A stretch of DNA of 64,000 nt from an uncultured delta proteobacterium (GTDB lineage Bacteria; Myxococcota_A; Polyangia; Polyangiales; Polyangiaceae). The notes below the pieces were generated by a model. It was not told the DNA's origin, did not search any database, and saw nothing but the letters and a program-made list of their open reading frames with translations. Location: assembly GCA_903906315.1 (NCBI GenBank), contig CAIVJW010000026.1:1-64000 (forward strand). Direction: 5' to 3'. Below, piece by piece: positions 1-64,000 of this stretch (position 1 is the stretch's first letter; the number at the start of each line of letters is the position of its first letter). The translations under genes and the position numbers were made by a program.

Positions 1-791
1 ACCACGCCGAGCAGCGGGATGCCGACCTTCTGCGCCATCGAGACGGATTTGTAGACGTCCTGCAGCGCGACCTCTTGCGGCGTCGTGACGATGATCGCCC
101 CCGTCGTGCGGAGCTTCTGCGAGATCGTCAGCGCGATGTCGCCGGTGCCGGGCGGCAAGTCGAGCACGAGGTAGTCGAGCGTGCCCCACTCGACGTCCTT
201 GAGAAACTGCATCAGCGCGCCCTGCAGCATCGGCCCGCGCCACACGATCGCCGACTTGGCGTCCTCGATCAGGAAGCCGATCGACATGAGCTTCACGCCG
301 AAGCGCTCGAGCGGCAGGAACTTCTGCCCGTCGGTCGAGGTCGGCCGCCCCATCACGCCGAGCATCGTCGGGATGCTGGGCCCGTACATGTCCGCGTCGA
401 GCAGGCCGACGCGCGCGCCGAGGCGGTTGAGCGACAGCGCGAGGTTCGTCGCGACCGTGCTCTTGCCGACGCCGCCCTTGCCGCTCATCACGAGCACGAT
501 GTTGCCGACGCCCGGACACGGGTCGTCGGCCAGGATCTGCCGCGTCGGGATCGAGACGCCCCACGCGATGTCGACCTCCCCAGCGCCCGCGCTCCGCAGC
601 GCGGCCTGGATTTCGGCGTCGAGCCGGTCCTTGTAGGACGCGCCCGGGACGGTGAGATCGAGCGCGAACGACACACGCTCCCCCGCGACGACGACGTTGC
701 GGACCATGCCGGCGTCCGTCAACGGCCGCTCGAGCTCGGGGTCTTGGACGGTACGAAGGGCAGCCCAGGCGGACTCGACGGTGATCGTCAT
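1..791 (-). CDS. mrp: Mrp/ApbC family iron-sulfur cluster carrier ATPase (3' end outside window)
   Basis: Only the N-terminal 263 residues are visible; the gene runs off the left edge. Residues 1-85 form a MIP18/DUF59-type domain. The deviant Walker A motif SGKGGVGKS follows at about 103-111, then the DADMYGPSIP segment and the DLPPGTGD block typical of Mrp/NBP35 P-loop proteins. The family binds and transfers Fe-S clusters to apoproteins in the cytoplasm, using ATP. The ATG at 791 starts the MIP18 domain directly. The next gene downstream in the window (stop at 1022) lies on the same strand and is separated by a terminator. Family assignment is firm; the client proteins are unknown. Confidence 0.93.
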   Translation of the reverse strand, partial: MTITVESAWAALRTVQDPELERPLTDAGMVRNVVVAGERVSFALDLTVPGASYKDRLDAEIQAALRSAGAGEVDIAWGVSIPTRQILADDPCPGVGNIVLVMSGKGGVGKSTVATNLALSLNRLGARVGLLDADMYGPSIPTMLGVMGRPTSTDGQKFLPLERFGVKLMSIGFLIEDAKSAIVWRGPMLQGALMQFLKDVEWGTLDYLVLDLPPGTGDIALTISQKLRTTGAIIVTTPQEVALQDVYKSVSMAQKVGIPLLGV

Positions 792-945
792 GGTGGCTCG
801 ATGAGGAGGGCGTTGCGTGCTGGGCGACCGATCCGCGCGCCGCGCGCGCCCGAGCCGCCTCCGAGCGGAGAGGCGTACGTTGCAAGTGACGTTTCGTCAA
901 CCTCGCGCGCGCGTCCTCGAGCGCCTCCGGCGGGTTCGAAACGAA

Positions 946-975
946 GACGCCCGGCGGTGATGGCCGCCGGGCGTC
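946..975 (-). terminator. Intrinsic terminator behind the Cys-rich protein gene
   Basis: A perfect 12-bp stem (GACGCCCGGCGG / CCGCCGGGCGTC) with a 6-nt loop begins about 46 nt after the stop codon at 1022. On the minus strand it is followed by a T-rich stretch, TTCGTTTCG. It separates the Cys-rich gene from mrp. Confidence 0.7.
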
Positions 976-1021
976 GTTCAGGTCAGGCGGAGACTCGCGA
1001 CGCGAGCCCCCGCGGGAGCGA

Positions 1022-2320
1022 TCACTTCACCGCGCCGCCGATGTCCGCGAACGCCGTCAGGCTGCCGTTGAGCCCGTCCACGGAGCCCTTCACGACCGTG
1101 CCGACGTCGCCGATGGCGGCGAGCGCGCAGCCGGCGCCGATCTTCGCCTTGAGGTCGCCGTCGACGGCCACCTCGGCGGCGCCCTTCACGGCACCCGAAG
1201 CGTTCGCGACGATGTTCGCGCCGGCCTCGAGGAGGATGTTCGCCTTCGCGGTCGCCGCGAGCATGCCCGCGAACTGGGCCTTGAAGCCGTTGATCCAGGC
1301 GTTGAACTCGGCCTTCGCGTCGACGTTGCCCTCGATCGCCGCCGCGTACTGGAACTGGATGTCGATCGATGGCGGCGTGCACTCCACGCTGGCGCTCGCC
1401 TTCGCATCGACCGTCGCCTTGCACTCGGCCGAGACCTGCGGGGGCTCGACCTTGCCCTCGCAGCCGCCCTTGCACTTGACGCTCGCGCCGGCCTTCGCCG
1501 TGCAGTGCGCCTCGGCCGTCGCCTCGCACTTGCCGCTGGGGGGCGTGTACTCGCACGAGCCCTCGCACTTGCCCGAGCAGCTACCGCCGGCGGAGAGCTC
1601 GCACGTGCCCTTGCAGTTGCCCTCGCACTTGCCCTTGCAGTTGCCGTTCACGTCCTTGACGGAGCAGGTGCCGTCGCAGACGCCCGAGCAGCTACCCTCG
1701 CACTTCGCGGCGACGTCGAGGCTGCACGAGCCGCTGCACTTGCCCTCGCACTTGAGGCTGGGCGCCGTGCCCTTGCACGTGAGCGAGCCGTTCGCGGCGC
1801 AGTCGGCCTGCACGCTGGCGTCGATGGTGCACGAGCCGCCGCACTTGACCTCGACGCTGCCCGGCTTGACCGTCGCGTCGCAGCTGGCGGCCGCGGACGC
1901 GGTCACCTCGAGCGACGCCTGGCACTTCGGCTCCTGGGCGACGATCTTGATGCCGCCGGAGACGTTCGCCGCGAGCTTCGCCTTGACGGCGGCCGCGATG
2001 TCGGCCGACGCCGCGCCCGGCTCGAGGCCGACGCTCGCCGCCATGCCGTCGAGCTGCGCCCGGATCGCGCCGTTGACCGTCGCCGCAGCGCCGCCGAAGT
2101 CGACGACCGCGCCGAAGAACGAGTCGATGCTGACGATGCCCGAGATGTTCGCCTTGCCGGCGAGCAGGCCGTCCGCCGGGCAGACGAGACCGCACTGCGC
2201 CGCGAGGTCACCGATGGGGCTGTCCGCGAGCTTGTCGCAGCCCTGGGTCGCCACGGGGAGGACCAGGCCGACGAGCGTCACGGGGACCGACAGGCGCCAC
2301 CACTTGATCTTGGTGTTCAT
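1022..2320 (-). CDS. Secreted Cys-rich protein with CxGxC repeat ladder
   Basis: I do not recognise a characterised family. The 432-residue protein has a hydrophobic N-terminal export signal (about residues 8-27) followed by QGC, so a lipoprotein is possible. An Ala-rich helical region occupies about 35-140. A central block (about 140-300) has Cys every 3-5 residues in motifs such as CEGKC, CSGSC and CKGTC. An Ala/Gly-rich helical tail (about 300-432) follows. The even Cys spacing suggests a disulfide ladder or metal binding outside the cytoplasm. A clear Shine-Dalgarno (GAGGAG) supports the ATG at 2320. Similar Cys-rich envelope proteins are common in myxobacterial genomes. Function unknown. 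Confidence 0.85.
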   Translation of the reverse strand: MNTKIKWWRLSVPVTLVGLVLPVATQGCDKLADSPIGDLAAQCGLVCPADGLLAGKANISGIVSIDSFFGAVVDFGGAAATVNGAIRAQLDGMAASVGLEPGAASADIAAAVKAKLAANVSGGIKIVAQEPKCQASLEVTASAAASCDATVKPGSVEVKCGGSCTIDASVQADCAANGSLTCKGTAPSLKCEGKCSGSCSLDVAAKCEGSCSGVCDGTCSVKDVNGNCKGKCEGNCKGTCELSAGGSCSGKCEGSCEYTPPSGKCEATAEAHCTAKAGASVKCKGGCEGKVEPPQVSAECKATVDAKASASVECTPPSIDIQFQYAAAIEGNVDAKAEFNAWINGFKAQFAGMLAATAKANILLEAGANIVANASGAVKGAAEVAVDGDLKAKIGAGCALAAIGDVGTVVKGSVDGLNGSLTAFADIGGAVK

Positions 2321-2603
2321 AACAAGCTCTCCTCATTCTGTTGGCGACGACCGGATGGCGGCCGTCGGAAGTCCGACCCAAGCCCAGGGCCGTGCGTTCA
2401 TGCCGTCCCAGGAGCTCGAACGCCCTGGGGTGCCCACATCGGGAACCGACCCGGGCAGGGGCGAGTTAAGCCCCCTTACTTCACCGGGCCTCTTACCTCA
2501 TACGTGGCCGGGGCGCGACCGCTTCCCGACGCGGGCGCAAGCTACCGCGAATCAGCGGCCGGCAACAAGAAGCCGCCGACCCGAGACCGCCCCCCCCTGC
2601 GCC

Positions 2604-4004
2604 TCAGTACCAGCACTCGAACTTCGACTTCGGGGCGTTGAAGGGCAGATAGCAGTAGTGGTAGGCCGAGCTGTCGGGGGTGACGCCCTGCGTCTCGTCG
2701 AGGCACGTGCCGTATTTCTTGCTCGGCGACTGCGGGCAGTCGGAGTCCTTCGTGCACTTCGTGTCGAGCGGGAGCTTCATGCAGGCCCTCTGCCCGCCGG
2801 AGGCGTCGACGCACGAGGCGCCGTCGGCGCAGTCGCGGTCGTCGACGCAGTGCTCGCAGAACTTCGCCCCGCGGCACGCGCCCGATCGCGGGATGCACGC
2901 GCCCGTCTCGCACTTGAAGTCGGCCGGACAGTCCTTGCTGACCGCGCACGTGCGAGCGCACCCCTTCTCCGGGCCCGCCTGCACGCACTTCTGCGCGGGC
3001 AGACCCGAGCAGTCGAGGTCGGAGGCGCACGGCGCGCAGTCGGCGCGCTGGAGGCAGACCATCCGCGCGAGGCAGAGCGGGGTCTCGAAGAACGTGGCGC
3101 CGTCCTTGGCGAAGTCAGCCGGGTCGACGCACGGCTCGGTCGTCTTGCCGCAGGTGGCGTTGTTGCCCTTCTGGCACTCGCCGTCCTTGGTGCAGGTGCC
3201 GCCCTTGTTGAGGCCGCTGTCGCATTTGCCGCCGCTGCACTTCGAGCCGCAGACGTCGTGCGGGTCGTGCTCGACGCCGCAGTAGAAGCCCGGGGCGCAG
3301 TCGCCGTCGGCCTTGCAGTCCTCGTGCGTGCAGTAGGCGTCGGCGTCGCCGGGCCCCGCGGTGTGGCACGAGAGCGCGCGGCACTCCGAAGCCGCGCACT
3401 TGAAGACGGTGCAGGCCGCGCCGTCCGGGCACTTGCCGGTGGTGCAGGCGGCGTCGTCGCCGCATGCGGCCTTGTCGACCTCGCACGTCTCGGGCTTGCC
3501 GCCGCACTGGGCCACGTTGCACGCGGCGCCGTCAGGGCACGCAGAAAGTCCCTTGCACTCCGTGCCGAGGGGGCAGCTCTTGCCGCCGATCTTGCCGCTC
3601 GCCAGACAGACCATCACCTCGGACCCGGAGCCGTCCTCCTTGGCCGCGCCGCACGTCTGGGTGCCGTCGAGCGCGCAATCGAGGAGCGACTTGCACGGGA
3701 GCTTGCACTGATTGCCGACGCACACGTTGCCGCCGACGCACTTGTCCGCCGTGCACGCCTCGACGCATTTGCCGTCGACGAGGATGCCGGGGCAGATGTG
3801 CGCGCCGCCCGCGCCGCCCGTGCCGCCCGCGCCGGAGGTCGTCGTCGTCGAGCCGGTGGTGGCGGAGGTGCCGGTCGCCGCGGACTCGCTCGAGCAGGCC
3901 GTCGGTCCGGCGACCGTGGCGAGCGCGAGCGCTCCGGCGAGCGCGGCGAACGTGCCGCGAAGAAAGTGCATGCCACCGACGTTGGGACCGCGTTCGTGAT
4001 TCAT
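2604..4004 (-). CDS. Cys-rich secreted lipoprotein, EGF/dickkopf-like disulfide pattern
   Basis: A 466-residue protein with an N-terminal signal (hydrophobic about residues 14-34) ending in GPTAC, a plausible lipobox with Cys near 37. A Ser/Thr/Gly linker follows, then more than 50 Cys in repeated CxxxxxC / DCxxG-type modules, as in many myxobacterial surface proteins annotated as Cys-rich or dickkopf-like. GAGG about 10 nt upstream favours the ATG at 4004; an internal ATG at 3971 would give a shorter signal sequence. It lies next to another Cys-rich secreted protein (1022-2320) on the same strand, with a 283-nt gap. The role is unknown; adhesion or structure is a guess. Confidence 0.85.
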   Translation of the reverse strand: MNHERGPNVGGMHFLRGTFAALAGALALATVAGPTACSSESAATGTSATTGSTTTTSGAGGTGGAGGAHICPGILVDGKCVEACTADKCVGGNVCVGNQCKLPCKSLLDCALDGTQTCGAAKEDGSGSEVMVCLASGKIGGKSCPLGTECKGLSACPDGAACNVAQCGGKPETCEVDKAACGDDAACTTGKCPDGAACTVFKCAASECRALSCHTAGPGDADAYCTHEDCKADGDCAPGFYCGVEHDPHDVCGSKCSGGKCDSGLNKGGTCTKDGECQKGNNATCGKTTEPCVDPADFAKDGATFFETPLCLARMVCLQRADCAPCASDLDCSGLPAQKCVQAGPEKGCARTCAVSKDCPADFKCETGACIPRSGACRGAKFCEHCVDDRDCADGASCVDASGGQRACMKLPLDTKCTKDSDCPQSPSKKYGTCLDETQGVTPDSSAYHYCYLPFNAPKSKFECWY

Positions 4005-4243
4005 GGCTCCGCCTCGAGGGACCTCGCGCGGCCCCGCACATTGGGTCTGCGGCCTGCGCCGCCCAGAGGCGCGACGCCCCCGATACGAGGCCTGGGACTA
4101 TAACGCCCCCGCGAGCCGCTCCCACTACTTTCGGGCCGAGGCGCGTCGCGTCGCAATGGCGCAAGCCCCCCCGCACGGCTTGACGTCGCGCAAACGGGAC
4201 GCTTCAATGCCGGCTAGGTCTTCATCCTTCGGGCGGTGCCACC

Positions 4244-5020
4244 ATGCGATTCGTGACGATGATCGGGGTTCTCGCGGTCGGACTGGGAACGTCGCTCGCG
4301 CTGCTCGGGTGCAGCCAGTCGAGCGGAGAAGGCGGTGGCGGTGTTCCGACGACCGGGGCGACGTCGACCGGCAACACGACCACCGGTACGACCGAGCCGG
4401 TGACGGACCAGCCCGAGCCGTTCCCGCAGGGCACGGGGCAGAACCCGAACCCGACGATCGAGTACCCCAAAGGGCCGTTCGGCGTGAACAAGGGCTCGGT
4501 CATCCAGAACTTCAAGTTCATGGGTTTCCCGAACTCGCTCGAGAACAACAAGGATCTGGTCACGGTCCAGATGGCCGACTTCTACAACCCGACGGGCAAG
4601 GGGGTCTTTGGCAAGGGCGCGTCGTTCCCCGAGGGTCAGGCGAAACCGAAGGCCATTCTCATCGACGTCTCGTCGGTGTGGTGCGGCCCCTGCAACTACG
4701 AGGCGGCGAACGTGCTGCCCGGCCTCTACGCCAAGTACAAGCCGAGGGGGGGCGAGTTCCTCCTCCAGCTCGCGGACGGCCCCACCCCCGGGTCTGCGGC
4801 GAACTCGAAGCACCTCTACAACTGGACGAAGAAGTACAAGGTCGACTACCCCGCGACGATCGACCCGTCCTACAAGCTCTCGGCGCTGTTCCAGGCCGAC
4901 GCCTTCCCGGCCAACATGATCATCGACACCAAGACGATGAAGATCGTCGACGTCATCGCCGGGGTCGCCGAAGAGGGCGGCACGTTCTGGAAGGCGTACG
5001 AGAAGCTCCTCGACAACTGA
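4244..5020 (+). CDS. Thioredoxin-fold lipoprotein with WCGPC active site
   Basis: A 258-residue predicted lipoprotein: signal peptide ending in LLGC (Cys 23), Gly/Thr linker, then a redoxin domain with WCGPC at 146-150, the classic thioredoxin active site. The C-terminal part resembles TlpA/AhpC-TSA redoxins (the FQADAFPANMIID segment carries the cis-Pro region). It should act as a thiol-disulfide reductase or oxidase outside the cytoplasmic membrane. The next gene, 10 nt downstream, encodes a second TlpA-like lipoprotein, and a predicted outer-membrane barrel follows. The three are probably co-transcribed. The partner substrate is unknown. Confidence 0.88.
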   Translation: MRFVTMIGVLAVGLGTSLALLGCSQSSGEGGGGVPTTGATSTGNTTTGTTEPVTDQPEPFPQGTGQNPNPTIEYPKGPFGVNKGSVIQNFKFMGFPNSLENNKDLVTVQMADFYNPTGKGVFGKGASFPEGQAKPKAILIDVSSVWCGPCNYEAANVLPGLYAKYKPRGGEFLLQLADGPTPGSAANSKHLYNWTKKYKVDYPATIDPSYKLSALFQADAFPANMIIDTKTMKIVDVIAGVAEEGGTFWKAYEKLLDN

Positions 5021-5030
5021 GGGTCCGCAC

Positions 5031-5576
5031 ATGCCCCGCTGGCTCCGCACCGCCGCCCGCGCGGCGTTCGCCTCCGTCTTCCTGCTCGCCGCCTCGTGCG
5101 GCGGCGGCTCTGCCGGCACCGCCGGCGCGTCCGCACCGAAGTCGGGCGGCGCGCCGGACTTCAACTTGCCATCGCTCGACGGCAAGATGGTCCGGCTCTC
5201 GGACTACGCCGGCAAGAGCGTGGTCCTGATCGACTTCTGGTCGACGACCTGCGACCCCTGCATGATGGAGATGCCCCACCTGGTGGAGCTCTACGAGAAG
5301 CACAAGGACCAGGGGTTCGTGGTGCTGGCGATCTCGCTCGATGGGCCGGAGTCGCGGGCGCTCGTGGGCTCGATGGCGCACGACAAGGGCATGGTCTTTC
5401 CCGTCCTGCTCGACGAGGAGACGACGGTCGTCGCGCGCTACAACCCGAAGCGCGAGATGCCGTTCGCCGTCATCATCGACAGGAACGGCTCGGTCGTGCA
5501 CAAGCGCGGCGGCTACACCCCCGGCGACGAGAAGACGCTCGCGGCCGAGGTCGAGAAGGCGCTCGCCGCCAACTGA
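5031..5576 (+). CDS. TlpA-family thiol-disulfide oxidoreductase lipoprotein (CDPC)
   Basis: 181 residues with a signal peptide and lipobox AASC (Cys 23), then a compact TlpA/ResA-type thioredoxin domain. The active-site motif is C74-D-P-C77 rather than CGPC, which usually shifts redox potential. The segment MPFAVIIDRNG carries the cis-Pro loop and G-x-V strand. Such proteins reduce or oxidise cysteines of periplasmic clients, for example apocytochromes c or metallochaperones. The gene is tightly placed between the WCGPC lipoprotein and the barrel protein. Family is firm; the client is unknown. Confidence 0.9.
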   Translation: MPRWLRTAARAAFASVFLLAASCGGGSAGTAGASAPKSGGAPDFNLPSLDGKMVRLSDYAGKSVVLIDFWSTTCDPCMMEMPHLVELYEKHKDQGFVVLAISLDGPESRALVGSMAHDKGMVFPVLLDEETTVVARYNPKREMPFAVIIDRNGSVVHKRGGYTPGDEKTLAAEVEKALAAN

Positions 5577-5614
5577 CCGCCCGATCGAGCAGCGCGCGAG
5601 GGGCGCGGCGTCCG

Positions 5615-5623
5615 TGATAGAAA
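5615..5623 (+). promoter_or_regulatory. Extended -10-like element before the barrel gene
   Basis: TGATAGAAA ends 6 nt before the GTG start at 5630. The spacing fits a leaderless or near-leaderless transcript. See the finding on TGnTA motifs. Confidence 0.35.
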
Positions 5624-5629
5624 GCTCGC

Positions 5630-7738
5630 GTGCGCCACTCGCCGCGACGCCTCGGTTTCCTCGCGATCCTCGCCGCCACCGCCGGAGCGCCGCGCGCTGC
5701 CTCCGCGCTCGAGGTGCCGAACGTCGGCGGCGAGCCGCTCAACATCGACCTGACGAACACGAGCGTCGTCGCCTACCACTTCGACAACCGCAACTCGCTG
5801 CCGACGAAGCCCGAGGCGCTCGTCGACGACAAGTACGGCGAGTGGATCGACCGCTTCAACCTGCAGCTCAACTGGTGGCGCTTCCAGCTCGGGCTGCGGA
5901 TCGACGGCGCGACCTACTTCAACACGACGACGCGCATCGACGCGCGCAAGATGGCGAACGCCTACTCCACGGGCCACGACCCGAAGGAGCCGGGCAACTT
6001 CCGGCCGTCGACGTTCGACCAGGCGCAGACGGGCAGCGACTACAGTAACCAGCTCTTTCGCGAGCTGCAGTCGCGGTACCTGCGCACGTACTACCCGTCG
6101 AAGCTGTGGGTCGGCTACTCGCAGAAGGGCCTCGACGTCACGGTCGGCGACTTCTACGTGCAGCTCGGGCGCGGGCTCGTGTTCAGCGTGCGCAAGATCG
6201 ACGAGCTCGCGATCGACACGACGGTGCGCGGCGGCAAGATCTCCGGCAGCTACGAGAAGGGGCCCATGCGCCTCTCTGCCATGCTCTTCGCCGGACAGAT
6301 GAACCCGCTGCGCGTCGACGAGGTGAGCGGGCGCCGCCTGCACGGCGAGGCGTCGCCGCTCTTCTTCATGTTCCCGAAGGCCGGCGACCTCACGACGTAC
6401 GGCTACGACGAGCAGGGCAACGTGCTCACGTACATCGACAAGCCGCGCCCGAGCTACCTCGCGGACAACGTGGTCGGCGGGCGGGTCGAGGGCGGGACGA
6501 ACCTCGTCGTGGTCGGGGTCAACGGCTCGTACCTGAAGCGCACCTCGCACACGGTCGACAACCTGAAGTGCATCGCCGAGCACCCGGACGACGCGCAGTG
6601 GGCGAGCGACTGCGCCTCGAGGTACCCGGACTTCACGTCGACGAACCCGACGCGGATGCACGACACGATCCGCACGTACGGCGTGTCGCTCGCCTTCCCC
6701 GATCTCGCCAAGCACGGGGACGCGTACTTCGAGGTCGCGCGCCAGGAGCAGCGCGACGGGCACATCTCGGCGATCGACGGCAGCGGCTCGCCCACGTCAC
6801 AGCAGAAGGATCTGTCGGGCTACGCGCTCTACGGCGCGGTCACCGGGCACGCCGGGCCCGTGACGCTGACCCTCGAGGGCAAGCACTACCGGAGCTTCTT
6901 CCCGCTCGCGGCCAACATCGACACGAACACCAAGGGCTTCGGGGCGCCCGAGTTCGACGCGGTCTCGTACAGCGTGCCGCCGACGGTCGAGCCGATCTAC
7001 ACCGAAGCGCTCGGCGGCTCGCCGAGCTCGTGCATGACGGGCGGCCGCGCGCGCGTCGACTACCGCTTCGACCCGCACACCTCGATCTACGCATGGCTCG
7101 GCCGGTACGTGAGCTCGTCGGAGATCAGCACCAACAACGAGTGCCTCTCCAAGGAGGAGCTGCGATCGGCCGACGACCCGCGCACGTTCACCTGGGACAC
7201 CGCGATCGGATCGGATCTCGGCTTCGAGCACGGGCGATCGCACTCGCGCGCGTGGGTGGGCGCGCGCACGACCGACCGCGCGGCGGCGATCGACACCGGC
7301 GCCGGCGAGCTGTCGAGCGTCTTCTACCGCGAGGGCTACGTCCGCTACGACGTCGTGAAGCACGTCGCGGGGCCGGTGAGCGTGCAGGCGCAAGGCGTGC
7401 ACCGGCACCGCCACGAGCCCGCGTCGTTCGCCGACGCCTGGTGGGAGGGCGAGAACTACACGGCGGTGCAGTGGGCGCCGCACGTCGCGGGGATCTTCGG
7501 CTACGAGTACACGAACCGCGAGGGGTGCGCGCCGGGCCTCTCGGGCACGATGTGCCACTACTTCAACGGCGGCGTGCAGTGGCGGAGCCTCTCGTCGAAG
7601 TCGGTGCTGCACCAGCTGTTCGACACGGTGGGCGTGTTCGTCGGACAGCGGCGCGGGGCGGTGCGCTGCGTGTCGGGCGTCTGCCGGCTGTTCCCGCCGT
7701 TCGAGGGCGCGCGCCTCGAGATCGTGTCGCGGTTCTGA
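5630..7738 (+). CDS. Predicted outer-membrane beta-barrel protein
   Basis: 702 residues with a signal peptide (cleavage near ASA-LEV, about residue 25) and then alternating hydrophobic/polar strands rich in Tyr, Trp and Gly, ending in an aromatic residue (IVSRF), as in outer-membrane barrels. The start RFNLQLNWWRFQLGLRIDG resembles DUF6029-like surface proteins; I make that link tentatively. The start is GTG at 5630, 53 nt after the TlpA-like gene. The tight gene order suggests that the two exported thiol oxidoreductases fold or service this barrel or its ligand, but that is inference. Its Cys content is modest. Confidence 0.8.
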   Translation: MRHSPRRLGFLAILAATAGAPRAASALEVPNVGGEPLNIDLTNTSVVAYHFDNRNSLPTKPEALVDDKYGEWIDRFNLQLNWWRFQLGLRIDGATYFNTTTRIDARKMANAYSTGHDPKEPGNFRPSTFDQAQTGSDYSNQLFRELQSRYLRTYYPSKLWVGYSQKGLDVTVGDFYVQLGRGLVFSVRKIDELAIDTTVRGGKISGSYEKGPMRLSAMLFAGQMNPLRVDEVSGRRLHGEASPLFFMFPKAGDLTTYGYDEQGNVLTYIDKPRPSYLADNVVGGRVEGGTNLVVVGVNGSYLKRTSHTVDNLKCIAEHPDDAQWASDCASRYPDFTSTNPTRMHDTIRTYGVSLAFPDLAKHGDAYFEVARQEQRDGHISAIDGSGSPTSQQKDLSGYALYGAVTGHAGPVTLTLEGKHYRSFFPLAANIDTNTKGFGAPEFDAVSYSVPPTVEPIYTEALGGSPSSCMTGGRARVDYRFDPHTSIYAWLGRYVSSSEISTNNECLSKEELRSADDPRTFTWDTAIGSDLGFEHGRSHSRAWVGARTTDRAAAIDTGAGELSSVFYREGYVRYDVVKHVAGPVSVQAQGVHRHRHEPASFADAWWEGENYTAVQWAPHVAGIFGYEYTNREGCAPGLSGTMCHYFNGGVQWRSLSSKSVLHQLFDTVGVFVGQRRGAVRCVSGVCRLFPPFEGARLEIVSRF

Positions 7739-7757
7739 GCGCGGGCAGACCGCTCGG

Positions 7758-9089
7758 CTAGCGCTCCGCGAGCAGGGTCGAGTGCAGCGCGCGGACCGCG
7801 CGGTCAACCTCGGCGTCGTCGATCACCATCGTCAGGTTGATGCTGCCCTGGCCGTAGCTGAGCATCTCGACGTTCACCTCGGCCTCGGCGAGAGCGTGGA
7901 GGATCCACGCGCCCGCGCCGGCGCGCTCGGGCAGGCGGTGGCCGACGACGGCGAGGATCGTCTTGCCGGGCGACAGGCGACAGGTGCCGATCGCGGAGAG
8001 CTCGGGCAGCGCGGCCTCGAGCGCGGTCTTGTCGTCCGACGTGAACGAGACGGAGACCTCGCTCGTCGCGACGACATCCACGGTGATGCCGTGGCGCGCC
8101 GTGATCTCGAACAGTCGCGCGAGGAATCCGTGCTGCGCGAGCATGCGCGTCGACGTGACGGTGAGCACGCTCTGGCCCGGCTTGTAAGCGATGCTCGTCA
8201 CCGGGCGGCCGCCCTCGCCCGGCGCCGCGGTGATGACGGTGCCGGGGTGCTCGGGGCGGTTCGTGTTGAGGACGCGGACGGGGATCCCGCGGCCCATCGC
8301 GGGCAGGAGCGTCTCGGGGTGCAGCACGCGGGCACCGAAGTAGGCGAGCTCGGCGGCCTCGTCGAAGCTCATGCGGGGGATGTTGCGCGCGCCCTCGACG
8401 AGGCGGGGATCGGCGGTCATCACGCCGTCGGTGTCGCTCCAGATCTCGACCTCTTCGGCGCCGACGCCGGCCGCTACCAGCGTCGCGGTGAGGTCGCTGC
8501 CGTTGCGGCCGACCGTGGTGAGATCGCCCGCCGCGTCCTTGCCGACGAAGCCCGTGACGATCGGCACGAAGCCCTCGGGCACGAGGCGACGGAAGGCCTC
8601 GCGCATGCGGGCCTCGTAGCCGGGCAGCGGGCGCGCCTGGCCGAACGCGCTGTCGGTGACGAAGCCGAGGTCCCAGACGTCGAACGCGCGCGAGGCGAGC
8701 CCGCTGCGCGTGAAGAAGTCGGCGATCACCCGCACGGCCATGCGCTCGCCGAAGCTCGCGATCGTGTCGAGGCTGCGGGGGCTGAGCTCGCGGACGAGGC
8801 GCACGCCGCGGCAGAGGTCGGCGATCTCGTCGAAGAGCGGATCGATCAGGCCGGGCGAACAGCCGAGGTCCGCGGCGATCGCGCGCTGCCGGGCGATCAC
8901 GGCCGCGCCGGCGGCGGACGCGCCGCCGCGCGCGGCCTCGCCGGCAGCGATGAGCGCGTTGGTGATCCCCTTGTGCGCGGAGCTGACGACGACCGGGCGC
9001 CTCGACGCGCGACCGCGCACGATGCCGAGGACCTTCTCGATCTGCGCACGATCGGCGACCGAGCTTCCGCCGAACTTCATCACCAGCAT
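7758..9089 (-). CDS. lysC: Aspartate kinase
   Basis: 443 residues. The amino-acid kinase domain begins at once with VMKFGGSSV (ATP/phosphate site). [12 protein letters not shown] and [16 protein letters not shown] follow, then a C-terminal pair of ACT-type regulatory modules (about 295-440). The enzyme phosphorylates L-aspartate, the first step to lysine, threonine, methionine and diaminopimelate. ATG at 9089 is chosen because AGGGGAG lies just upstream and the conserved N-terminus starts there; the frame stays open upstream without conserved sequence. ACT domains imply feedback control by lysine and/or threonine. It is monofunctional, with no homoserine dehydrogenase domain. Confidence 0.95.
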
Positions 9090-9132
9090 GAGCGTCTCCC
9101 CTGGCCCCCGTACGGATGGCCCGCCGGGTGCG

Positions 9133-9141
9133 ACCATAGCA
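9133..9141 (-). promoter_or_regulatory. Extended -10-like element TGCTATGGT upstream of lysC
   Basis: On the minus strand TGCTATGGT lies 43 nt before the ATG at 9089. It matches the TGnTAnnnT pattern recurring in this window. No convincing -35 is visible. Confidence 0.35.
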
Positions 9142-9244
9142 TCCGCGCGGCGTTCACGAGGGGCACGCCGGCGCCAGGGTGCTGGGAGGGGGCTCGCGCC
9201 GCTCGCGGGACCGAACGGGCCGCGCGCAGCCCATGGCGACCCGC

Positions 9245-10609
9245 CTACCGACCGGTGAGGAGCGCGCAGGCCGTGGTCGTGCGGACGCGCGGGTCGGCGT
9301 CGGCCAGCAGGAACGAGGCGCGGCTCGGCTTGCCGAGCTTCGCGAAGGCCACGCCCGCCGCCTCGCGGACGCGCGGGTCGGGCGAGACCAACGCGCGCTC
9401 GAGGAGAGGGAGCACCTCCGGCGCGCCGACGCGAGCGAGCGCAGCCCGCGCGCGGAGGGCGTCGGCCGTGGGGCCCGCCGCGGCGATCGCGACGAGCTTC
9501 GCGACGAGATCGCGGCGCGCGGCCGATCCGGGGGGCGCGCCGCTGACCGACGACGGTTCCAGGCGGCGAGCGATCGCGGCGATCGCGACGATCGGATCGG
9601 GATCGCCGGCCGCGAGGAGCACCGCTTCGCGCACGCCCGGGACCTCGGGCGCGGCGCCGAGGGCGTGGACGCGATCGCGCGCGGGGCCAGCGCCGATCGC
9701 CCGCACGAGAGAGCCGGCGGCCTCGCCGCGCTCCGACGGGCTCGCGCCCGGATCGACCGCGACCAGCGCGGCGGCCGTGATCGCGGGAGTGCCCTTCTGA
9801 CGCTCGATCGTCGCGACGAGCTTCGCGCGGCCGCCGACCTCGCGCGACCGCGGGCCCCACCACGCGAGCACCAGCGCCTCGCGAAGCGGCTCGTCTGCGT
9901 GGGCCCAGAGATCCCCGAGCGCCGAGACGACGTGATCTCCGCCGATCCGCGCGAGCGCGCCGACCGCGAGCGTGCGAGCGAGCGGCGCGGGGTCCCGGCG
10001 CGCGACGTCGAAGAGCGCGTCGAAGTCGCCCGGATCGGCGGCTTCGCCGGCCGCCTGCAGGGCCGCGACGCGTACGCCGAGCGCTCCGTCGACGAGCAGC
10101 TCGCGTCGTCGCGTGGCGTCCTTCGCGCGACCGAGCGCGCGCGCCCCGACCGCCCGCCACGCGGCTGCGACGGAGGTCGCCTCGCCGCGGTCGCCGGGCG
10201 CGCCGGCCTTGGCGCGCACGTCGGCGGGCGCGACCAGGCCCGCGTCGAGCAGCATCCTCATGGCGAGAGCCGCGACCTCGTCGGTGCCCTCGGCCTTGTG
10301 ATCGAGCGCGTCCTCGAGCGGGCGCGCGCAGCCCTCGAGCTCGCGCAGGCGGTCGAGCCCGTCGGGGCCCTTCGCGCGCGCGATCTCGCCCGCAGCGAGG
10401 GAGCGAGCGAGCGCGCGTGCCTCGCCCGGCAAGCGCCCCTTGCGAGCGTCGCTGGCGAGCTCGGCGCGGAGGTCGACGAGGCGCCCGGCCGCCGCGGCGT
10501 CGAGGGCGAGCTGGTTCGCGCAGCCGGAAGCCGCGATCACGAACGCGCCGGAGAGAACGAGCGCGAGGCGCGGCGAGCGCGCGACGCCGGGTCGAAGGAC
10601 CGCCTTCAT
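9245..10609 (-). CDS. HEAT-repeat lipoprotein
   Basis: 454 residues with a signal peptide and lipobox AASGC (Cys about 30), followed by an Ala/Arg/Leu-rich all-helical protein. Several stretches of the type [15 protein letters not shown] and [18 protein letters not shown] are HEAT/PBS-lyase-like repeats, clearest from about 200 to the end. Such repeats usually scaffold protein interactions. The protein is predicted to be anchored in the envelope. It precedes lysC on the same strand (155-nt gap) but has no obvious functional tie to it. Specific function unknown. Confidence 0.82.
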
Positions 10610-10617
10610 GGTCCGCT

Positions 10618-10626
10618 ACGCTAGCA
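10618..10626 (-). promoter_or_regulatory. Extended -10-like element TGCTAGCGT, leaderless spacing
   Basis: On the minus strand TGCTAGCGT ends 8 nt before the ATG at 10609. Transcription would be expected to start at or within a few bases of the start codon. Confidence 0.45.
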
Positions 10627-10694
10627 CCCCTCGGCGAACGCGATCGGCTGGCGGCGCACCGCGCGGCGAACGTCCGCACGCTGTCCGGCAAGGG

Positions 10695-10703
10695 TGGTAT
10701 GAG
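10695..10703 (+). promoter_or_regulatory. Extended -10-like element before the lipid-kinase gene
   Basis: TGGTATGAG ends 8 nt before the GTG start at 10712; same arrangement as at 10618-10626 on the other strand. Confidence 0.35.
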
Positions 10704-10711
10704 CGTGCCCC

Positions 10712-11659
10712 GTGCGCATCGACGTCGTCGTCAACACGAACGCACACCTCTACCGGACGAAGCCGGGCCTCGTCGGCGCCGTGAAGGACGCATGCCGCGG
10801 CCGGGCCGAGGTCTTCGTCACCGCGACGATGGAGGACCTCGAGCGCGCCACCGCCGCAATCGCCGCGCGTGGGTCGGACCTCGTCGTCCTGTCGGGCGGC
10901 GACGGGAGCTTCATGGCCGGCGTCACCTCCCTCGCGCGCGCGCTCGGCGATCGCGAGCTGCCCCGCATCGGGCTGATGGCCGGCGGCACCGTCGCGACGA
11001 TCGCCCGCAACTGGGGCAAGGTCGGCGATCCGCTCGGCTTCGTCGAGGCGCTCCTGCGCAATCCGGACGCCCTGCGCTCGACCCCGCGCCCGACGCTCCG
11101 CGTGCGTGAGCAGCGCGGTGCCGCCGCGACCGAGCGCGTCGGCTTCATCTTCGGCACGGGCCTCGTGGCGAGGTTCTTCGACGTCTACTACGCCGACGGC
11201 GCCCGGGGGTACGGCGGTGCCGCGCGCATCGTCGCCCGCATCTTCGTCGAGTCGTTCATCGGCGGCGCCTACGCGCGGCGCGTGCTCGACCCGCTCCCGT
11301 GCTCGATCGAGGTCGACGGTCGCCGCCTCGCGCCGCCCGCGTGGTCGCTCGTGTGCGCGTCGGTCGTGAGAAACCTCGGCATCCACATGCTCGTCAACTA
11401 CCGCGCCGGCGAGGACCCGAGCCGCGTCCACCTCGTCGCGAGCCCGCTGCCCAGCCGATCGCTCGGCCCGCGTGCGCCGCTCGTGCTCGCCGGCAAGCGC
11501 ATCGGCGGGCCGGGCCATTTCGACGATCTCGTCTCCGCCTTCACCGTCCGGTTCGACCCGGATGGCCCGTACGTGCTGGACGGCGAGATCCTGCGCGCGA
11601 GCGAGGTCACCGTGTCCGCGGGCCCGGTCATCCGCGTGGTCGAGCCGCTGGCGGGCTGA
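10712..11659 (+). CDS. Diacylglycerol kinase-family lipid kinase
   Basis: 315 residues. The DAGK catalytic fold is shown by [14 protein letters not shown] (about 66-79), the nucleotide-binding GGDGS motif, and [15 protein letters not shown] (about 90-104). The C-terminal beta domain ends in [14 protein letters not shown], matching the conserved DGE region of the YegS/DgkB group. It should phosphorylate a lipid such as diacylglycerol or a sphingoid base on the cytoplasmic membrane face. The GTG start at 10712 gives an N-terminus ([11 protein letters not shown]) that fits the first strand of the fold. It is divergent from the HEAT lipoprotein gene. Confidence 0.88.
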
Positions 11660-11671
11660 ACGCGCCCCGGG

Positions 11672-12520
11672 CTACGGGGGCGGGTGGCCGACGACGCACG
11701 TGCCGCCCGAGGGCGCGACGTCCGGCGCGTCGCACGCGGGCTTCGGCGTGCCGCCGTCGGGGATCTTCTCGACGCACGCGCCGACCTCGTCGCCGACGAC
11801 CGCGAGGTCCGCGCCGAAGAGCGCCGCAGCGTCGAGCCAGCACCTGCCCGAGCCGCAGTCGCCGTCGTCGCAGCAGTACCGAGCACAGCGGCCCACCCCG
11901 TAGAGGCAGAACATGCCCCCCGCGCAGTAGACGCCCTGCGTGGGCGCGCACGACTCGCAGAGCGCCTTGTCGTTCGGCGGGGGATAGCACTGAAACGATC
12001 CCGTCCCATCGAGATCGCAGGCGCTGCCGACGACCGTGCACCCGTCGTTCGTGATCGGGTTGCACGTGTCCTTCGGCACGCACGCCTCGGCGCACCGAGC
12101 CCCCTGGCAGCCGATGATGCCCTGCAAAGCGGCCTCGGTCGCGGGAGCGTGGCACTCGGCGGGACCGACCTGCCCCGTGTAGCAGGCGAAGCACCTGGCG
12201 TCGGCCGTGCACGCTGCGATCTCAGCGCAGCACGAGCCCTCGAGGCACGTCGTGCAGTCACCGGCCGCAAACAAGCCGTGGCACGCCGCGCTCGGCGCCG
12301 CGTCCCCGGCGTCGGGGGTCGCCGCGTCGCCGCCGACCCCGGCGTCCGCCGGCCCCCCGCCGGCATCCGGCGCGGCGCCGCCCGCGGCCGACGACGCGAT
12401 CCCGGGGCAATCCAGGTTGAGTTCGCAATCCCCCGAAAGGTCCGAGCAGCCGGCGGCCCACCCGTGCGCCGCGAGCGCGACCAGGACCAGCACCGAGCTC
12501 GTGCGCCAGCTGCGCGGCAT
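11672..12520 (-). CDS. Cys-rich lipoprotein, last gene of kinase operon
   Basis: 282 residues. A signal sequence (SSVLVLVALAAHGWAAGC) ends in a likely lipobox with Cys near 25. An Ala/Gly/Asp linker (about 40-75) follows, then a domain with about 28 Cys including CTTCLEGSCC and CARYCCDDGDCGSGRC. This layout is frequent in Polyangia surface lipoproteins of unknown function. The ATG overlaps the stop of the upstream PEGA-protein gene (TGATG), so it is translationally coupled to it, and that gene in turn is coupled to a Ser/Thr kinase. It may be a sensed or regulated envelope component; that is inference. Confidence 0.83.
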   Translation of the reverse strand: MPRSWRTSSVLVLVALAAHGWAAGCSDLSGDCELNLDCPGIASSAAGGAAPDAGGGPADAGVGGDAATPDAGDAAPSAACHGLFAAGDCTTCLEGSCCAEIAACTADARCFACYTGQVGPAECHAPATEAALQGIIGCQGARCAEACVPKDTCNPITNDGCTVVGSACDLDGTGSFQCYPPPNDKALCESCAPTQGVYCAGGMFCLYGVGRCARYCCDDGDCGSGRCWLDAAALFGADLAVVGDEVGACVEKIPDGGTPKPACDAPDVAPSGGTCVVGHPPP

Positions 12521-13524
12521 CAAAACGCCCCCGCGGCGAGGAGCCCGCCGCCTTCGAGGCCGACGGTCGGGACCACGAGGAGCCGCGCCTCGGCAGACCG
12601 CTGCGCGCCGCGAGGCGAAAGCGCGAGCCACCCGACCATCCCCGCGATCGCGGCGCCGCCGACGACGAAGCTCGCGATCGCGACCGTCCCGTAGGTATCG
12701 CCCCTCGACGTGGCGTCCGCGAGATCGGCACAGCGATCCGCGAACGCAGTCCCCGCTCCGCCGCCCGTACAGCGGCCACCGCGAGCCGCGAGGTCGTCGT
12801 GGATCGACGTGGCGGCCGACGACCTCGCCGCGCGCAACCCGACGAACGTCGCGCCGATCGCCACCCCGGTCGCGCCGACGATGCCGAGCACGATCGCCGG
12901 CGTGATCGAGCGCGGAGGAGGCTCGTCGCGAGGCGCAGCGACGACCTCGAGGACGGGCACGGGGATCGAGAGCCGAGCCGCGCCCTCGAGCGCGGCCTTG
13001 CCGGACCACGGCTTGCGCCCCGGCGCCTGCACCTCCACGAGGTGATCGCCCGCGTCGACGGGCTGCGGCGCGCCCCAGAGCCGTCGATCGAGCAGCCCGC
13101 CGTCGAGGCGCACCTCGAGGCCCGGGATCGCGGCGACGTCGGCCGGTACGTCCACGGTCAGCCGCGGGATGCGCGGCTCGATCGCGGCCGCGCGGCGCTC
13201 CGCGACCGAGGCGCGGTCGGCCAGCTTCGCGGCGCGTGCGGACTCTGCGACTGCGTGGAACAGCTCGTACGCAGTCGCGACCTTGCCGATTTTCTCGTAG
13301 CACTCGGCGAGGCGAAACTGCGTGCCCATGCCAGGATCGAGCGCCTGCGACGCCGCGAGCTTCGGGCACGCTTCGGCCACGCGCTTCTGGCCCATGAGGC
13401 GCATCGCCTCGTCGAAGAGCACCTGCGCCTGCTTCTCGGCGTCGGTCCGCGCGAGGGCCTCGCCCGCCGCCATCGACGCGGCGGCGATCACGGAGAGCGC
13501 GACGACGAGCGCGCGAAGGCTCAC
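12520..13524 (-). CDS. TPR/PEGA-domain membrane protein
   Basis: 334 residues starting at GTG 13524, inside the stop of the upstream kinase gene (GTGA overlap). Signal peptide to about residue 25; a TPR-like helical region (AEKQAQVLFDEAMRLMGQKR, about 28-110); a PEGA-like beta domain (about 125-185, LEVRLDGGLLDRRLWG...DAGDHLVEV). Two hydrophobic helices follow (about 212-235 and 288-310), and the rest is linker. This is the classic tetratricopeptide/PEGA protein that follows Ser/Thr kinases in myxobacteria. Periplasmic/inner membrane, likely a partner or output of the kinase. Biochemical role unknown. Confidence 0.85.
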   Translation of the reverse strand: MSLRALVVALSVIAAASMAAGEALARTDAEKQAQVLFDEAMRLMGQKRVAEACPKLAASQALDPGMGTQFRLAECYEKIGKVATAYELFHAVAESARAAKLADRASVAERRAAAIEPRIPRLTVDVPADVAAIPGLEVRLDGGLLDRRLWGAPQPVDAGDHLVEVQAPGRKPWSGKAALEGAARLSIPVPVLEVVAAPRDEPPPRSITPAIVLGIVGATGVAIGATFVGLRAARSSAATSIHDDLAARGGRCTGGGAGTAFADRCADLADATSRGDTYGTVAIASFVVGGAAIAGMVGWLALSPRGAQRSAEARLLVVPTVGLEGGGLLAAGAF

Positions 13525-14912
13525 TTGCGCCCCGTGCCGAAGGGGTCGACAGGACGCGGACGCGGCGCGGCCTTCACCGGCGGCCCCGACGCGGACGGCG
13601 CGGCCGGCGCGACCGACGCGACCGATGCCGCCGCGCTCGCGACCGGCTCGGGCGCCGCCGGAGCCCGATCGGGCGCAGGCGGCGCGAGGGCCAGCGCCGA
13701 CGCTGACCTCGCGGGGGCCGCGGCCTTGGCGGCCGTCGCGGTCTCGCGCGCGGGCCACGCCAGCGTGACGAGCGCCGCGGCGAGCACGACCGCGCCGACG
13801 CCGATCACGCCCACGCCGATCACGCGTCGACGCCGCGACGCGAGCGAGGGAAGCGAGGCCGTCGTGCCCCACGCGCCGGTGTCGCCGCCCATCGCGGCCA
13901 CCGCGACGACGGGCGGCGAAGCGCTCGGGTCGGACGCAGGGGTCGGCAGCGATACGCGAGGGAGGCTCGTCCCGGTCGCGCGGAGCCCCGAGGCCGCCGG
14001 GGCAGCCATGCGGACGACGCGCTCGAGGAGCACGCGGCCGTCGCCCGGAAGGAACGGCGCGAGCGCCGCGGCGAGCTCCACGACGTTGGCGAAACGCCGA
14101 CCCAGATCACGCTCGAGGCAGCGCATCACGACCTCGTCGAAGCCGGGCGGCACCCCGGCGACGACCTCCGAGGGAGGCTTCGGCCGCGTGAGCAGGACCT
14201 CGCGCACGACCTCGGTGATCGCGTTGCCGCGAAACGGCAGGCGCCCGACGACGAGCTGATAGAGGATGACGCCCAGCGACCAGACGTCGGCGCGCGCGTC
14301 GACGCTGCGCGACGAGTCCATCTGCTCGGGCGACATGTAAAACGGCGAGCCGAGCAGCACGTCCGTCCTCGTGAGATCGGCCTCGGCGCAGCCCTCGAGC
14401 TTGGACACGCCGAAGTCGAGCACCTTCACGATCGGCGAGCCGTCGGCCCCAGTCGCGACGAACAGGTTCGCGGGCTTCACGTCGCGGTGGACGATGCCGT
14501 TCGCGTGCGCCTCCGCGAGCGCCTCGCAGGCCTGCATCACGTAGCCCACCGCCTCGACGGGCGGGATCGCGCCGCGCAGCTTGTACACGGCTCCGAGGTC
14601 CTGCCCCTCGAGGTACTCCATCACGATGAACGGCGCGCCGTCGCCGAGGCGCCCGACGTCGTGCACGCGGGCCACGCGCTCGCCCTTGAGCCGCGAGGAC
14701 GCGCGCGCCTCGCGGAGGAAGCGCTCGACCGCCTCGGGGCTCGCGAGCGCGCGCGGCAGCATCAGCTTGATCGCCCGCGGCTCGCCGAGCTCGAGGTGCG
14801 TCGCGGCCACGACGACGCCCATGCCGCCGACGCCGATCACGCGTTCGACGCGGTAGCGCCCGGCGAGGACGTCGCCGGGACGAACGGGCGAGATTTCGGG
14901 CGAGGGAGGCAC
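13521..14912 (-). CDS. Membrane-anchored Ser/Thr protein kinase
   Basis: 463 residues. N-terminal Hanks-type kinase (about 18-275): Gly loop GVGGMG, IKLM lysine, HRDVKPANL catalytic loop, DFGVSK, and GSPFYMSPEQ activation segment/P+1 loop. All catalytic residues are present. A linker leads to one transmembrane helix (VIGVGVIGVGAVVLAAALVTLAW, about 366-388) and an Ala/Pro-rich tail of about 75 residues outside the membrane. First gene of a three-gene coupled operon with the PEGA protein and the Cys-rich lipoprotein. It probably relays envelope information by phosphorylation; substrates unknown. Confidence 0.93.
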   Translation of the reverse strand: MPPSPEISPVRPGDVLAGRYRVERVIGVGGMGVVVAATHLELGEPRAIKLMLPRALASPEAVERFLREARASSRLKGERVARVHDVGRLGDGAPFIVMEYLEGQDLGAVYKLRGAIPPVEAVGYVMQACEALAEAHANGIVHRDVKPANLFVATGADGSPIVKVLDFGVSKLEGCAEADLTRTDVLLGSPFYMSPEQMDSSRSVDARADVWSLGVILYQLVVGRLPFRGNAITEVVREVLLTRPKPPSEVVAGVPPGFDEVVMRCLERDLGRRFANVVELAAALAPFLPGDGRVLLERVVRMAAPAASGLRATGTSLPRVSLPTPASDPSASPPVVAVAAMGGDTGAWGTTASLPSLASRRRRVIGVGVIGVGAVVLAAALVTLAWPARETATAAKAAAPARSASALALAPPAPDRAPAAPEPVASAAASVASVAPAAPSASGPPVKAAPRPRPVDPFGTGRK

Positions 14913-14958
14913 GGCGCGTGGACGCGAGGCTCCGCCGGGGCCGGGGAGGCTCGGCGTC

Positions 14959-14967
14959 AGCCTAGCA
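14959..14967 (-). promoter_or_regulatory. Extended -10-like element TGCTAGGCT upstream of kinase operon
   Basis: On the minus strand TGCTAGGCT lies 46 nt before the ATG at 14912. It fits the TGnTAnnnT pattern seen in this window; no -35 is evident. Confidence 0.4.
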
Positions 14968-15042
14968 AGAACGGCGCGCCCGCGGCGCCCGGGCGCGCGA
15001 GGTCACAGCGGACCGGGCCCCCGGCCGCCCCTCGTGGCGAGA

Positions 15043-16932
<1,890 letters not shown>

Positions 16933-17016
16933 TCATCCTCTCCGAACGCGACGCATTCTAGGCGGGGGTCGGGGTGCGTCAACGCGATCGACGCGCGCGA
17001 CAGCGCGGTGCGCCGA

Positions 17017-17025
17017 TGCTAGGGT
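17017..17025 (+). promoter_or_regulatory. Extended -10-like element TGCTAGGGT
   Basis: TGCTAGGGT lies 30 nt before the ATG at 17056. Identical in sequence to the element before the lipoprotein gene at 18486-19091. Confidence 0.4.
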
Positions 17026-17055
17026 CCAAGGTCCGGAAGGCGACGTGGCTCTTCG

Positions 17056-17994
17056 ATGAGGATCGCCCGCGTGCTCCCCGTGCCGCGGGGCTCGAGCGAA
17101 GAGGGAGGCGAGACGGCGCCGGAGCCGATCGTCGCGCTGGAGAGGGACGGCGCGATCTACTCCGTCGCTGTGCTCGACCGGCTGCACGACACCGCGTTCT
17201 CACCGGAGCGCTTCCCCCTGGCGAGCGATTTTCACGCTCGGGTCGTCGCGCTCGGCGGCGCCGGCCTGGCCGAGCTCGACGACGCGCTCAAACGCGGCGA
17301 GCGCCCGACCGAGGCGCGGCTGCTCCCGGGCGCGTTCCTGTGGTTGCCGCCGTGCGATCCGGACCGCGCGCTCTACGTGCAGCTCGTCCCGACGGGCGGC
17401 GCGGAGGGCGCCGAGCCCGCGTACCGGATCGGCAACGCGCGCGGGCTCCTCGGCCACGAAGCGCGCGTCCCCTTCCCCGCCGGCGAGGAGGAGCCCGACT
17501 ACGAGCTCGGCGTCGCGGCCATCCTCGGCGACGACCTGCGCGCGGCCACGACCGCCGAGGCGGACGCGGCCATCCTCGGCTTCACGGTGATCGCCGACTG
17601 GACGGCTCGCGCGACGGAGCGAGCCATGATCGCCGCCTGCCTGCCCATCTCTCGCGCACGCGACTTCGCCACGCAGCTCGGCCCGGTGCTCGTGACGGTC
17701 GACGAGGTCGGCGACGTCGCGCGGCTACGCACGCGCGCGCGCGCCGGTGGCCACGTACTGGAGGGGTCCCCCGCGGGCGCGCGGCGTCTCCCGATCGCCG
17801 AGGCGATCGCCTCGGTGTCGCATTCGGTCGAGCTCCGCGCCGGCGACGTGATCAGCGCGGGCTGCGTGCCCGGAGGGAGCGCGGCGGCGCACGGCCGGAC
17901 GGTCGCGTGGGACGCGAGGGTGGAGCTCTCGGTCGAGCGCCTGGGCACCCTCGCCGGCGTCCCCGTGCGCGGCCCGGAACGCGCGCGTCGCTAG
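17056..17994 (+). CDS. Fumarylacetoacetate hydrolase-fold protein, possibly degenerate
   Basis: 312 residues. The order of family motifs is recognisable: AYRIGNARGLLGHEARVPFP, then EPDYELGVAAILGDD (place of the metal-binding ExE), FTVIADWTARATE (place of the conserved Asp/TARD region), RARDFATQLGPVLVT, and GDVISAGCVPGGS (place of GDVIxTGTPxGV). FAH-family enzymes hydrolyse or decarboxylate 1,3-dicarbonyls with Mg2+. Here the second Glu of ExE and the catalytic Lys region appear changed, so activity is doubtful. It is convergent with the small envelope-protein genes at 17991-19091, overlapping the neighbour by 4 nt. Confidence 0.75.
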   Translation: MRIARVLPVPRGSSEEGGETAPEPIVALERDGAIYSVAVLDRLHDTAFSPERFPLASDFHARVVALGGAGLAELDDALKRGERPTEARLLPGAFLWLPPCDPDRALYVQLVPTGGAEGAEPAYRIGNARGLLGHEARVPFPAGEEEPDYELGVAAILGDDLRAATTAEADAAILGFTVIADWTARATERAMIAACLPISRARDFATQLGPVLVTVDEVGDVARLRTRARAGGHVLEGSPAGARRLPIAEAIASVSHSVELRAGDVISAGCVPGGSAAAHGRTVAWDARVELSVERLGTLAGVPVRGPERARR

Positions 17995-18482
17995 AACGTG
18001 CCCACGATCCCGGCGCCCGTCGTGGAGCCGGTGACAATCGGCACCGCGCGCACGGTGGGCGCCGCGCGCCGCGTGCGCTTGTCGGCCTCGGTCGTGAGGA
18101 ACAGCCCCTCGGCCGCGACCGCAAGGCCGCCCGCTTGCGCCAACCCGTCGACGATCTCGAGGATCGCGCGCACGTAGAGGATGGCCCCACAGCTCGGGTC
18201 GCTCGCGGGGCACTGGTTCTGGAACAGCGCGATCCACGGGCCCGCGACGGGCACTTTGAGCGCGCCGATGCCCGGCGAGGCGTCCGCCCACTGGTTCGCG
18301 GACAGGTACGAGGCGCCCCACATGAGCCCCGTGAGCGCGACGCCCCCGCCGACCAGCTTCCACCGCACCTCGGAGGGCGGGTAGCGATGGGCCTCGTCGG
18401 CCGGCGGAGGATCCTCCGCCCGCGCGATTCCGGCCGTACCCAGCGCCATCGAGGCGGCGACGAAGATCGGAGCGAGGCGCAT
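17991..18482 (-). CDS. Small exported membrane protein, unknown function
   Basis: 163 residues. Signal peptide ending near ARAED (about 22), then hydrophobic segments at about 43-62 (LVGGGVALTGLMWGASYLSA), 74-88 and 103-125. Two Cys in CPASDPSC may form a disulfide. No family recognised. Its start lies 3 nt after the stop of the upstream lipoprotein gene, so the two are probably co-transcribed. The 3' end overlaps the convergent FAH-like gene by 4 nt. Confidence 0.72.
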   Translation of the reverse strand: MRLAPIFVAASMALGTAGIARAEDPPPADEAHRYPPSEVRWKLVGGGVALTGLMWGASYLSANQWADASPGIGALKVPVAGPWIALFQNQCPASDPSCGAILYVRAILEIVDGLAQAGGLAVAAEGLFLTTEADKRTRRAAPTVRAVPIVTGSTTGAGIVGTF

Positions 18483-18485
18483 CGG

Positions 18486-19091
18486 CTACTTCTTCTTGTC
18501 CTTCTTGTCGGACGCCTTGGCCTTGCCCTTGGCGTCCTTGCCGCCCTTGGCATCCTTGCCCTTGGCGTCCTTGCCGCCCTTGGCGTCCTTGCCCTTGGCG
18601 TCCTTGTCCCCATCGGCTTCGTCGGCCTTGTTGCCGACCTTCACTGTGTACGGGACCTCGCGCGGATCGCCGTCGAACGGGAGCACGATCTCGCCCACGA
18701 ACGACCGCTTGATGCACGCTTCGATCGGCGTCCCACCCCAAGGCGGGCCGACCGTGACGTCCGTGACGCGCCCCTTCTGGCCGTCGAAGAGGACGTGCAC
18801 CTCACCGCTCCCGCCCGCCGCGCCTTGCACGACGGTGGCGCAGTTCGCCGCCTTCTCTCCGCCGCGTCGCAGCGCGATCTCCATCTGCTTTTCCTGGTCC
18901 TCGTTCAGATCGCCGTCGCCCTTCTTCGCCGCCGGAGCGGACGTGGGCGCGATCTCGGCCGAGGGCGCAGCGGACGCCCCGGCGAGGAGGCTCTCGATCG
19001 TGTCCGGCTGGGTCTGCGCACCACCGCAGCCGACCACGGCACCGAGAAGCAGCGTCGTCGCGGCGGCGGTGAGCGAATGCGTCGAGGCCAT
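18486..19091 (-). CDS. Lipoprotein with TonB-C-like domain and Lys-rich repeat tail
   Basis: 201 residues from the ATG at 19091, which follows a strong GGAGGAG. Signal peptide with lipobox VVGC (Cys about 22), a Ser/Ala/Pro linker, then a compact domain (about 70-155) including NCATVVQ...GEVHVLFDGQKGRVTDVTVG and IEACIKRSFVGEIVLPF. This pattern resembles the AgmX/PglI C-terminal-type domain of myxobacteria. The last about 40 residues are repeats of DAKGKDAKGG and end in KKDKKK, possibly binding acidic envelope polymers. No enzyme motif. Confidence 0.8.
   Translation of the reverse strand: MASTHSLTAAATTLLLGAVVGCGGAQTQPDTIESLLAGASAAPSAEIAPTSAPAAKKGDGDLNEDQEKQMEIALRRGGEKAANCATVVQGAAGGSGEVHVLFDGQKGRVTDVTVGPPWGGTPIEACIKRSFVGEIVLPFDGDPREVPYTVKVGNKADEADGDKDAKGKDAKGGKDAKGKDAKGGKDAKGKAKASDKKDKKK
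18538..18603 (-). repeat. Two 33-nt tandem repeats in lipoprotein tail
   Basis: Two adjacent 33-nt units (18538-18570 and 18571-18603) differ at one base and encode 11-residue Lys/Asp/Gly repeats. Partial units flank them. Likely prone to copy-number change. Confidence 0.8.
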
Positions 19092-19138
19092 CGTCTCCTC
19101 CGCGGTTGCCAGGCACGCGAAGCGCGTGCATCGGCGCC

Positions 19139-19147
19139 ACCCTAGCA
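19139..19147 (-). promoter_or_regulatory. Extended -10-like element TGCTAGGGT
   Basis: On the minus strand TGCTAGGGT lies 47 nt before the ATG at 19091. Same 9-mer as at 17017-17025. Confidence 0.4.
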
Positions 19148-19249
19148 CGACTCGCCGGGCGCCGCGGCGAGCGCGGAGCGCGCGGTCGAACGAGGGCGGT
19201 CCCGCGCGAAGAGCTTCCTTCGCACCCCGGGTGTTTGTACGACGGACCC

Positions 19250-20812
19250 ATGCCCTCGCTCGACGGTCGGCCCAGCCGAAAAGGCACGCGCGTCGCGGCG
19301 GCCTGCGTGATCGCGGTCGCGACCGGCGCGTGGTCCCGGCCCGCGTGGTCCGACCCGCCCGCGCCGGACGGCCCGAGCGCGACCGCGGTCGCTGCGGACG
19401 CGCCGCGCGCGACGACGCTCGCCGAAGCCGTGCGCGATCTGGTCGACGCCGTGCGCCGCGCGGGCGGCACCGCGGGCATCGCGGTCGTCGACGTCGGCAG
19501 CGGCGAGAGCCTCGCTTCGCAGGGCGCGGACGCGCCGCTGAACCCCGCCTCGAACGCGAAGCTCGCCACCGCGGCGGCCGCGCTCACGCGCCTCGGCCCC
19601 GGCCACCGCTGGCTGACCGGCCTCTACGGGTCGCGGGCCGGCGACGCGATGGGCGAGCTCGTCCTGCGCGGCCAGGGCGACCCGACACTCCGAGCCCGCG
19701 ACCTCGGCGCGCTCGCGCACGAGCTGTCCGCGGCCGGCGTCCGGCGCGTCGGCTCGATCGCCGTCGATCAGAGCCACTTCGACGACCGCTTCGTCCCGCC
19801 CGCGTTCGACCAGCAGCCCGACGAGCAGTCGAGCTTCCGCGCACCCGTCGCGGCCGTCTCGCTCGAAGGCAACAGCGTCCTCGTGACCATCCGCCCCGGC
19901 GATCGCGGCAAGCCCGCGCGCGTAGACGTCTCGCCGACCGGCTTCGTCGACGTGGTCGGCGTCGTCCGCACCACCGCGAAGAAGGACGCGGAGAAGCTCA
20001 CCGTCACCGTCGAGCCCAAGGGCGATCGCCTCCTCGCCCGCGTCGACGGCCACGTGCCCGAGGGAGGCCGCGTCGCCGTCGTCGCGAGGCGCGTCGAGGA
20101 TCCGCGGCTCTACGCGGGCTTCGTGCTGCGCGAGGCGCTCCGCGAGGCCGGCGTCGAGGTGACCGGCGGCGTCCGCGCCGGCGGCGAGGGCGAGCGCCAC
20201 CTGGTCGCGGCCCATCGCTCCGCGCCCCTCGGCGAGGTCCTCGGCGCCCTCGGCAAAGACAGCGACAACTTCGTCGCGGAGATGATGCTGAAGGCCCTCG
20301 GCGCGACGACGAAGGGCCGCCCGGCGACCGCCGAGGCCGGCGCAGACGCCGTCGCGGAGGTGCTCCGCGAGCTCGGCGCCTTCGGTCCCGGCACGCGGGT
20401 GCGCAACGGTTCGGGCCTCTTCGACGCGAACCGGATCAGCGCGCGTGGCCTCGCGGCCTTGCTCCGCGCGGCCCACCGCGACGCCGCCATCGGCCCCGAG
20501 TACGTCGCCCACCTGTCGATCGGCGGCGTCGACGGCACGCTGCGCGGGCGCTTCCGCGGGTGGTCGAAGACCCGCGCCATCCGCGCCAAGAGCGGCACGC
20601 TGAAGGCCGTCGTCGCGCTCTCCGGCTACGTGCTCGCGCCCGCGGGGCGCGCACCGGCCGCGTTCGCGTTGCTCGTCAACGGCGTGCCGGACAAGGTCAC
20701 GACGATCCGGCCCCTGCTCGACGGCGTGGTCGACGCGCTCGCGCGTCAGCTCTGGACAGGCGATGCGCGGGCGCCGGCGCTCCCCGCGGCCGTGCCCAGC
20801 GCGCGACGCTGA
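19250..20812 (+). CDS. dacB: D-alanyl-D-alanine carboxypeptidase/endopeptidase, PBP4 (DacB) type
   Basis: 520 residues from the ATG at 19250, which directly precedes an N-terminal export signal (about 12-34). The three penicillin-binding motifs of peptidase family S13 are present: S101-N-A-K104 (nucleophile Ser), S338-D-N340, and K447-S-G449 (KSGTLK). The region between the first two motifs is the typical class C insertion. It trims or cleaves peptidoglycan cross-links in the periplasm. It is convergent with the sigma-factor gene; a terminator hairpin lies between them. Confidence 0.93.
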   Translation: MPSLDGRPSRKGTRVAAACVIAVATGAWSRPAWSDPPAPDGPSATAVAADAPRATTLAEAVRDLVDAVRRAGGTAGIAVVDVGSGESLASQGADAPLNPASNAKLATAAAALTRLGPGHRWLTGLYGSRAGDAMGELVLRGQGDPTLRARDLGALAHELSAAGVRRVGSIAVDQSHFDDRFVPPAFDQQPDEQSSFRAPVAAVSLEGNSVLVTIRPGDRGKPARVDVSPTGFVDVVGVVRTTAKKDAEKLTVTVEPKGDRLLARVDGHVPEGGRVAVVARRVEDPRLYAGFVLREALREAGVEVTGGVRAGGEGERHLVAAHRSAPLGEVLGALGKDSDNFVAEMMLKALGATTKGRPATAEAGADAVAEVLRELGAFGPGTRVRNGSGLFDANRISARGLAALLRAAHRDAAIGPEYVAHLSIGGVDGTLRGRFRGWSKTRAIRAKSGTLKAVVALSGYVLAPAGRAPAAFALLVNGVPDKVTTIRPLLDGVVDALARQLWTGDARAPALPAAVPSARR

Positions 20813-20907
20813 CCCCGGGGCACCGGGCCACCATGACAGCCACGTCATGCCCCGGCGCGCGCCGCACGGACACCGGCGACCGCATCCCGGCCCCCGCCCT
20901 GACACGA

Positions 20908-20940
20908 CGAAGCCCGCCCCGGGAACCGGGACGGGCTTCG
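20908..20940. terminator. Bidirectional hairpin between dacB and sigma-factor genes
   Basis: A long inverted repeat (outer stem CGAAGCCCG / CGGGCTTCG, inner CCCGG / CCGGG, loop GAA) lies 95 nt after the dacB stop and 19 nt after the sigma-factor stop at 20960. It suits termination of the minus-strand gene best. Confidence 0.6.
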
Positions 20941-20959
20941 CTCGCGACCAGCGCGACGA

Positions 20960-22798
20960 TCAGTAGTCGCGCATCTGCTTCCTGATCTTGCCCAGCGCCT
21001 GCTCCTGAAGCTGCCGGATCCGCTCGCGCGACAGGCTGTACTTGTCGCCGATCTCCTTGAGCGTGAGCTCGTCCTCGTCGTCGAGGCCGAAGCGCCACCG
21101 GATGATGCGCGACTCGATCGGCGTCAGCGTCGTGAGCAGGCGCCTCACTTCCTCGCTCCACTTGCGGTTGGCGAGGTGGTCGAAGGGCGACAGCGCGTTC
21201 TCCTCCTGGAGGAAATCGATGAACTTGCGGCCGTCTTCGTCGCCCACCGGGCGGTCGAGCGAGAAGGGCGTCTCGGCGTAGAAGTCCTTGACCTTGTCCA
21301 GCTTCTCGCGCGGGACGCCGGTCTCCTTCTCGAGCTCCTCGATCGAGGGCTCGTGCCCCGTGCGGGCGATGATCGCCTGCGTGGCGCGCGCGACGCGGTT
21401 GTACGTGTCGAGCATGTGCACCGGGATGCGCACCGCGCGCCCCTTGTCGGCCAAAGCGCGGCTGATCGCGTGCCGGATCCACCACGACGCATACGTCGAG
21501 AAGCGGTAGCCGCGCGTGTGATCGAAGCGCTCGACCGCCTTCATGAGGCCGATGTTGCCCTCCTGAATGAGATCGATCAGCGGCAACCGACCGCGGTTGT
21601 ACCGACGCGCGATCGACACCACGAGCCGCAGGTTCGCCTTCACGAAGCGGTTCTTCGCGTTGTGCTGAACCTGGTAGGTGCGGTCGACCCGCTCGAGGTA
21701 GCGCCGGTACGCCTGCGACGGCGTCACCGTCGGGCGCGCCCTCCGCGGCGCGTCGGAGTCGACGACGTCGTCCTCGAAGTCCGGCTCGCGCACGAGGTCG
21801 CGAGCGATCTGGGCGGCACGCGCCATCCAGATGCGGTCCGAGTCGGGCAGTCTCACGACCCGAGCGAGATCGGTCGCGAGCTGCGTCCACTGCTTGTCCT
21901 CCGACGCCTTGCCCTTGCGCGGCGTCTGGACGAGCTTCTGGAGCTCGGCGATCTGCGGGGCCTTGACCTCGTCCTCGCCGGCCTTCTTCACCTCCGCGTC
22001 GAGCGAGACGAGGATGTGCTCGGCCGCCGGCGGGAACGATAGCAGCGCGACCCAGTGGTCCACCTCGGTCCGCTCGACCGTCTTGGCCGTCTCGAGCTCC
22101 TCGTCGGGCCCCATGACGGGGTGCAGCGCCATGTCGCGGAAGTAGCGGGCGAGCATCGAGTCGCCGCCGCTCTCCTCCACGTCGCGGAGCTCGCGCGCCT
22201 GATCGTTGTCGCGAGCGCGTGTCGACTCCGGCCGGTCGATCGCGCCGAGATCGACCTCGACGAGCTCGCCAGCCGGCTCATCCTCGGTCGCGACCTCCGT
22301 CGGACGTGCGCGGACCGCGGTCTCCTCGGTCGCGTCGTCCTCGAGGAGGTCGACGGCCGCGAGCGCCGTGGCCGCGGCCTTCGCAGCGGGAGCCACGACC
22401 GGCGCGGGCAGCGGCTTGCCCTTTCGGGGGGTGACGGCCTCGGCCTTCAGGGCGGCCACGTTGCTCTTCATCGACCTCATGTTCGCCTCCACCGTCGTTC
22501 CCTGCGGGGCTTGTTGAGCGCGCGGGTCGGTTCCTGCAGAAATCGTTGCCCTTCCCGGCTCCCCGGCCGTCGCGGCGCCGCGAGCCCGGCTCGACGCAAT
22601 CGGGCGCGGCGCGGAATCGGGGGCGGCGGCGTCCGTGACCGGCTCGGACTTCGGCGGGTGCTCGCTGCGAGGGGCGCCCTGCTTGAGCGGCGCGAGGCGC
22701 GCCGGCCCCCCCCCGGCCGTCTTGGTGGACGGGCGACTCGCGACCCCCTTGGCGGGCGGACGAGAAGTCTCCTTGCGGCGAGGGGCGGTAGCGGGCAT
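20960..22798 (-). CDS. RNA polymerase sigma-70-family factor (alternative, no region 1.1)
   Basis: 612 residues from the ATG at 22798. The C-terminal about 400 residues hold regions 1.2 ([22 protein letters not shown]), 2 ([26 protein letters not shown] and [19 protein letters not shown]), 3, and 4 ([23 protein letters not shown]). Region 1.1 and a large non-conserved region are absent; the helix-turn-helix resembles alternative factors such as myxobacterial SigB/SigC more than RpoD. Residues 1-150 are Ala/Pro/Lys-rich and disordered. The start is uncertain: the frame stays open to 23248, and an ATG at 23233 with GGAG is an alternative that would add 145 Ser/Arg-rich residues. AAGG before 22798 supports the shorter form. 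Confidence 0.85.
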
Positions 22799-23284
22799 CT
22801 TTGCCTTGGTTGCGGAGCGACCTTCGTCGTTCACTACTGAGGTACGGACCTTTCGATCCTGCTGACGGGCCGCGGCGCTCGACGATCTGGAAGAGGACGC
22901 GGCGAGACCCGAAGAGGAGGGAGCGGTCTCCCGCGGAGCTGCAGAATCGAGGATGGTCATGGGCTTTCGGCGCTGACGCGCGGCTCCGGGGTCCAACCAC
23001 CGTGAGGTCGGTTTGATTCCGACCGACGTAGACGGACCGCGAGTGCGGGACGCCGGAGCGGAATCCCGTGCAATAATGGTGCCCGAGCCACGAAGGCCGC
23101 TCGGGGTGGCCGCCGAGTTCGGTCGGCGCAGTCGACGTGACGGGGCCGAGGCCATCGTCAGCTCTCGCTGAAGGGGGTGGTCGGCCCGGCCGCAGGCCCG
23201 GACCGTGGAACGTTGACGCTGCCACGCCGCCATGATCGCCGTCTCCAACCTCTCTGCGCCGAGTGCCGGGCTGCCGATCCGTCC
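22799..23284. other. Divergent region between sigma factor and ABC exporter
   Basis: About 486 nt without a certain gene. The minus-strand frame remains open through most of it and may encode an extended sigma-factor N-terminus. An A/T-richer patch (GCAATAATGG, about 23069-23078) is the best place for a promoter of either gene. No palindromic operator is evident. Confidence 0.4.
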
Positions 23285-25042
23285 ATGAGAGCAGGGCGGT
23301 CGACCGAGAAAGCCCCGCGGGGAGGCCGGTGGTTACCAGTGTTCTTCGCTCGTGCGTGGCGGACCCTTCGGCGGGACCGCGGTACCTTGGGAGCCTTCGC
23401 GGTGGGGGCGTCGCTCGGCGCGCTGGCCCATGGGACGATGGCGGCGTGTGCTGGCCTCCTGGGCGAGGCACTGCTCGCTACCCAACTTGCGCCCGCCGGG
23501 GGAATTGTCGAGCCCCCGATCTTGGGTCAGACTCCTTTGTTCCTCGCCACCGTCGGCCTCTTCGCTGCCGTCGTGAAGCTCGGCGCCACCGCGCTCCACA
23601 CGTACGGACAACATCGCGCGGCCTTTCGGTTTGGTGACTCCGTTCGATCCGAGGTCGCGGCGCGCGCGCTCTGCCAGGGACGCGCCGACGCCCCGAGTCG
23701 AGCGCTCGCTGCGCTGATCGTCCGCGTTCGGGACGTCGAGCGAGGGGTCGACGACGGCCTCCTCGCCGGCGCTCGGGCGACCGCACAGCTCCTCCCGCTG
23801 GCCGCCGTCCTGGTCGTGCTGTCGAGCGGGCTGGCGCTCCTGGCGCTCGTCGGCCTCGCGCCGTTCGCGGTCGCCCTCGCCGCTGCACGTTCGCGGTTCC
23901 GGCGCTCGCGGGCCGCGGCGTCGACGCTCGCGGAACGGCTGCACGCGAGCGTCGACGAGCTCTTCCGGCACCTCGACCTCTGGCGGACCTTCGGGTCGGG
24001 CGCGCGCGTGCAGGGGGAGCTGTCGCGGGCGGGCGAGGCCGCGGGCCTGGCGACCGCACGCACCGAAGCGGCCCGCGCGGCCCTGTCCGCGGCGAACGAG
24101 GCGCTCGGGGCGGCGGCGCTGGTCGGGGTGGTAGCCCTCTTCGAGGCGGGTCGTGTCGCGGTGGAGCGGGGCTCGCTCGTCGCGTTCGCGACCGTCTTCT
24201 TCATGACGTATCGCCCGCTGCGCGACCTCGGCGACGCGCGCGGCCACTACGATCGGGGCGCGGACGCCCTCGCCGCGCTCGACGCAATTCCGTCGGCGAC
24301 AGATCCGTTGCCCGACGAGTCGACCGCCTCGCCGCCGGGCGATCGCCCGACCCTGCCGTGGCCCATCGAGCCCCTGGTCGTCGAGGATCTGCGCGTGGTC
24401 CGAGGGGATTTCACGAGCCCGGTCGTGTCGTTTTCGGCCCTCCCCGGGGAGGTCGTCGCCCTCGTGGGACCGACGGGGGCCGGCAAGACGACGCTGCTGC
24501 GTGCGCTGCTCGGCCTCGAGCCAGCGGCTGGCGGCTGCATCCGGTACGGCGGGCGGGACCTGACGACGGCCGGGGTCGGCCCGACGGAGCGACCCTTCGC
24601 GTGGGTGCCGCAAGATGCCGCGATCGTGGCGGGCAGCATCGAGGAAAATGTCACGATGAGCCTGCCCACGTCGGACCCGGCCGAGCGGATCGCCGCGGCG
24701 CACGCGGCGCTCGAGGCCATCGGCGCGACCGCGCTCGCCGAGCGCCGGCGCGGCGAGCGGCTCGAGGCGGGCGGATCCGAGCTGTCGGGAGGCGAGCGCC
24801 AGTGGGTCGCGATCGCGCGCGCCCTCGCGAGCGGTCAGCCCGTTCTGCTGCTCGACGAGCCGACGTCAGGGCTGGACGCCGACGCGCAGGATCGCGTGCT
24901 CGCCGCCCTCGCGGTGCTGCGCGGTCGCCGCACGCTGATCGTCGTCACGCATCGCCCCGAGCCCCTCCGGCTCGCGGACCGCGTGATTCGTCTGGACAAA
25001 AGCGAAGAGGCGCGGCCATCGACCGCGCCTCTTACTGCCTGA
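23285..25042 (+). CDS. ABC exporter half-transporter (membrane + ATPase)
   Basis: 585 residues from the ATG at 23285. The N-terminal membrane domain (about 20-320) has hydrophobic segments including [39 protein letters not shown] and [26 protein letters not shown]. The ATPase domain (about 365-580) has Walker [10 protein letters not shown], signature LSGGERQ and Walker [13 protein letters not shown] followed by H-loop VTHRPEP. It should work as a homodimer exporting an unknown substrate. No neighbour identifies the cargo; an upstream in-frame start at 23177 is less likely because its sequence looks non-coding. Confidence 0.88.
25005..25033 (+). terminator. Hairpin overlapping the 3' end of the ABC exporter gene
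   Basis: An 11-bp stem (AAGAGGCGCGG / CCGCGCCTCTT, 7-nt loop) lies within the last codons, 7 nt before the stop codon. The tail is short in T, so termination is plausible but unproven. Confidence 0.4.
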
Positions 25043-25086
25043 CCCGCTGCTAGAGCCCCTCAGGGCCGCGGGGGCGGCCGGGGTTT

Positions 25087-25161
25087 GGGGCCGCTCGCGG
25101 CCCCATCGTGACGACACGGCCGCTCGCGGCCCCATCGTGACGACACAGCCGCCGAGGCGGC
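25087..25161 (-). repeat. Three stop-adjacent GC palindromes behind rplT
   Basis: Palindromes at 25087-25104 (GGGGCCGC-TC-GCGGCCCC), 25118-25131 (GGCCGC-TC-GCGGCC) and 25148-25161 (GCCGCC-GA-GGCGGC), spaced about 30 nt, linked by a near-identical spacer. Read on the minus strand, the first lies 7 nt after the rplT stop. The third variant changes both arms and keeps pairing. Same family as at 37009, 48846 and 49891. Confidence 0.85.
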
Positions 25162-25168
25162 CCCATCG

Positions 25169-25519
25169 TCACTTGGCCATGGCCGTCTTCACGACCAGGC
25201 CGAACGAGGCCGGGTCGTGGATGGCGATCTCGGACAGCACCTTGCGGTTCAGCTCGATGCCGACCTTCTTGAGGCCGTTGACCAGGCGCGAGTACGAGGT
25301 GCCGTTCATCCGGGCAGCCGCGTTGATGCGCGTGATCCAGAGCTTGCGGAAGTCGCGCTTCTTGAGCTTGCGGCTGACGTAGCCGTACTCCCACGCGTGG
25401 CGGAGGACTTCGACGGCTTGACGGAAGCGGTTCTTACGCCCTCCGAATTGCCCTTCGACCTGCTTCAGAACCCGATTGCGGCGGCGACGCGCCTTGAAAC
25501 CACGCTTTACACGAGGCAT
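25169..25519 (-). CDS. rplT: 50S ribosomal protein L20
   Basis: 116 residues. The sequence opens MPRVKRGFKARRRRNRVLKQ and contains RKLWITRINAAARMNGTSYS, the conserved rRNA-binding region of bL20. It binds 23S rRNA early in 50S assembly. It is 87 nt downstream of rpmI on the same strand, the usual order. infC, often first in this operon, is not upstream here; carB lies divergently instead. The stop codon is followed at once by the palindromic repeat array. Confidence 0.98.
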   Translation of the reverse strand: MPRVKRGFKARRRRNRVLKQVEGQFGGRKNRFRQAVEVLRHAWEYGYVSRKLKKRDFRKLWITRINAAARMNGTSYSRLVNGLKKVGIELNRKVLSEIAIHDPASFGLVVKTAMAK

Positions 25520-25606
25520 TTCTGCCTACCTTTCAGCAAAGGCCGGGACGATCGCGCGACGCGCACCGCCCGGAGAATCCACGGGGAGACGAACGCGAGA
25601 CGGTCT

Positions 25607-25804
25607 TCAGGCGTAAGGGATCATCAACGCGACGCGCTTCGCCATCGCCTTGTGGACCGTGTCGTTCTTGCGCAGGCGGCGGCAACGCTTCTTGCTCTTC
25701 TCCTGCATCCCGTGGTTCAGCCCGCCCTTGCTGCGGCGGATCTTGCCCGTACCGGTCTTGGAGAACCGCTTGGCAGCCGCGCGGTTCGTCTTGATCTTCG
25801 GCAT
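25607..25804 (-). CDS. rpmI: 50S ribosomal protein L35
   Basis: 65 residues, opening MPKIKTNRAAAKRFSKTGTG and containing RSKGGLNHGMQEKSKKRCRR; a typical small, basic bL35. It is the first gene of the rpmI-rplT operon here. A consensus-like promoter lies about 95-120 nt upstream. The roughly 90-nt leader could hold L20-type autoregulation as in other bacteria, but no structure was demonstrated. Confidence 0.97.
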   Translation of the reverse strand: MPKIKTNRAAAKRFSKTGTGKIRRSKGGLNHGMQEKSKKRCRRLRKNDTVHKAMAKRVALMIPYA

Positions 25805-25897
25805 GACGTGCTCCGAGAGACCTCACGCTCCGAGCGGCCGCACGCCCGACAATCGGACGCACTGTTCTTCAGCCACGGGGATGCGGAGAGGCGCCGC

Positions 25898-25926
25898 GTT
25901 ATTGTCGAGGCGGACCTCGTTGTCAA
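25898..25926 (-). promoter_or_regulatory. Sigma-70 type promoter of rpmI-rplT
   Basis: On the minus strand TTGACA (25926-25921) is followed after exactly 17 nt by AATAAC (25903-25898). Transcription would start near 25891, giving a leader of about 85 nt before the rpmI ATG. It is the only near-consensus -35 noticed in the window. Confidence 0.6.
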
Positions 25927-25994
25927 GCGGAGGGAGGGCGACGCAGGCCGCCCCGGCGGCGCTCGCCCCGGCCATCGACGGGCCCGCGCCGAGG

Positions 25995-26003
25995 TGATAC
26001 GCC
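25995..26003 (+). promoter_or_regulatory. Extended -10-like element before carB
   Basis: TGATACGCC ends 10 nt before the carB ATG. It has the TGnTA core but not the final T. Confidence 0.3.
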
Positions 26004-26013
26004 GGCCGCCTCG

Positions 26014-29379
<3,366 letters not shown>

Positions 29380-29445
29380 CGCCCTGCGGCGTGCCCTCGC
29401 CGCACGCCGCCGACGACCGCTCGCTCGCTGGAGCGCGACGAGCGG

Positions 29446-29454
29446 TGCTAAGCT
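29446..29454 (+). promoter_or_regulatory. Extended -10-like element TGCTAAGCT
   Basis: TGCTAAGCT lies 43 nt before the ATG at 29498, in the 118-nt gap after carB. Matches the TGnTAnnnT pattern. Confidence 0.4.
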
Positions 29455-29497
29455 CACGGCCCCGCCGGCACCCCACGCTGGATACCAAGCGACCACC

Positions 29498-30364
29498 ATG
29501 ACCACCCCGTCCCCGTCCGAGCTCCGCGCGATCCCCCTGCTCAAGGGCCTGACCGATGGCCACCTCACCGACCTCGTCGCCGCCTTCGAGCGCGTCGAGC
29601 TCGGCGTCGGGTCGGTGCTCTTCGAGGCGGGGACGCCGCCCACCCACCTCTACGTCCTGCTCCGCGGCGAGGTCGCGCTCGAGGAGCGCGGCGAGCCTCG
29701 CTTCGTGCTCGCGCCCATCGCGCCCATCGGCGAGCTCGGATCGGTGACGGGGCTCGAGCGCAACACGCGCGCCGTGACGACCCAGGCGTCGGAGGTGCTG
29801 CGCATCGGGACGGCGGCGCTCGCCCAGTTCTTCGAGAAGAACGGCGACATCGCGTTCCCGTTTTACCACAACCTCCTCGGCATCGTGGCCGACAAGGTCC
29901 GCCGCGACACCCACCGGATGGAGGAGATGCGCGACAACCTCGTGCGCACCCAGAAGGCGATGAAGAAGCTGCGCGACGTGGTCCTCGAGGCCGAGGAGAC
30001 GCCGCTCAGCAAGGCCGTGTGCGAGACGCTCGAGGACCTCATCGAGCACAACCGCCGCGCCCACTACCTCGTCGAGCCGGCGCCCACGCTGCCCGCGACG
30101 GTGCGGCTCGACGACGGCACGACCGTCGCGGTGCGCGCCCTGTCGAACGATCTCCTGCGCATCGCGCGGAGCGCGGGCGCGCCGGCGAAGGGCGCGGACT
30201 GGAGCGGCGTGCTCGTGCTGCCGGGTCGCGAGATCCCCGTGAGCGGGCGCGTCGAGTCGGCCGACGAGACGGTGCTCGTGAAGCTCGACCTCTTGATCGA
30301 CGACTACACGGCCGCCCTCGCGGACTACCTGACGCGCGTGCAGATGCTCGACTTCGTCGTGTGA
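29498..30364 (+). CDS. Cyclic nucleotide-binding domain protein
   Basis: 288 residues. The N-terminal part (about 8-125) is a Crp/cNMP-binding beta-barrel: IPLLKGLTDGHLTDL, VGSVLFEAGTPPTHLYVLLRGEVAL and LAPIAPIGELGSVTG (phosphate-binding cassette position). The middle is a helical linker (RRDTHRMEEMRDNLVRTQKA). The C-terminal about 90 residues are beta-rich and could be PilZ-like (VRLDDGTTVAVRALSNDLLRI...), but the RxxxR and D/NxSxxG signature is not clear. There is no helix-turn-helix, so it is not a Crp-type DNA-binding regulator. Likely a cytoplasmic ligand sensor. Confidence 0.8.
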   Translation: MTTPSPSELRAIPLLKGLTDGHLTDLVAAFERVELGVGSVLFEAGTPPTHLYVLLRGEVALEERGEPRFVLAPIAPIGELGSVTGLERNTRAVTTQASEVLRIGTAALAQFFEKNGDIAFPFYHNLLGIVADKVRRDTHRMEEMRDNLVRTQKAMKKLRDVVLEAEETPLSKAVCETLEDLIEHNRRAHYLVEPAPTLPATVRLDDGTTVAVRALSNDLLRIARSAGAPAKGADWSGVLVLPGREIPVSGRVESADETVLVKLDLLIDDYTAALADYLTRVQMLDFVV

Positions 30365-30689
30365 CCGGGAAGTCCGGCTAGCCTCGAGGTCCGCGGCGCG
30401 CTCCTCGAGGGCGGCCTTCCGCTCGCCGGTGAGGCGCGTCACCTCCCGCGGGGCAGCCAGCTGCCCGCCCGAGGTCGCAACCGATGCCCCCGGGGCAGCC
30501 AGCTGCCCTCCCGGCCCCGCCCCCGCGGAGATCGCGCTCTTCGCAGCCAGGGCGAGGCCGCGCCGCGGGCGCAGCGCACGGTTCGCCGCGCGGTCGCGTT
30601 CACCGAGCGGCTGCCAGTGCGCTCGCGGAGGCGGTTCGCGTCGACCGGGCGCCCTCGACGCCCCCTCGCGGCGAGGCCTACCGTCCCCC
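30365..30689 (+). other. Intergenic region holding a second palindrome family
   Basis: 325 nt without a convincing gene. It contains two copies of a GGGCAGC-CA-GCTGCCC hairpin spaced 42 nt. The downstream ATG at 30690 could be read from an upstream in-frame start, but that extension would translate the hairpins as GAASCPP repeats, so it is rejected. Confidence 0.6.
30451..30508 (+). repeat. Two-copy hairpin repeat, 42-nt period
   Basis: GGGCAGC-CA-GCTGCCC occurs at 30451-30466 and 30493-30508. Each forms a 7-bp stem with a 2-nt centre, the same architecture as the GGGGCCGC palindromes elsewhere but with different sequence. Confidence 0.75.
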
Positions 30690-31238
30690 ATGTCCTCGAC
30701 CGTGAAGTCGCCTCTCTACAAGGCGCGCACCGCCGGCCGCACCGCGCAGGTGACCGTCGTCCTCGGCGACGAGTACCCCGACCTCGTCTGGCGACCTCGC
30801 TGCGTCGGCTGCGGCGACGCCACGACGAGGCTCGATCCGCGATCGGGATCGGTGGACCGCGCCGAGGGTAACGTGCGGACCACCCGGACGCTGACCCTGT
30901 CGATCCCGATCTGCGAGGCGTGCTCCGCGAAGGACCGGCGCAGTCAGGCGCGGATGATCGTCGGTGCCCTCGCGGTCGGGCTCGTCACCGTCGGGCTCGC
31001 GTGGCCGCGCCTCGGCGGCGGCGCTGCGGCGATCGGCCTCATCGCGTTTCTCGTCGCGTCGGGGGTCGCGCTCGCCCTCGGCCCCGTGCAGGCCATCGCG
31101 ATCGCGCCGACGATGGGCGGTCAGCTGACCTTGATGTTCCGGAGGCGCGAGGCCGCGCGCGATCTCGTCCAGGCGAACGCCGCCGACGAGCGCGAGGCGA
31201 AGGAGCTCCTCGCCGACCTCGGCGACGCCGCTCGCTGA
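30690..31238 (+). CDS. Zinc-ribbon membrane protein, unknown function
   Basis: 182 residues from the ATG at 30690. N-terminal domain with two CxxC pairs (RCVGCGDATT and CEACSAKD), fit to bind one zinc. Two adjacent hydrophobic helices follow (MIVGALAVGLVTVGLAWP and AAIGLIAFLVASGVALAL, about 88-130), then a cytoplasmic tail rich in Glu/Ala/Arg. It resembles the zinc-ribbon/two-TM design of the protein at 51062-51916, without clear sequence identity. Role unknown. Confidence 0.75.
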   Translation: MSSTVKSPLYKARTAGRTAQVTVVLGDEYPDLVWRPRCVGCGDATTRLDPRSGSVDRAEGNVRTTRTLTLSIPICEACSAKDRRSQARMIVGALAVGLVTVGLAWPRLGGGAAAIGLIAFLVASGVALALGPVQAIAIAPTMGGQLTLMFRRREAARDLVQANAADEREAKELLADLGDAAR

Positions 31239-31247
31239 CGCAGCCCG

Positions 31248-31535
31248 TCAGCCGGAGGCCTCGTCCGACGGCCCCGCGCCCTCGGGCGGCGCCGGATCGG
31301 CCGGCGCGTCGCCGCCCGGAGGATCCGCCTTCGGGGGGAACGCCGCCGCGAGCGCGACCGCGACGGCCCCCGCCACGACGCTCCCGTAGAACAGCACGTC
31401 GATCGCGCTGCCGACCGACGAGCAGTTCGCCCCCGGACCGAGCCGCACCGCGAGCACCCCCTCGGGGAGCGCGGGGACCTCGGCAGGGACCGCGCGACGC
31501 CCGTCGCCGTCGCCGGCCGCGCGCTCCTCGCTCAC
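31248..31535 (-). CDS. Small single-pass membrane protein coupled to transglutaminase gene
   Basis: 95 residues starting at GTG 31535, whose first base overlaps the upstream gene's stop (GTGA). N-terminal polar segment, one clear transmembrane helix (SAIDVLFYGSVVAGAVAVALAAAF, about 43-66), and an acidic/Pro-rich C-terminal tail (about 27 residues). The 4-nt overlap and codon bias argue for a real gene although it is short. It probably acts with the large periplasmic transglutaminase-like protein encoded upstream; the mechanism is unknown. Confidence 0.65.
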   Translation of the reverse strand: MSEERAAGDGDGRRAVPAEVPALPEGVLAVRLGPGANCSSVGSAIDVLFYGSVVAGAVAVALAAAFPPKADPPGGDAPADPAPPEGAGPSDEASG

Positions 31536-34500
31536 TTCCCCACCACGACGCGCTGCCCGAACGCGCGATCCGCGGCCTCGCAGAACGCCCGAAACGCCGG
31601 GTACTCGGCGACCGGCACGCGCGCCTTGCGGAGCACGAGCACGCTCTTGACGACGACCTTGCCGCCCGACTGCTCGGCCGTGACCGAGAACCGCCCGTAC
31701 GGCGAGTCGACCTGCTGCGCCTGCGGGAGCGCCTGCACCTTCGCGCCGGGCGGGAGCTTCACGACCCACTCCTCGTCGCGCGTCGTCAGCGCCCGGAGCG
31801 CGACGTCGTGGTTGCGCGTCGACAGGGACGCGAGGTCCGCGACGAGCCGCCCCGCCGGCCCCGCCGGCAGGCTGAACGTGTCGCCCTCGCGGCGCGCGAA
31901 CGTCGGCGCGCGCCCCTTCGTGCGCACGTGCACCGGCACCTCGACGTCCTCGAGGTCGTTCACCTCGACGCCCGCCTTGCCCGCCGCGAGCTCGACCGGC
32001 CCGAGGTCCTCGGTCAGGTCGCGCGTCGCGCGCTCGGTGCGCGCGGCCTCGGCGAGGTAGCGCTGCCTCCACTGCGAGGCGAACGCCCCCGTCACCGTCG
32101 AGTCCGTGACGAACTGCGCGGCCCCGTCGGCCCCGAGCGTCGCCTCGACGCGGCGGCGAACCACGCTCTCCTCGGGCGGCGGGCTCGGCAACCGCACGAG
32201 CTTCGGCTTGCCCTCGTTGACCTGCAGCCCGATGGCTCCGCGGTCCATCGGCGGCAGCTCGCCGGAGCCCGAGTGCTCGGCGGTGCCGTCGAGGTAGAGG
32301 TCGAGCGACGGCACGTACGCGATCGCGTGATCGAACGGCGCGAGGCTGGCCGGGTCGGGCTCGATGTCGCCGCGCAGGCGCGTCCGGACCAGCACGATCG
32401 TCGACGGGATGCCGAGCTCGCGCAGGAGCGTGACGATGAGCGTCGCCTTGTCCTTGCAGTCGCCCCAGCCGCGCGCGAGCGTCTGCGCGGTGCGACGCGG
32501 GCGGATGCCCTCGATGCCGAACTCGAGCGCCACGTAGCGCGTGCGCGTCGCGTACTTGTAGACCGCGCGCACCTTGGCGCGGTCGTCGGTGAGGCCCTTG
32601 GTGATCTCCTTGGCGACGCGGCGCACCTCGTCGTCGACGTCGAACTGCTCGCGGACCAGGCCCCAGTACCAGGCGCCGACCTGGTCCCACGTCTTGAAGG
32701 TCGACACGTGCACGCGCGCGAGGGTCTCGCCCCACGGCGGCATCGCGGGCTCCGGCACGGCCGGCGCGACGTCGGTCGCGGCGAAGCGATAGATCCGTCG
32801 GTCGCCGTCGTCCTTCACCTCGCGCACGAGGTTCGGCAGCGGTGAGGCGAACGTGTAGAGCGCCTTGTCCTTCGGCGCGATGAGCACGTACTCGCTCGAC
32901 GCGGCCGGCTCGTCGCCCTGCAGGTACTCGACCTCGCCGAAGTAATCGGCGATCTCGTTTCTCGGCGCGACGTCCTCGACGCGGTAGCGCAGCTCCACCA
33001 CGTCGCCCGCGTTCAGCCGCGGGAAGTGCACGTAGAACGTGCGCTGCGACGTGTACATGCTGATCTCGGGGTTGTGCGCCGAGCCCTCGCCGCTCTCGAT
33101 CGCCTCGTCGACCTTGCCGTCGGCGCGGTAGACGCGCGCGGCGCGGAGCGCGACCGTCTGGCGCTCGCCCTGGTACTCGAACGCGTACTCGCGCGCGGCC
33201 GCGGCCGACTCGTCGGTGAGCGGCTGGAACACGACCTGCCGGAAGCGGCTCGCGAGGCCGTTCGGGAAGACGGTCGTCACCGTGAGGTTGCGGAGCGTGC
33301 GCCGCTTGTAGCGCTGCGCGGGCAGCGTGCGCATCGGCAGGAAGCGATCCTGCGCCCACGCGTACGCCTCGTCGGCGCGCGGCTTCGGTGGCTCGATGTG
33401 CTCGACGTACTCGCGCACGTCCTTGGCCTGCGGCGAGATGACGAGGATCTGGCGCAGGAGCTCGAGCTGCTTGTCGCGCTGGTCCTCCTCGCCGTAGAGG
33501 TCCGACAGCGCGCGCAGCGTCGCGAGGTCCTCGGGCGCGAGGGAGAGCGCGCGCTGGTAGGTCGCGAGCGCGCGGTCGTTCTGCCCGAGCGCGCGGTAGG
33601 TCCGCGCCGCCAGCCCGCGCGCCCACGCCGAGTCCGGCTCGCTGCGCAGGAAGCGCTCGAGCCAGCGCTCGGCCCCGGCCGTATCGCGCCGCGCGACCGC
33701 GAGCTCCACGCCTTGGCTGAGAAAGCCCGAGTCGTCGAAGCGAAGCGCCGCGTAGCGCGCCTCGACCTCGCTCGCCTCGGTGTCGCGCCCGAGCGCGCGC
33801 AGCTGCGTCGCGTACGCGCGCAGCAGCGCGACGCTCGACGGCTGCCGCGAAACGGCGCGCTCGAGCGTGCCGAGCGCCGTGCGCTTGAGCCCCGCCTCGA
33901 CGTACACCTCGACGAGCCCGGCCGTCGCCGCGACGTGGTCCGGGTCGATCGCGAGCAGGCGCTCGTAGAGCGGCACCGCCTCGCGCCAGTTGATGCCCGA
34001 CTGCGCGAGCTGCGCGCGCGCGAGCAGGACGTCGACGTCGTCGCGTCCCTTCCCGGCGAGCGCGTCGGCCTTCTCGATCCACTCGCGCTGCTGGTTGCGG
34101 TCCTCGGCGAGGCGACCCGCCAGCAGGAGGCGCGCGACCGTGGGCTCGCCCTCCGCCGCGCGCCGCGCCAGGTCCCGGGCCTTGTGCTCGGCCTTCGGGT
34201 CGCCGCCCGTCACCTGGAGATAGCGCGCGTACGCCTCGAGCACGGCCGCGCTCGGCTTGCCCCCGGCGATCGCGCGCTCGAACCGATCGACCGGCCCGGC
34301 GAGCCCGCCCTTCGGGGCGCGCGGCTTCTCTTTCGGCGCCGGGTCGCGAGCCCCGCCGCTCTTCGCCTCGACGCGTGCGACCGGCGCCTTCGTGTTGCGC
34401 GCCGCCGCCAGGCTCGACTCCGCGTCGGCGACCGCCTCGACGTCGAGGTCCGGCGCGCCCTTCTCGTCGCCGATGCGCAGCGCGAACTTCGGCGCCTCGT

Positions 34501-35299
34501 CGCCGCCGCACACCTTGACCATGAGGCGGTTCAGGCCGGGCGCGAGCGGCACGGTGGCCGCGAGCCGGTCGATGTCGAGGTCGCGGTAAGCGGCGTCCGA
34601 GAGGACCTCCTCGCCGTTCCAGAACACCTTGGCCGCGCCCTCGGCGCCGAGCCACAGGCTCACCTTGCGCGACGCCTTCGCCCCGGCCTTCGCGCGCACG
34701 AACGTCGTCGCGTAGGCGCACACGTTCTCGCGCGGGCGCACGAGGTCGCCGAAGTCGAACCACCCGTAGTGGGTGATCTCGGGCGGCACCCGCCAGCGCA
34801 CGGTGCGCTCCTTGCCGTCGTACGCGCGGCCCGGCACGATCGGCTCGGCGAGGTCGGTCTCGGGCCCGAACGTGCGCTCGAAGCCGCCCTTGTTCTCGTT
34901 GTCGAACGGGCCGACGCTCATCCAGCGCCGCACGAAGCCGAGCTTCTCCACGCGCGCCAGCGCACCGTCGAGGTCCCCACGCCGCCGCCGCGCGTACGCG
35001 CGCAAGAGCTCGGCGTAGACCTTGATCTGCGGGGCCGCCTGCGGATCCTCCGCCACCGCCGCGATCGCCTCCTCGACGTGCGTCGGGTCGGCGCGGTCCC
35101 AGGTCCTCCACAGCTCGCGCAGCGCGGCGTAGACCTCGGCCCCCTTCGCCGCGCGCACGGCCTCAACGGCGCGCTCGAGGTCCGGGTGCAGCACGCCCGT
35201 CGCGCCGGAGCGCGGGTCGGCATGCACCTCGGGGCCAGGCCCGGTCGCCCCCAAGGCCGCCGCGCCTGCGACGACCACCCTCGTCCAGCGGAACCGCAT
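31532..35299 (-). CDS. Large TPR / DUF3857 / transglutaminase-like exported protein
   Basis: 1255 residues from the ATG at 35299, which starts an export signal (RWTRVVVAGAAALGATG). Residues about 30-600 contain many TPR-like helix pairs (ALATYQRALSLAPEDLATLR and similar). About 640-1010 match DUF3857 followed by a transglutaminase core: catalytic Cys948 in WGDCKDKATL, His in FDHAIAYV, and Asp in SLDLYLDGTAEH. A beta-rich C-terminal domain ends the protein. The family is typical of Myxococcota and Bacteroidota envelopes; it may cross-link or cleave proteins outside the cytoplasm. The 356-nt gap upstream separates it from mglB. Confidence 0.88.
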   Translation of the reverse strand: MRFRWTRVVVAGAAALGATGPGPEVHADPRSGATGVLHPDLERAVEAVRAAKGAEVYAALRELWRTWDRADPTHVEEAIAAVAEDPQAAPQIKVYAELLRAYARRRRGDLDGALARVEKLGFVRRWMSVGPFDNENKGGFERTFGPETDLAEPIVPGRAYDGKERTVRWRVPPEITHYGWFDFGDLVRPRENVCAYATTFVRAKAGAKASRKVSLWLGAEGAAKVFWNGEEVLSDAAYRDLDIDRLAATVPLAPGLNRLMVKVCGGDEAPKFALRIGDEKGAPDLDVEAVADAESSLAAARNTKAPVARVEAKSGGARDPAPKEKPRAPKGGLAGPVDRFERAIAGGKPSAAVLEAYARYLQVTGGDPKAEHKARDLARRAAEGEPTVARLLLAGRLAEDRNQQREWIEKADALAGKGRDDVDVLLARAQLAQSGINWREAVPLYERLLAIDPDHVAATAGLVEVYVEAGLKRTALGTLERAVSRQPSSVALLRAYATQLRALGRDTEASEVEARYAALRFDDSGFLSQGVELAVARRDTAGAERWLERFLRSEPDSAWARGLAARTYRALGQNDRALATYQRALSLAPEDLATLRALSDLYGEEDQRDKQLELLRQILVISPQAKDVREYVEHIEPPKPRADEAYAWAQDRFLPMRTLPAQRYKRRTLRNLTVTTVFPNGLASRFRQVVFQPLTDESAAAAREYAFEYQGERQTVALRAARVYRADGKVDEAIESGEGSAHNPEISMYTSQRTFYVHFPRLNAGDVVELRYRVEDVAPRNEIADYFGEVEYLQGDEPAASSEYVLIAPKDKALYTFASPLPNLVREVKDDGDRRIYRFAATDVAPAVPEPAMPPWGETLARVHVSTFKTWDQVGAWYWGLVREQFDVDDEVRRVAKEITKGLTDDRAKVRAVYKYATRTRYVALEFGIEGIRPRRTAQTLARGWGDCKDKATLIVTLLRELGIPSTIVLVRTRLRGDIEPDPASLAPFDHAIAYVPSLDLYLDGTAEHSGSGELPPMDRGAIGLQVNEGKPKLVRLPSPPPEESVVRRRVEATLGADGAAQFVTDSTVTGAFASQWRQRYLAEAARTERATRDLTEDLGPVELAAGKAGVEVNDLEDVEVPVHVRTKGRAPTFARREGDTFSLPAGPAGRLVADLASLSTRNHDVALRALTTRDEEWVVKLPPGAKVQALPQAQQVDSPYGRFSVTAEQSGGKVVVKSVLVLRKARVPVAEYPAFRAFCEAADRAFGQRVVVGK

Positions 35300-35655
35300 C
35301 CTGCCCGCTATCCCGTGGGCCTTCCGCCAGGTCAAGCGGTCCGAGCGCTTTGCCGCGCCGCGGGGCCTCGCGGAGGCGTCGGATGAAGCCGGCCGTTGTC
35401 CGATCGCCCTGCATCGGATAAAACCGTCCGCCTGGCCCTCGTGCCCGCGCTCGCGGACGGGCGGCGGGAAGTAGTCTAGGATAGCGGCAGCACCATGAAC
35501 CCATCGTCGCGCCGCAAGCGCCGGCTCACGCCGCGCCCGACGCGCAGGCACCGCGCGAGCGCGCGGGCTTGAAGACCGACGGGACCTCGCCCACCGACGC
35601 CAACGCCGAGTATATGCCGCGGTCGCAAGACCCCGGGGAGCCCGAGTAAGGAACG
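35300..35655. other. Divergent region upstream of mglBA
   Basis: A 356-nt gap between the transglutaminase-type gene and mglB. A possible plus-strand promoter is TTGTCC (35396-35401) and ATAAAA (35418-35423), 16 nt apart; it is A/T-richer than its surroundings. A 25-codon basic frame at 35495-35572 has no good ribosome site and is not called. Confidence 0.35.
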
Positions 35656-36138
35656 ATGGTCAACCCTCAGATGGTGATGTACGAGGAGGAGTTCAATCAG
35701 ATCCAGACTGTCGTGGATCGCCTCGTCAAGGACGCCAACGCCAAGGTCGTCTTCATCGTCGACAAGAACGGTCAGCTGATCGCCGCGAGCGGCGACGTCG
35801 ACAACCTCGACACGACGTCGCTCGCCTCGCTGACCGCGGGCAACATCGCCGCGACCGGCGGCATGGCGAAGCTCCTCAAGGAGAACGAGTTCGCGACTCA
35901 GTTCCACGAGGGCGAGAAGGCGAACATCCACATTCAGCTGGTCGGCAACCGGGTCATCCTGGTCGTCATCTTCGACGCGAAGTCGAGCCTCGGCCTCGTG
36001 CGCCTCCGGGTGCGCAAGGCGAGCGAGGAGCTGAACCACATCTTCGAGGCGCTCCTGAAGAAGGTGCAGGAGCCCGGCGCCGACTCTCCGTTCGCGGAGA
36101 TCACGGACGAAGACATCGACAACCTGTTCAACGACTGA
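35656..36138 (+). CDS. mglB: MglB, GTPase-activating roadblock/LC7 protein for MglA
   Basis: 160 residues, almost colinear with Myxococcus Mgl[54 protein letters not shown], and the acidic end [15 protein letters not shown]. Roadblock/LC7 fold, dimeric. In M. xanthus it is the GAP for MglA at the lagging pole and drives cell polarity and reversals. AAGGA lies just before the ATG at 35656. mglA follows after 61 nt, the conserved order. Confidence 0.97.
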
Positions 36139-36199
36139 TGAGCGCGGAGGTCATGGGGCTGCTCTTCGCGGCCGCTACCCAGAGCCAGAGCGAGGCGAG

Positions 36200-36790
36200 A
36201 TGAGCTTCATCAATTACATGGCGCGCGAGATCAACTGCAAGATCGTCTACTACGGCCCCGGTTTGTGCGGGAAGACGACGAACCTGCAGTACATCTACGA
36301 GCGCACGAACCCCGAAGCGAAGGGCAAGATGATCTCCCTCGCGACGGAGACGGACCGGACGCTCTTCTTCGACTTCCTGCCGCTCGCGCTCGGCGAGATC
36401 CGCGGGTTCAAGACGCGGTTTCACCTCTACACGGTGCCGGGCCAGGTCTTCTACGACGCGAGCCGCAAGCTCATCCTCAAGGGCGTCGACGGGGTGGTGT
36501 TCGTCGCCGACTCCCAGATCGGGCGCATCGAAGCGAACCAGGAGTCGGTCGAGAACCTGCGGACGAACCTGGCCGAGCAGGGCTACTCGCTCGACAAGGT
36601 CCCGTACGTCATGCAGTACAACAAGCGTGATCTGCCGGAGATCGCCACGCCGGAAGAGCTGCGCGAGCTGCTCAATCCGACGAAGGTCCCCGAGTACGAG
36701 GCGGTCGCGCGCACCGGCGTCGGCGTCTTCGACACGTTGAAGGCGGTCGCCAAGCTGGTCCTGACGGAGCTCAAGAAGGGCGGACCGTAG
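36200..36790 (+). CDS. mglA: MglA, Ras-like polarity GTPase
   Basis: 196 residues. P-loop [10 protein letters not shown] (about 19-28), [20 protein letters not shown] with the myxobacterial Thr78 variant of the switch region, and NKRD for guanine recognition. The sequence matches Myxococcus MglA over its whole length. The GTP-bound form marks the leading pole and engages gliding and type IV pilus machineries. It is co-transcribed with mglB. A strong terminator stands about 70 nt after its stop. Confidence 0.98.
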
Positions 36791-36858
36791 TCCCAAGGGG
36801 GCCACGATCGCCCGCCCTCGACCGGAGCGCTCCCGCGGAGCGCCGTGACGGTCGGCCC

Positions 36859-36887
36859 GAGCCCGCGCCCGAGAGGGTCGCGGGCTC
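36859..36887 (+). terminator. Intrinsic terminator of mglBA
   Basis: GAGCCCGCG / CGCGGGCTC 9-bp stem with an 11-nt loop, followed by GTTCCTTTC. It lies 68 nt after the mglA stop codon. The best U-tract-type terminator seen on the plus strand. Confidence 0.75.
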
Positions 36888-36977
36888 GTTCCTTTCGAAG
36901 AGGACCTACGGCCTCACAACGACGCCACGATGGAACACGAAGAGCGCCGCCAGCTGAGCCGGTCGGCGCTCTCTCTC

Positions 36978-37026
36978 GGGCTCGCGGCCCCATCGTGACC
37001 CACCGCTCGGGGCCGCTCGCGGCCCC
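36978..37026 (-). repeat. Stop-adjacent palindromes behind the 39-residue gene
   Basis: A perfect palindrome GGGGCCGC-TC-GCGGCCCC spans 37009-37026, 8 nt after the stop of the small basic gene on the minus strand. A second, truncated copy with the same spacer (ATCGTGAC) lies at 36978-36991. Confidence 0.8.
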
Positions 37027-37034
37027 AAGCTCGA

Positions 37035-37154
37035 CTACGCACGGCAGTAGATGCGGTTGCGGCGGGCGCGGTTCTTCGCCTTCATGCCGGCGCGGAGGCG
37101 CTTGGTCTTCGTGCGGTTCGTCTTGCGGGGGTGCTTCGAGAGCTGCAGGTACAT
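37035..37154 (-). CDS. 39-residue highly basic protein, ribosomal-protein-like
   Basis: A short gene easily missed by length cut-offs. The 39 residues begin MYLQLSKHPRKTNRTKTKRL and end ARRNRIYCRA; more than 40% are Lys or Arg. Nearly every codon ends in G or C, as expected for a real gene here. AAGGA stands 9 nt before the ATG at 37154. Size and composition resemble small ribosomal proteins (bL34, bL36, bTHX), but the sequence fits none of those I know. It could be a lineage-specific ribosome- or nucleoid-associated protein. Its stop is followed by the palindromic repeat, as for rplT and rpoZ. Confidence 0.75.
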   Translation of the reverse strand: MYLQLSKHPRKTNRTKTKRLRAGMKAKNRARRNRIYCRA

Positions 37155-37292
37155 GGCGACGTTTCCTTCTGCGCGGGCGAGGCGTCCGCCTCGGCAGCCA
37201 CGATCGGTTCGGGGCGCGAGAAGCTACGGCATCGCCTGACGAAGTTCAAGCCCTCGCCGGAAGCGAGCCCCCGCCCCGACGCACGAGACCGG

Positions 37293-38288
37293 ATGCCGGG
37301 GCATGGTAGCCTGCCTGAAGTGACGAGCGACGTGCCGTCCTGGCCGCCTCCGGGCCGAAGCTCGCCACCGGCGCCCCCGCGGGGGGTGCAGAGCGCGTCC
37401 CGTTGGAGCGTGGGCGCCCGCCTCGCCGACCGCTACCGCCTCGTGCACACGCTCGGGCGCGGCGGCAGCGCCGAGGTCTGGTGCGCGCTCTGCGAGGTCA
37501 CGGGCACGCACGTCGCGATGAAGCTTCACGACGAGGCCGACGACGACGAGGAGGGCGGCGCGGACCGGGCGCTGGAGCGGTTTCACCTCGAGGCGCGGCT
37601 AGCCGGCCTCGTTGCGAACGACAGCCCGCACGTCGTCCGCGTCCTGGACGTGGGCCTCGAGCGGGGCGTCCCGTTCCTCGTCATGGAGCGCGTGAACGGC
37701 CGGTCTCTCGCGCAGGAGCTCGACCGCTGCGGCGTGGTGCCGACGGAGCGGTTCGCCGGCCTCTTCGCGCAAGTCGCCGAGGCCGTCGCAGCCCTGCACG
37801 ACGCGGGCTTCGTGCACGGCGACCTCAAGCCCGGGAACCTCCTCGTCCACGGCGGCCCGGCAGGCGCGCTCGTGAAGGTGGCCGACTTCGGCGCTGCCTT
37901 GCCCATCGGGCGGCCCGCACCCGATCCGGACGACCGATCGACCCCCGCGTTCGTCCTCGGCTCGCCGGCGTACATGAGCCCGGAGCAGCTCGCGGGCGAC
38001 GCGCTCGACGAGCGCAGCGACGTCTGGTCGCTCGGCGTCGTCGCGTACGAGGCGGTCACCGGCTGGCCGCCGTTCGGCGCGGCCTCGGTCGCCGACCTCG
38101 TGACGGCGATCGCGACGCGACCCCACCCGCCGCCGTCACGGCGCCGGGCATCCGTGCCGCCCGGATTCGATGCGTGGATCGAGCGCGCGCTCGACAAGGC
38201 ACCGGCGGGCCGCTTCGCGAGCGTGCGCTCGATGGCGGAGGCGCTCGGCGCGGCGCTCGCCGCGAGCGACCTCGCCCCCGCGACGTAG
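37293..38288 (+). CDS. Cytosolic Ser/Thr protein kinase, non-RD catalytic loop
   Basis: 331 residues from the ATG at 37293. A Pro/Ser-rich N-terminal 45 residues precede a complete kinase domain: LGRGGSAEVW, VAMKLH (Lys), HGDLKPGNLL, VADFGAAL and GSPAYMSPEQ. The usual HRD is HGD here, so regulation by activation-loop phosphorylation may differ, although the catalytic Asp is kept. No transmembrane helix. Typical of the large soluble kinase complement of myxobacteria. A small lipoprotein gene follows after 26 nt. Confidence 0.88.
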   Translation: MPGHGSLPEVTSDVPSWPPPGRSSPPAPPRGVQSASRWSVGARLADRYRLVHTLGRGGSAEVWCALCEVTGTHVAMKLHDEADDDEEGGADRALERFHLEARLAGLVANDSPHVVRVLDVGLERGVPFLVMERVNGRSLAQELDRCGVVPTERFAGLFAQVAEAVAALHDAGFVHGDLKPGNLLVHGGPAGALVKVADFGAALPIGRPAPDPDDRSTPAFVLGSPAYMSPEQLAGDALDERSDVWSLGVVAYEAVTGWPPFGAASVADLVTAIATRPHPPPSRRRASVPPGFDAWIERALDKAPAGRFASVRSMAEALGAALAASDLAPAT

Positions 38289-38314
38289 TCGGTGGAGTAC
38301 GCTGCGGCCCCGCC

Positions 38315-38845
38315 ATGCGCCCCGATCTGCCGCTCCTCGTGCTCGCCGTCGCGTCCACGTCGTGCGGCGCCAGCATCCAGGCCGTGTACGAGGGGGACGC
38401 GCGCTTCGAGCACTGCATGGCGCTCGACTCGCGCCACGACATGCGCCCCACGATCCGCAGCGCGTGCTGGAACGAGTGGATCGAGTTCTACACGTTCGGG
38501 CAGACGCGCGACCGCGTGGAGTACGCCGAGCTCCGCCAGCGACAGCTTCACGCCTCGAGCGATTTCGACGAGGGCGACGGGCTGACTGCCGCGCCCGCCA
38601 CGCGCGCCGCCCCCGATCCGACGAGCGTGCACGCGCCGCCGCCCCGCATCGTGTCAGCCGACGCCGGCGCGCCCGCGGTCGCGTCGGCCGTAGCCACGCC
38701 CCCCTCGGAGCCGCCGCTTCCGGGCAGCGACTGCGCCCGCGGCTGCGAGGAGAGCTTCGGGTCGTGCCGCAAGGGCTGCACCGTCCCGGCGTGTGACAAG
38801 GCCTGCGAGGGCCGCTACCGGCGGTGCATGCGCCGATGCTTCTGA
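38315..38845 (+). CDS. Small lipoprotein with C-terminal Cys-rich motif
   Basis: 176 residues from the ATG at 38315. Short signal sequence with lipobox STSC (Cys 17). A central region with FEHCMALDSRHDMRPTIRSACWNEWIEFYTFGQT suggests a helical hairpin. A Pro/Ala linker follows, and the C-terminal about 38 residues hold paired Cys (CARGCEESFGSCRKGC...CDKACEGRYRRCMRRC) spaced as an alpha-hairpinin or CHCH-like disulfide fold. No characterised relative known to me. TACGCT 12-17 nt upstream may be a -10 element. Confidence 0.72.
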   Translation: MRPDLPLLVLAVASTSCGASIQAVYEGDARFEHCMALDSRHDMRPTIRSACWNEWIEFYTFGQTRDRVEYAELRQRQLHASSDFDEGDGLTAAPATRAAPDPTSVHAPPPRIVSADAGAPAVASAVATPPSEPPLPGSDCARGCEESFGSCRKGCTVPACDKACEGRYRRCMRRCF

Positions 38846-38954
38846 TCGACCGCGCGCGGCCCGCCAGGCGCCAGGAATCTTGACCTCCCCCGGGGCGTAG
38901 GGGATGGGTAGGAGCGGGGGGTCTGACCGAATGTTCCCCCTCGCAGAGCCCACG

Positions 38955-40253
38955 ATGTCCTCCACCGATCCCGGCGTCGGCAACGACCCCAACCACGGCG
39001 ATCACGACGGCGCTCCCCGTGTGCTCCGGCCCCGTCGGGCTGCGCCCGCAGACGCCGTGCGCCCCACGCGCGCCGAGGTGAACCTCGGCAACCTGCGGTT
39101 CAACCTTCGCGTGCTCGAGCGGGCGCTCGAGCCGCAGGCCCCACGCACGCCCGCGACCGAGGCGACCCCAGCCGCTCCGCGCGCCGCGATCTGGGGTGTT
39201 CTGAAGGCGGACGCCTACGGCCACGGGGCGCCGGCCGTCGCCCGCACGCTCGAGCGCGCCGGCATCGCGGGGCTCTGCGTGGCGCTGCTCGAAGAGGCGA
39301 TCGAGCTCCGATCGGCGGGCATCCAGATCCCGATCCTCGTGATGGGCGGCTACTACGGGCCGCGCCGCGAGGGCCTCGAGGAGCTCCTCGCGAACGACCT
39401 CGTGCCCGTCATCTACCACGCCGAGCAGGTCGCCGACCTCGCGTCGCTCGGCCGCCCGGTCGGCGTTCACCTCAAGGTCGACACCGGCATGGGCCGCCTC
39501 GGCGCCGCGCCCACGGAGCTCGACGGCGTGATCGAGGCGCTCGCCGCGAGCCCGAGCGTGCGGCTCGACGGCCTGATGACCCACCTCGCGTGCGCCGACG
39601 ACGACGACCTCGGCACGACCGAGGAGCAGCTCGCGCGCTTCTCCGCGATCGAGGCGCGGGCGCGCGCAGCCGGGCTCACGCCGCGGATCCGCCACGCGGC
39701 CAACAGCGCCGGCATGCTCCGCGTGGCGGCCGCGCGCCTCGACGCCGTGCGGCCTGGGATCGCGCTCTTCGGCGTCCCGCCGCGCGCCGGCCTCGGCGCC
39801 TCGGAGGCCGACTCGACGCGCGCTCCGCTGCCGGAGCTCCGACCCGTGATGCGCGTGCGCAGCGAGATCGTGAGCGTCCGCGATCTCCCGCAGGGCGAGC
39901 GCATCGGCTACGGCCACACCTGGCAGTCCGCGCGCAAGAGCCGCATCGCGACGGTGCCGATGGGCTACGCCGACGGCCTCAGCCGCCACCTGTCGAATCG
40001 AGGGCACGCGCTCGTCCGCGGCCGGCGCGCGCCCATCGTCGGCGCGGTCTCGATGGACCTGACGATGGTGGACGTGACGGACGTCCCGGGGTCGCGCCTC
40101 GGAGACGAGGTCGTGTTCCTCGGCGCTCAGGACGGGCCGCTCGGCAAGGACGTGATCAGCGCCTCGGAGATCGCCGATCACGCGGGGACGATCCCGTGGG
40201 AGGTGCTCACGAGCATCTCGCGCCGCGTGCCGCGCTTCTACCGCGAGCCGTAG
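38955..40253 (+). CDS. alr: Alanine racemase
   Basis: 432 residues from the ATG at 38955; alternatives at 38931 and 38904 only extend a non-conserved N-terminus. PLP-binding lysine in GVLKADAYGHG, VDTGMGRLG, NSAGM, the catalytic Tyr region GERIGYGHTW, and MGYADGLSRHLSNRG with VGAVSMDLTMVDVT near the end are all present. It interconverts L- and D-alanine for peptidoglycan. About 40 acidic/polar residues precede the catalytic core, more than usual. It stands alone, not linked to ddl or murF. Confidence 0.95.
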   Translation: MSSTDPGVGNDPNHGDHDGAPRVLRPRRAAPADAVRPTRAEVNLGNLRFNLRVLERALEPQAPRTPATEATPAAPRAAIWGVLKADAYGHGAPAVARTLERAGIAGLCVALLEEAIELRSAGIQIPILVMGGYYGPRREGLEELLANDLVPVIYHAEQVADLASLGRPVGVHLKVDTGMGRLGAAPTELDGVIEALAASPSVRLDGLMTHLACADDDDLGTTEEQLARFSAIEARARAAGLTPRIRHAANSAGMLRVAAARLDAVRPGIALFGVPPRAGLGASEADSTRAPLPELRPVMRVRSEIVSVRDLPQGERIGYGHTWQSARKSRIATVPMGYADGLSRHLSNRGHALVRGRRAPIVGAVSMDLTMVDVTDVPGSRLGDEVVFLGAQDGPLGKDVISASEIADHAGTIPWEVLTSISRRVPRFYREP

Positions 40254-40306
40254 GCGACACCGCGGCGAACCGCGCCGGTCCGGTGCGTGGACACGCGGCT
40301 CCGCTC

Positions 40307-40315
40307 TGGTACCTT
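40307..40315 (+). promoter_or_regulatory. Extended -10-like element TGGTACCTT, leaderless spacing
   Basis: TGGTACCTT ends 6 nt before the ATG at 40322, with TG, TA and the final T all matched. Confidence 0.45.
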
Positions 40316-40321
40316 CGATCC

Positions 40322-41527
40322 ATGGCCCGGTCCGAGCGCGCGCTCCGACGCCGTCCGTGGGCGGCGGCGCTCACGGCCTGCGCGGTCGTCGCCGCGCTCG
40401 TCGCGTCCGCGGCATGCGGCGACTCCAGCCGCGCCGTCGCGAAGGCCGCGCGGCGCGCCACGGGCGCGGGCGGCGACACCGGCGCCGGGGGCGGCGACCT
40501 CTTCGACGCCGGCCCATCCGGCCCGCCAAGCCCCGACTCCAGCGACAACTGCGGCAATCAGGTCCACGGCATCGCCATCCGTGACGCGCCGACCGTCTAC
40601 TTCATCCTGGATGGCTCCGGCAGCATGGCGACACCGGACGGCCCGAGCGGGAGCACCCGCTACAAGGCCGTCCGCGGAGCCGCGATCGACCTCGTCCGCA
40701 AGCTCGGCACGCTGGTGAACGTGGGGGCCGCCATCTTCCCCGCCGGCGGCGACTGCGGCACGGGCCAGCAGGTCCTCGCGCCGCAGCCCGGCAGCGCACC
40801 CTCCGGCGACGGCTCCGACGGACCGACGACGGAGGCCTTCAAGGACGCCACCAACCACGGGCCGACCGGCGGCACGCCGACCGCCGCGACGCTCGCTTCG
40901 CTGCAGCCCGTCCTCGCGAGCCTCGGCGACAAGGCCGTCGTGCTCCTCGCGACCGACGGTGGGCCGAACTGCAACCTGTCCGCCGCGTGCGACAAGGACC
41001 ACTGCATCGCGAACCTCGAGGATCAGTGCGTCCCGGCGAGCGTCAACTGCTGCGCCGCCGTCGACGCCAACGGGCCGGCGATGTGCCTCGACGACGGCCC
41101 CACCGTCGCGGCCGTCGACGCGCTCCACAAGGCCGGCGTGACGGTCTACGTCATCGGCATCGCGACCGGCGCCGTCTACGAGGGCGTCCTCGACGCGATG
41201 GCGCAGAAGGGCGGAGCGCCGCTGGCCGGCGCTCACGCCTACTACCAAGTGGACGACCTCGGCGCGCAGCTCGCGGCGACCCTCGGCTCGATCGCGGGCA
41301 AGTTCATCACGTGCGAGTTCTCGCTCGACGAAGCCCCGGTCGACCCGTCCAAGACCAACGTGTGGCTCGACCAGACCTTGCTGTCGTTCGACCCGGTCGA
41401 CGGCTGGTACTGGAAGGTGAAGTACTCCCAGATCGCGCTCGCCGGAAAGGCGTGCGCGGCGGTCAAGGGCGGGCAGGTCCAGCAGGTGCAAATCGTCGAG
41501 GGCTGTCCGACGCAGGTTTCGAAGTGA
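40322..41527 (+). CDS. von Willebrand factor A domain lipoprotein
   Basis: 401 residues from the ATG at 40322. Signal sequence with lipobox SAAC (Cys about 36), Gly/Ala linker, then a vWA domain whose MIDAS motif is DGSGSM (about 100-105), with TGGTPTAATL and LLATDGGPNC supplying the other metal-site loops. A Cys cluster (CDKDHC...CVPASVNCC) and a C-terminal Cys pair are likely disulfide-bonded. Predicted to bind a ligand through Mg2+ on the cell surface, as do many myxobacterial vWA lipoproteins. The last bases overlap the start of the acetyltransferase gene (GTGA). Confidence 0.88.
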   Translation: MARSERALRRRPWAAALTACAVVAALVASAACGDSSRAVAKAARRATGAGGDTGAGGGDLFDAGPSGPPSPDSSDNCGNQVHGIAIRDAPTVYFILDGSGSMATPDGPSGSTRYKAVRGAAIDLVRKLGTLVNVGAAIFPAGGDCGTGQQVLAPQPGSAPSGDGSDGPTTEAFKDATNHGPTGGTPTAATLASLQPVLASLGDKAVVLLATDGGPNCNLSAACDKDHCIANLEDQCVPASVNCCAAVDANGPAMCLDDGPTVAAVDALHKAGVTVYVIGIATGAVYEGVLDAMAQKGGAPLAGAHAYYQVDDLGAQLAATLGSIAGKFITCEFSLDEAPVDPSKTNVWLDQTLLSFDPVDGWYWKVKYSQIALAGKACAAVKGGQVQQVQIVEGCPTQVSK

Positions 41528-42075
41528 CGCGGGCTCCGCGAGCCGAGCCCACGCCGCAGTCCGCGGACGCGCCGCACGTCGTCGAGCGCCTCGACGGCGC
41601 CACGCCCGAGCTCTCGGCGGTGATCGACGAGCTCGCGCGCACGTCGTTCGGCGATCCGAGCTTCTCGCTCCGCGCCGAGCTCGACCGCCCGTGGACGCGC
41701 GCGTGGGTGGCGCGCGGGCAGGCCGATGCGCTCGCGATCGCCGGCTTCGCGGTCGCGTGGCACGTCGCCGACGAGCTGCACGTGCTCAACGTCGCAGTGT
41801 CCCCCGAGCTGCGGAGGCGCGGCGTCGGCACCCAGATCATGGCGGCGGCGCTCCGCTACTCGGAGGCGCACCACCTCCGCATCGTGCTGCTCGAGGTTCG
41901 CCGATCGAACCGCCCCGCGCTGCGCCTCTACCGCGGCCTGGGCTTCTCGGTGCTCGGCGTGCGGCCTCGCTACTACGGCGACAACGACGAGGACGCCGTG
42001 GAGATGATCCTGTCGCTCGACCCGACGACCGGGGCCGTGGTGCCCGGTCGCGACGAGGTCCACATCGACATGTGA
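41524..42075 (+). CDS. rimI: Ribosomal protein-alanine N-acetyltransferase-like (RimI) GNAT
   Basis: 183 residues, GTG start at 41524 overlapping the previous stop. GNAT fold: strand HVADELHVLNVAVSPELRRRGVGTQIMAAAL includes the acetyl-CoA loop RRRGVG, followed by VLLEVRRSNRPALRLYRGLGFSVLGVRPRYY and the end EDAVEMIL, all typical of RimI. It acetylates protein N-termini such as ribosomal S18 in E. coli; the substrate here is not shown. tsaB, a common partner gene, is not adjacent. Confidence 0.87.
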   Translation: MTRAPRAEPTPQSADAPHVVERLDGATPELSAVIDELARTSFGDPSFSLRAELDRPWTRAWVARGQADALAIAGFAVAWHVADELHVLNVAVSPELRRRGVGTQIMAAALRYSEAHHLRIVLLEVRRSNRPALRLYRGLGFSVLGVRPRYYGDNDEDAVEMILSLDPTTGAVVPGRDEVHIDM

Positions 42076-42145
42076 TGGCTCCTCGCGCGATCGCGGCGCC
42101 CACGCGCCCCTCTTCGTCACGCCTCTCGGCGGGGCGGCGCCGCGG

Positions 42146-42154
42146 TGCTAAGGG
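42146..42154 (+). promoter_or_regulatory. Extended -10-like element upstream of pyrK
   Basis: TGCTAAGGG ends 19 nt before the GTG at 42174 and 3 nt before the SD region; the TGCTA core is shared with the elements before lysC and the kinase operon. Confidence 0.3.
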
Positions 42155-42173
42155 CGACGCGCAAGGAGCCACC

Positions 42174-43022
42174 GTGCAAGGCGAACCCACGACATCGGCC
42201 GAAGGCTCCCTCGGAGCCCCGGCGCGCAAGCAGCTCCACGCGCTCCGGCTCGGCCGGCGCGACTCGATCGGCAGCGCGTATCAGGTGCTCACCTTCGAGG
42301 CCGCCGAGCCGCTCGTGGCGCGCGCGGGTCAGTTCACGATGGTGCGCGGCGCCGCGTGGGGCGACGCACCGCTGCTCGCGCGGCCGATGAGCCTGCTCAC
42401 CGCCGGCGATCGCCCGTCGATCCTCGTGAAGGTCGTGGGCGAGGGCACCCGACGCCTGGCGCAGGCGGCGAGCGGAGAGACGTTCCACCTGCTGGCGCCG
42501 CTCGGCAAGCCCTGGTCACCCTGCCCCGCCGACCGGCGGCCAGTGCTGGTCGCCGGCGGCGTCGGCGTCGCGCCGCTCATCTTCCTCGCGCGCGAGCTCG
42601 CCGCAACGGGGGCCGGAAGCCCCCGGCCGCTCGCCCTCTACGGCGCGCGGACCCACGCCGATCTCCCGCTTGATCGCGACCTCGCCGAGCACGCCGAGCT
42701 GCGCATCGCGACCGAGGACGGCTCGCGCGGCGCCGCGGGCCGCGTGACCGTGCTGCTCGAGGCCGCGCTCGACGAGCTCGTCCAGGCGGGGGAGGCCCCG
42801 AGGATCTACACCTGCGGCCCCGACCGCATGATGGCCGCGGTCGCCGCCATTGCGGCCGAGCGGGGCGTCCCGTGCGAGGCGTCGCTCGAGACGCCGATGG
42901 CTTGCGGCTACGGAGTGTGCCTCGGCTGCCCCGTGTCGAAGCAGGGCGGCGGCTACCTCTACGCGTGCACCGAGGGGCCGTGCGTCGATGCGGCGACCAT
43001 CGACTGGACGAGGGGCGCATGA
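42174..43022 (+). CDS. pyrK: Dihydroorotate dehydrogenase electron-transfer subunit
   Basis: 282 residues from GTG at 42174, chosen because AAGGAG lies 5 nt upstream; the frame also opens at an ATG at 42075. Ferredoxin reductase-like FAD domain (LARPMSLLTAGDR), NAD-binding segment (VLVAGGVGVAPLIFLAREL), and a C-terminal 2Fe-2S cluster with Cys in MACGYGVCLGCPVSK...CTEGPC. It carries electrons from the class 1B dehydrogenase to NAD+. The stop overlaps pyrD by 4 nt (ATGA). Confidence 0.94.
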   Translation: MQGEPTTSAEGSLGAPARKQLHALRLGRRDSIGSAYQVLTFEAAEPLVARAGQFTMVRGAAWGDAPLLARPMSLLTAGDRPSILVKVVGEGTRRLAQAASGETFHLLAPLGKPWSPCPADRRPVLVAGGVGVAPLIFLARELAATGAGSPRPLALYGARTHADLPLDRDLAEHAELRIATEDGSRGAAGRVTVLLEAALDELVQAGEAPRIYTCGPDRMMAAVAAIAAERGVPCEASLETPMACGYGVCLGCPVSKQGGGYLYACTEGPCVDAATIDWTRGA

Positions 43023-43936
43023 TCAGCGGGCCCGATCTCACCGTCGACGTCGGACGGCTGACGCTGCACAACCCGGTGCTCACCGCGTCGGGCACGTTCG
43101 GCTACGGCCTCGAATACGACGACTTCTTCGACGTCGCGACGCTCGGCGGCATCTGCACGAAGGGCCTCTCGCTCGAGCCGCGCGCGGGCAACCCGCCCGA
43201 CCGCATCTGCGAGACCGCGGCCGGCATGCTCAACGCCATCGGCCTCGCGAACGTCGGCGTCGAAGCCTTCTGCCGCGACAAGCTGCCCACGCTCCGCGCG
43301 CGCGGCGTCACGGTCGTCGCCAACATCTTCGCGACCTCCGTCGAGGAGTTCGTCGAGCTCGCCCGCCGCGTCGACCGCGAGCCCGGCATCGCCGCGCTCG
43401 AGCTGAACGTCTCGTGCCCAAACGTGGCCAAGGGCGGGCTCCAGTTCGGCGTCGATCCCGTCGCGGCGGCGCGCGTGACGGCCGCGTGCCGCGAGGTCAC
43501 CCGCCTGCCGATCTGGGTGAAGATGTCGCCCGAGGCCGGCGACGTCCGCGCCGTGGGCCGCGCGTGCGAGGAGGCCGGCGCCGACGCGCTCAGCGCCATC
43601 AACACGATCCGCGGCCTCGCGATCGACGTCGAGACGTGGCGCCCGCGGCTCGGCAACAAGACGGGCGGCCTCTCCGGGCCCGCGCTCAAGCCGATCGCGC
43701 TCCGCATCGTGTGGGAGCTCGCGCACGCCGTGAAGATCCCGATCATCGGCATCGGCGGCATCGCCACCGCCGACGACGCGATCGAGTTCCTCCTCGCGGG
43801 CGCGTCGGCCGTGCAAGTGGGCACGGCGAGCTTCGCCGATCCGCTCGCGTCCAAGCGGGTGCTCGACGGCGTGGCGGCCTACTGCGCGCGGCGGGGGATC
43901 GCCGCGCGCGATCTCGTCGGACGCATGATCGGGTGA
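43019..43936 (+). CDS. pyrD: Dihydroorotate dehydrogenase, class 1B catalytic subunit
   Basis: 305 residues from the ATG at 43019. FMN-binding TIM barrel with NPVLTASGTFGYGLEY, active-site Cys in LELNVSCPNVAKGG, WVKMSPEA, INTIRGLAIDV and IGIGGIATADDAIEFLLAGA. Class 1B is shown by the Cys nucleophile and the coupled pyrK. It oxidises dihydroorotate to orotate in pyrimidine synthesis. Translationally coupled to pyrK. Confidence 0.97.
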   Translation: MISGPDLTVDVGRLTLHNPVLTASGTFGYGLEYDDFFDVATLGGICTKGLSLEPRAGNPPDRICETAAGMLNAIGLANVGVEAFCRDKLPTLRARGVTVVANIFATSVEEFVELARRVDREPGIAALELNVSCPNVAKGGLQFGVDPVAAARVTAACREVTRLPIWVKMSPEAGDVRAVGRACEEAGADALSAINTIRGLAIDVETWRPRLGNKTGGLSGPALKPIALRIVWELAHAVKIPIIGIGGIATADDAIEFLLAGASAVQVGTASFADPLASKRVLDGVAAYCARRGIAARDLVGRMIG

Positions 43937-43961
43937 CCGGCGCGCCGAGGAGGCGCCCGCC

Positions 43962-46889
43962 TCACCAGCGCTTCTTGTTGAACACCGCGAACCGGCTCTG
44001 CACCGGGATGGCCACCCCGTTCAGCCGGTACGGCGTGAGCAGCCAGGGTCCGAGGATCTCCTTCGCCTTGTCGTCGAAGGGCTGAATCTGGGCATCGGTC
44101 TGCTTGTACGCGTCGACGATGCGCTCCTGAAGCACGCGCGCGTCGACGTTCGGCGTCGCGTCCTCGACCTTCTGCATCTCGCTTCGCAGGCCCTCGAGGA
44201 GGTTCGTGTACTTCTGGAGCGGCGTGTCGGTCAGCGGCGCGGCGGCGGCGTTGCCCGCCTTCTCCTGCGGAACGCCGAACTCGATGAGCCGCTTGAACGT
44301 GTCGGGCACCTCGCTCACGCGGTCGCCGATCTTGCGCACGTCGATGTTGATGCGGAAGCCGCTGAGCTGCGTCGCCTTCTGCGACAGCTGCTGATTCGCG
44401 AGCTTCGACGCCTCGTTGTTGTTGAGCACGCTCGATCCGCGCTTCCACTGCGTGTGGTCCTCGACCGCGCGCAGGATGCGGAGGTACGGCCAGTCGGGCG
44501 TCGTGAGGACCTTGTAGAGCTCGAGGGCCTGCTTCACCGTCGCCGGCTGGTGCACGGTGATGTCCTTGAGCCAGTCGGTCCACGTCTGCTTGTATTTCTC
44601 CTCGTAGTCGCTCGCGAGGTTCTTGATGTTCGCCGCGACGCGCTCGGCCTTCTCCTCGGAGGTGAGCGGCACGACCCACGCCTCGCGCTCGAGGTACGTG
44701 GCCCCCTCGGCGATGTTCTGGGCGACCATGTAGTGCCCCTTCTCGGTGTAGGGGCCCTCGACCTCCACCGACTTCTTCTCGTCCTTCAGCTTCTTGCTCG
44801 AGATCACCTTGAGCACGTCGGGCCGGTCGACGAAGAGGTCGGCGAGCGTGAGCGGCGGGTACTTCCGGTTAGCGCGCGTCGCGTCGCCCGCCTCGTCGTA
44901 CTTGTCGTCGACGATCACGTTGACGAAGATGTCGTAGTAGCGCCTGCGAACCGGCACGCCGTTCAGCACCTTGCGCACGCGATCGACGAGCTCCGGGCTC
45001 GTCGGCAGCGGCGTGACCTTCTTCGCCTTCAGGAGCGTGAAGTAGTAGCGCACGTGCGGCGTGATGAGCTTCTTCAGCTCCGCCTCGGCCATGTTGCTCG
45101 TCGACCGCAGGCTCTCCGCCCAGAGCGACACGTAGCGCCCCGTCGCCCAGTCGACGTCGAGGTGCTCGACGTCGCTCAGCATGAGGTACGTCTTCAGGTC
45201 GAGCCGCTCGCGCAAGTAGGGGTCGCCCTTCGCGACCTTGAGGCGCTCCTCCAGCTTGCTCCGGCTCGGCACGCCGAAGCCTTGCTGGAGGCTCGCGACG
45301 TAGACCGCGACCGTCGCGCGATACACGTCCTCGCCGCGGTACATGAACCAGCTCATCTTGAAGGGCACGCCGCCCTCGCGGTAGCCGTCGAGCTCCTGGA
45401 GCCGGTCGAGCAGCGGAGCCATCGCTTCGATCTTGCCGCCCGCGGGCTTGCCATCGTTCCAGACGACGGCGGCGGCCGCCTTCGCGCGCTCCTCGGTCTC
45501 GATCAGGAACGTGCGGTTGTTGAAGAAGCTGACGACGCCGGGGATCGCCACGATCACGCCGAGCAGGAGCGCCGCGACGCTGACCGCGACGCGCATGAGC
45601 GCCTGCCGCCGGACCTCGCCCGCGCTGCGGGCCGCGATGTCGCCGTCCGGGAAGACGACGCCCATGAACACGTCGTAGAGGAAGTAGCTCTTCGACTCGA
45701 GCGGCGCCTGAACCGTGGCCTCGGGCGGGCGCACGCCCATCGCTTGACCCATGCGCGCGAGCACGCGGTCGAGGGGGCGCCCCTCCTGGGTGCCGCTCGT
45801 GAAGTAGAAGCCGCGGAAGATGGGCGTGCCCTGGAACGCGTTGACCATGAACATGGTCGCCACGAGGTCCGAGAGGTTGCGCTTCAAGCCCGTGAATTCG
45901 AGCGGGAATTGGTAGATCTTCTCGCGCGACTCACGGATGCGCTCGCTGGCGAGGCGCTTGAGCGCCCGACCGTGGAGCTGCTTGACGAGGACGTCGAACT
46001 GCGCGTCGAAGATCTTGCCGGGCTCGGTCTTGGGGGCGTCGAGCCGCAGCGTCGCGCCCCACGGCTGGGATCGGTCGCTCTTGCGCAGGTCGTTGAAGAA
46101 CTCGTTGAAGCCCGCGACGAGGTCGACCTTCGTGAAGAGCAGGTAGACGGGCACCACCATGTGCAGCTGCGTCATCACCTCGTCGACGCGGGCGCGGAGC
46201 TTCTTGCCCATCGCCTCGATCTGCTGCTCGTTCGCGTCGATCAGGTCCGTGATGCTGATCGCGATCAGGATGCCGTTGATCGGGCGGCGCGCGCGGTAGC
46301 GCTTGAGCATCTGCAGGAAGGCGATCCACTCCTGGTGATCGTCCTGCTCGGTCGAGTAGCGGCCAGCGGTGTCGAGGAGGATGGCCTCGTTCGTGAACCA
46401 CCAGTCGCAGTTGCGGGTGCCGCCGACGCCGCGCACGCCGCCGCCGCTCGACGGGTTCGCGTACGGGAAGACCAGGCCCGAGTGCTTGAGCGCGGTCGTC
46501 TTGCCGGCGCCGGGGGGGCCGATGATGACGTACCAGGGCAGCTGGTAGAGCGCGGCGGCGCCGCTCGCGTTGCCGCCGAGCCGGGACGACTTGAGCGCGG
46601 AGATGCCCGAGAGGACCTGCTTCTGCAGCTCCTGGATCTCGGCGCGGCGCTCGGGGCGCGCGTTCAGCGCTTGCTGCGCGCCTTGCTGCGCGATCGCCTG
46701 CTCGAGCGCCTTCGCCGCGCGCCCCGCGCGGAGGCGCCGGACGACGAAGAAGAGGACGAGGAAGACGGCCACGCCGACGGTAGCCACCGCCGGGATCCAC
46801 ATCCCGAGATCGGGGTACAGGGCGAGCTTGAGTACGAACCAGAGCGCCCAGGCGATGAGGGCGACGAGCGCCGAAAGGATCCAGAGCAC
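43962..46889 (-). CDS. tssM: TssM/IcmF-like type VI secretion membrane protein, short and isolated
   Basis: 975 residues. Two N-terminal transmembrane helices (about 1-25 and 31-51), a cytoplasmic NTPase-like domain with Walker A GPPGAGKTT (124-132) and DTAGRYSTEQDD (Walker B region), a third helix (about 440-460), and a large periplasmic helical region to 975. TssM anchors the T6SS membrane complex with TssJ and TssL. It is shorter than the roughly 1100-1200 residues common for TssM; the C-terminal beta-domain that contacts TssJ is not evident. No other T6SS gene is within 64 kb. It could instead serve a reduced or diverged system. Confidence 0.88.
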   Translation of the reverse strand: MLWILSALVALIAWALWFVLKLALYPDLGMWIPAVATVGVAVFLVLFFVVRRLRAGRAAKALEQAIAQQGAQQALNARPERRAEIQELQKQVLSGISALKSSRLGGNASGAAALYQLPWYVIIGPPGAGKTTALKHSGLVFPYANPSSGGGVRGVGGTRNCDWWFTNEAILLDTAGRYSTEQDDHQEWIAFLQMLKRYRARRPINGILIAISITDLIDANEQQIEAMGKKLRARVDEVMTQLHMVVPVYLLFTKVDLVAGFNEFFNDLRKSDRSQPWGATLRLDAPKTEPGKIFDAQFDVLVKQLHGRALKRLASERIRESREKIYQFPLEFTGLKRNLSDLVATMFMVNAFQGTPIFRGFYFTSGTQEGRPLDRVLARMGQAMGVRPPEATVQAPLESKSYFLYDVFMGVVFPDGDIAARSAGEVRRQALMRVAVSVAALLLGVIVAIPGVVSFFNNRTFLIETEERAKAAAAVVWNDGKPAGGKIEAMAPLLDRLQELDGYREGGVPFKMSWFMYRGEDVYRATVAVYVASLQQGFGVPSRSKLEERLKVAKGDPYLRERLDLKTYLMLSDVEHLDVDWATGRYVSLWAESLRSTSNMAEAELKKLITPHVRYYFTLLKAKKVTPLPTSPELVDRVRKVLNGVPVRRRYYDIFVNVIVDDKYDEAGDATRANRKYPPLTLADLFVDRPDVLKVISSKKLKDEKKSVEVEGPYTEKGHYMVAQNIAEGATYLEREAWVVPLTSEEKAERVAANIKNLASDYEEKYKQTWTDWLKDITVHQPATVKQALELYKVLTTPDWPYLRILRAVEDHTQWKRGSSVLNNNEASKLANQQLSQKATQLSGFRINIDVRKIGDRVSEVPDTFKRLIEFGVPQEKAGNAAAAPLTDTPLQKYTNLLEGLRSEMQKVEDATPNVDARVLQERIVDAYKQTDAQIQPFDDKAKEILGPWLLTPYRLNGVAIPVQSRFAVFNKKRW

Positions 46890-47005
46890 GGTCTCGGGAC
46901 GATATCAGGGATCGGTCCGTGTCGACCCCTCCGCTATCGGCGACCACGAGGAGGCGCGCCTCGAGCCTTGCGCCCGGGGCGGCGCCGAGGCCATGACGCA
47001 CGACG

Positions 47006-47344
47006 ATGTGGCCGGCCCTGCTCCTCGTCGCGGCCGGGCTCGCGATCCTCGTGGGCCTGCGGCGCGCCAACGAGCTCTTCGTCGTCGATCTCCGCGACGG
47101 CCGCGCGCGGCTCGTCCGGGGGCGCCTGCCTCCGCGCCTGCTCGCCGACCTCGGCGACATCGCCCGGGCATCGCCATCCGCGCGCGGCCGCGTGCGCGTC
47201 GTGGTGAGCTCCGCCCGGCCGGAGGTCCTCGTCGGAGGAGCGATCCACGACGACGCCGCGCAGCGCGTCAGGAACGTGGTGGGCCTCTTCCGCCTCTCGC
47301 AGCTCCGCGCGGGGCGCGGCCGCTCGCCGGCCCGTCGTGACTAG
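47006..47344 (+). CDS. Small membrane protein, DUF3634-like
   Basis: 112 residues. N-terminal membrane helix (WPALLLVAAGLAILVGL), then a small soluble domain with ELFVVDLRDGRARLVRGRLPPRLLADLGDIA. The pattern ELF-x3-RDG-x5-RGRLPP resembles DUF3634 proteins; that match is from memory and tentative. Divergent from tssM, convergent with the 215-residue hypothetical gene, which it overlaps by 4 nt. Function unknown. Confidence 0.68.
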   Translation: MWPALLLVAAGLAILVGLRRANELFVVDLRDGRARLVRGRLPPRLLADLGDIARASPSARGRVRVVVSSARPEVLVGGAIHDDAAQRVRNVVGLFRLSQLRAGRGRSPARRD

Positions 47345-47988
47345 TTGACCTGGTCGTAGTCGGCGGGGCTGAGGGCGCCGTCGGCGTCCTCGCCGGCTCC
47401 CATCTTGCGCGCGCGGATGGCCTCGACGGCGATCTCGATGACCTCGAGCCGCGTCGTGGGCGCGAAGTACTCCTCGATCGAGACGGGCGGCAGCTCCGCG
47501 AGCCGGGACGCCACGGCCTCGCGGTCCTCCTCCGTCAGCTCGAGGCGGCTCTCGCCCTCGCGATCGCTCTCCGGCAGCTCGAGCGCGTCCTCGATCAGCT
47601 GCACCGGAGAGAACGCCAGGTACACAGGCTCGAGCTCGACCCTCCAGTAGGTGGGGTCGTCCCCCTCGGCGCTCCACCAGGCAGGGAAACGCCGCCGCAC
47701 GACCTCACCGAAGTACGCGCCGGCGGATTGGGCGAGCAGCGGCACCGCCTCGGGACGTGCCGGCGCCGCGCCGCGCGCCTGGGCCAGGTAGTGGTCGAGA
47801 ACGGAGAGGGTCTCCGGCGTGTAGTCGAGCCGCACGCCGACCGCCCGTTCGACGAATTTCACGCACGCCTCGGAGAGGTCGCGGATGGCCGCCGGCGCCC
47901 CGCCCTCCGCGGCGAGCGCGAAGCCGGAGCCCCGCGCGCCGTTCGGTCCCGCCGTCTGTCCGTCATCGCGGTCGTCGTCGTGGTTCAC
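47341..47988 (-). CDS. Hypothetical cytoplasmic protein
   Basis: 215 residues, acidic, no signal or membrane segment. Predicted alpha/beta with SEACVKFVERAVGVRLDYTPETLSVLDHYLAQAR, FGEVVRRRFPAWW, and a Glu-rich C-terminal half. I recognise no family beyond a general myxobacterial hypothetical. Good codon bias. It lies alone between the small DUF3634-like gene and the divergent phosphoesterase gene. Confidence 0.7.
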   Translation of the reverse strand: MNHDDDRDDGQTAGPNGARGSGFALAAEGGAPAAIRDLSEACVKFVERAVGVRLDYTPETLSVLDHYLAQARGAAPARPEAVPLLAQSAGAYFGEVVRRRFPAWWSAEGDDPTYWRVELEPVYLAFSPVQLIEDALELPESDREGESRLELTEEDREAVASRLAELPPVSIEEYFAPTTRLEVIEIAVEAIRARKMGAGEDADGALSPADYDQVN

Positions 47989-48082
47989 GCAGTTGCTGTG
48001 CCGAAGTCTTCGGCGCCGCGCAAGGCCGCACCGGCAACGCCTTCACGAACGCGCGGAATCTCCCGTAACGATAGACGGTCCG

Positions 48083-48091
48083 TGCTAAAGT
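48083..48091 (+). promoter_or_regulatory. Extended -10-like element TGCTAAAGT, near-leaderless
   Basis: TGCTAAAGT ends 9 nt before the ATG at 48101. Full match to TGnTAnnnT. Confidence 0.45.
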
Positions 48092-48100
48092 CCCTGCCCC

Positions 48101-48838
48101 ATGCGCCTCGGGATCTTCAGCGACACGCACGCGAACTACGAGGCATTGTGCGCGGTCCTCGAGGCCTACAAGCAAGAGCGAATCGACACGTACTACTGCC
48201 TCGGTGACACGGTCGGCTACGGCGGCTCGCCGAACGAGTGCGCCGACATCGTGCGCAAGACGGCGAAGAAGACGATCCTCGGCAACCACGACGCCGCCGT
48301 CGCGGGCCGCATGGACTACTCGTACTACTACGAGGCGGCGCGACAGGCGCTCGACACGCACGCCGCGATGCTCTCGTCGGAGAACGCGGCGTGGCTCCGC
48401 AGCCTGCCCTATCGCGAGAAGCTCAACGACGTCGACGTCGACCTCTGCCACGGCTCGCCGGTTCGGCTGGAGGAGTTCGAGTACATCTTCGCGCCCGAGC
48501 AGGCCCGCGAGTGCCTGCCGATGTGGTCCGAGCTCGGTCACCTCACGCTCATTGGACACTCGCACCTCTGCAAGGTCTTCGCGCTGACGCCGACGTCGGT
48601 GGAGGAGCTCCCCGCGGTCGACTTCGTCCTCGAGGACGACCGGAAGTACATCGTGAGCGTCGGCTCGGTCGGCCAGCCGCGCGACTACGACAACCGCGCG
48701 AGCTACACGGTCTACGACTCCGAGGCGAAGCGGTTCGCGTTCCGGCGGATCGAGTACGACATCGAGTCGGCCGCGGAGAAGGTCCTGCGGGCGAAGCTCG
48801 AGCGCAACTTCGCGCACAGGCTCTACATCGGGGTTTAG
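48101..48838 (+). CDS. Metallophosphoesterase family protein
   Basis: 245 residues. Calcineurin-like motifs in order: GIFSDTHANYEAL (DxH), GDTVGYGGSP (GDxxGYG), GNHDA (GNHD), HGSP, and IGHSHLCK (GHxH). All six or so dinuclear-metal ligands are present. Related proteins hydrolyse phosphodiesters or protein phosphates; no specific substrate can be read here. Starts 11 nt after a TGCTA element. Three palindromic repeats follow its stop codon directly. Confidence 0.93.
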   Translation: MRLGIFSDTHANYEALCAVLEAYKQERIDTYYCLGDTVGYGGSPNECADIVRKTAKKTILGNHDAAVAGRMDYSYYYEAARQALDTHAAMLSSENAAWLRSLPYREKLNDVDVDLCHGSPVRLEEFEYIFAPEQARECLPMWSELGHLTLIGHSHLCKVFALTPTSVEELPAVDFVLEDDRKYIVSVGSVGQPRDYDNRASYTVYDSEAKRFAFRRIEYDIESAAEKVLRAKLERNFAHRLYIGV

Positions 48839-48840
48839 TC

Positions 48841-49000
48841 TCGATGGGGCCGCGAGCGGCCCCAAACCCCGCGCTGCTGCTCTCGATGGGGCCGCGAGCG
48901 GCCCCAAACCCCGCGCTCCTGCGGAGCGCTGCTGCTCTCGATGGGGCCGCGAGCGGCCCCAAACCCCGCGCTCCTGCGGAGCGCTGCTGCTCTCGGCTCG
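48841..49000 (+). repeat. Tandem stop-adjacent palindromes behind the phosphoesterase gene
   Basis: Three perfect copies of GGGGCCGC-GA-GCGGCCCC at 48846-48863, 48888-48905 and 48943-48960. The first starts 7 nt after the stop codon. Units repeat every 42 and 55 nt; the longer one has a 13-nt insertion. Shared flanks include CTCGAT before and AAACCCCGCG after. This is the longest array of the family in the window and fills most of the 218-nt gap. Confidence 0.92.
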
Positions 49001-49056
49001 CGTCGGCGGGGCCGGGCATCGCGGGCCGGTGTCGCGCACCGCGCCCGAGGCGAGCG

Positions 49057-49920
49057 TCACCTCCCGCGCGGGGACTTCCTCGCGCGGGCGTGAACGATGA
49101 GCGAGGCCGACTCGTTCGTCGGAGCCGAGCCGTCGAAGTCGCCGGCCCGCCGGGTGACCTCGAAGCCGTTGTAATGAAGCAGGGCCTCGAGCTCGGCTGG
49201 GTGGAACTGGCGGTGGGCGAGCGGGGTCATCCACGCCTCCGCGCCGCTCTCGGGGATGAACTCCATCGCGACGAACAGCACCTGCCGGAGCTTGTCGTAG
49301 TCGAAGCGCTCGGTGTAACGGACGCGCTCGCCGGGCCCGCCGTCCGCCCCGGGGTACACGAACGACGGCGCGGAGTACGCGCGTTCGGGCTTGCGAGCCA
49401 GCTCGGTCGGCTCCGGGATCGACACGTCGAAGACGAGCTCGCCGCGCGGCGCGAGGTGCGCGCGCACGGTCGCTAGGAACCGCTCCACGTCGCGCCGCTC
49501 GTAGAGGTGCAAGAATGCGTTGAACGGACAGAACACCAGCGGGAAGCGACGGCCCAGCCGCACGGCGCGCATGTCGCCACGGCGCAGCGTCACCCGGGCC
49601 CGCACCTCGGGCTCCTCGGCCGCGAGCCGCGCTCTCAGATCGGCCAGCATCGGCGCCGACAGGTCGACGCCGGCCACCTCGACGCCACCCCGCGCGAGCG
49701 GGACCGCGATCCGCCCGTTGCCGCAGCCGAGCTCGAGCACCGGACCGCCCCGGCTCTCCGCGAGGTCGACGTAGTAGCGGACGTCGTCGAGGCGTCGACG
49801 GTAGGTCTTGGTGTAGTAGGCGGGGTCGTCGTAGTGCGCGGTCGTGCCCGCCAGCAACTCGGCGTCGACCCTGCGAGCGGCCCGGGGCTTGGGGCCGCTC
49901 GCGACCCCATCACGCCCCAC
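49057..49920 (-). CDS. Class I SAM-dependent methyltransferase
   Basis: 287 residues from GTG 49920. Rossmann-type methyltransferase: VLELGCGNGRIAVPLAR (motif I), EVAGVDLSAPMLADLRARL, GDMRAVRLGRRFPLVFCPFNAFLHL and a C-terminal beta sheet ending in SASLIVHAR. Small-molecule-type substrate cannot be read. The start is uncertain: GTG 49920 is 2 nt after the rpoZ stop, and the first about 15 codons fall in a palindromic repeat. An ATG at 49962 would overlap rpoZ. The conserved part begins near TTAHYDDPAYYTKTY. Confidence 0.8.
   Translation of the reverse strand: MGRDGVASGPKPRAARRVDAELLAGTTAHYDDPAYYTKTYRRRLDDVRYYVDLAESRGGPVLELGCGNGRIAVPLARGGVEVAGVDLSAPMLADLRARLAAEEPEVRARVTLRRGDMRAVRLGRRFPLVFCPFNAFLHLYERRDVERFLATVRAHLAPRGELVFDVSIPEPTELARKPERAYSAPSFVYPGADGGPGERVRYTERFDYDKLRQVLFVAMEFIPESGAEAWMTPLAHRQFHPAELEALLHYNGFEVTRRAGDFDGSAPTNESASLIVHARARKSPRGR
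49891..49908 (-). repeat. Palindromic repeat between rpoZ and methyltransferase start
   Basis: GGGGCCGC-TC-GCGACCCC, one mismatch from the family palindrome. On the minus strand it starts 14 nt after the rpoZ stop and lies inside the predicted 5' codons of the methyltransferase gene. Confidence 0.75.
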
Positions 49921-49922
49921 CT

Positions 49923-50168
49923 TCAACGGAGGGCGTTGGCCTTCTGCTGCGCGCGCACCCACTCGTTCACGACCTCACTCGAAGGGCGGTTGAAGTGCAC
50001 CTTGCCGGCCGCGATCTCGCGCAGGCTGGTGACGGCGGGCTTGTTCTTGGTCTTCACCAGCGGGTCGTTGCCCTTCATGAGCTGACGGCAACGGATGGCA
50101 GCGAGGATGACGAGCGCGAAGCGGTTCTCTTCGCGATCGAGGCAGTCTTCGACGGTGACGCGGGCCAT
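49923..50168 (-). CDS. rpoZ: DNA-directed RNA polymerase omega subunit
   Basis: 81 residues: [30 protein letters not shown] is the conserved omega opening, and REIAAGKV closes the core. Omega helps fold and place the beta-prime subunit and is part of one ppGpp site in Proteobacteria. Followed directly by the methyltransferase gene. gmk and spoT, common neighbours, are absent. Confidence 0.95.
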
Positions 50169-50180
50169 AGGGGCGAAGAA

Positions 50181-50966
50181 CTACCTCTCCGGGGGCTCCG
50201 AGGCAAGTCGGCCGAGCCCGCCCTCACCTCCATTCGCTTCGGCGACGCCAATCCCGCGGGTCCCGAGGCCGTCGAACCACGGCTCCGCGTCCCACACGAA
50301 CGCGGGCACGCCGAGCCGGTCGAACGGCTCTGAAAGGTCCGCCGGCGGCGGCGCCGACACGGCGAGCCGAGCCCCGGTGCGCGGGTGCGGCAGCGCGATC
50401 GCCGACGCATGGAGGGCGAGCCGATGGAGGCCCCAGCGCTCGCGAAAGAGGCGGTTGTGGTCTCCTTTGCCGTAGTTGACGTCGCCGATCAGCGGGTGGG
50501 ACAGGTGCTTCATGTGCCGCCGGATCTGGTGGAGCCGCCCGGTCTTCGGCTCCGCCTCGACGACGGAGTACGGGCCATCGAGGGCGACGAGGCGGCGAAA
50601 CCAGGTGACGGCGGGCACGCGCGGCCCCCCCTCCGCGCGCGGCACCGGGTGGTCGACGACGCCTCGCTCCGGGGCGAGGCCGCGGACGAGCGCGACGTAC
50701 CGCTTGGCCACGGCACCCGCCTCCCAGGCAGCGGAGAGCGCGCGCGCGGCCTCGGGGTGGAGCGCGAACACGAGGGCGCCGCTCGTCGCGCGATCGAGTC
50801 GGTGCACCGGGTGGACATGACGACCCACCAGGTCACGGACCAGCGTCATCGCGACGACCTCATCGTCGCCCCAACCGCGATGCACGAGGAGCCCGGATGG
50901 CTTCGCCGCGACGACCACATCGTCGTCGCGATACAAGAGCGTGATCTCGGGCCGTCGGGCGGACAT
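50181..50966 (-). CDS. RluA/TruC-family RNA pseudouridine synthase
   Basis: 261 residues from the ATG at 50966. VAAKPSGLLVHRG, the catalytic-Asp motif HPVHRLDRATSGALVFA, KRYVALVRG, and LKTGRLHQIR-like EPKTGRLHQIRRHMKHLSHPLIGDVNYG are present. The HLSHPLIGDVNYGKGDHNRLFR stretch is typical of TruC, which modifies U65 of tRNAs; RluA-type rRNA targets cannot be excluded. Acts in the cytoplasm. It ends 12 nt before rpoZ on the same strand. Confidence 0.9.
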   Translation of the reverse strand: MSARRPEITLLYRDDDVVVAAKPSGLLVHRGWGDDEVVAMTLVRDLVGRHVHPVHRLDRATSGALVFALHPEAARALSAAWEAGAVAKRYVALVRGLAPERGVVDHPVPRAEGGPRVPAVTWFRRLVALDGPYSVVEAEPKTGRLHQIRRHMKHLSHPLIGDVNYGKGDHNRLFRERWGLHRLALHASAIALPHPRTGARLAVSAPPPADLSEPFDRLGVPAFVWDAEPWFDGLGTRGIGVAEANGGEGGLGRLASEPPER

Positions 50967-51045
50967 GCGCCGCCAGCATCGCGCACCGCGGCCGGCGCGG
51001 CCAGCCCGCGCGCGAGGCCGCCCGACTCGCAGGTTCGGGCAACGG

Positions 51046-51054
51046 TGATAGGTT
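51046..51054 (+). promoter_or_regulatory. Extended -10-like element TGATAGGTT, leaderless spacing
   Basis: TGATAGGTT ends 7 nt before the ATG at 51062; a full TGnTAnnnT match. Confidence 0.45.
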
Positions 51055-51061
51055 TCGGGCG

Positions 51062-51916
51062 ATGCAAGGCGAAGGCCCCCCCGACGCGGCGAACCAGCCG
51101 CTCTCGGCCGCGACCGCCTTCCGGGTCGGCCGACGCCAGACCGTCGTGGAGCGCCTCGGCGGGGCGATCGGCCTCGGCGCGCTGCTCGCCCTCGCCGGGG
51201 CCAGCGTCGGGGCCGGTGCGCTGCTCGTGCAAGGCGGGCGCACCGACGGCGTCCTCGGCGGCGCCGCGATGCTCGCCGGTTTGGTCGTCGCCGTGGCCGC
51301 GCTCGCTGCGATCCGACGCCGCCTTGCGCGCGCCGGCGCGGGCGTGGCGCTCGTGTCGACGTGCCCCGTGTGCGGCTATCGGAGCGCACGGACCTTCGGC
51401 GACGCGCCGACGGTCTGCGGCGCGTGCCCCGCGTACCTGGAGGCGCGCGGCCTCTTCGTTCGCGAGGTCGACGAGGGCTCGTACCGCGGCTCGCCCGATT
51501 TCGCGCTCCCGCTGCGCGTGATCGACGCCCTCCCCGGGGGCCCCCGCTTCCCGGGAACGTGCGTCATCTGCGGCAACCCCGCGCGACACCGACGCGCGAT
51601 CGCCTTCTTCGACGCGAGCGCCCTGGCCGCGCGCGCGCAAGAGTCGCTCTTCCCCGACCACTCGACCGCGTACAGCGCGTCGCGCGGCAAGACGCAGCAC
51701 CTCGGCGCCGCGCACGTCCGCGACTCGGTCCGCGACCTCTCGTTCCCTGTCTGCGACGACGACCATGCCGAGGGCGACCTCTTTCCGGTCGCCTACACGG
51801 CCGAGACCTTCGGCTTCTCGTCGTACCGCGCCTACAAGGCTTTCTGCGCCCTCAACGGCATCGCCTCGCTGCGCCGCACCCGCGGGTCGCGCGCCTCGAT
51901 CCCAGGCAGAAAATGA
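51062..51916 (+). CDS. Two-TM protein with zinc-ribbon-like Cys motifs
   Basis: 284 residues. Two hydrophobic helices (about 32-58 and 64-84) are followed by a region with CPVCGYRS...CGACPAYLEARG and later CVICGNPARHRR, probable zinc-binding knuckles. The C-terminal part has no known motif. Predicted inner-membrane protein with the zinc domains in the cytoplasm. Divergent from the TruC-like gene. Similar in design to the protein at 30690-31238. No function assigned. Confidence 0.72.
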   Translation: MQGEGPPDAANQPLSAATAFRVGRRQTVVERLGGAIGLGALLALAGASVGAGALLVQGGRTDGVLGGAAMLAGLVVAVAALAAIRRRLARAGAGVALVSTCPVCGYRSARTFGDAPTVCGACPAYLEARGLFVREVDEGSYRGSPDFALPLRVIDALPGGPRFPGTCVICGNPARHRRAIAFFDASALAARAQESLFPDHSTAYSASRGKTQHLGAAHVRDSVRDLSFPVCDDDHAEGDLFPVAYTAETFGFSSYRAYKAFCALNGIASLRRTRGSRASIPGRK

Positions 51917-52010
51917 GCAGATCCGGCCCTGCCGCGCGATCACGCGGCGGACGTGAGCGCCGGAGCGACAGGGCGGCGGGCGCGCCGACGGCGCACCTAC
52001 CCCAGGGAAG

Positions 52011-52772
52011 CTAGAACGCCTCGACGACCGTCCCGAGGTTCTCGCCCATGCACACGCGCTTGATGTTGCCGTGGTTCGTGAGCTTGAAGACCCGGATCGG
52101 CAGCTTGTTCTCGCGACACAACGTGACGGCGGTCGAGTCCATCACGCCGATGCGGTCGACGAGGAAGCGGTCGTACGACAGGCGAGTGAACATCTGCGCG
52201 TCATCGTGGCGCTGCGGGTCGCGGTCGTAGATGCCCTCGACCTTCGTCGCCTTGAACAGCGCCTCCGCCTGGATCTCCATCGCGCGCAGGGCCGCGGCCG
52301 TGTCGGTCGAGAAGAACGGGTTGCCCGTCCCGGCCGCGAAGATGACCACGTTGCCCTTGTCGAGGTGCCGCATCGCGCGCCGACGGATGTACGGCTCGGC
52401 GACCTGGCGAATCTCGATCGCCGTCATGACGCGGGTCGGCACGCCGGCCTTCTCGAGCGCATCCTGGAGCGCGAGCGCGTTGATGACCGTCGCCAGCATG
52501 CCCATGTAGTCGCTCTGGGAGCGGTCCATCCCGGCGCTGGCCCCCTTGAGGCCGCGAAAGATGTTCCCGCCGCCGACGACGATCCCGATCTGGACCCCCA
52601 TCACGTGCAGCTCGGCGAGCTCGGCGGCGACCGCCTTCAACGTCTCCGGCTTGATGCCGAAGCCGCCGTCGACACCGCACAGGGCCTCTCCGCTGATTTT
52701 CAGCACGATACGGCGGTACTTGAGCCCCGAGGTGGGGACGGCGGGCGGCAAGGAGTCGGTGGGGCGCGGCAC
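52011..52772 (-). CDS. pyrH: UMP kinase
   Basis: 253 residues from GTG 52772. Amino-acid kinase fold: [77 protein letters not shown] and [20 protein letters not shown]. It phosphorylates UMP to UDP and is the committed step after orotate pathway products. The start is not certain: no ATG precedes the core, and a TTG at 52808 is possible. rpsB, tsf and frr, usual neighbours, are absent. Confidence 0.95.
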
Positions 52773-52812
52773 GGGCGCACTCGTAATCTCACGGCGTCCC
52801 GACGGCAACCCG

Positions 52813-52821
52813 TGGTAGATC
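52813..52821 (+). promoter_or_regulatory. Extended -10-like element before the PpiC-like gene
   Basis: TGGTAGATC ends 7 nt before the ATG at 52829; TGnTA core matched, last base C instead of T. Confidence 0.35.
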
Positions 52822-52828
52822 GCGCGCG

Positions 52829-53932
52829 ATGCTCCGACTCTCCCCTCCCCTCCCCGACCGCCGACCGACCCGCGCCGCCCTGCTCATCGCGCTCGGCGTG
52901 GCCAGCGTGCTCGGCGGCTGCAACGAGTCGGCCCTCGCGCCCCAGCCCGACGGCGGCCCCACGGTCCCAGGGCTCTCGGCCGAGCAGGCCGCGCGCCCGA
53001 TCGCCAAAGTCGGGGACAAGGTCATCACGCTGGGCGATTTCGCCCGAGCGCTCGACCGGATGGACCAGTTCGACCGGCTGCGCTACCAGACGAAGGAGCG
53101 CCGCCGCGAGCTGCTCTCCGAAATCATCGACGTCGAGCTCCTCGCCGCCGAGGCCCGGCGCCGTGGCCTGGACAAGGCCAGCGACACCGAGGACGCAATT
53201 CGCCAGATCCTACGCGACGCGCTCCTCGCTCAGGCTCGCAAGGACCTGCCGGCCCCCGCCGAGGTCCCGCAGCAAGAGGTCCGCGCCTTCTACGACGCGA
53301 ACATCGAGCGCTTTCGCGAGCCCGAGCGCCGCCGCGTCGGCGCCATCGTGCTCGACGCGAAGGACCGCAAGGAGGCCGAGAAGGTCCTCAAAGCCGCAGC
53401 CAAGCTCAAGAACGCGACCGATTGGGGCGAGCTCTACTACGCACATGCCCCGGGCGGTGCGAAGGCGCGCGGTCCCAACGCGCCCCTCGACCTCGCCGGT
53501 GACCTCGGCTTCGTGGGGCCGCCCGACGACCTCAAGGGCGCGAGCGCGAAGGTTCCCGAGCCCGTGCGCGTCGCGGTCTTCAAGATCGCGCAGGTCGGCA
53601 CCGTCGCCGAGGAGCTCGTCGAGGTGGGCGACAAGCTCTGGGTCGTCCGCATGACGGGCCAAACGGGCGCGCACAGCCGATCGCTCGCGGAAGCCGACCG
53701 ATCGATCCGCGTCCTCCTCATTCAGCAAAAGATGGCGGACAAGGAAAAGGCGCTTGAGACGGAGCTTCGCAAGAAGTTCCCCGTCCAGATCGACGAGAGC
53801 GCGCTCGCGCAGGTGAAGGTGCCGAGCGCGGCGGACGTCGCAGCCGCAGCGACGCCGCGGTGGGGTGGGGGCGAAGCAGCGGACGGTGGCGCGGTGGGTG
53901 GCGGCCATGCCTCGCCGGATGCCGGTCACTGA
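52829..53932 (+). CDS. Parvulin-type (PpiC/SurA-like) peptidyl-prolyl isomerase lipoprotein
   Basis: 367 residues. Signal peptide with lipobox LGGC (Cys 31). A SurA_N-like helical domain (about 58-150: [26 protein letters not shown]...[22 protein letters not shown]), then a parvulin-like domain (about 160-275: [14 protein letters not shown]...[10 protein letters not shown]...[13 protein letters not shown]) and a helical tail. Likely a periplasmic chaperone or isomerase for outer-membrane proteins. The 3' end overlaps the start of the KamA gene by 26 nt. Confidence 0.88.
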
Positions 53933-55097
53933 GGGGCTCGTCGCTGCGGGACGGCTCGCACGCGGACGCGCGCCGACGAGCGAGGCGGCGCGCGCGGTCG
54001 TGGCCGAGCGCACGACCAAGAAGGACTGGGGGCAGCAGCTCCGCTACGCGGCGACGACGGTCACCGAGCTCGACCGCGCGCTCGGGCTGACCGCCGACGA
54101 GCTCGCCGGCGCTCGACGCGCCGAGCAGCAGGGGCTGCCCATCCGCGTCACGCCCTACTACCTCGCGCTCTGCGACCGCGCGGACCCGCGCTGCCCGATT
54201 CGCTTGCAGTGCGTCCCGCACGCGGACGAGGCCCTCGAGGTGCCCGGCGACCTCGAGGACCCGCTCGGCGAGGTCGCGCACGAGGTCGCCCCGCACCTGG
54301 TCCGCCGCTACCCCGATCGCGCGCTCCTCCTGTCGACCGATCGCTGCGCCGTCTACTGCCGCTTCTGCACGCGATCACGCATGGTCGGCGACGGCGGTGG
54401 CGCCCTCCCGCTCAAGGCGCTCGAGCCGGCGATGGCGTGGCTCGAGGCGCACCCGGAGGTGCGCGACGTGATCGTGAGCGGCGGCGACCCGCTCACCGTC
54501 TCGACCGAACGCCTCACCCACCTGCTCGCGCGCCTGCGCACGATCCCGAGCGTCGAGACCATCCGGCTCGCGACCCGCGTCCCGGTCACGCTCCCGCAGC
54601 GCGTGACGGCCGAGCTCGTGCGCGCGCTCCGGCCCTTTCACCCGCTGTGGCTGATGACGCACTTCAACCACCCGAAGGAGCTCACGCGCGAGGCGGAGCG
54701 CGCCTGCAAGCGCCTCGTCGACGGAGGCTTCCCGGTGATGAATCAGACCGTGCTCCTGCGCGGCGTCAACGACGACGCCGCGACGCTCGAGGCGCTCTTC
54801 CGCGGCCTCGTGCGCTGGCGCGTGAAGCCGTACTACCTGCTGCAAATGGATCCGGTGCGCGGGACGAGCCACCTGCGCACGCCGCTCGCCGCCGGCGTCG
54901 CGATCATGGAACAGCTGCAGGGGCGCCTCACCGGCATCGCCTTGCCGAAGCTCATCGTCGACACGCCCGGCGGGCTCGGCAAGGTCCCCGTCGGCCCGGA
55001 CTACGTCGTCGCGCGTGCGCCGGGGCGGACGACCCTGCGCACGCACCGGGGCGCGATCGTCGACTACGTCGATCCGCCCGAAGGCGACCCGATCTAG
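53907..55097 (+). CDS. kamA: KamA-family radical SAM protein (lysine 2,3-aminomutase type)
   Basis: 396 residues from the ATG at 53907. Radical SAM cluster motif CAVYCRFCTR, VSGGDPLTVSTERL (SAM-binding GGD), MTHFNHPKELT and the C-terminal DTPGGLGKVPVGPDYVV, all typical of lysine 2,3-aminomutase and EpmB. It is PLP-dependent and moves the alpha-amino group to the beta position. Whether the substrate is free lysine or an EF-P-modifying reaction is not clear, since neither epmA nor efp is adjacent. The start overlaps the PpiC-like gene; an ATG at 53919 is an alternative. Confidence 0.88.
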   Translation: MPRRMPVTEGLVAAGRLARGRAPTSEAARAVVAERTTKKDWGQQLRYAATTVTELDRALGLTADELAGARRAEQQGLPIRVTPYYLALCDRADPRCPIRLQCVPHADEALEVPGDLEDPLGEVAHEVAPHLVRRYPDRALLLSTDRCAVYCRFCTRSRMVGDGGGALPLKALEPAMAWLEAHPEVRDVIVSGGDPLTVSTERLTHLLARLRTIPSVETIRLATRVPVTLPQRVTAELVRALRPFHPLWLMTHFNHPKELTREAERACKRLVDGGFPVMNQTVLLRGVNDDAATLEALFRGLVRWRVKPYYLLQMDPVRGTSHLRTPLAAGVAIMEQLQGRLTGIALPKLIVDTPGGLGKVPVGPDYVVARAPGRTTLRTHRGAIVDYVDPPEGDPI

Positions 55098-55165
55098 CGC
55101 AACGCGGTGCTCGCGAGGCGTGAGGCTGCCCGCGGCGGCGAGGGCGGCGTTCGCCGGCGCGAACA

Positions 55166-55176
55166 GGCCGACGGCC
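55166..55176 (-). repeat. Degenerate stop-adjacent palindrome behind ccoG
   Basis: GGCCG-A-CGGCC with flanking CCCATCGCGA; on the minus strand it reads TAG-TCGCGATGGGGCCG, starting 9 nt after the ccoG stop. The left flank CGATGGGG matches the family; the stem is only 5 bp. Confidence 0.5.
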
Positions 55177-55185
55177 CCATCGCGA

Positions 55186-56598
55186 CTACCTCGCGGGCTG
55201 GTTCGAGGGCCCGAGGAACTGGGCGACCACCGTGGTGCCGCCGGCCTCCTCGCCCCCCACCCGCCGCACGTGGACGGAGACGGGGAAGTCGCCGTGAAAC
55301 TGGCCGCCGTCCACCACGACGAAGAACGGCGCGCGCGCGCCCGCCAGCGACGCGAGCTCGATCTTCTGGAGCGGCACGACGAACGCCACGCCCTGCACCG
55401 GCACGGGCTCGAGGAGGAACGTCTCGGTCCCGCCGCGCTTGTTGACGAGGTGGATCTCGAACGAGTTGCGGATCTTGCCGGCCTCCGTGACGTACGGAAG
55501 CCCGGGCAGGCGCAGCAGGTTCGCCTCGAAGTCGACGTGCTTCTTGAACGCGAACGTCGCGACCGCGAGGCCGAGGAGCCCGAAGAACGTGTAGACGTAG
55601 AGCCGCGACCGCAGGAAGCGCTTGGGCTTCGCCATGAGGCCGTTGAGCGAGTCGTAGCGGACCAGCCCGCGCTTGCGGCCGAGCTTGTCCATGACCTCGT
55701 CGCAGGCGTCGATGCACGCGGTGCAGCCGATGCAATCGAGCTGCATGCCGTTGCGGATGTCGATGGCCGTCGGGCAGACGACGACGCAGCGCTTGCAGTC
55801 GACGCAGTCGCCGGCACCGTCGGCGCCGAGCTTGCCTCGTGGCTCTCCGCGGGCATCGTCGTACCCGATCGTGATCGAGTCGTCGTCGACGAGCGCCGAC
55901 TGAAGCCGGCCGTACGGGCAGACGATGAGGCAGAGCTGCTCGCGGAACCAGGCGAAGTTGACGTACAGCAAGCCCGTCACCGTGAACGCCCAGGCGAACG
56001 CCTCGGGGTGATCCGACGGGTGGCTCCGCATCATCTCCCAGAGCCGCGGGATGGAGACGAAGTAGCTGACGAAGACGTGCGCGACGAACACCGAGAGCAC
56101 GAGGTAGACCGCGTGCTTGATCGCGATCTTCGCGAGCTTCTCGAGGCCGAAGGGGGCCCTCTCGAGCCGGATCCGCTGCTCGCGGGACCCCTCGACGAGG
56201 CGCTCGATCGGACGGTAGAGGCCCTCCAAGAACACGGTCTGCGGGCAGGCTCACCCGCACCAAACGCGCCCGGCCACGGCCGTCGCGTAGAGCAGCGCGA
56301 ACGCGGTGCCCGTCAGCAGGAAGAACATCAGCCAGATGTCCTGCGAGTTGAACGTGGCACCGAAGAGGAAGAACTTGCGGTGCTCGACGTCGACGAAGAT
56401 GGCAGGCTGACCGCCCATCTTGATCCACGGGAGCACCGCCCAGAACGCGATGAGCGCGTAGAAGCCGACGCGCCGGGCCGTATCGAAGCGGCCCCGCACG
56501 TCGGCCGTCTGCACGAAGGTGCGCGAGCCGTCGGTGTTGAGTGAGCTGGTGGCCGTCGACCGAAGGATCGGCAGCCTGGTCTTTTCGCTCTCCGACAT
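55186..56598 (-). CDS. ccoG: CcoG/FixG cbb3 oxidase assembly factor interrupted by one in-frame TGA
   Basis: 470 codons. The reading frame runs from the ATG at 56598, through membrane helices, to AGRVWCG, then TGA at 56253-56251 (codon 116), then continues in the same frame ACPQTVFLEGLYRPIERLVEG to a TAG at 55186. The intact family has an aromatic residue (Tyr, Trp or Phe) where TGA stands. The second half keeps all expected parts: CLIVCPYGRLQ, two 4Fe-4S clusters (CVDCKRCVVVCP and CIGCTACIDAC), and the C-terminal IG-like domain. CcoG reduces copper for cbb3 oxidase assembly. It is last in the operon after ccoP. Explanations: point nonsense mutation (TGG to TGA), sequence error, readthrough, or selenocysteine. 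A GTG at 56235 could restart translation. Confidence 0.85.
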
Positions 56599-56628
56599 CT
56601 CGCGCCGAGACCCCAGCGAGGCGGGTCC

Positions 56629-57216
56629 CTACTCCTCCTTGTCACCCTGGGGCGGCTTGCCGCCAGCGACGTTGGTGTTACGCAGCGTGAGCACGTACGC
56701 CACCACCGATCGCACCTTCGAGTCGCCGAGCTGAGGTCCCCACGCCGGCATGCCCTTGGCGGCGAAGCCGTCGCGGACCGTGTTGAAGACCTTGTCGGGC
56801 GCGCCTCCGTGCATCCAGAACGGGTCGGTCAGGTTGGGCCCGATGGTCCCCCCGCCGCCCGGGCCGTGGCAGGCGACGCAGGTGGTCGTGAAGACCTCCT
56901 GCCCCGCCTTCACGGCGTTCGCGTCCTTCGAGAGGGCGATCAGCTCCTCGGGCTTGACGGCGCTCTTGGCCTTCACGGCCTCGAGCGCAGCCATCTCCTC
57001 GCGATAGGCCGCGTCAGGGCCCGCGCCGATCTTGAACGTCTCGAAGTGGAGCCAGTACCAGCCCGCGAAGACGATCGCCCCGAAGAGCGTGTACAGCCAC
57101 CAGTTCGGGAGGCGGTTGTCATATTCCTGGATGCCGTCGTACTCGTGGATGACCTGGTCCTGTTGATCCGAGGACTTGTCCACCGGCGCGCCGGTGCCTT
57201 GGGTCTGCGTGCTCAT
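56629..57216 (-). CDS. ccoP: cbb3 oxidase subunit CcoP, mono-heme
   Basis: 195 residues. An N-terminal soluble stretch with YDGIQEYDNRLPNWW, one membrane helix (LYTLFGAIVFAGWYWL), then one cytochrome c domain with C113-V-A-C-H117 and downstream Met in GMPAW. Canonical CcoP has two CxxCH hemes; here only one exists, so the electron entry path is shortened. The start overlaps the ccoQ stop by 4 nt. Gap to ccoG is 30 nt. Confidence 0.92.
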   Translation of the reverse strand: MSTQTQGTGAPVDKSSDQQDQVIHEYDGIQEYDNRLPNWWLYTLFGAIVFAGWYWLHFETFKIGAGPDAAYREEMAALEAVKAKSAVKPEELIALSKDANAVKAGQEVFTTTCVACHGPGGGGTIGPNLTDPFWMHGGAPDKVFNTVRDGFAAKGMPAWGPQLGDSKVRSVVAYVLTLRNTNVAGGKPPQGDKEE

Positions 57217-57455
57217 CGGCCTTTCTCCAACGCAGGTCGAGAGGCCGCGTGCGCGGCGCCCTCGAGGGCGGTTGACGGAGCCGCTCGCGAGGCTCCGTCG
57301 TCTTCACCGAGCGGGATCCTCGCCATCGCGTCGAACTCGTCCGCCTTGTGGCGGAACACCCGAGCGACGACGAGGGTGAAGACCCCGACGAAAATGAGGA
57401 GCCCCACGATCGGAAACAGGAGCAGGGGGCTCTGAGCCATCAGCTGGCGGATCAC
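57213..57455 (-). CDS. ccoQ: Small membrane subunit CcoQ-like
   Basis: 80 residues. One membrane helix (LLLFPIVGLLIFVGVFTLVVARVF) followed by a basic cytoplasmic tail rich in Ala. Position between ccoNO and ccoP, and size, fit CcoQ (cbb3 subunit IV), whose sequences are weakly conserved. It ends in an ATGA overlap with ccoP. Assignment rests mostly on context. Confidence 0.8.
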   Translation of the reverse strand: MIRQLMAQSPLLLFPIVGLLIFVGVFTLVVARVFRHKADEFDAMARIPLGEDDGASRAAPSTALEGAAHAASRPALEKGR

Positions 57456-57465
57456 GGTCGTCTCC

Positions 57466-59817
57466 TCAAGGCGTCAGCGTCGAGACGGCCGGAGCCTTGC
57501 CGCCGGACGCGGGAGGCTGCGGACCGCGCCCGAGGCGCTGCAGGAAGGAGATGAGCGCGACGATCTCGGTGTCGGGCGCGACGTCGACGCCGTTCGCCTT
57601 GAGATCGGCGACGATCTCGTCGGCGTGCGACTTCGCGTCCTGCGCCCCGGTGCCAATTTCCTCCGGGGTGTAGGGTACGCCGACGGCTCGCATGGCGCGC
57701 ATCTTGTCGGGGATGCTCGCCGCGTCGTTCTTCGCGGTCGCGAGCTGCGCGTACGGCGGCATGTTCGATCCAGGCGAAATCTGGCGCGGATCGACCATGT
57801 GCTTGTAGTGCCAGAGGTTCGGGTACTTGCCGCCCTCGCGCGCGAGGTCGGGGCCCGTGCGCTTGGAGCCCCACTGGAAGGGGTGATCGTAGCGCGAGTC
57901 GTCGAGGGTCGAGGCCTCGCCATAGCGCGCGGTCTCGAAGCGGAAGGGCCGAATCATCTGCGAGTGGCACGTGTAGCAGCCCTCACGCAGGTAGATGTCG
58001 CGACCCGAGAGCTCGAGCGGCCGGTACGGCTTCGCCTCGATGCCCGTCGCCGCGGTCTGCTCGACGAGCAGCGACGGGACGATCTCCACGACCCCGCCAA
58101 CGAGCACCGCGAGCACGGTGAGCACGGTGAAGAGGAGCGGGCGCCCCTCGAGGAGGGAGTGCCAGGTGGGCTTGCCCTTCTCGCGAGCGAGCTGGAGGAA
58201 GTAGGCGCCGACGCCGCCGACGATCGCCGTGAGAAGGACCATCGTGAAGCTCGCGATCTCGCTGCGGAGACCGGCGAGCAGCATGATGGCCGTCGTGACG
58301 GCCGCGAGCAGCACCGGCCGACCGAAGATGAGGCTCGTCCACGGCACGACGGGCTCGGCGTCCTTCTCGATCAGGACCTCGGCCTCGCCGTCGACGGCCT
58401 TGCCGGCCTTCGCGGTCATGAAGAGGTTCCACGCCATCATGAGCTGACCGACGAGGAACAGCGTGCCGCCGACGATGCGCGTCCAGTACATCGGTCGGAG
58501 CGCCATGAGCGTCTCGACGAAGTTCGGGTAGAGCAGGCCCCCTTCGGGGTTCTGCGCGCGCCACATCATGCCCTGGGTCACGCCGGCGACCCACATCGAG
58601 ACCATGTAGAGCAGGATGCCGATGGTCCCGATCCAGAAGTGCAGATCGGCCGCGCGCTTCGAGTGGAGCTGCGTGCCCCAGAGCCGCGGCACGAGGTAGT
58701 AAAACATGCCGGCGGCCATGAAGCCGTTCCAGCCGAGCGCGCCCGAGTGGACGTGGCCGATGATCCAGTCGGTGTAGTGGGCGAGGCCGTTGACGCTCTT
58801 GATGGAGAGGAGCGGCCCCTCGAACGTCGCCATGCCGTAGAACGTGACGCCCGCCGCGAGGAACTTGAGGACCGGATCCTCACGCAGCTTGTCCCAGGCG
58901 CCGCGGAGCGTGAGCAGGCCGTTGATCATGCCGCCCCAGCTCGGGGCCCAGAGCATGATGCTGAAGATCATGCCGAGGGTCTGCGCCCAGTTCGGCAGCG
59001 AGCTGTTGAGCAGGTGGTGGGGGCCGGCCCAGATGTAGAGGAAGACGAGCGCCCAGAAGTGCACGACGCTGAGCCGGTACGAGTAAACCGGCCGCCCCGA
59101 GGCCTTCGGCACGAAGTAGTACATGATGCCGAGCACGGGCGTCGTGAGGAAGAACGCGACCGCGTTGTGGCCGTACCACCACTGGATCAGCGCATCCTTC
59201 GCGCCGCCGTAGATCGAGTAGCTCTTCAGGATCGAGACCGGGATCTCGAGGCTGTTGACGATGTGCAGAACGGCGACGGTCACGATCGTGGCGATGTAGA
59301 ACCAGATCGCGACGTAGAGGTGCTTCTCGCGCCGGTTCCACAGCGTCCAGAAGAAGTTGATCGCGAAGACGACCCAGATCACCGCGATGGCGAGGTCGAT
59401 GGGCCACTCGAGCTCCGCGTACTCCTTGCCGGTCGTGAAGCCGAGCGGGAGCGTGACGGCCGCGGAGACGATGATGAGCTGCCAGCCCCAGAAGTGGATC
59501 TTCGCCAGGAGATCCGAGGCGAGCCGCGCCTTCACGAGGCGCTGCGTCGAGTAGTACATGCCCGCGAAGATCATGTTGCCGACGAACGCGAAGATCGCCG
59601 CGTTCGTGTGCAGCGGGCGGAGACGGCCGAACGTCAGGATGGGGTGGAGGTTGGCCTGCCAGACGGCGAGCTGGAGGGCGATGATCACGCCCACTAGCAT
59701 CGCCACGACGCCGAACAGGACGGATGCGCCGATGAACCAGCGCACGATGGAATCGTTGTAGACGATGCGCTTCGCCTCGAGGGCGGGCGCCGCCTGATCA
59801 CGACTCTCGGTTGCCAT
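57466..59817 (-). CDS. ccoNO: cbb3 oxidase fused catalytic and mono-heme subunits (CcoN-CcoO)
   Basis: 783 residues in one open frame. Residues 1-about 500 are CcoN: a 12-helix heme-copper oxidase core with RPLHTNAAIFAFVG, WWYGHNAVAFFLTTP, the His pair GPHHLLNSS, and IIGHVHSGALGWNG. About 510-600 are linker and extra helices, and 600-783 are CcoO with C614-Y-T-C-H618 and ISPGSNMPPY. In most bacteria these are two genes. AAGGAAAGG precedes the ATG at 59817. It reduces O2 to water in the cytoplasmic membrane. Its start overlaps the ccoS stop region by 20 nt. Confidence 0.93.
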   Translation of the reverse strand: MATESRDQAAPALEAKRIVYNDSIVRWFIGASVLFGVVAMLVGVIIALQLAVWQANLHPILTFGRLRPLHTNAAIFAFVGNMIFAGMYYSTQRLVKARLASDLLAKIHFWGWQLIIVSAAVTLPLGFTTGKEYAELEWPIDLAIAVIWVVFAINFFWTLWNRREKHLYVAIWFYIATIVTVAVLHIVNSLEIPVSILKSYSIYGGAKDALIQWWYGHNAVAFFLTTPVLGIMYYFVPKASGRPVYSYRLSVVHFWALVFLYIWAGPHHLLNSSLPNWAQTLGMIFSIMLWAPSWGGMINGLLTLRGAWDKLREDPVLKFLAAGVTFYGMATFEGPLLSIKSVNGLAHYTDWIIGHVHSGALGWNGFMAAGMFYYLVPRLWGTQLHSKRAADLHFWIGTIGILLYMVSMWVAGVTQGMMWRAQNPEGGLLYPNFVETLMALRPMYWTRIVGGTLFLVGQLMMAWNLFMTAKAGKAVDGEAEVLIEKDAEPVVPWTSLIFGRPVLLAAVTTAIMLLAGLRSEIASFTMVLLTAIVGGVGAYFLQLAREKGKPTWHSLLEGRPLLFTVLTVLAVLVGGVVEIVPSLLVEQTAATGIEAKPYRPLELSGRDIYLREGCYTCHSQMIRPFRFETARYGEASTLDDSRYDHPFQWGSKRTGPDLAREGGKYPNLWHYKHMVDPRQISPGSNMPPYAQLATAKNDAASIPDKMRAMRAVGVPYTPEEIGTGAQDAKSHADEIVADLKANGVDVAPDTEIVALISFLQRLGRGPQPPASGGKAPAVSTLTP

Positions 59818-60025
59818 GGGACCTTTCCTTCGGATGGGTGTCGGGACGGGGACCGCGATCGTCGAGGGATGACTCGGCGGGCGCGGGAAGCTCCTCCTCG
59901 AGGGGCAGGAGGGCGAGGCGTTCGGCGTGCTCGTGATCACGCTGCTTCTGCGTCATCGCGTAGAAGACGAGCGAGACGACCACGAGCATCAGGCTGACGA
60001 AAATCTGCAGAATTATCGCTTCCAC
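59798..60025 (-). CDS. ccoS: cbb3 oxidase assembly protein CcoS
   Basis: 75 residues from GTG 60025. MEAIILQIFVSLMLVVVSLVFYAM is the single-helix CcoS signature, followed by a charged tail. The start lies within the last codons of ccoI (overlap GTGGAAGCGATAA), and the stop lies within ccoNO, so all three are translationally linked. CcoS helps place copper and heme in CcoN. Confidence 0.88.
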   Translation of the reverse strand: MEAIILQIFVSLMLVVVSLVFYAMTQKQRDHEHAERLALLPLEEELPAPAESSLDDRGPRPDTHPKERSHGNRES

Positions 60026-62565
60026 AGCGCGCTCCTCCGGGAGAGAGACGCCGCGGTGAAGGCGATCACCGTGAGCGAGGACAGGGGCATCAGGATCGCG
60101 CACAGCACCGGGGACATGCGGCCCGTATAGGCGAGGCCGACGGTGAGCGCGTTGTACGCGACCGCGATGGCGAGGTTCCTGCGGACGACTCGGGCGAGCG
60201 TGCGCGAGGCCTCGAGCGCGAGACGGATCGGGCCGAGGCCAGGCGTCACGAAGTAGAAGTCGGATCGCGCGGCCATGAAGGGGCGATCGATGGCCGGGGT
60301 ACCCGAGCAGTGGGCCTCCGAGACGACGAGGCTGTCGTTGATGCCATCGCCGACCATCAGCGTATCGCCCCGATCACGCGCCCGGATCCACGCCGCCTTC
60401 TGCTCGGCGCCGTGCTCTGCGATGGCGCGCTCGGCGGGGATGCCGGACGCCTCCGCCACGGCGGCCACGCGCGCCGCGGCGTCGCCGCTCAGCATCCACA
60501 CCTCGAAGCCGTCCGTCGCCAAGCTCGCGACCTCGTCGCGCGCGTCGGGACGCAGCTGCTCGTCGGTGGCGAGGCCGACGAGGATCTCGCCGTCGCGCCC
60601 GAACGCGACGTCCCCCGCGCCGCCCGCGCCAGGCGCGACCCAGCCGGGGGCGCCCAAGCGGTACGTCGAGCCGCGCACCGTGAGCTCGACCCCGAGCCCG
60701 GCGTGCTCGATGACCTCGAGGTCAGCGGAGAAATCGGCGACCTCGCGAGCGCGGCCCAGCCCCTCGAGGACGCGCTTGACCGCGACGCTCTTGGGGTGGG
60801 TGCTCCGGGCCGAGAGGTTGTAGAGCACGGCGCGGTCCGCGTCGCCGAGCGCGGCGAGCGGGGCTGCGTCGCGGACGGCGAGCGTGCCCGTCGTCAGCGT
60901 GCCCGTCTTGTCGAAGACGACGCGACGAACGCTCACCGCGCGATCGAGGAAGCCGGGCGCTCGGACGAAGAGCCCGGCGCGCCGAAGGCCGGCCTGCACG
61001 AGCTCGTACGCCATCGGCGTCGCGATGCCGAACGCGCACGGGCACGTCACGATGAGGACGGCGGTGACGACGTCGACGGCGCGCGGCACGTCCCCGAGGA
61101 CGAAGGCCCACAGGGCGAAGCCGAAGGCGGCGGCGGCGAGGACGAACGCGACGTAGACGCGCGAGAACCGCTGCCACCACGGCGTCGCGCGCGCGGCGTC
61201 CGCCTCCCGGTGCACCGGGCTGCGCAGGAGGTCGACGAGCGGAGAGGTCGAGAAGGCCTCGGTCGCGCGCACGGTCGCGGCCCGCTGCGACGCCGCGAAC
61301 GCCCCTGCAGGGACCACGTCCCCGCGGTGGAACGCGCGAGGCTGGCTCTCCCCGTTGATCCAGTCGAGCGAGAAGCTGGCCTCCTCCTCGTCGAGCATCG
61401 CCGCGACGGGGACGAGGTCCCCGGGCGCCACGAGCAGCGCGTCGCCGACCACGACCTCGGTGCACCGGACGACGGCGACGCGCCCGGCCTCCACGCGCCG
61501 CGTGAACAGCCCGTCGACGCCGTCGCTCTCGAGGAGCTGCCTGCGGTTCTTCTCGAGCACCCGCTCCTGGAGCCAGCGCCCCACGAGCATGAGGGCGATG
61601 AACACGTCGAGCGTGTCGAAATAGGACGACGCGCCGCCGGTCCTGGCGAACGAGTACGTCGAGCTGCCGAACGCGAGCAGGATGCCGAGCGCGATCGGCG
61701 CGTCGAGGTGGAGCATCCCGCGCCGCAGCCCCTGCCAGGCCGACGCGAAGAACACCGAGCCGCCGACGAGGACGCTGAGAAGCGACAGCCCGAGGTTCAG
61801 CTCGTTGAAGAGGCGGTAGAGCGGCCCCGAGTCGAGCCCGGCGTACAGGGCGATCGTGAACGTCATCGCGTTCATCGCGATGGCGATGCATACGCCCATG
61901 CGCACGAGCAGAGCGCTCGAGGCCGGTCGGTCGCGCTTGAGCGACGGACCGAGCAGGTACCCGAAGCGCTCGACCTCCTCGAGGAACGAGCGGAGCGGGA
62001 ACGCGGCGCCGATCGCGAGCTGCACCTTGCCGAGGGCTGGGTTCACCAGCGCGCGCACACCGCCCGGCCGCTGCTTGAACAGGGTCTCGATGAGCCAGAC
62101 GCACCCGGAGCAGTGGATGCCCTGAATGTCGAGGTCCACCCTCACGAGGCCGGGCGCGGCGCCGAGGGACTCCTCGATGGGCTCGAGCCACTTGAGGTCG
62201 CGCTGGCCCGGGCGAGCGTCGGGCACCGGCTGCCCGGCCGACCCCTGAAGGTCGTAGTACTTCTCGAGGTCCATCCGGTGGAGCAGGCCGTACACCGCCT
62301 CGCACCCGCCGCAGCAAAACGCGCCCTCAGCGGACCGCGGCATCGCGGAACCGCAATGGCGGCAGCCCCCCCGCGGCGCCGGGATGCTGGACGGCTCGCC
62401 ACGCGGTCCCGGCGACGCACCGGCGCCGAGGGGCCCGGGCGAGGCCGCCTGCGCGCGCGAACGCTGGACGGGCTCGGAAATCAGCAAGTGGATTCGTTCG
62501 GGCGGGAGCCAGTAAAGGAGGGCTTCCCCTGCCGGCGTCGCGCCCCATCGCAGGCTTCGTGCCAC
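60013..62565 (-). CDS. ccoI: CcoI copper P1B-type ATPase for cbb3 oxidase assembly
   Basis: 850 residues. N-terminal CRHCGSAMP zinc-knuckle-like motif and CCGGCEAVY, heavy-metal domain with GIHCSGCVW, metal-transport motif TCPCAFGIATP, phosphorylation motif DKTGTLTTG, and GDGINDS hinge near the end. The topology fits CcoI/CtpA, which delivers Cu to CcoN. First gene of the cco operon; ccoS follows with overlap. The start is not certain: GTG 62565 lacks a strong ribosome site and the first 60 residues are poorly conserved. Confidence 0.92.
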   Translation of the reverse strand: MARSLRWGATPAGEALLYWLPPERIHLLISEPVQRSRAQAASPGPLGAGASPGPRGEPSSIPAPRGGCRHCGSAMPRSAEGAFCCGGCEAVYGLLHRMDLEKYYDLQGSAGQPVPDARPGQRDLKWLEPIEESLGAAPGLVRVDLDIQGIHCSGCVWLIETLFKQRPGGVRALVNPALGKVQLAIGAAFPLRSFLEEVERFGYLLGPSLKRDRPASSALLVRMGVCIAIAMNAMTFTIALYAGLDSGPLYRLFNELNLGLSLLSVLVGGSVFFASAWQGLRRGMLHLDAPIALGILLAFGSSTYSFARTGGASSYFDTLDVFIALMLVGRWLQERVLEKNRRQLLESDGVDGLFTRRVEAGRVAVVRCTEVVVGDALLVAPGDLVPVAAMLDEEEASFSLDWINGESQPRAFHRGDVVPAGAFAASQRAATVRATEAFSTSPLVDLLRSPVHREADAARATPWWQRFSRVYVAFVLAAAAFGFALWAFVLGDVPRAVDVVTAVLIVTCPCAFGIATPMAYELVQAGLRRAGLFVRAPGFLDRAVSVRRVVFDKTGTLTTGTLAVRDAAPLAALGDADRAVLYNLSARSTHPKSVAVKRVLEGLGRAREVADFSADLEVIEHAGLGVELTVRGSTYRLGAPGWVAPGAGGAGDVAFGRDGEILVGLATDEQLRPDARDEVASLATDGFEVWMLSGDAAARVAAVAEASGIPAERAIAEHGAEQKAAWIRARDRGDTLMVGDGINDSLVVSEAHCSGTPAIDRPFMAARSDFYFVTPGLGPIRLALEASRTLARVVRRNLAIAVAYNALTVGLAYTGRMSPVLCAILMPLSSLTVIAFTAASLSRRSALWKR

Positions 62566-62779
62566 GACAGGCCCGCCGAAACGCGGCGACGACTTCAGGC
62601 TTCCACCGATGACGCGACGTCACCATGGCACCGCATGGGCTGCGCCATGGGCGCACCGAGTGCGCAAGCGCGGCACACTGTCGGGGCTTTTCCGGACGCA
62701 TCTCGCGCGCCGCGTGCAGCGACTGCGCGCCCGTCGGAGCTCTGTGCGGCGCCCTGCGCTACCTGCGTGAACCGCCACG

Positions 62780-62788
62780 TGGTAGTTG
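62780..62788 (+). promoter_or_regulatory. Extended -10-like element before the carboxylase gene
   Basis: TGGTAGTTG ends 9 nt before the ATG at 62798. TGnTA core matched. Confidence 0.35.
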
Positions 62789-62797
62789 GGCGGCGTC

Positions 62798-64000
62798 ATG
62801 GCCTCGATCTCCGCCCCCCTCAGCCAAGCTCCCGTGACCCCCACCTCCGGGCTCGAGCGCCTCGACGAGATGAACCGCCGCGCCCTCGACGGCGGGGGTG
62901 CCGCTCGCATCGCCAAGCAGCACGAGGCCGGCAAGCTCTCGGCCCGCGAGCGCATCGACCTCTTGCTCGACCCGGGCTCGTTCGTCGAGCTCGACCGGTT
63001 CGTCGTCCACCGCTGCACCGACTTCGACATGGAGAAGCAGAAGGTGCTCGGCGACGGCGTCGTCACCGGCTGGGGCCTGGTGGACGGCCGCAAGGTGATC
63101 GTCTTCGCGCAGGACTTCACGGTCTTCGGCGGATCGCTCTCGGGCGCGTACGCGCGGAAGATCTGCAAGGTCATGGACCTCGCGATGAAGATCGGCGCGC
63201 CCGTCGTCGGCCTCAACGACTCGGGCGGCGCCCGCATCCAGGAGGGCGTCGAGTCGCTCGCCGGCTACGCGGACATCTTCCTCCGCAACACGCTCACGAG
63301 CGGCGTCGTGCCGCAGCTCAGCGCGATCCTCGGGCCGTGCGCTGGCGGCGCCGTGTACTCGCCCGCCATCACGGACTTCATCCTGATGGTCGAGCACACG
63401 AGCTACATGTTCATCACCGGGCCGGAGGTCATCCGCTCCGTGACGAACGAGGAAGTCACGAAGGAGGACCTCGGCGGCGCGGGCACGCACGCGTCGCGCA
63501 GCGGGGTCTGCCACTTGACCGCGCCCGACGATCGAACCGCGATAGCCAAGCTCCGCGAGCTCCTGTCGTTCCTGCCATCGAACAACACCGAGGATCCGCC
63601 GGTGAAGCCGACGCAGGACCCGGTCGACCGCGAGGTCCCCGAGCTCGACCGGATGGTGCCGCTCGAGGCGTCCAAGCCCTACGACATCAAGACGGTCGTA
63701 CGCGCCGTCGTCGACGACGGTCACCTCTACGAGGTGCACGAGCGCTACGCGCAGAACATCGTGGTCGGCTTTGCGCGCATCGGCGGCCGCACGATCGGCG
63801 TGGTCGCGAATCAACCGAACGTGCTCGCCGGGTGCCTCGACATCAAGGCGAGCATCAAGGCTGCGCGCTTCGTCCGCTTCTGCGACTGCTTCAACATCCC
63901 GCTGGTCACGTTCGTCGACGTGCCCGGGTTCCTGCCGGGGACCGACCAGGAGTACGGCGGCATCATCACGCACGGCGCGAAGCTGCTGTATGCGTTCGCC
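62798..64000 (+). CDS. pccB: Acyl-CoA carboxylase beta subunit (propionyl-CoA type), 3' end outside window
   Basis: 401 codons visible; the gene runs off the right edge. Crotonase-like carboxyltransferase with [57 protein letters not shown] and [17 protein letters not shown]. It transfers CO2 from carboxybiotin to propionyl-CoA or a related acyl-CoA. The substrate cannot be fixed without the rest; methylmalonyl-CoA decarboxylase alpha (MmdA) is similar. Start ATG 62798. Divergent from ccoI with 232 nt between. Confidence 0.93.

Follow-up and report, generated by a model that had tools for sequence, protein, structure and literature searches.

Does an in-frame TGA between two conserved cysteines mark a new selenoprotein, a leaky stop or a broken gene? 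The question is raised by ccoG in the window (64,000 nucleotides of contig C26 from a genome assembly of 8.79 Mb in 455 contigs). The membrane protein CcoG contains two 4Fe-4S clusters, acts as a cupric reductase and supports assembly of cbb3 oxidase (PMC7558416). An earlier note, made from the letters alone, preferred a recent Trp TGG-to-TGA change or a sequence error, and raised selenocysteine and programmed readthrough as alternatives. It proposed aligning ccoG among relatives, searching the genome for selA, selB, selC and selD, and folding the nucleotides after the TGA against bacterial SECIS models. Our analysis supports its preferred reading: very probably, a single TGG-to-TGA substitution occurred in WCGWACPQ, as a young nonsense allele or an assembly error, two cases that the assembled sequence alone does not tell apart.

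The interrupted ccoG frame and its cluster

Translation of the minus strand yields a single continuous CcoG frame that ends at TAG and contains one in-frame TGA, codon 116, in the context RVWCG*ACPQTVFLEG (asterisk, TGA). A whole-genome search likewise reported a 470-residue CcoG match with exactly one TGA, and neither a second stop nor a frameshift occurs downstream of it in ccoG, so the frame is otherwise intact, as first described. With the TGA read as Trp, the product scores 404.4 bits against TIGR02745, above the curated cut-off of 316.7; scored separately, the two pieces reach 68.9 and 291.9 bits, and the halves match the profile in succession (1–78, then 88–416). The window gene resembles CcoG/RdxA/FixG proteins (TIGR02745) in length, in its membrane and ferredoxin parts, in its cco-cluster setting and in its Cys motifs, which comprise the WCGxACPQ pair, the CLIVCP pair and two ferredoxin clusters. 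It differs in that the uninterrupted reading frame of the family is broken at codon 116, where a TGA occupies the aromatic position of WCG-x-ACPQ. All 12 of 12 Cys columns are common to the window CcoG, a paralog on contig C251 and Minicystis CcoG.

In its cluster, ccoG is preceded by a ccoI-like ATPase gene, the fused ccoNO and a ccoP-like gene (Table 1). The ccoN-ccoO fusion encodes 824 residues and matches a known bifunctional subunit I/II family (NF011053). A restart of translation at the GTG downstream of the TGA is not supported, with no Shine-Dalgarno-like run seen before this codon and a product devoid of the N-terminal membrane part.

Table 1. Coordinates of ccoG, its parts and neighbors in the window, and of a second interrupted gene elsewhere in the assembly.
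Feature	Position	Strand	Remark
ccoG (cupric reductase / cbb3 oxidase assembly factor)	55186–56598	-	one TGA inside
In-frame TGA, codon 116	56251–56253	-	TGG, TAC/TAT or TTT/TTC in relatives
N-terminal open part	56254–56598	-	115 aa, made if UGA acts as a stop
Downstream open part	55186–56235	-	349 aa from GTG
ccoP-like cytochrome c subunit	56629–57216	-	best family match, but below family cut-off
Fused ccoN-ccoO	57466–59940	-	only ccoN in genome
Heavy-metal P-type ATPase, ccoI-like	60013–62565	-	profile match and position in cco cluster
L132, ABC-transporter ATPase domain	G000:C52:12156-12536		one in-frame TGA

Codon 116 in homologs and the age of the change

We compared the motif in 98 distinct sequences, including the window ccoG, from relatives in the family, the order and other phyla. 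Among the 97 others, codon 116 is TGG for Trp in 80, TAC/TAT for Tyr in 15 and TTT/TTC for Phe in 2, which accounts for 97/97; neither Cys nor TGA occurs in any of them. The stop thus replaces an aromatic residue between conserved cysteines, as the earlier note had it. A search for the TGA-bearing motif across 318 class genomes returned this genome only (1/318), with no other genome of the same genus among them. Three relatives (L013, L014 and L022) whose matches contained a TGA were discarded as candidates, the TGA being the normal gene end and the motif carrying Tyr or Trp; in a fourth (L032), the motif has TGG although its match was reported with a TGA. Recoding is therefore unsupported by the alignment among relatives, since TGA is not seen at this codon outside this genome.

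TGG stands at this codon in the paralog and in most relatives, which supports a Trp codon that was lost recently or misread. The ancestral codon 116 was probably TGG, and a third-position G-to-A change would turn this Trp codon of WCGWACPQ into TGA in the cco-cluster ccoG. Downstream of the stop, the window ccoG departs from sites conserved at ≥85% in four places, against four in the C251 paralog, and its pN/pS is similar to that upstream and to that of other pairs. The TGA is a recent change or else a sequence error, because all other cysteines are kept and the intact copy shows the same number of departures at conserved sites.

The undamaged frame beyond the stop would also fit a UGA 116 read by near-cognate tRNA-Trp, by leakage or by program, giving some full-length Trp CcoG, and among stop codons UGA generally leaks most, through misreading as Trp. 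However, a young mutation or an error predicts an intact frame equally well, the TGA does not recur in relatives and the structure downstream of it does not exceed shuffled expectation. Reassignment of TGA to Trp was rejected because TGA ends ccoNO and a neighboring gene, and Trp is TGG throughout. Readthrough of either kind, for which we see no specific support, is accordingly very unlikely.

Interruptions of this type arise elsewhere in the assembly, as shown by a second in-frame TGA in 1 of 67 ABC-transporter domain matches (L132, Table 1), probably a pseudogene or an error. Within the window, an insensitive search for further coding frames split by a stop, one that missed ccoG itself, returned only a TAG at 22040 (+); it was rejected as a split gene, as its frame has no Pfam match and is probably a shadow frame.

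Selenocysteine decoding and the SECIS tests

The genome carries the full selenocysteine trait, with selA on C99 (473.8 bits), selB on C260 (266.5 bits, or 292.8 with its neighbor), selD on C436 (317.6 bits) and selC (68.6 bits), which adjoins selB and has the anticodon TCA; all four scores are above the cut-offs. The search that had been proposed thus recovered every gene, and the selenocysteine question was a fair one: in a genome that decodes selenocysteine, the UGA in ccoG is not automatically a stop. Were this UGA decoded as selenocysteine, the first Cys motif would read CGUAC, and CcoG, a redox protein with the TGA between two cysteines, would be a new selenoprotein.

Two other genes of the assembly have an in-frame TGA at what we take to be the usual Sec positions of their families, and therefore serve as positive controls. 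SelD (L043, G000:C436:13176-14102) has its TGA at the catalytic position, QGGG*ARKL, followed by a model-conforming SECIS hairpin with a GGUC loop, and is itself probably a selenoprotein. The formate dehydrogenase alpha subunit (L131, G000:C251:24276-26165) carries its TGA, probably a Sec codon, in NRT*HAPSVVGL. A separate stretch further along C251, at 28779-28937, seems to encode the N-terminal part of this dehydrogenase. Like both, ccoG is a redox-related gene with an in-frame TGA in a genome that decodes Sec, and these shared features favor selenocysteine. It differs from them in that their TGAs fall at recognized Sec/Cys positions with a model-conforming SECIS, neither of which is present in ccoG.

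We applied the published bacterial SECIS model, with an energy limit of -7.5 kcal/mol (PMC13188914). SelD (-9.2 kcal/mol) and formate dehydrogenase (-12.7 kcal/mol) pass, and both hairpins present GGUC at the apical loop. The best model-shaped hairpin after the ccoG TGA reaches -6.0 kcal/mol and misses the limit, GGUC is absent from the 60 nt that follow the TGA, and 62% of ordinary codons equal or beat this hairpin. The model is weakly specific in the GC-rich window, where 51% of ordinary codons pass; failing it is therefore informative, whereas passing would have meant little. The hairpin sketched in the earlier note, which already called it weak and no evidence, folds no better than shuffles (z of +0.51, +0.14 and +0.34 for 44, 74 and 104 nt). 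A 61-nt piece starting before the TGA gives z of -2.06, in part through a hairpin that includes the TGA. We rejected the downstream hairpin as a SECIS element, as it does not exceed shuffles and fails the model.

The selenocysteine proposal, then, has the decoding genes in its favor but fails on how the site is conserved, on recurrence among relatives and on SECIS. For nearly every selenoprotein, homologs with Cys in place of Sec exist (PMC1088965), but codon 116 is aromatic in all 97 CcoG homologs compared, and both cysteines of the motif are already there. CcoG is also absent from a 2026 review of prokaryotic selenoproteins (PMC13188914). Decoding of UGA 116 as selenocysteine is thus highly improbable. 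Still less probable is its special form, a selenoprotein specific to this lineage, with a non-standard SECIS and with Sec in place of an aromatic residue flanked by two cysteines. The locus carries a caution: where a genome decodes Sec, a TGA beside cysteines in a redox gene looks like a selenoprotein, yet the homologs here reveal an aromatic site, and annotation of UGA as Sec from genome competence and Cys context would misassign ccoG.

An intact second copy of ccoG

Under the preferred substitution, and if the TGA is real, the product would end at residue 115, short of the ferredoxin-type Cys clusters, and this copy of ccoG would therefore be functionally lost save for trace near-cognate readthrough. 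Such a loss could be tolerated because the genome has an intact ccoG on C251 (5529-6938), which may act as a backup and supply Cu(II) reductase activity. The C251 gene is 71% identical to the window ccoG, has TGG at the codon in question and is its sister in the tree (support 99/95). Its surroundings are not a second cco operon; nearby is a molybdopterin-oxidoreductase-like cluster, in which one ORF matches an Fdh-alpha profile.
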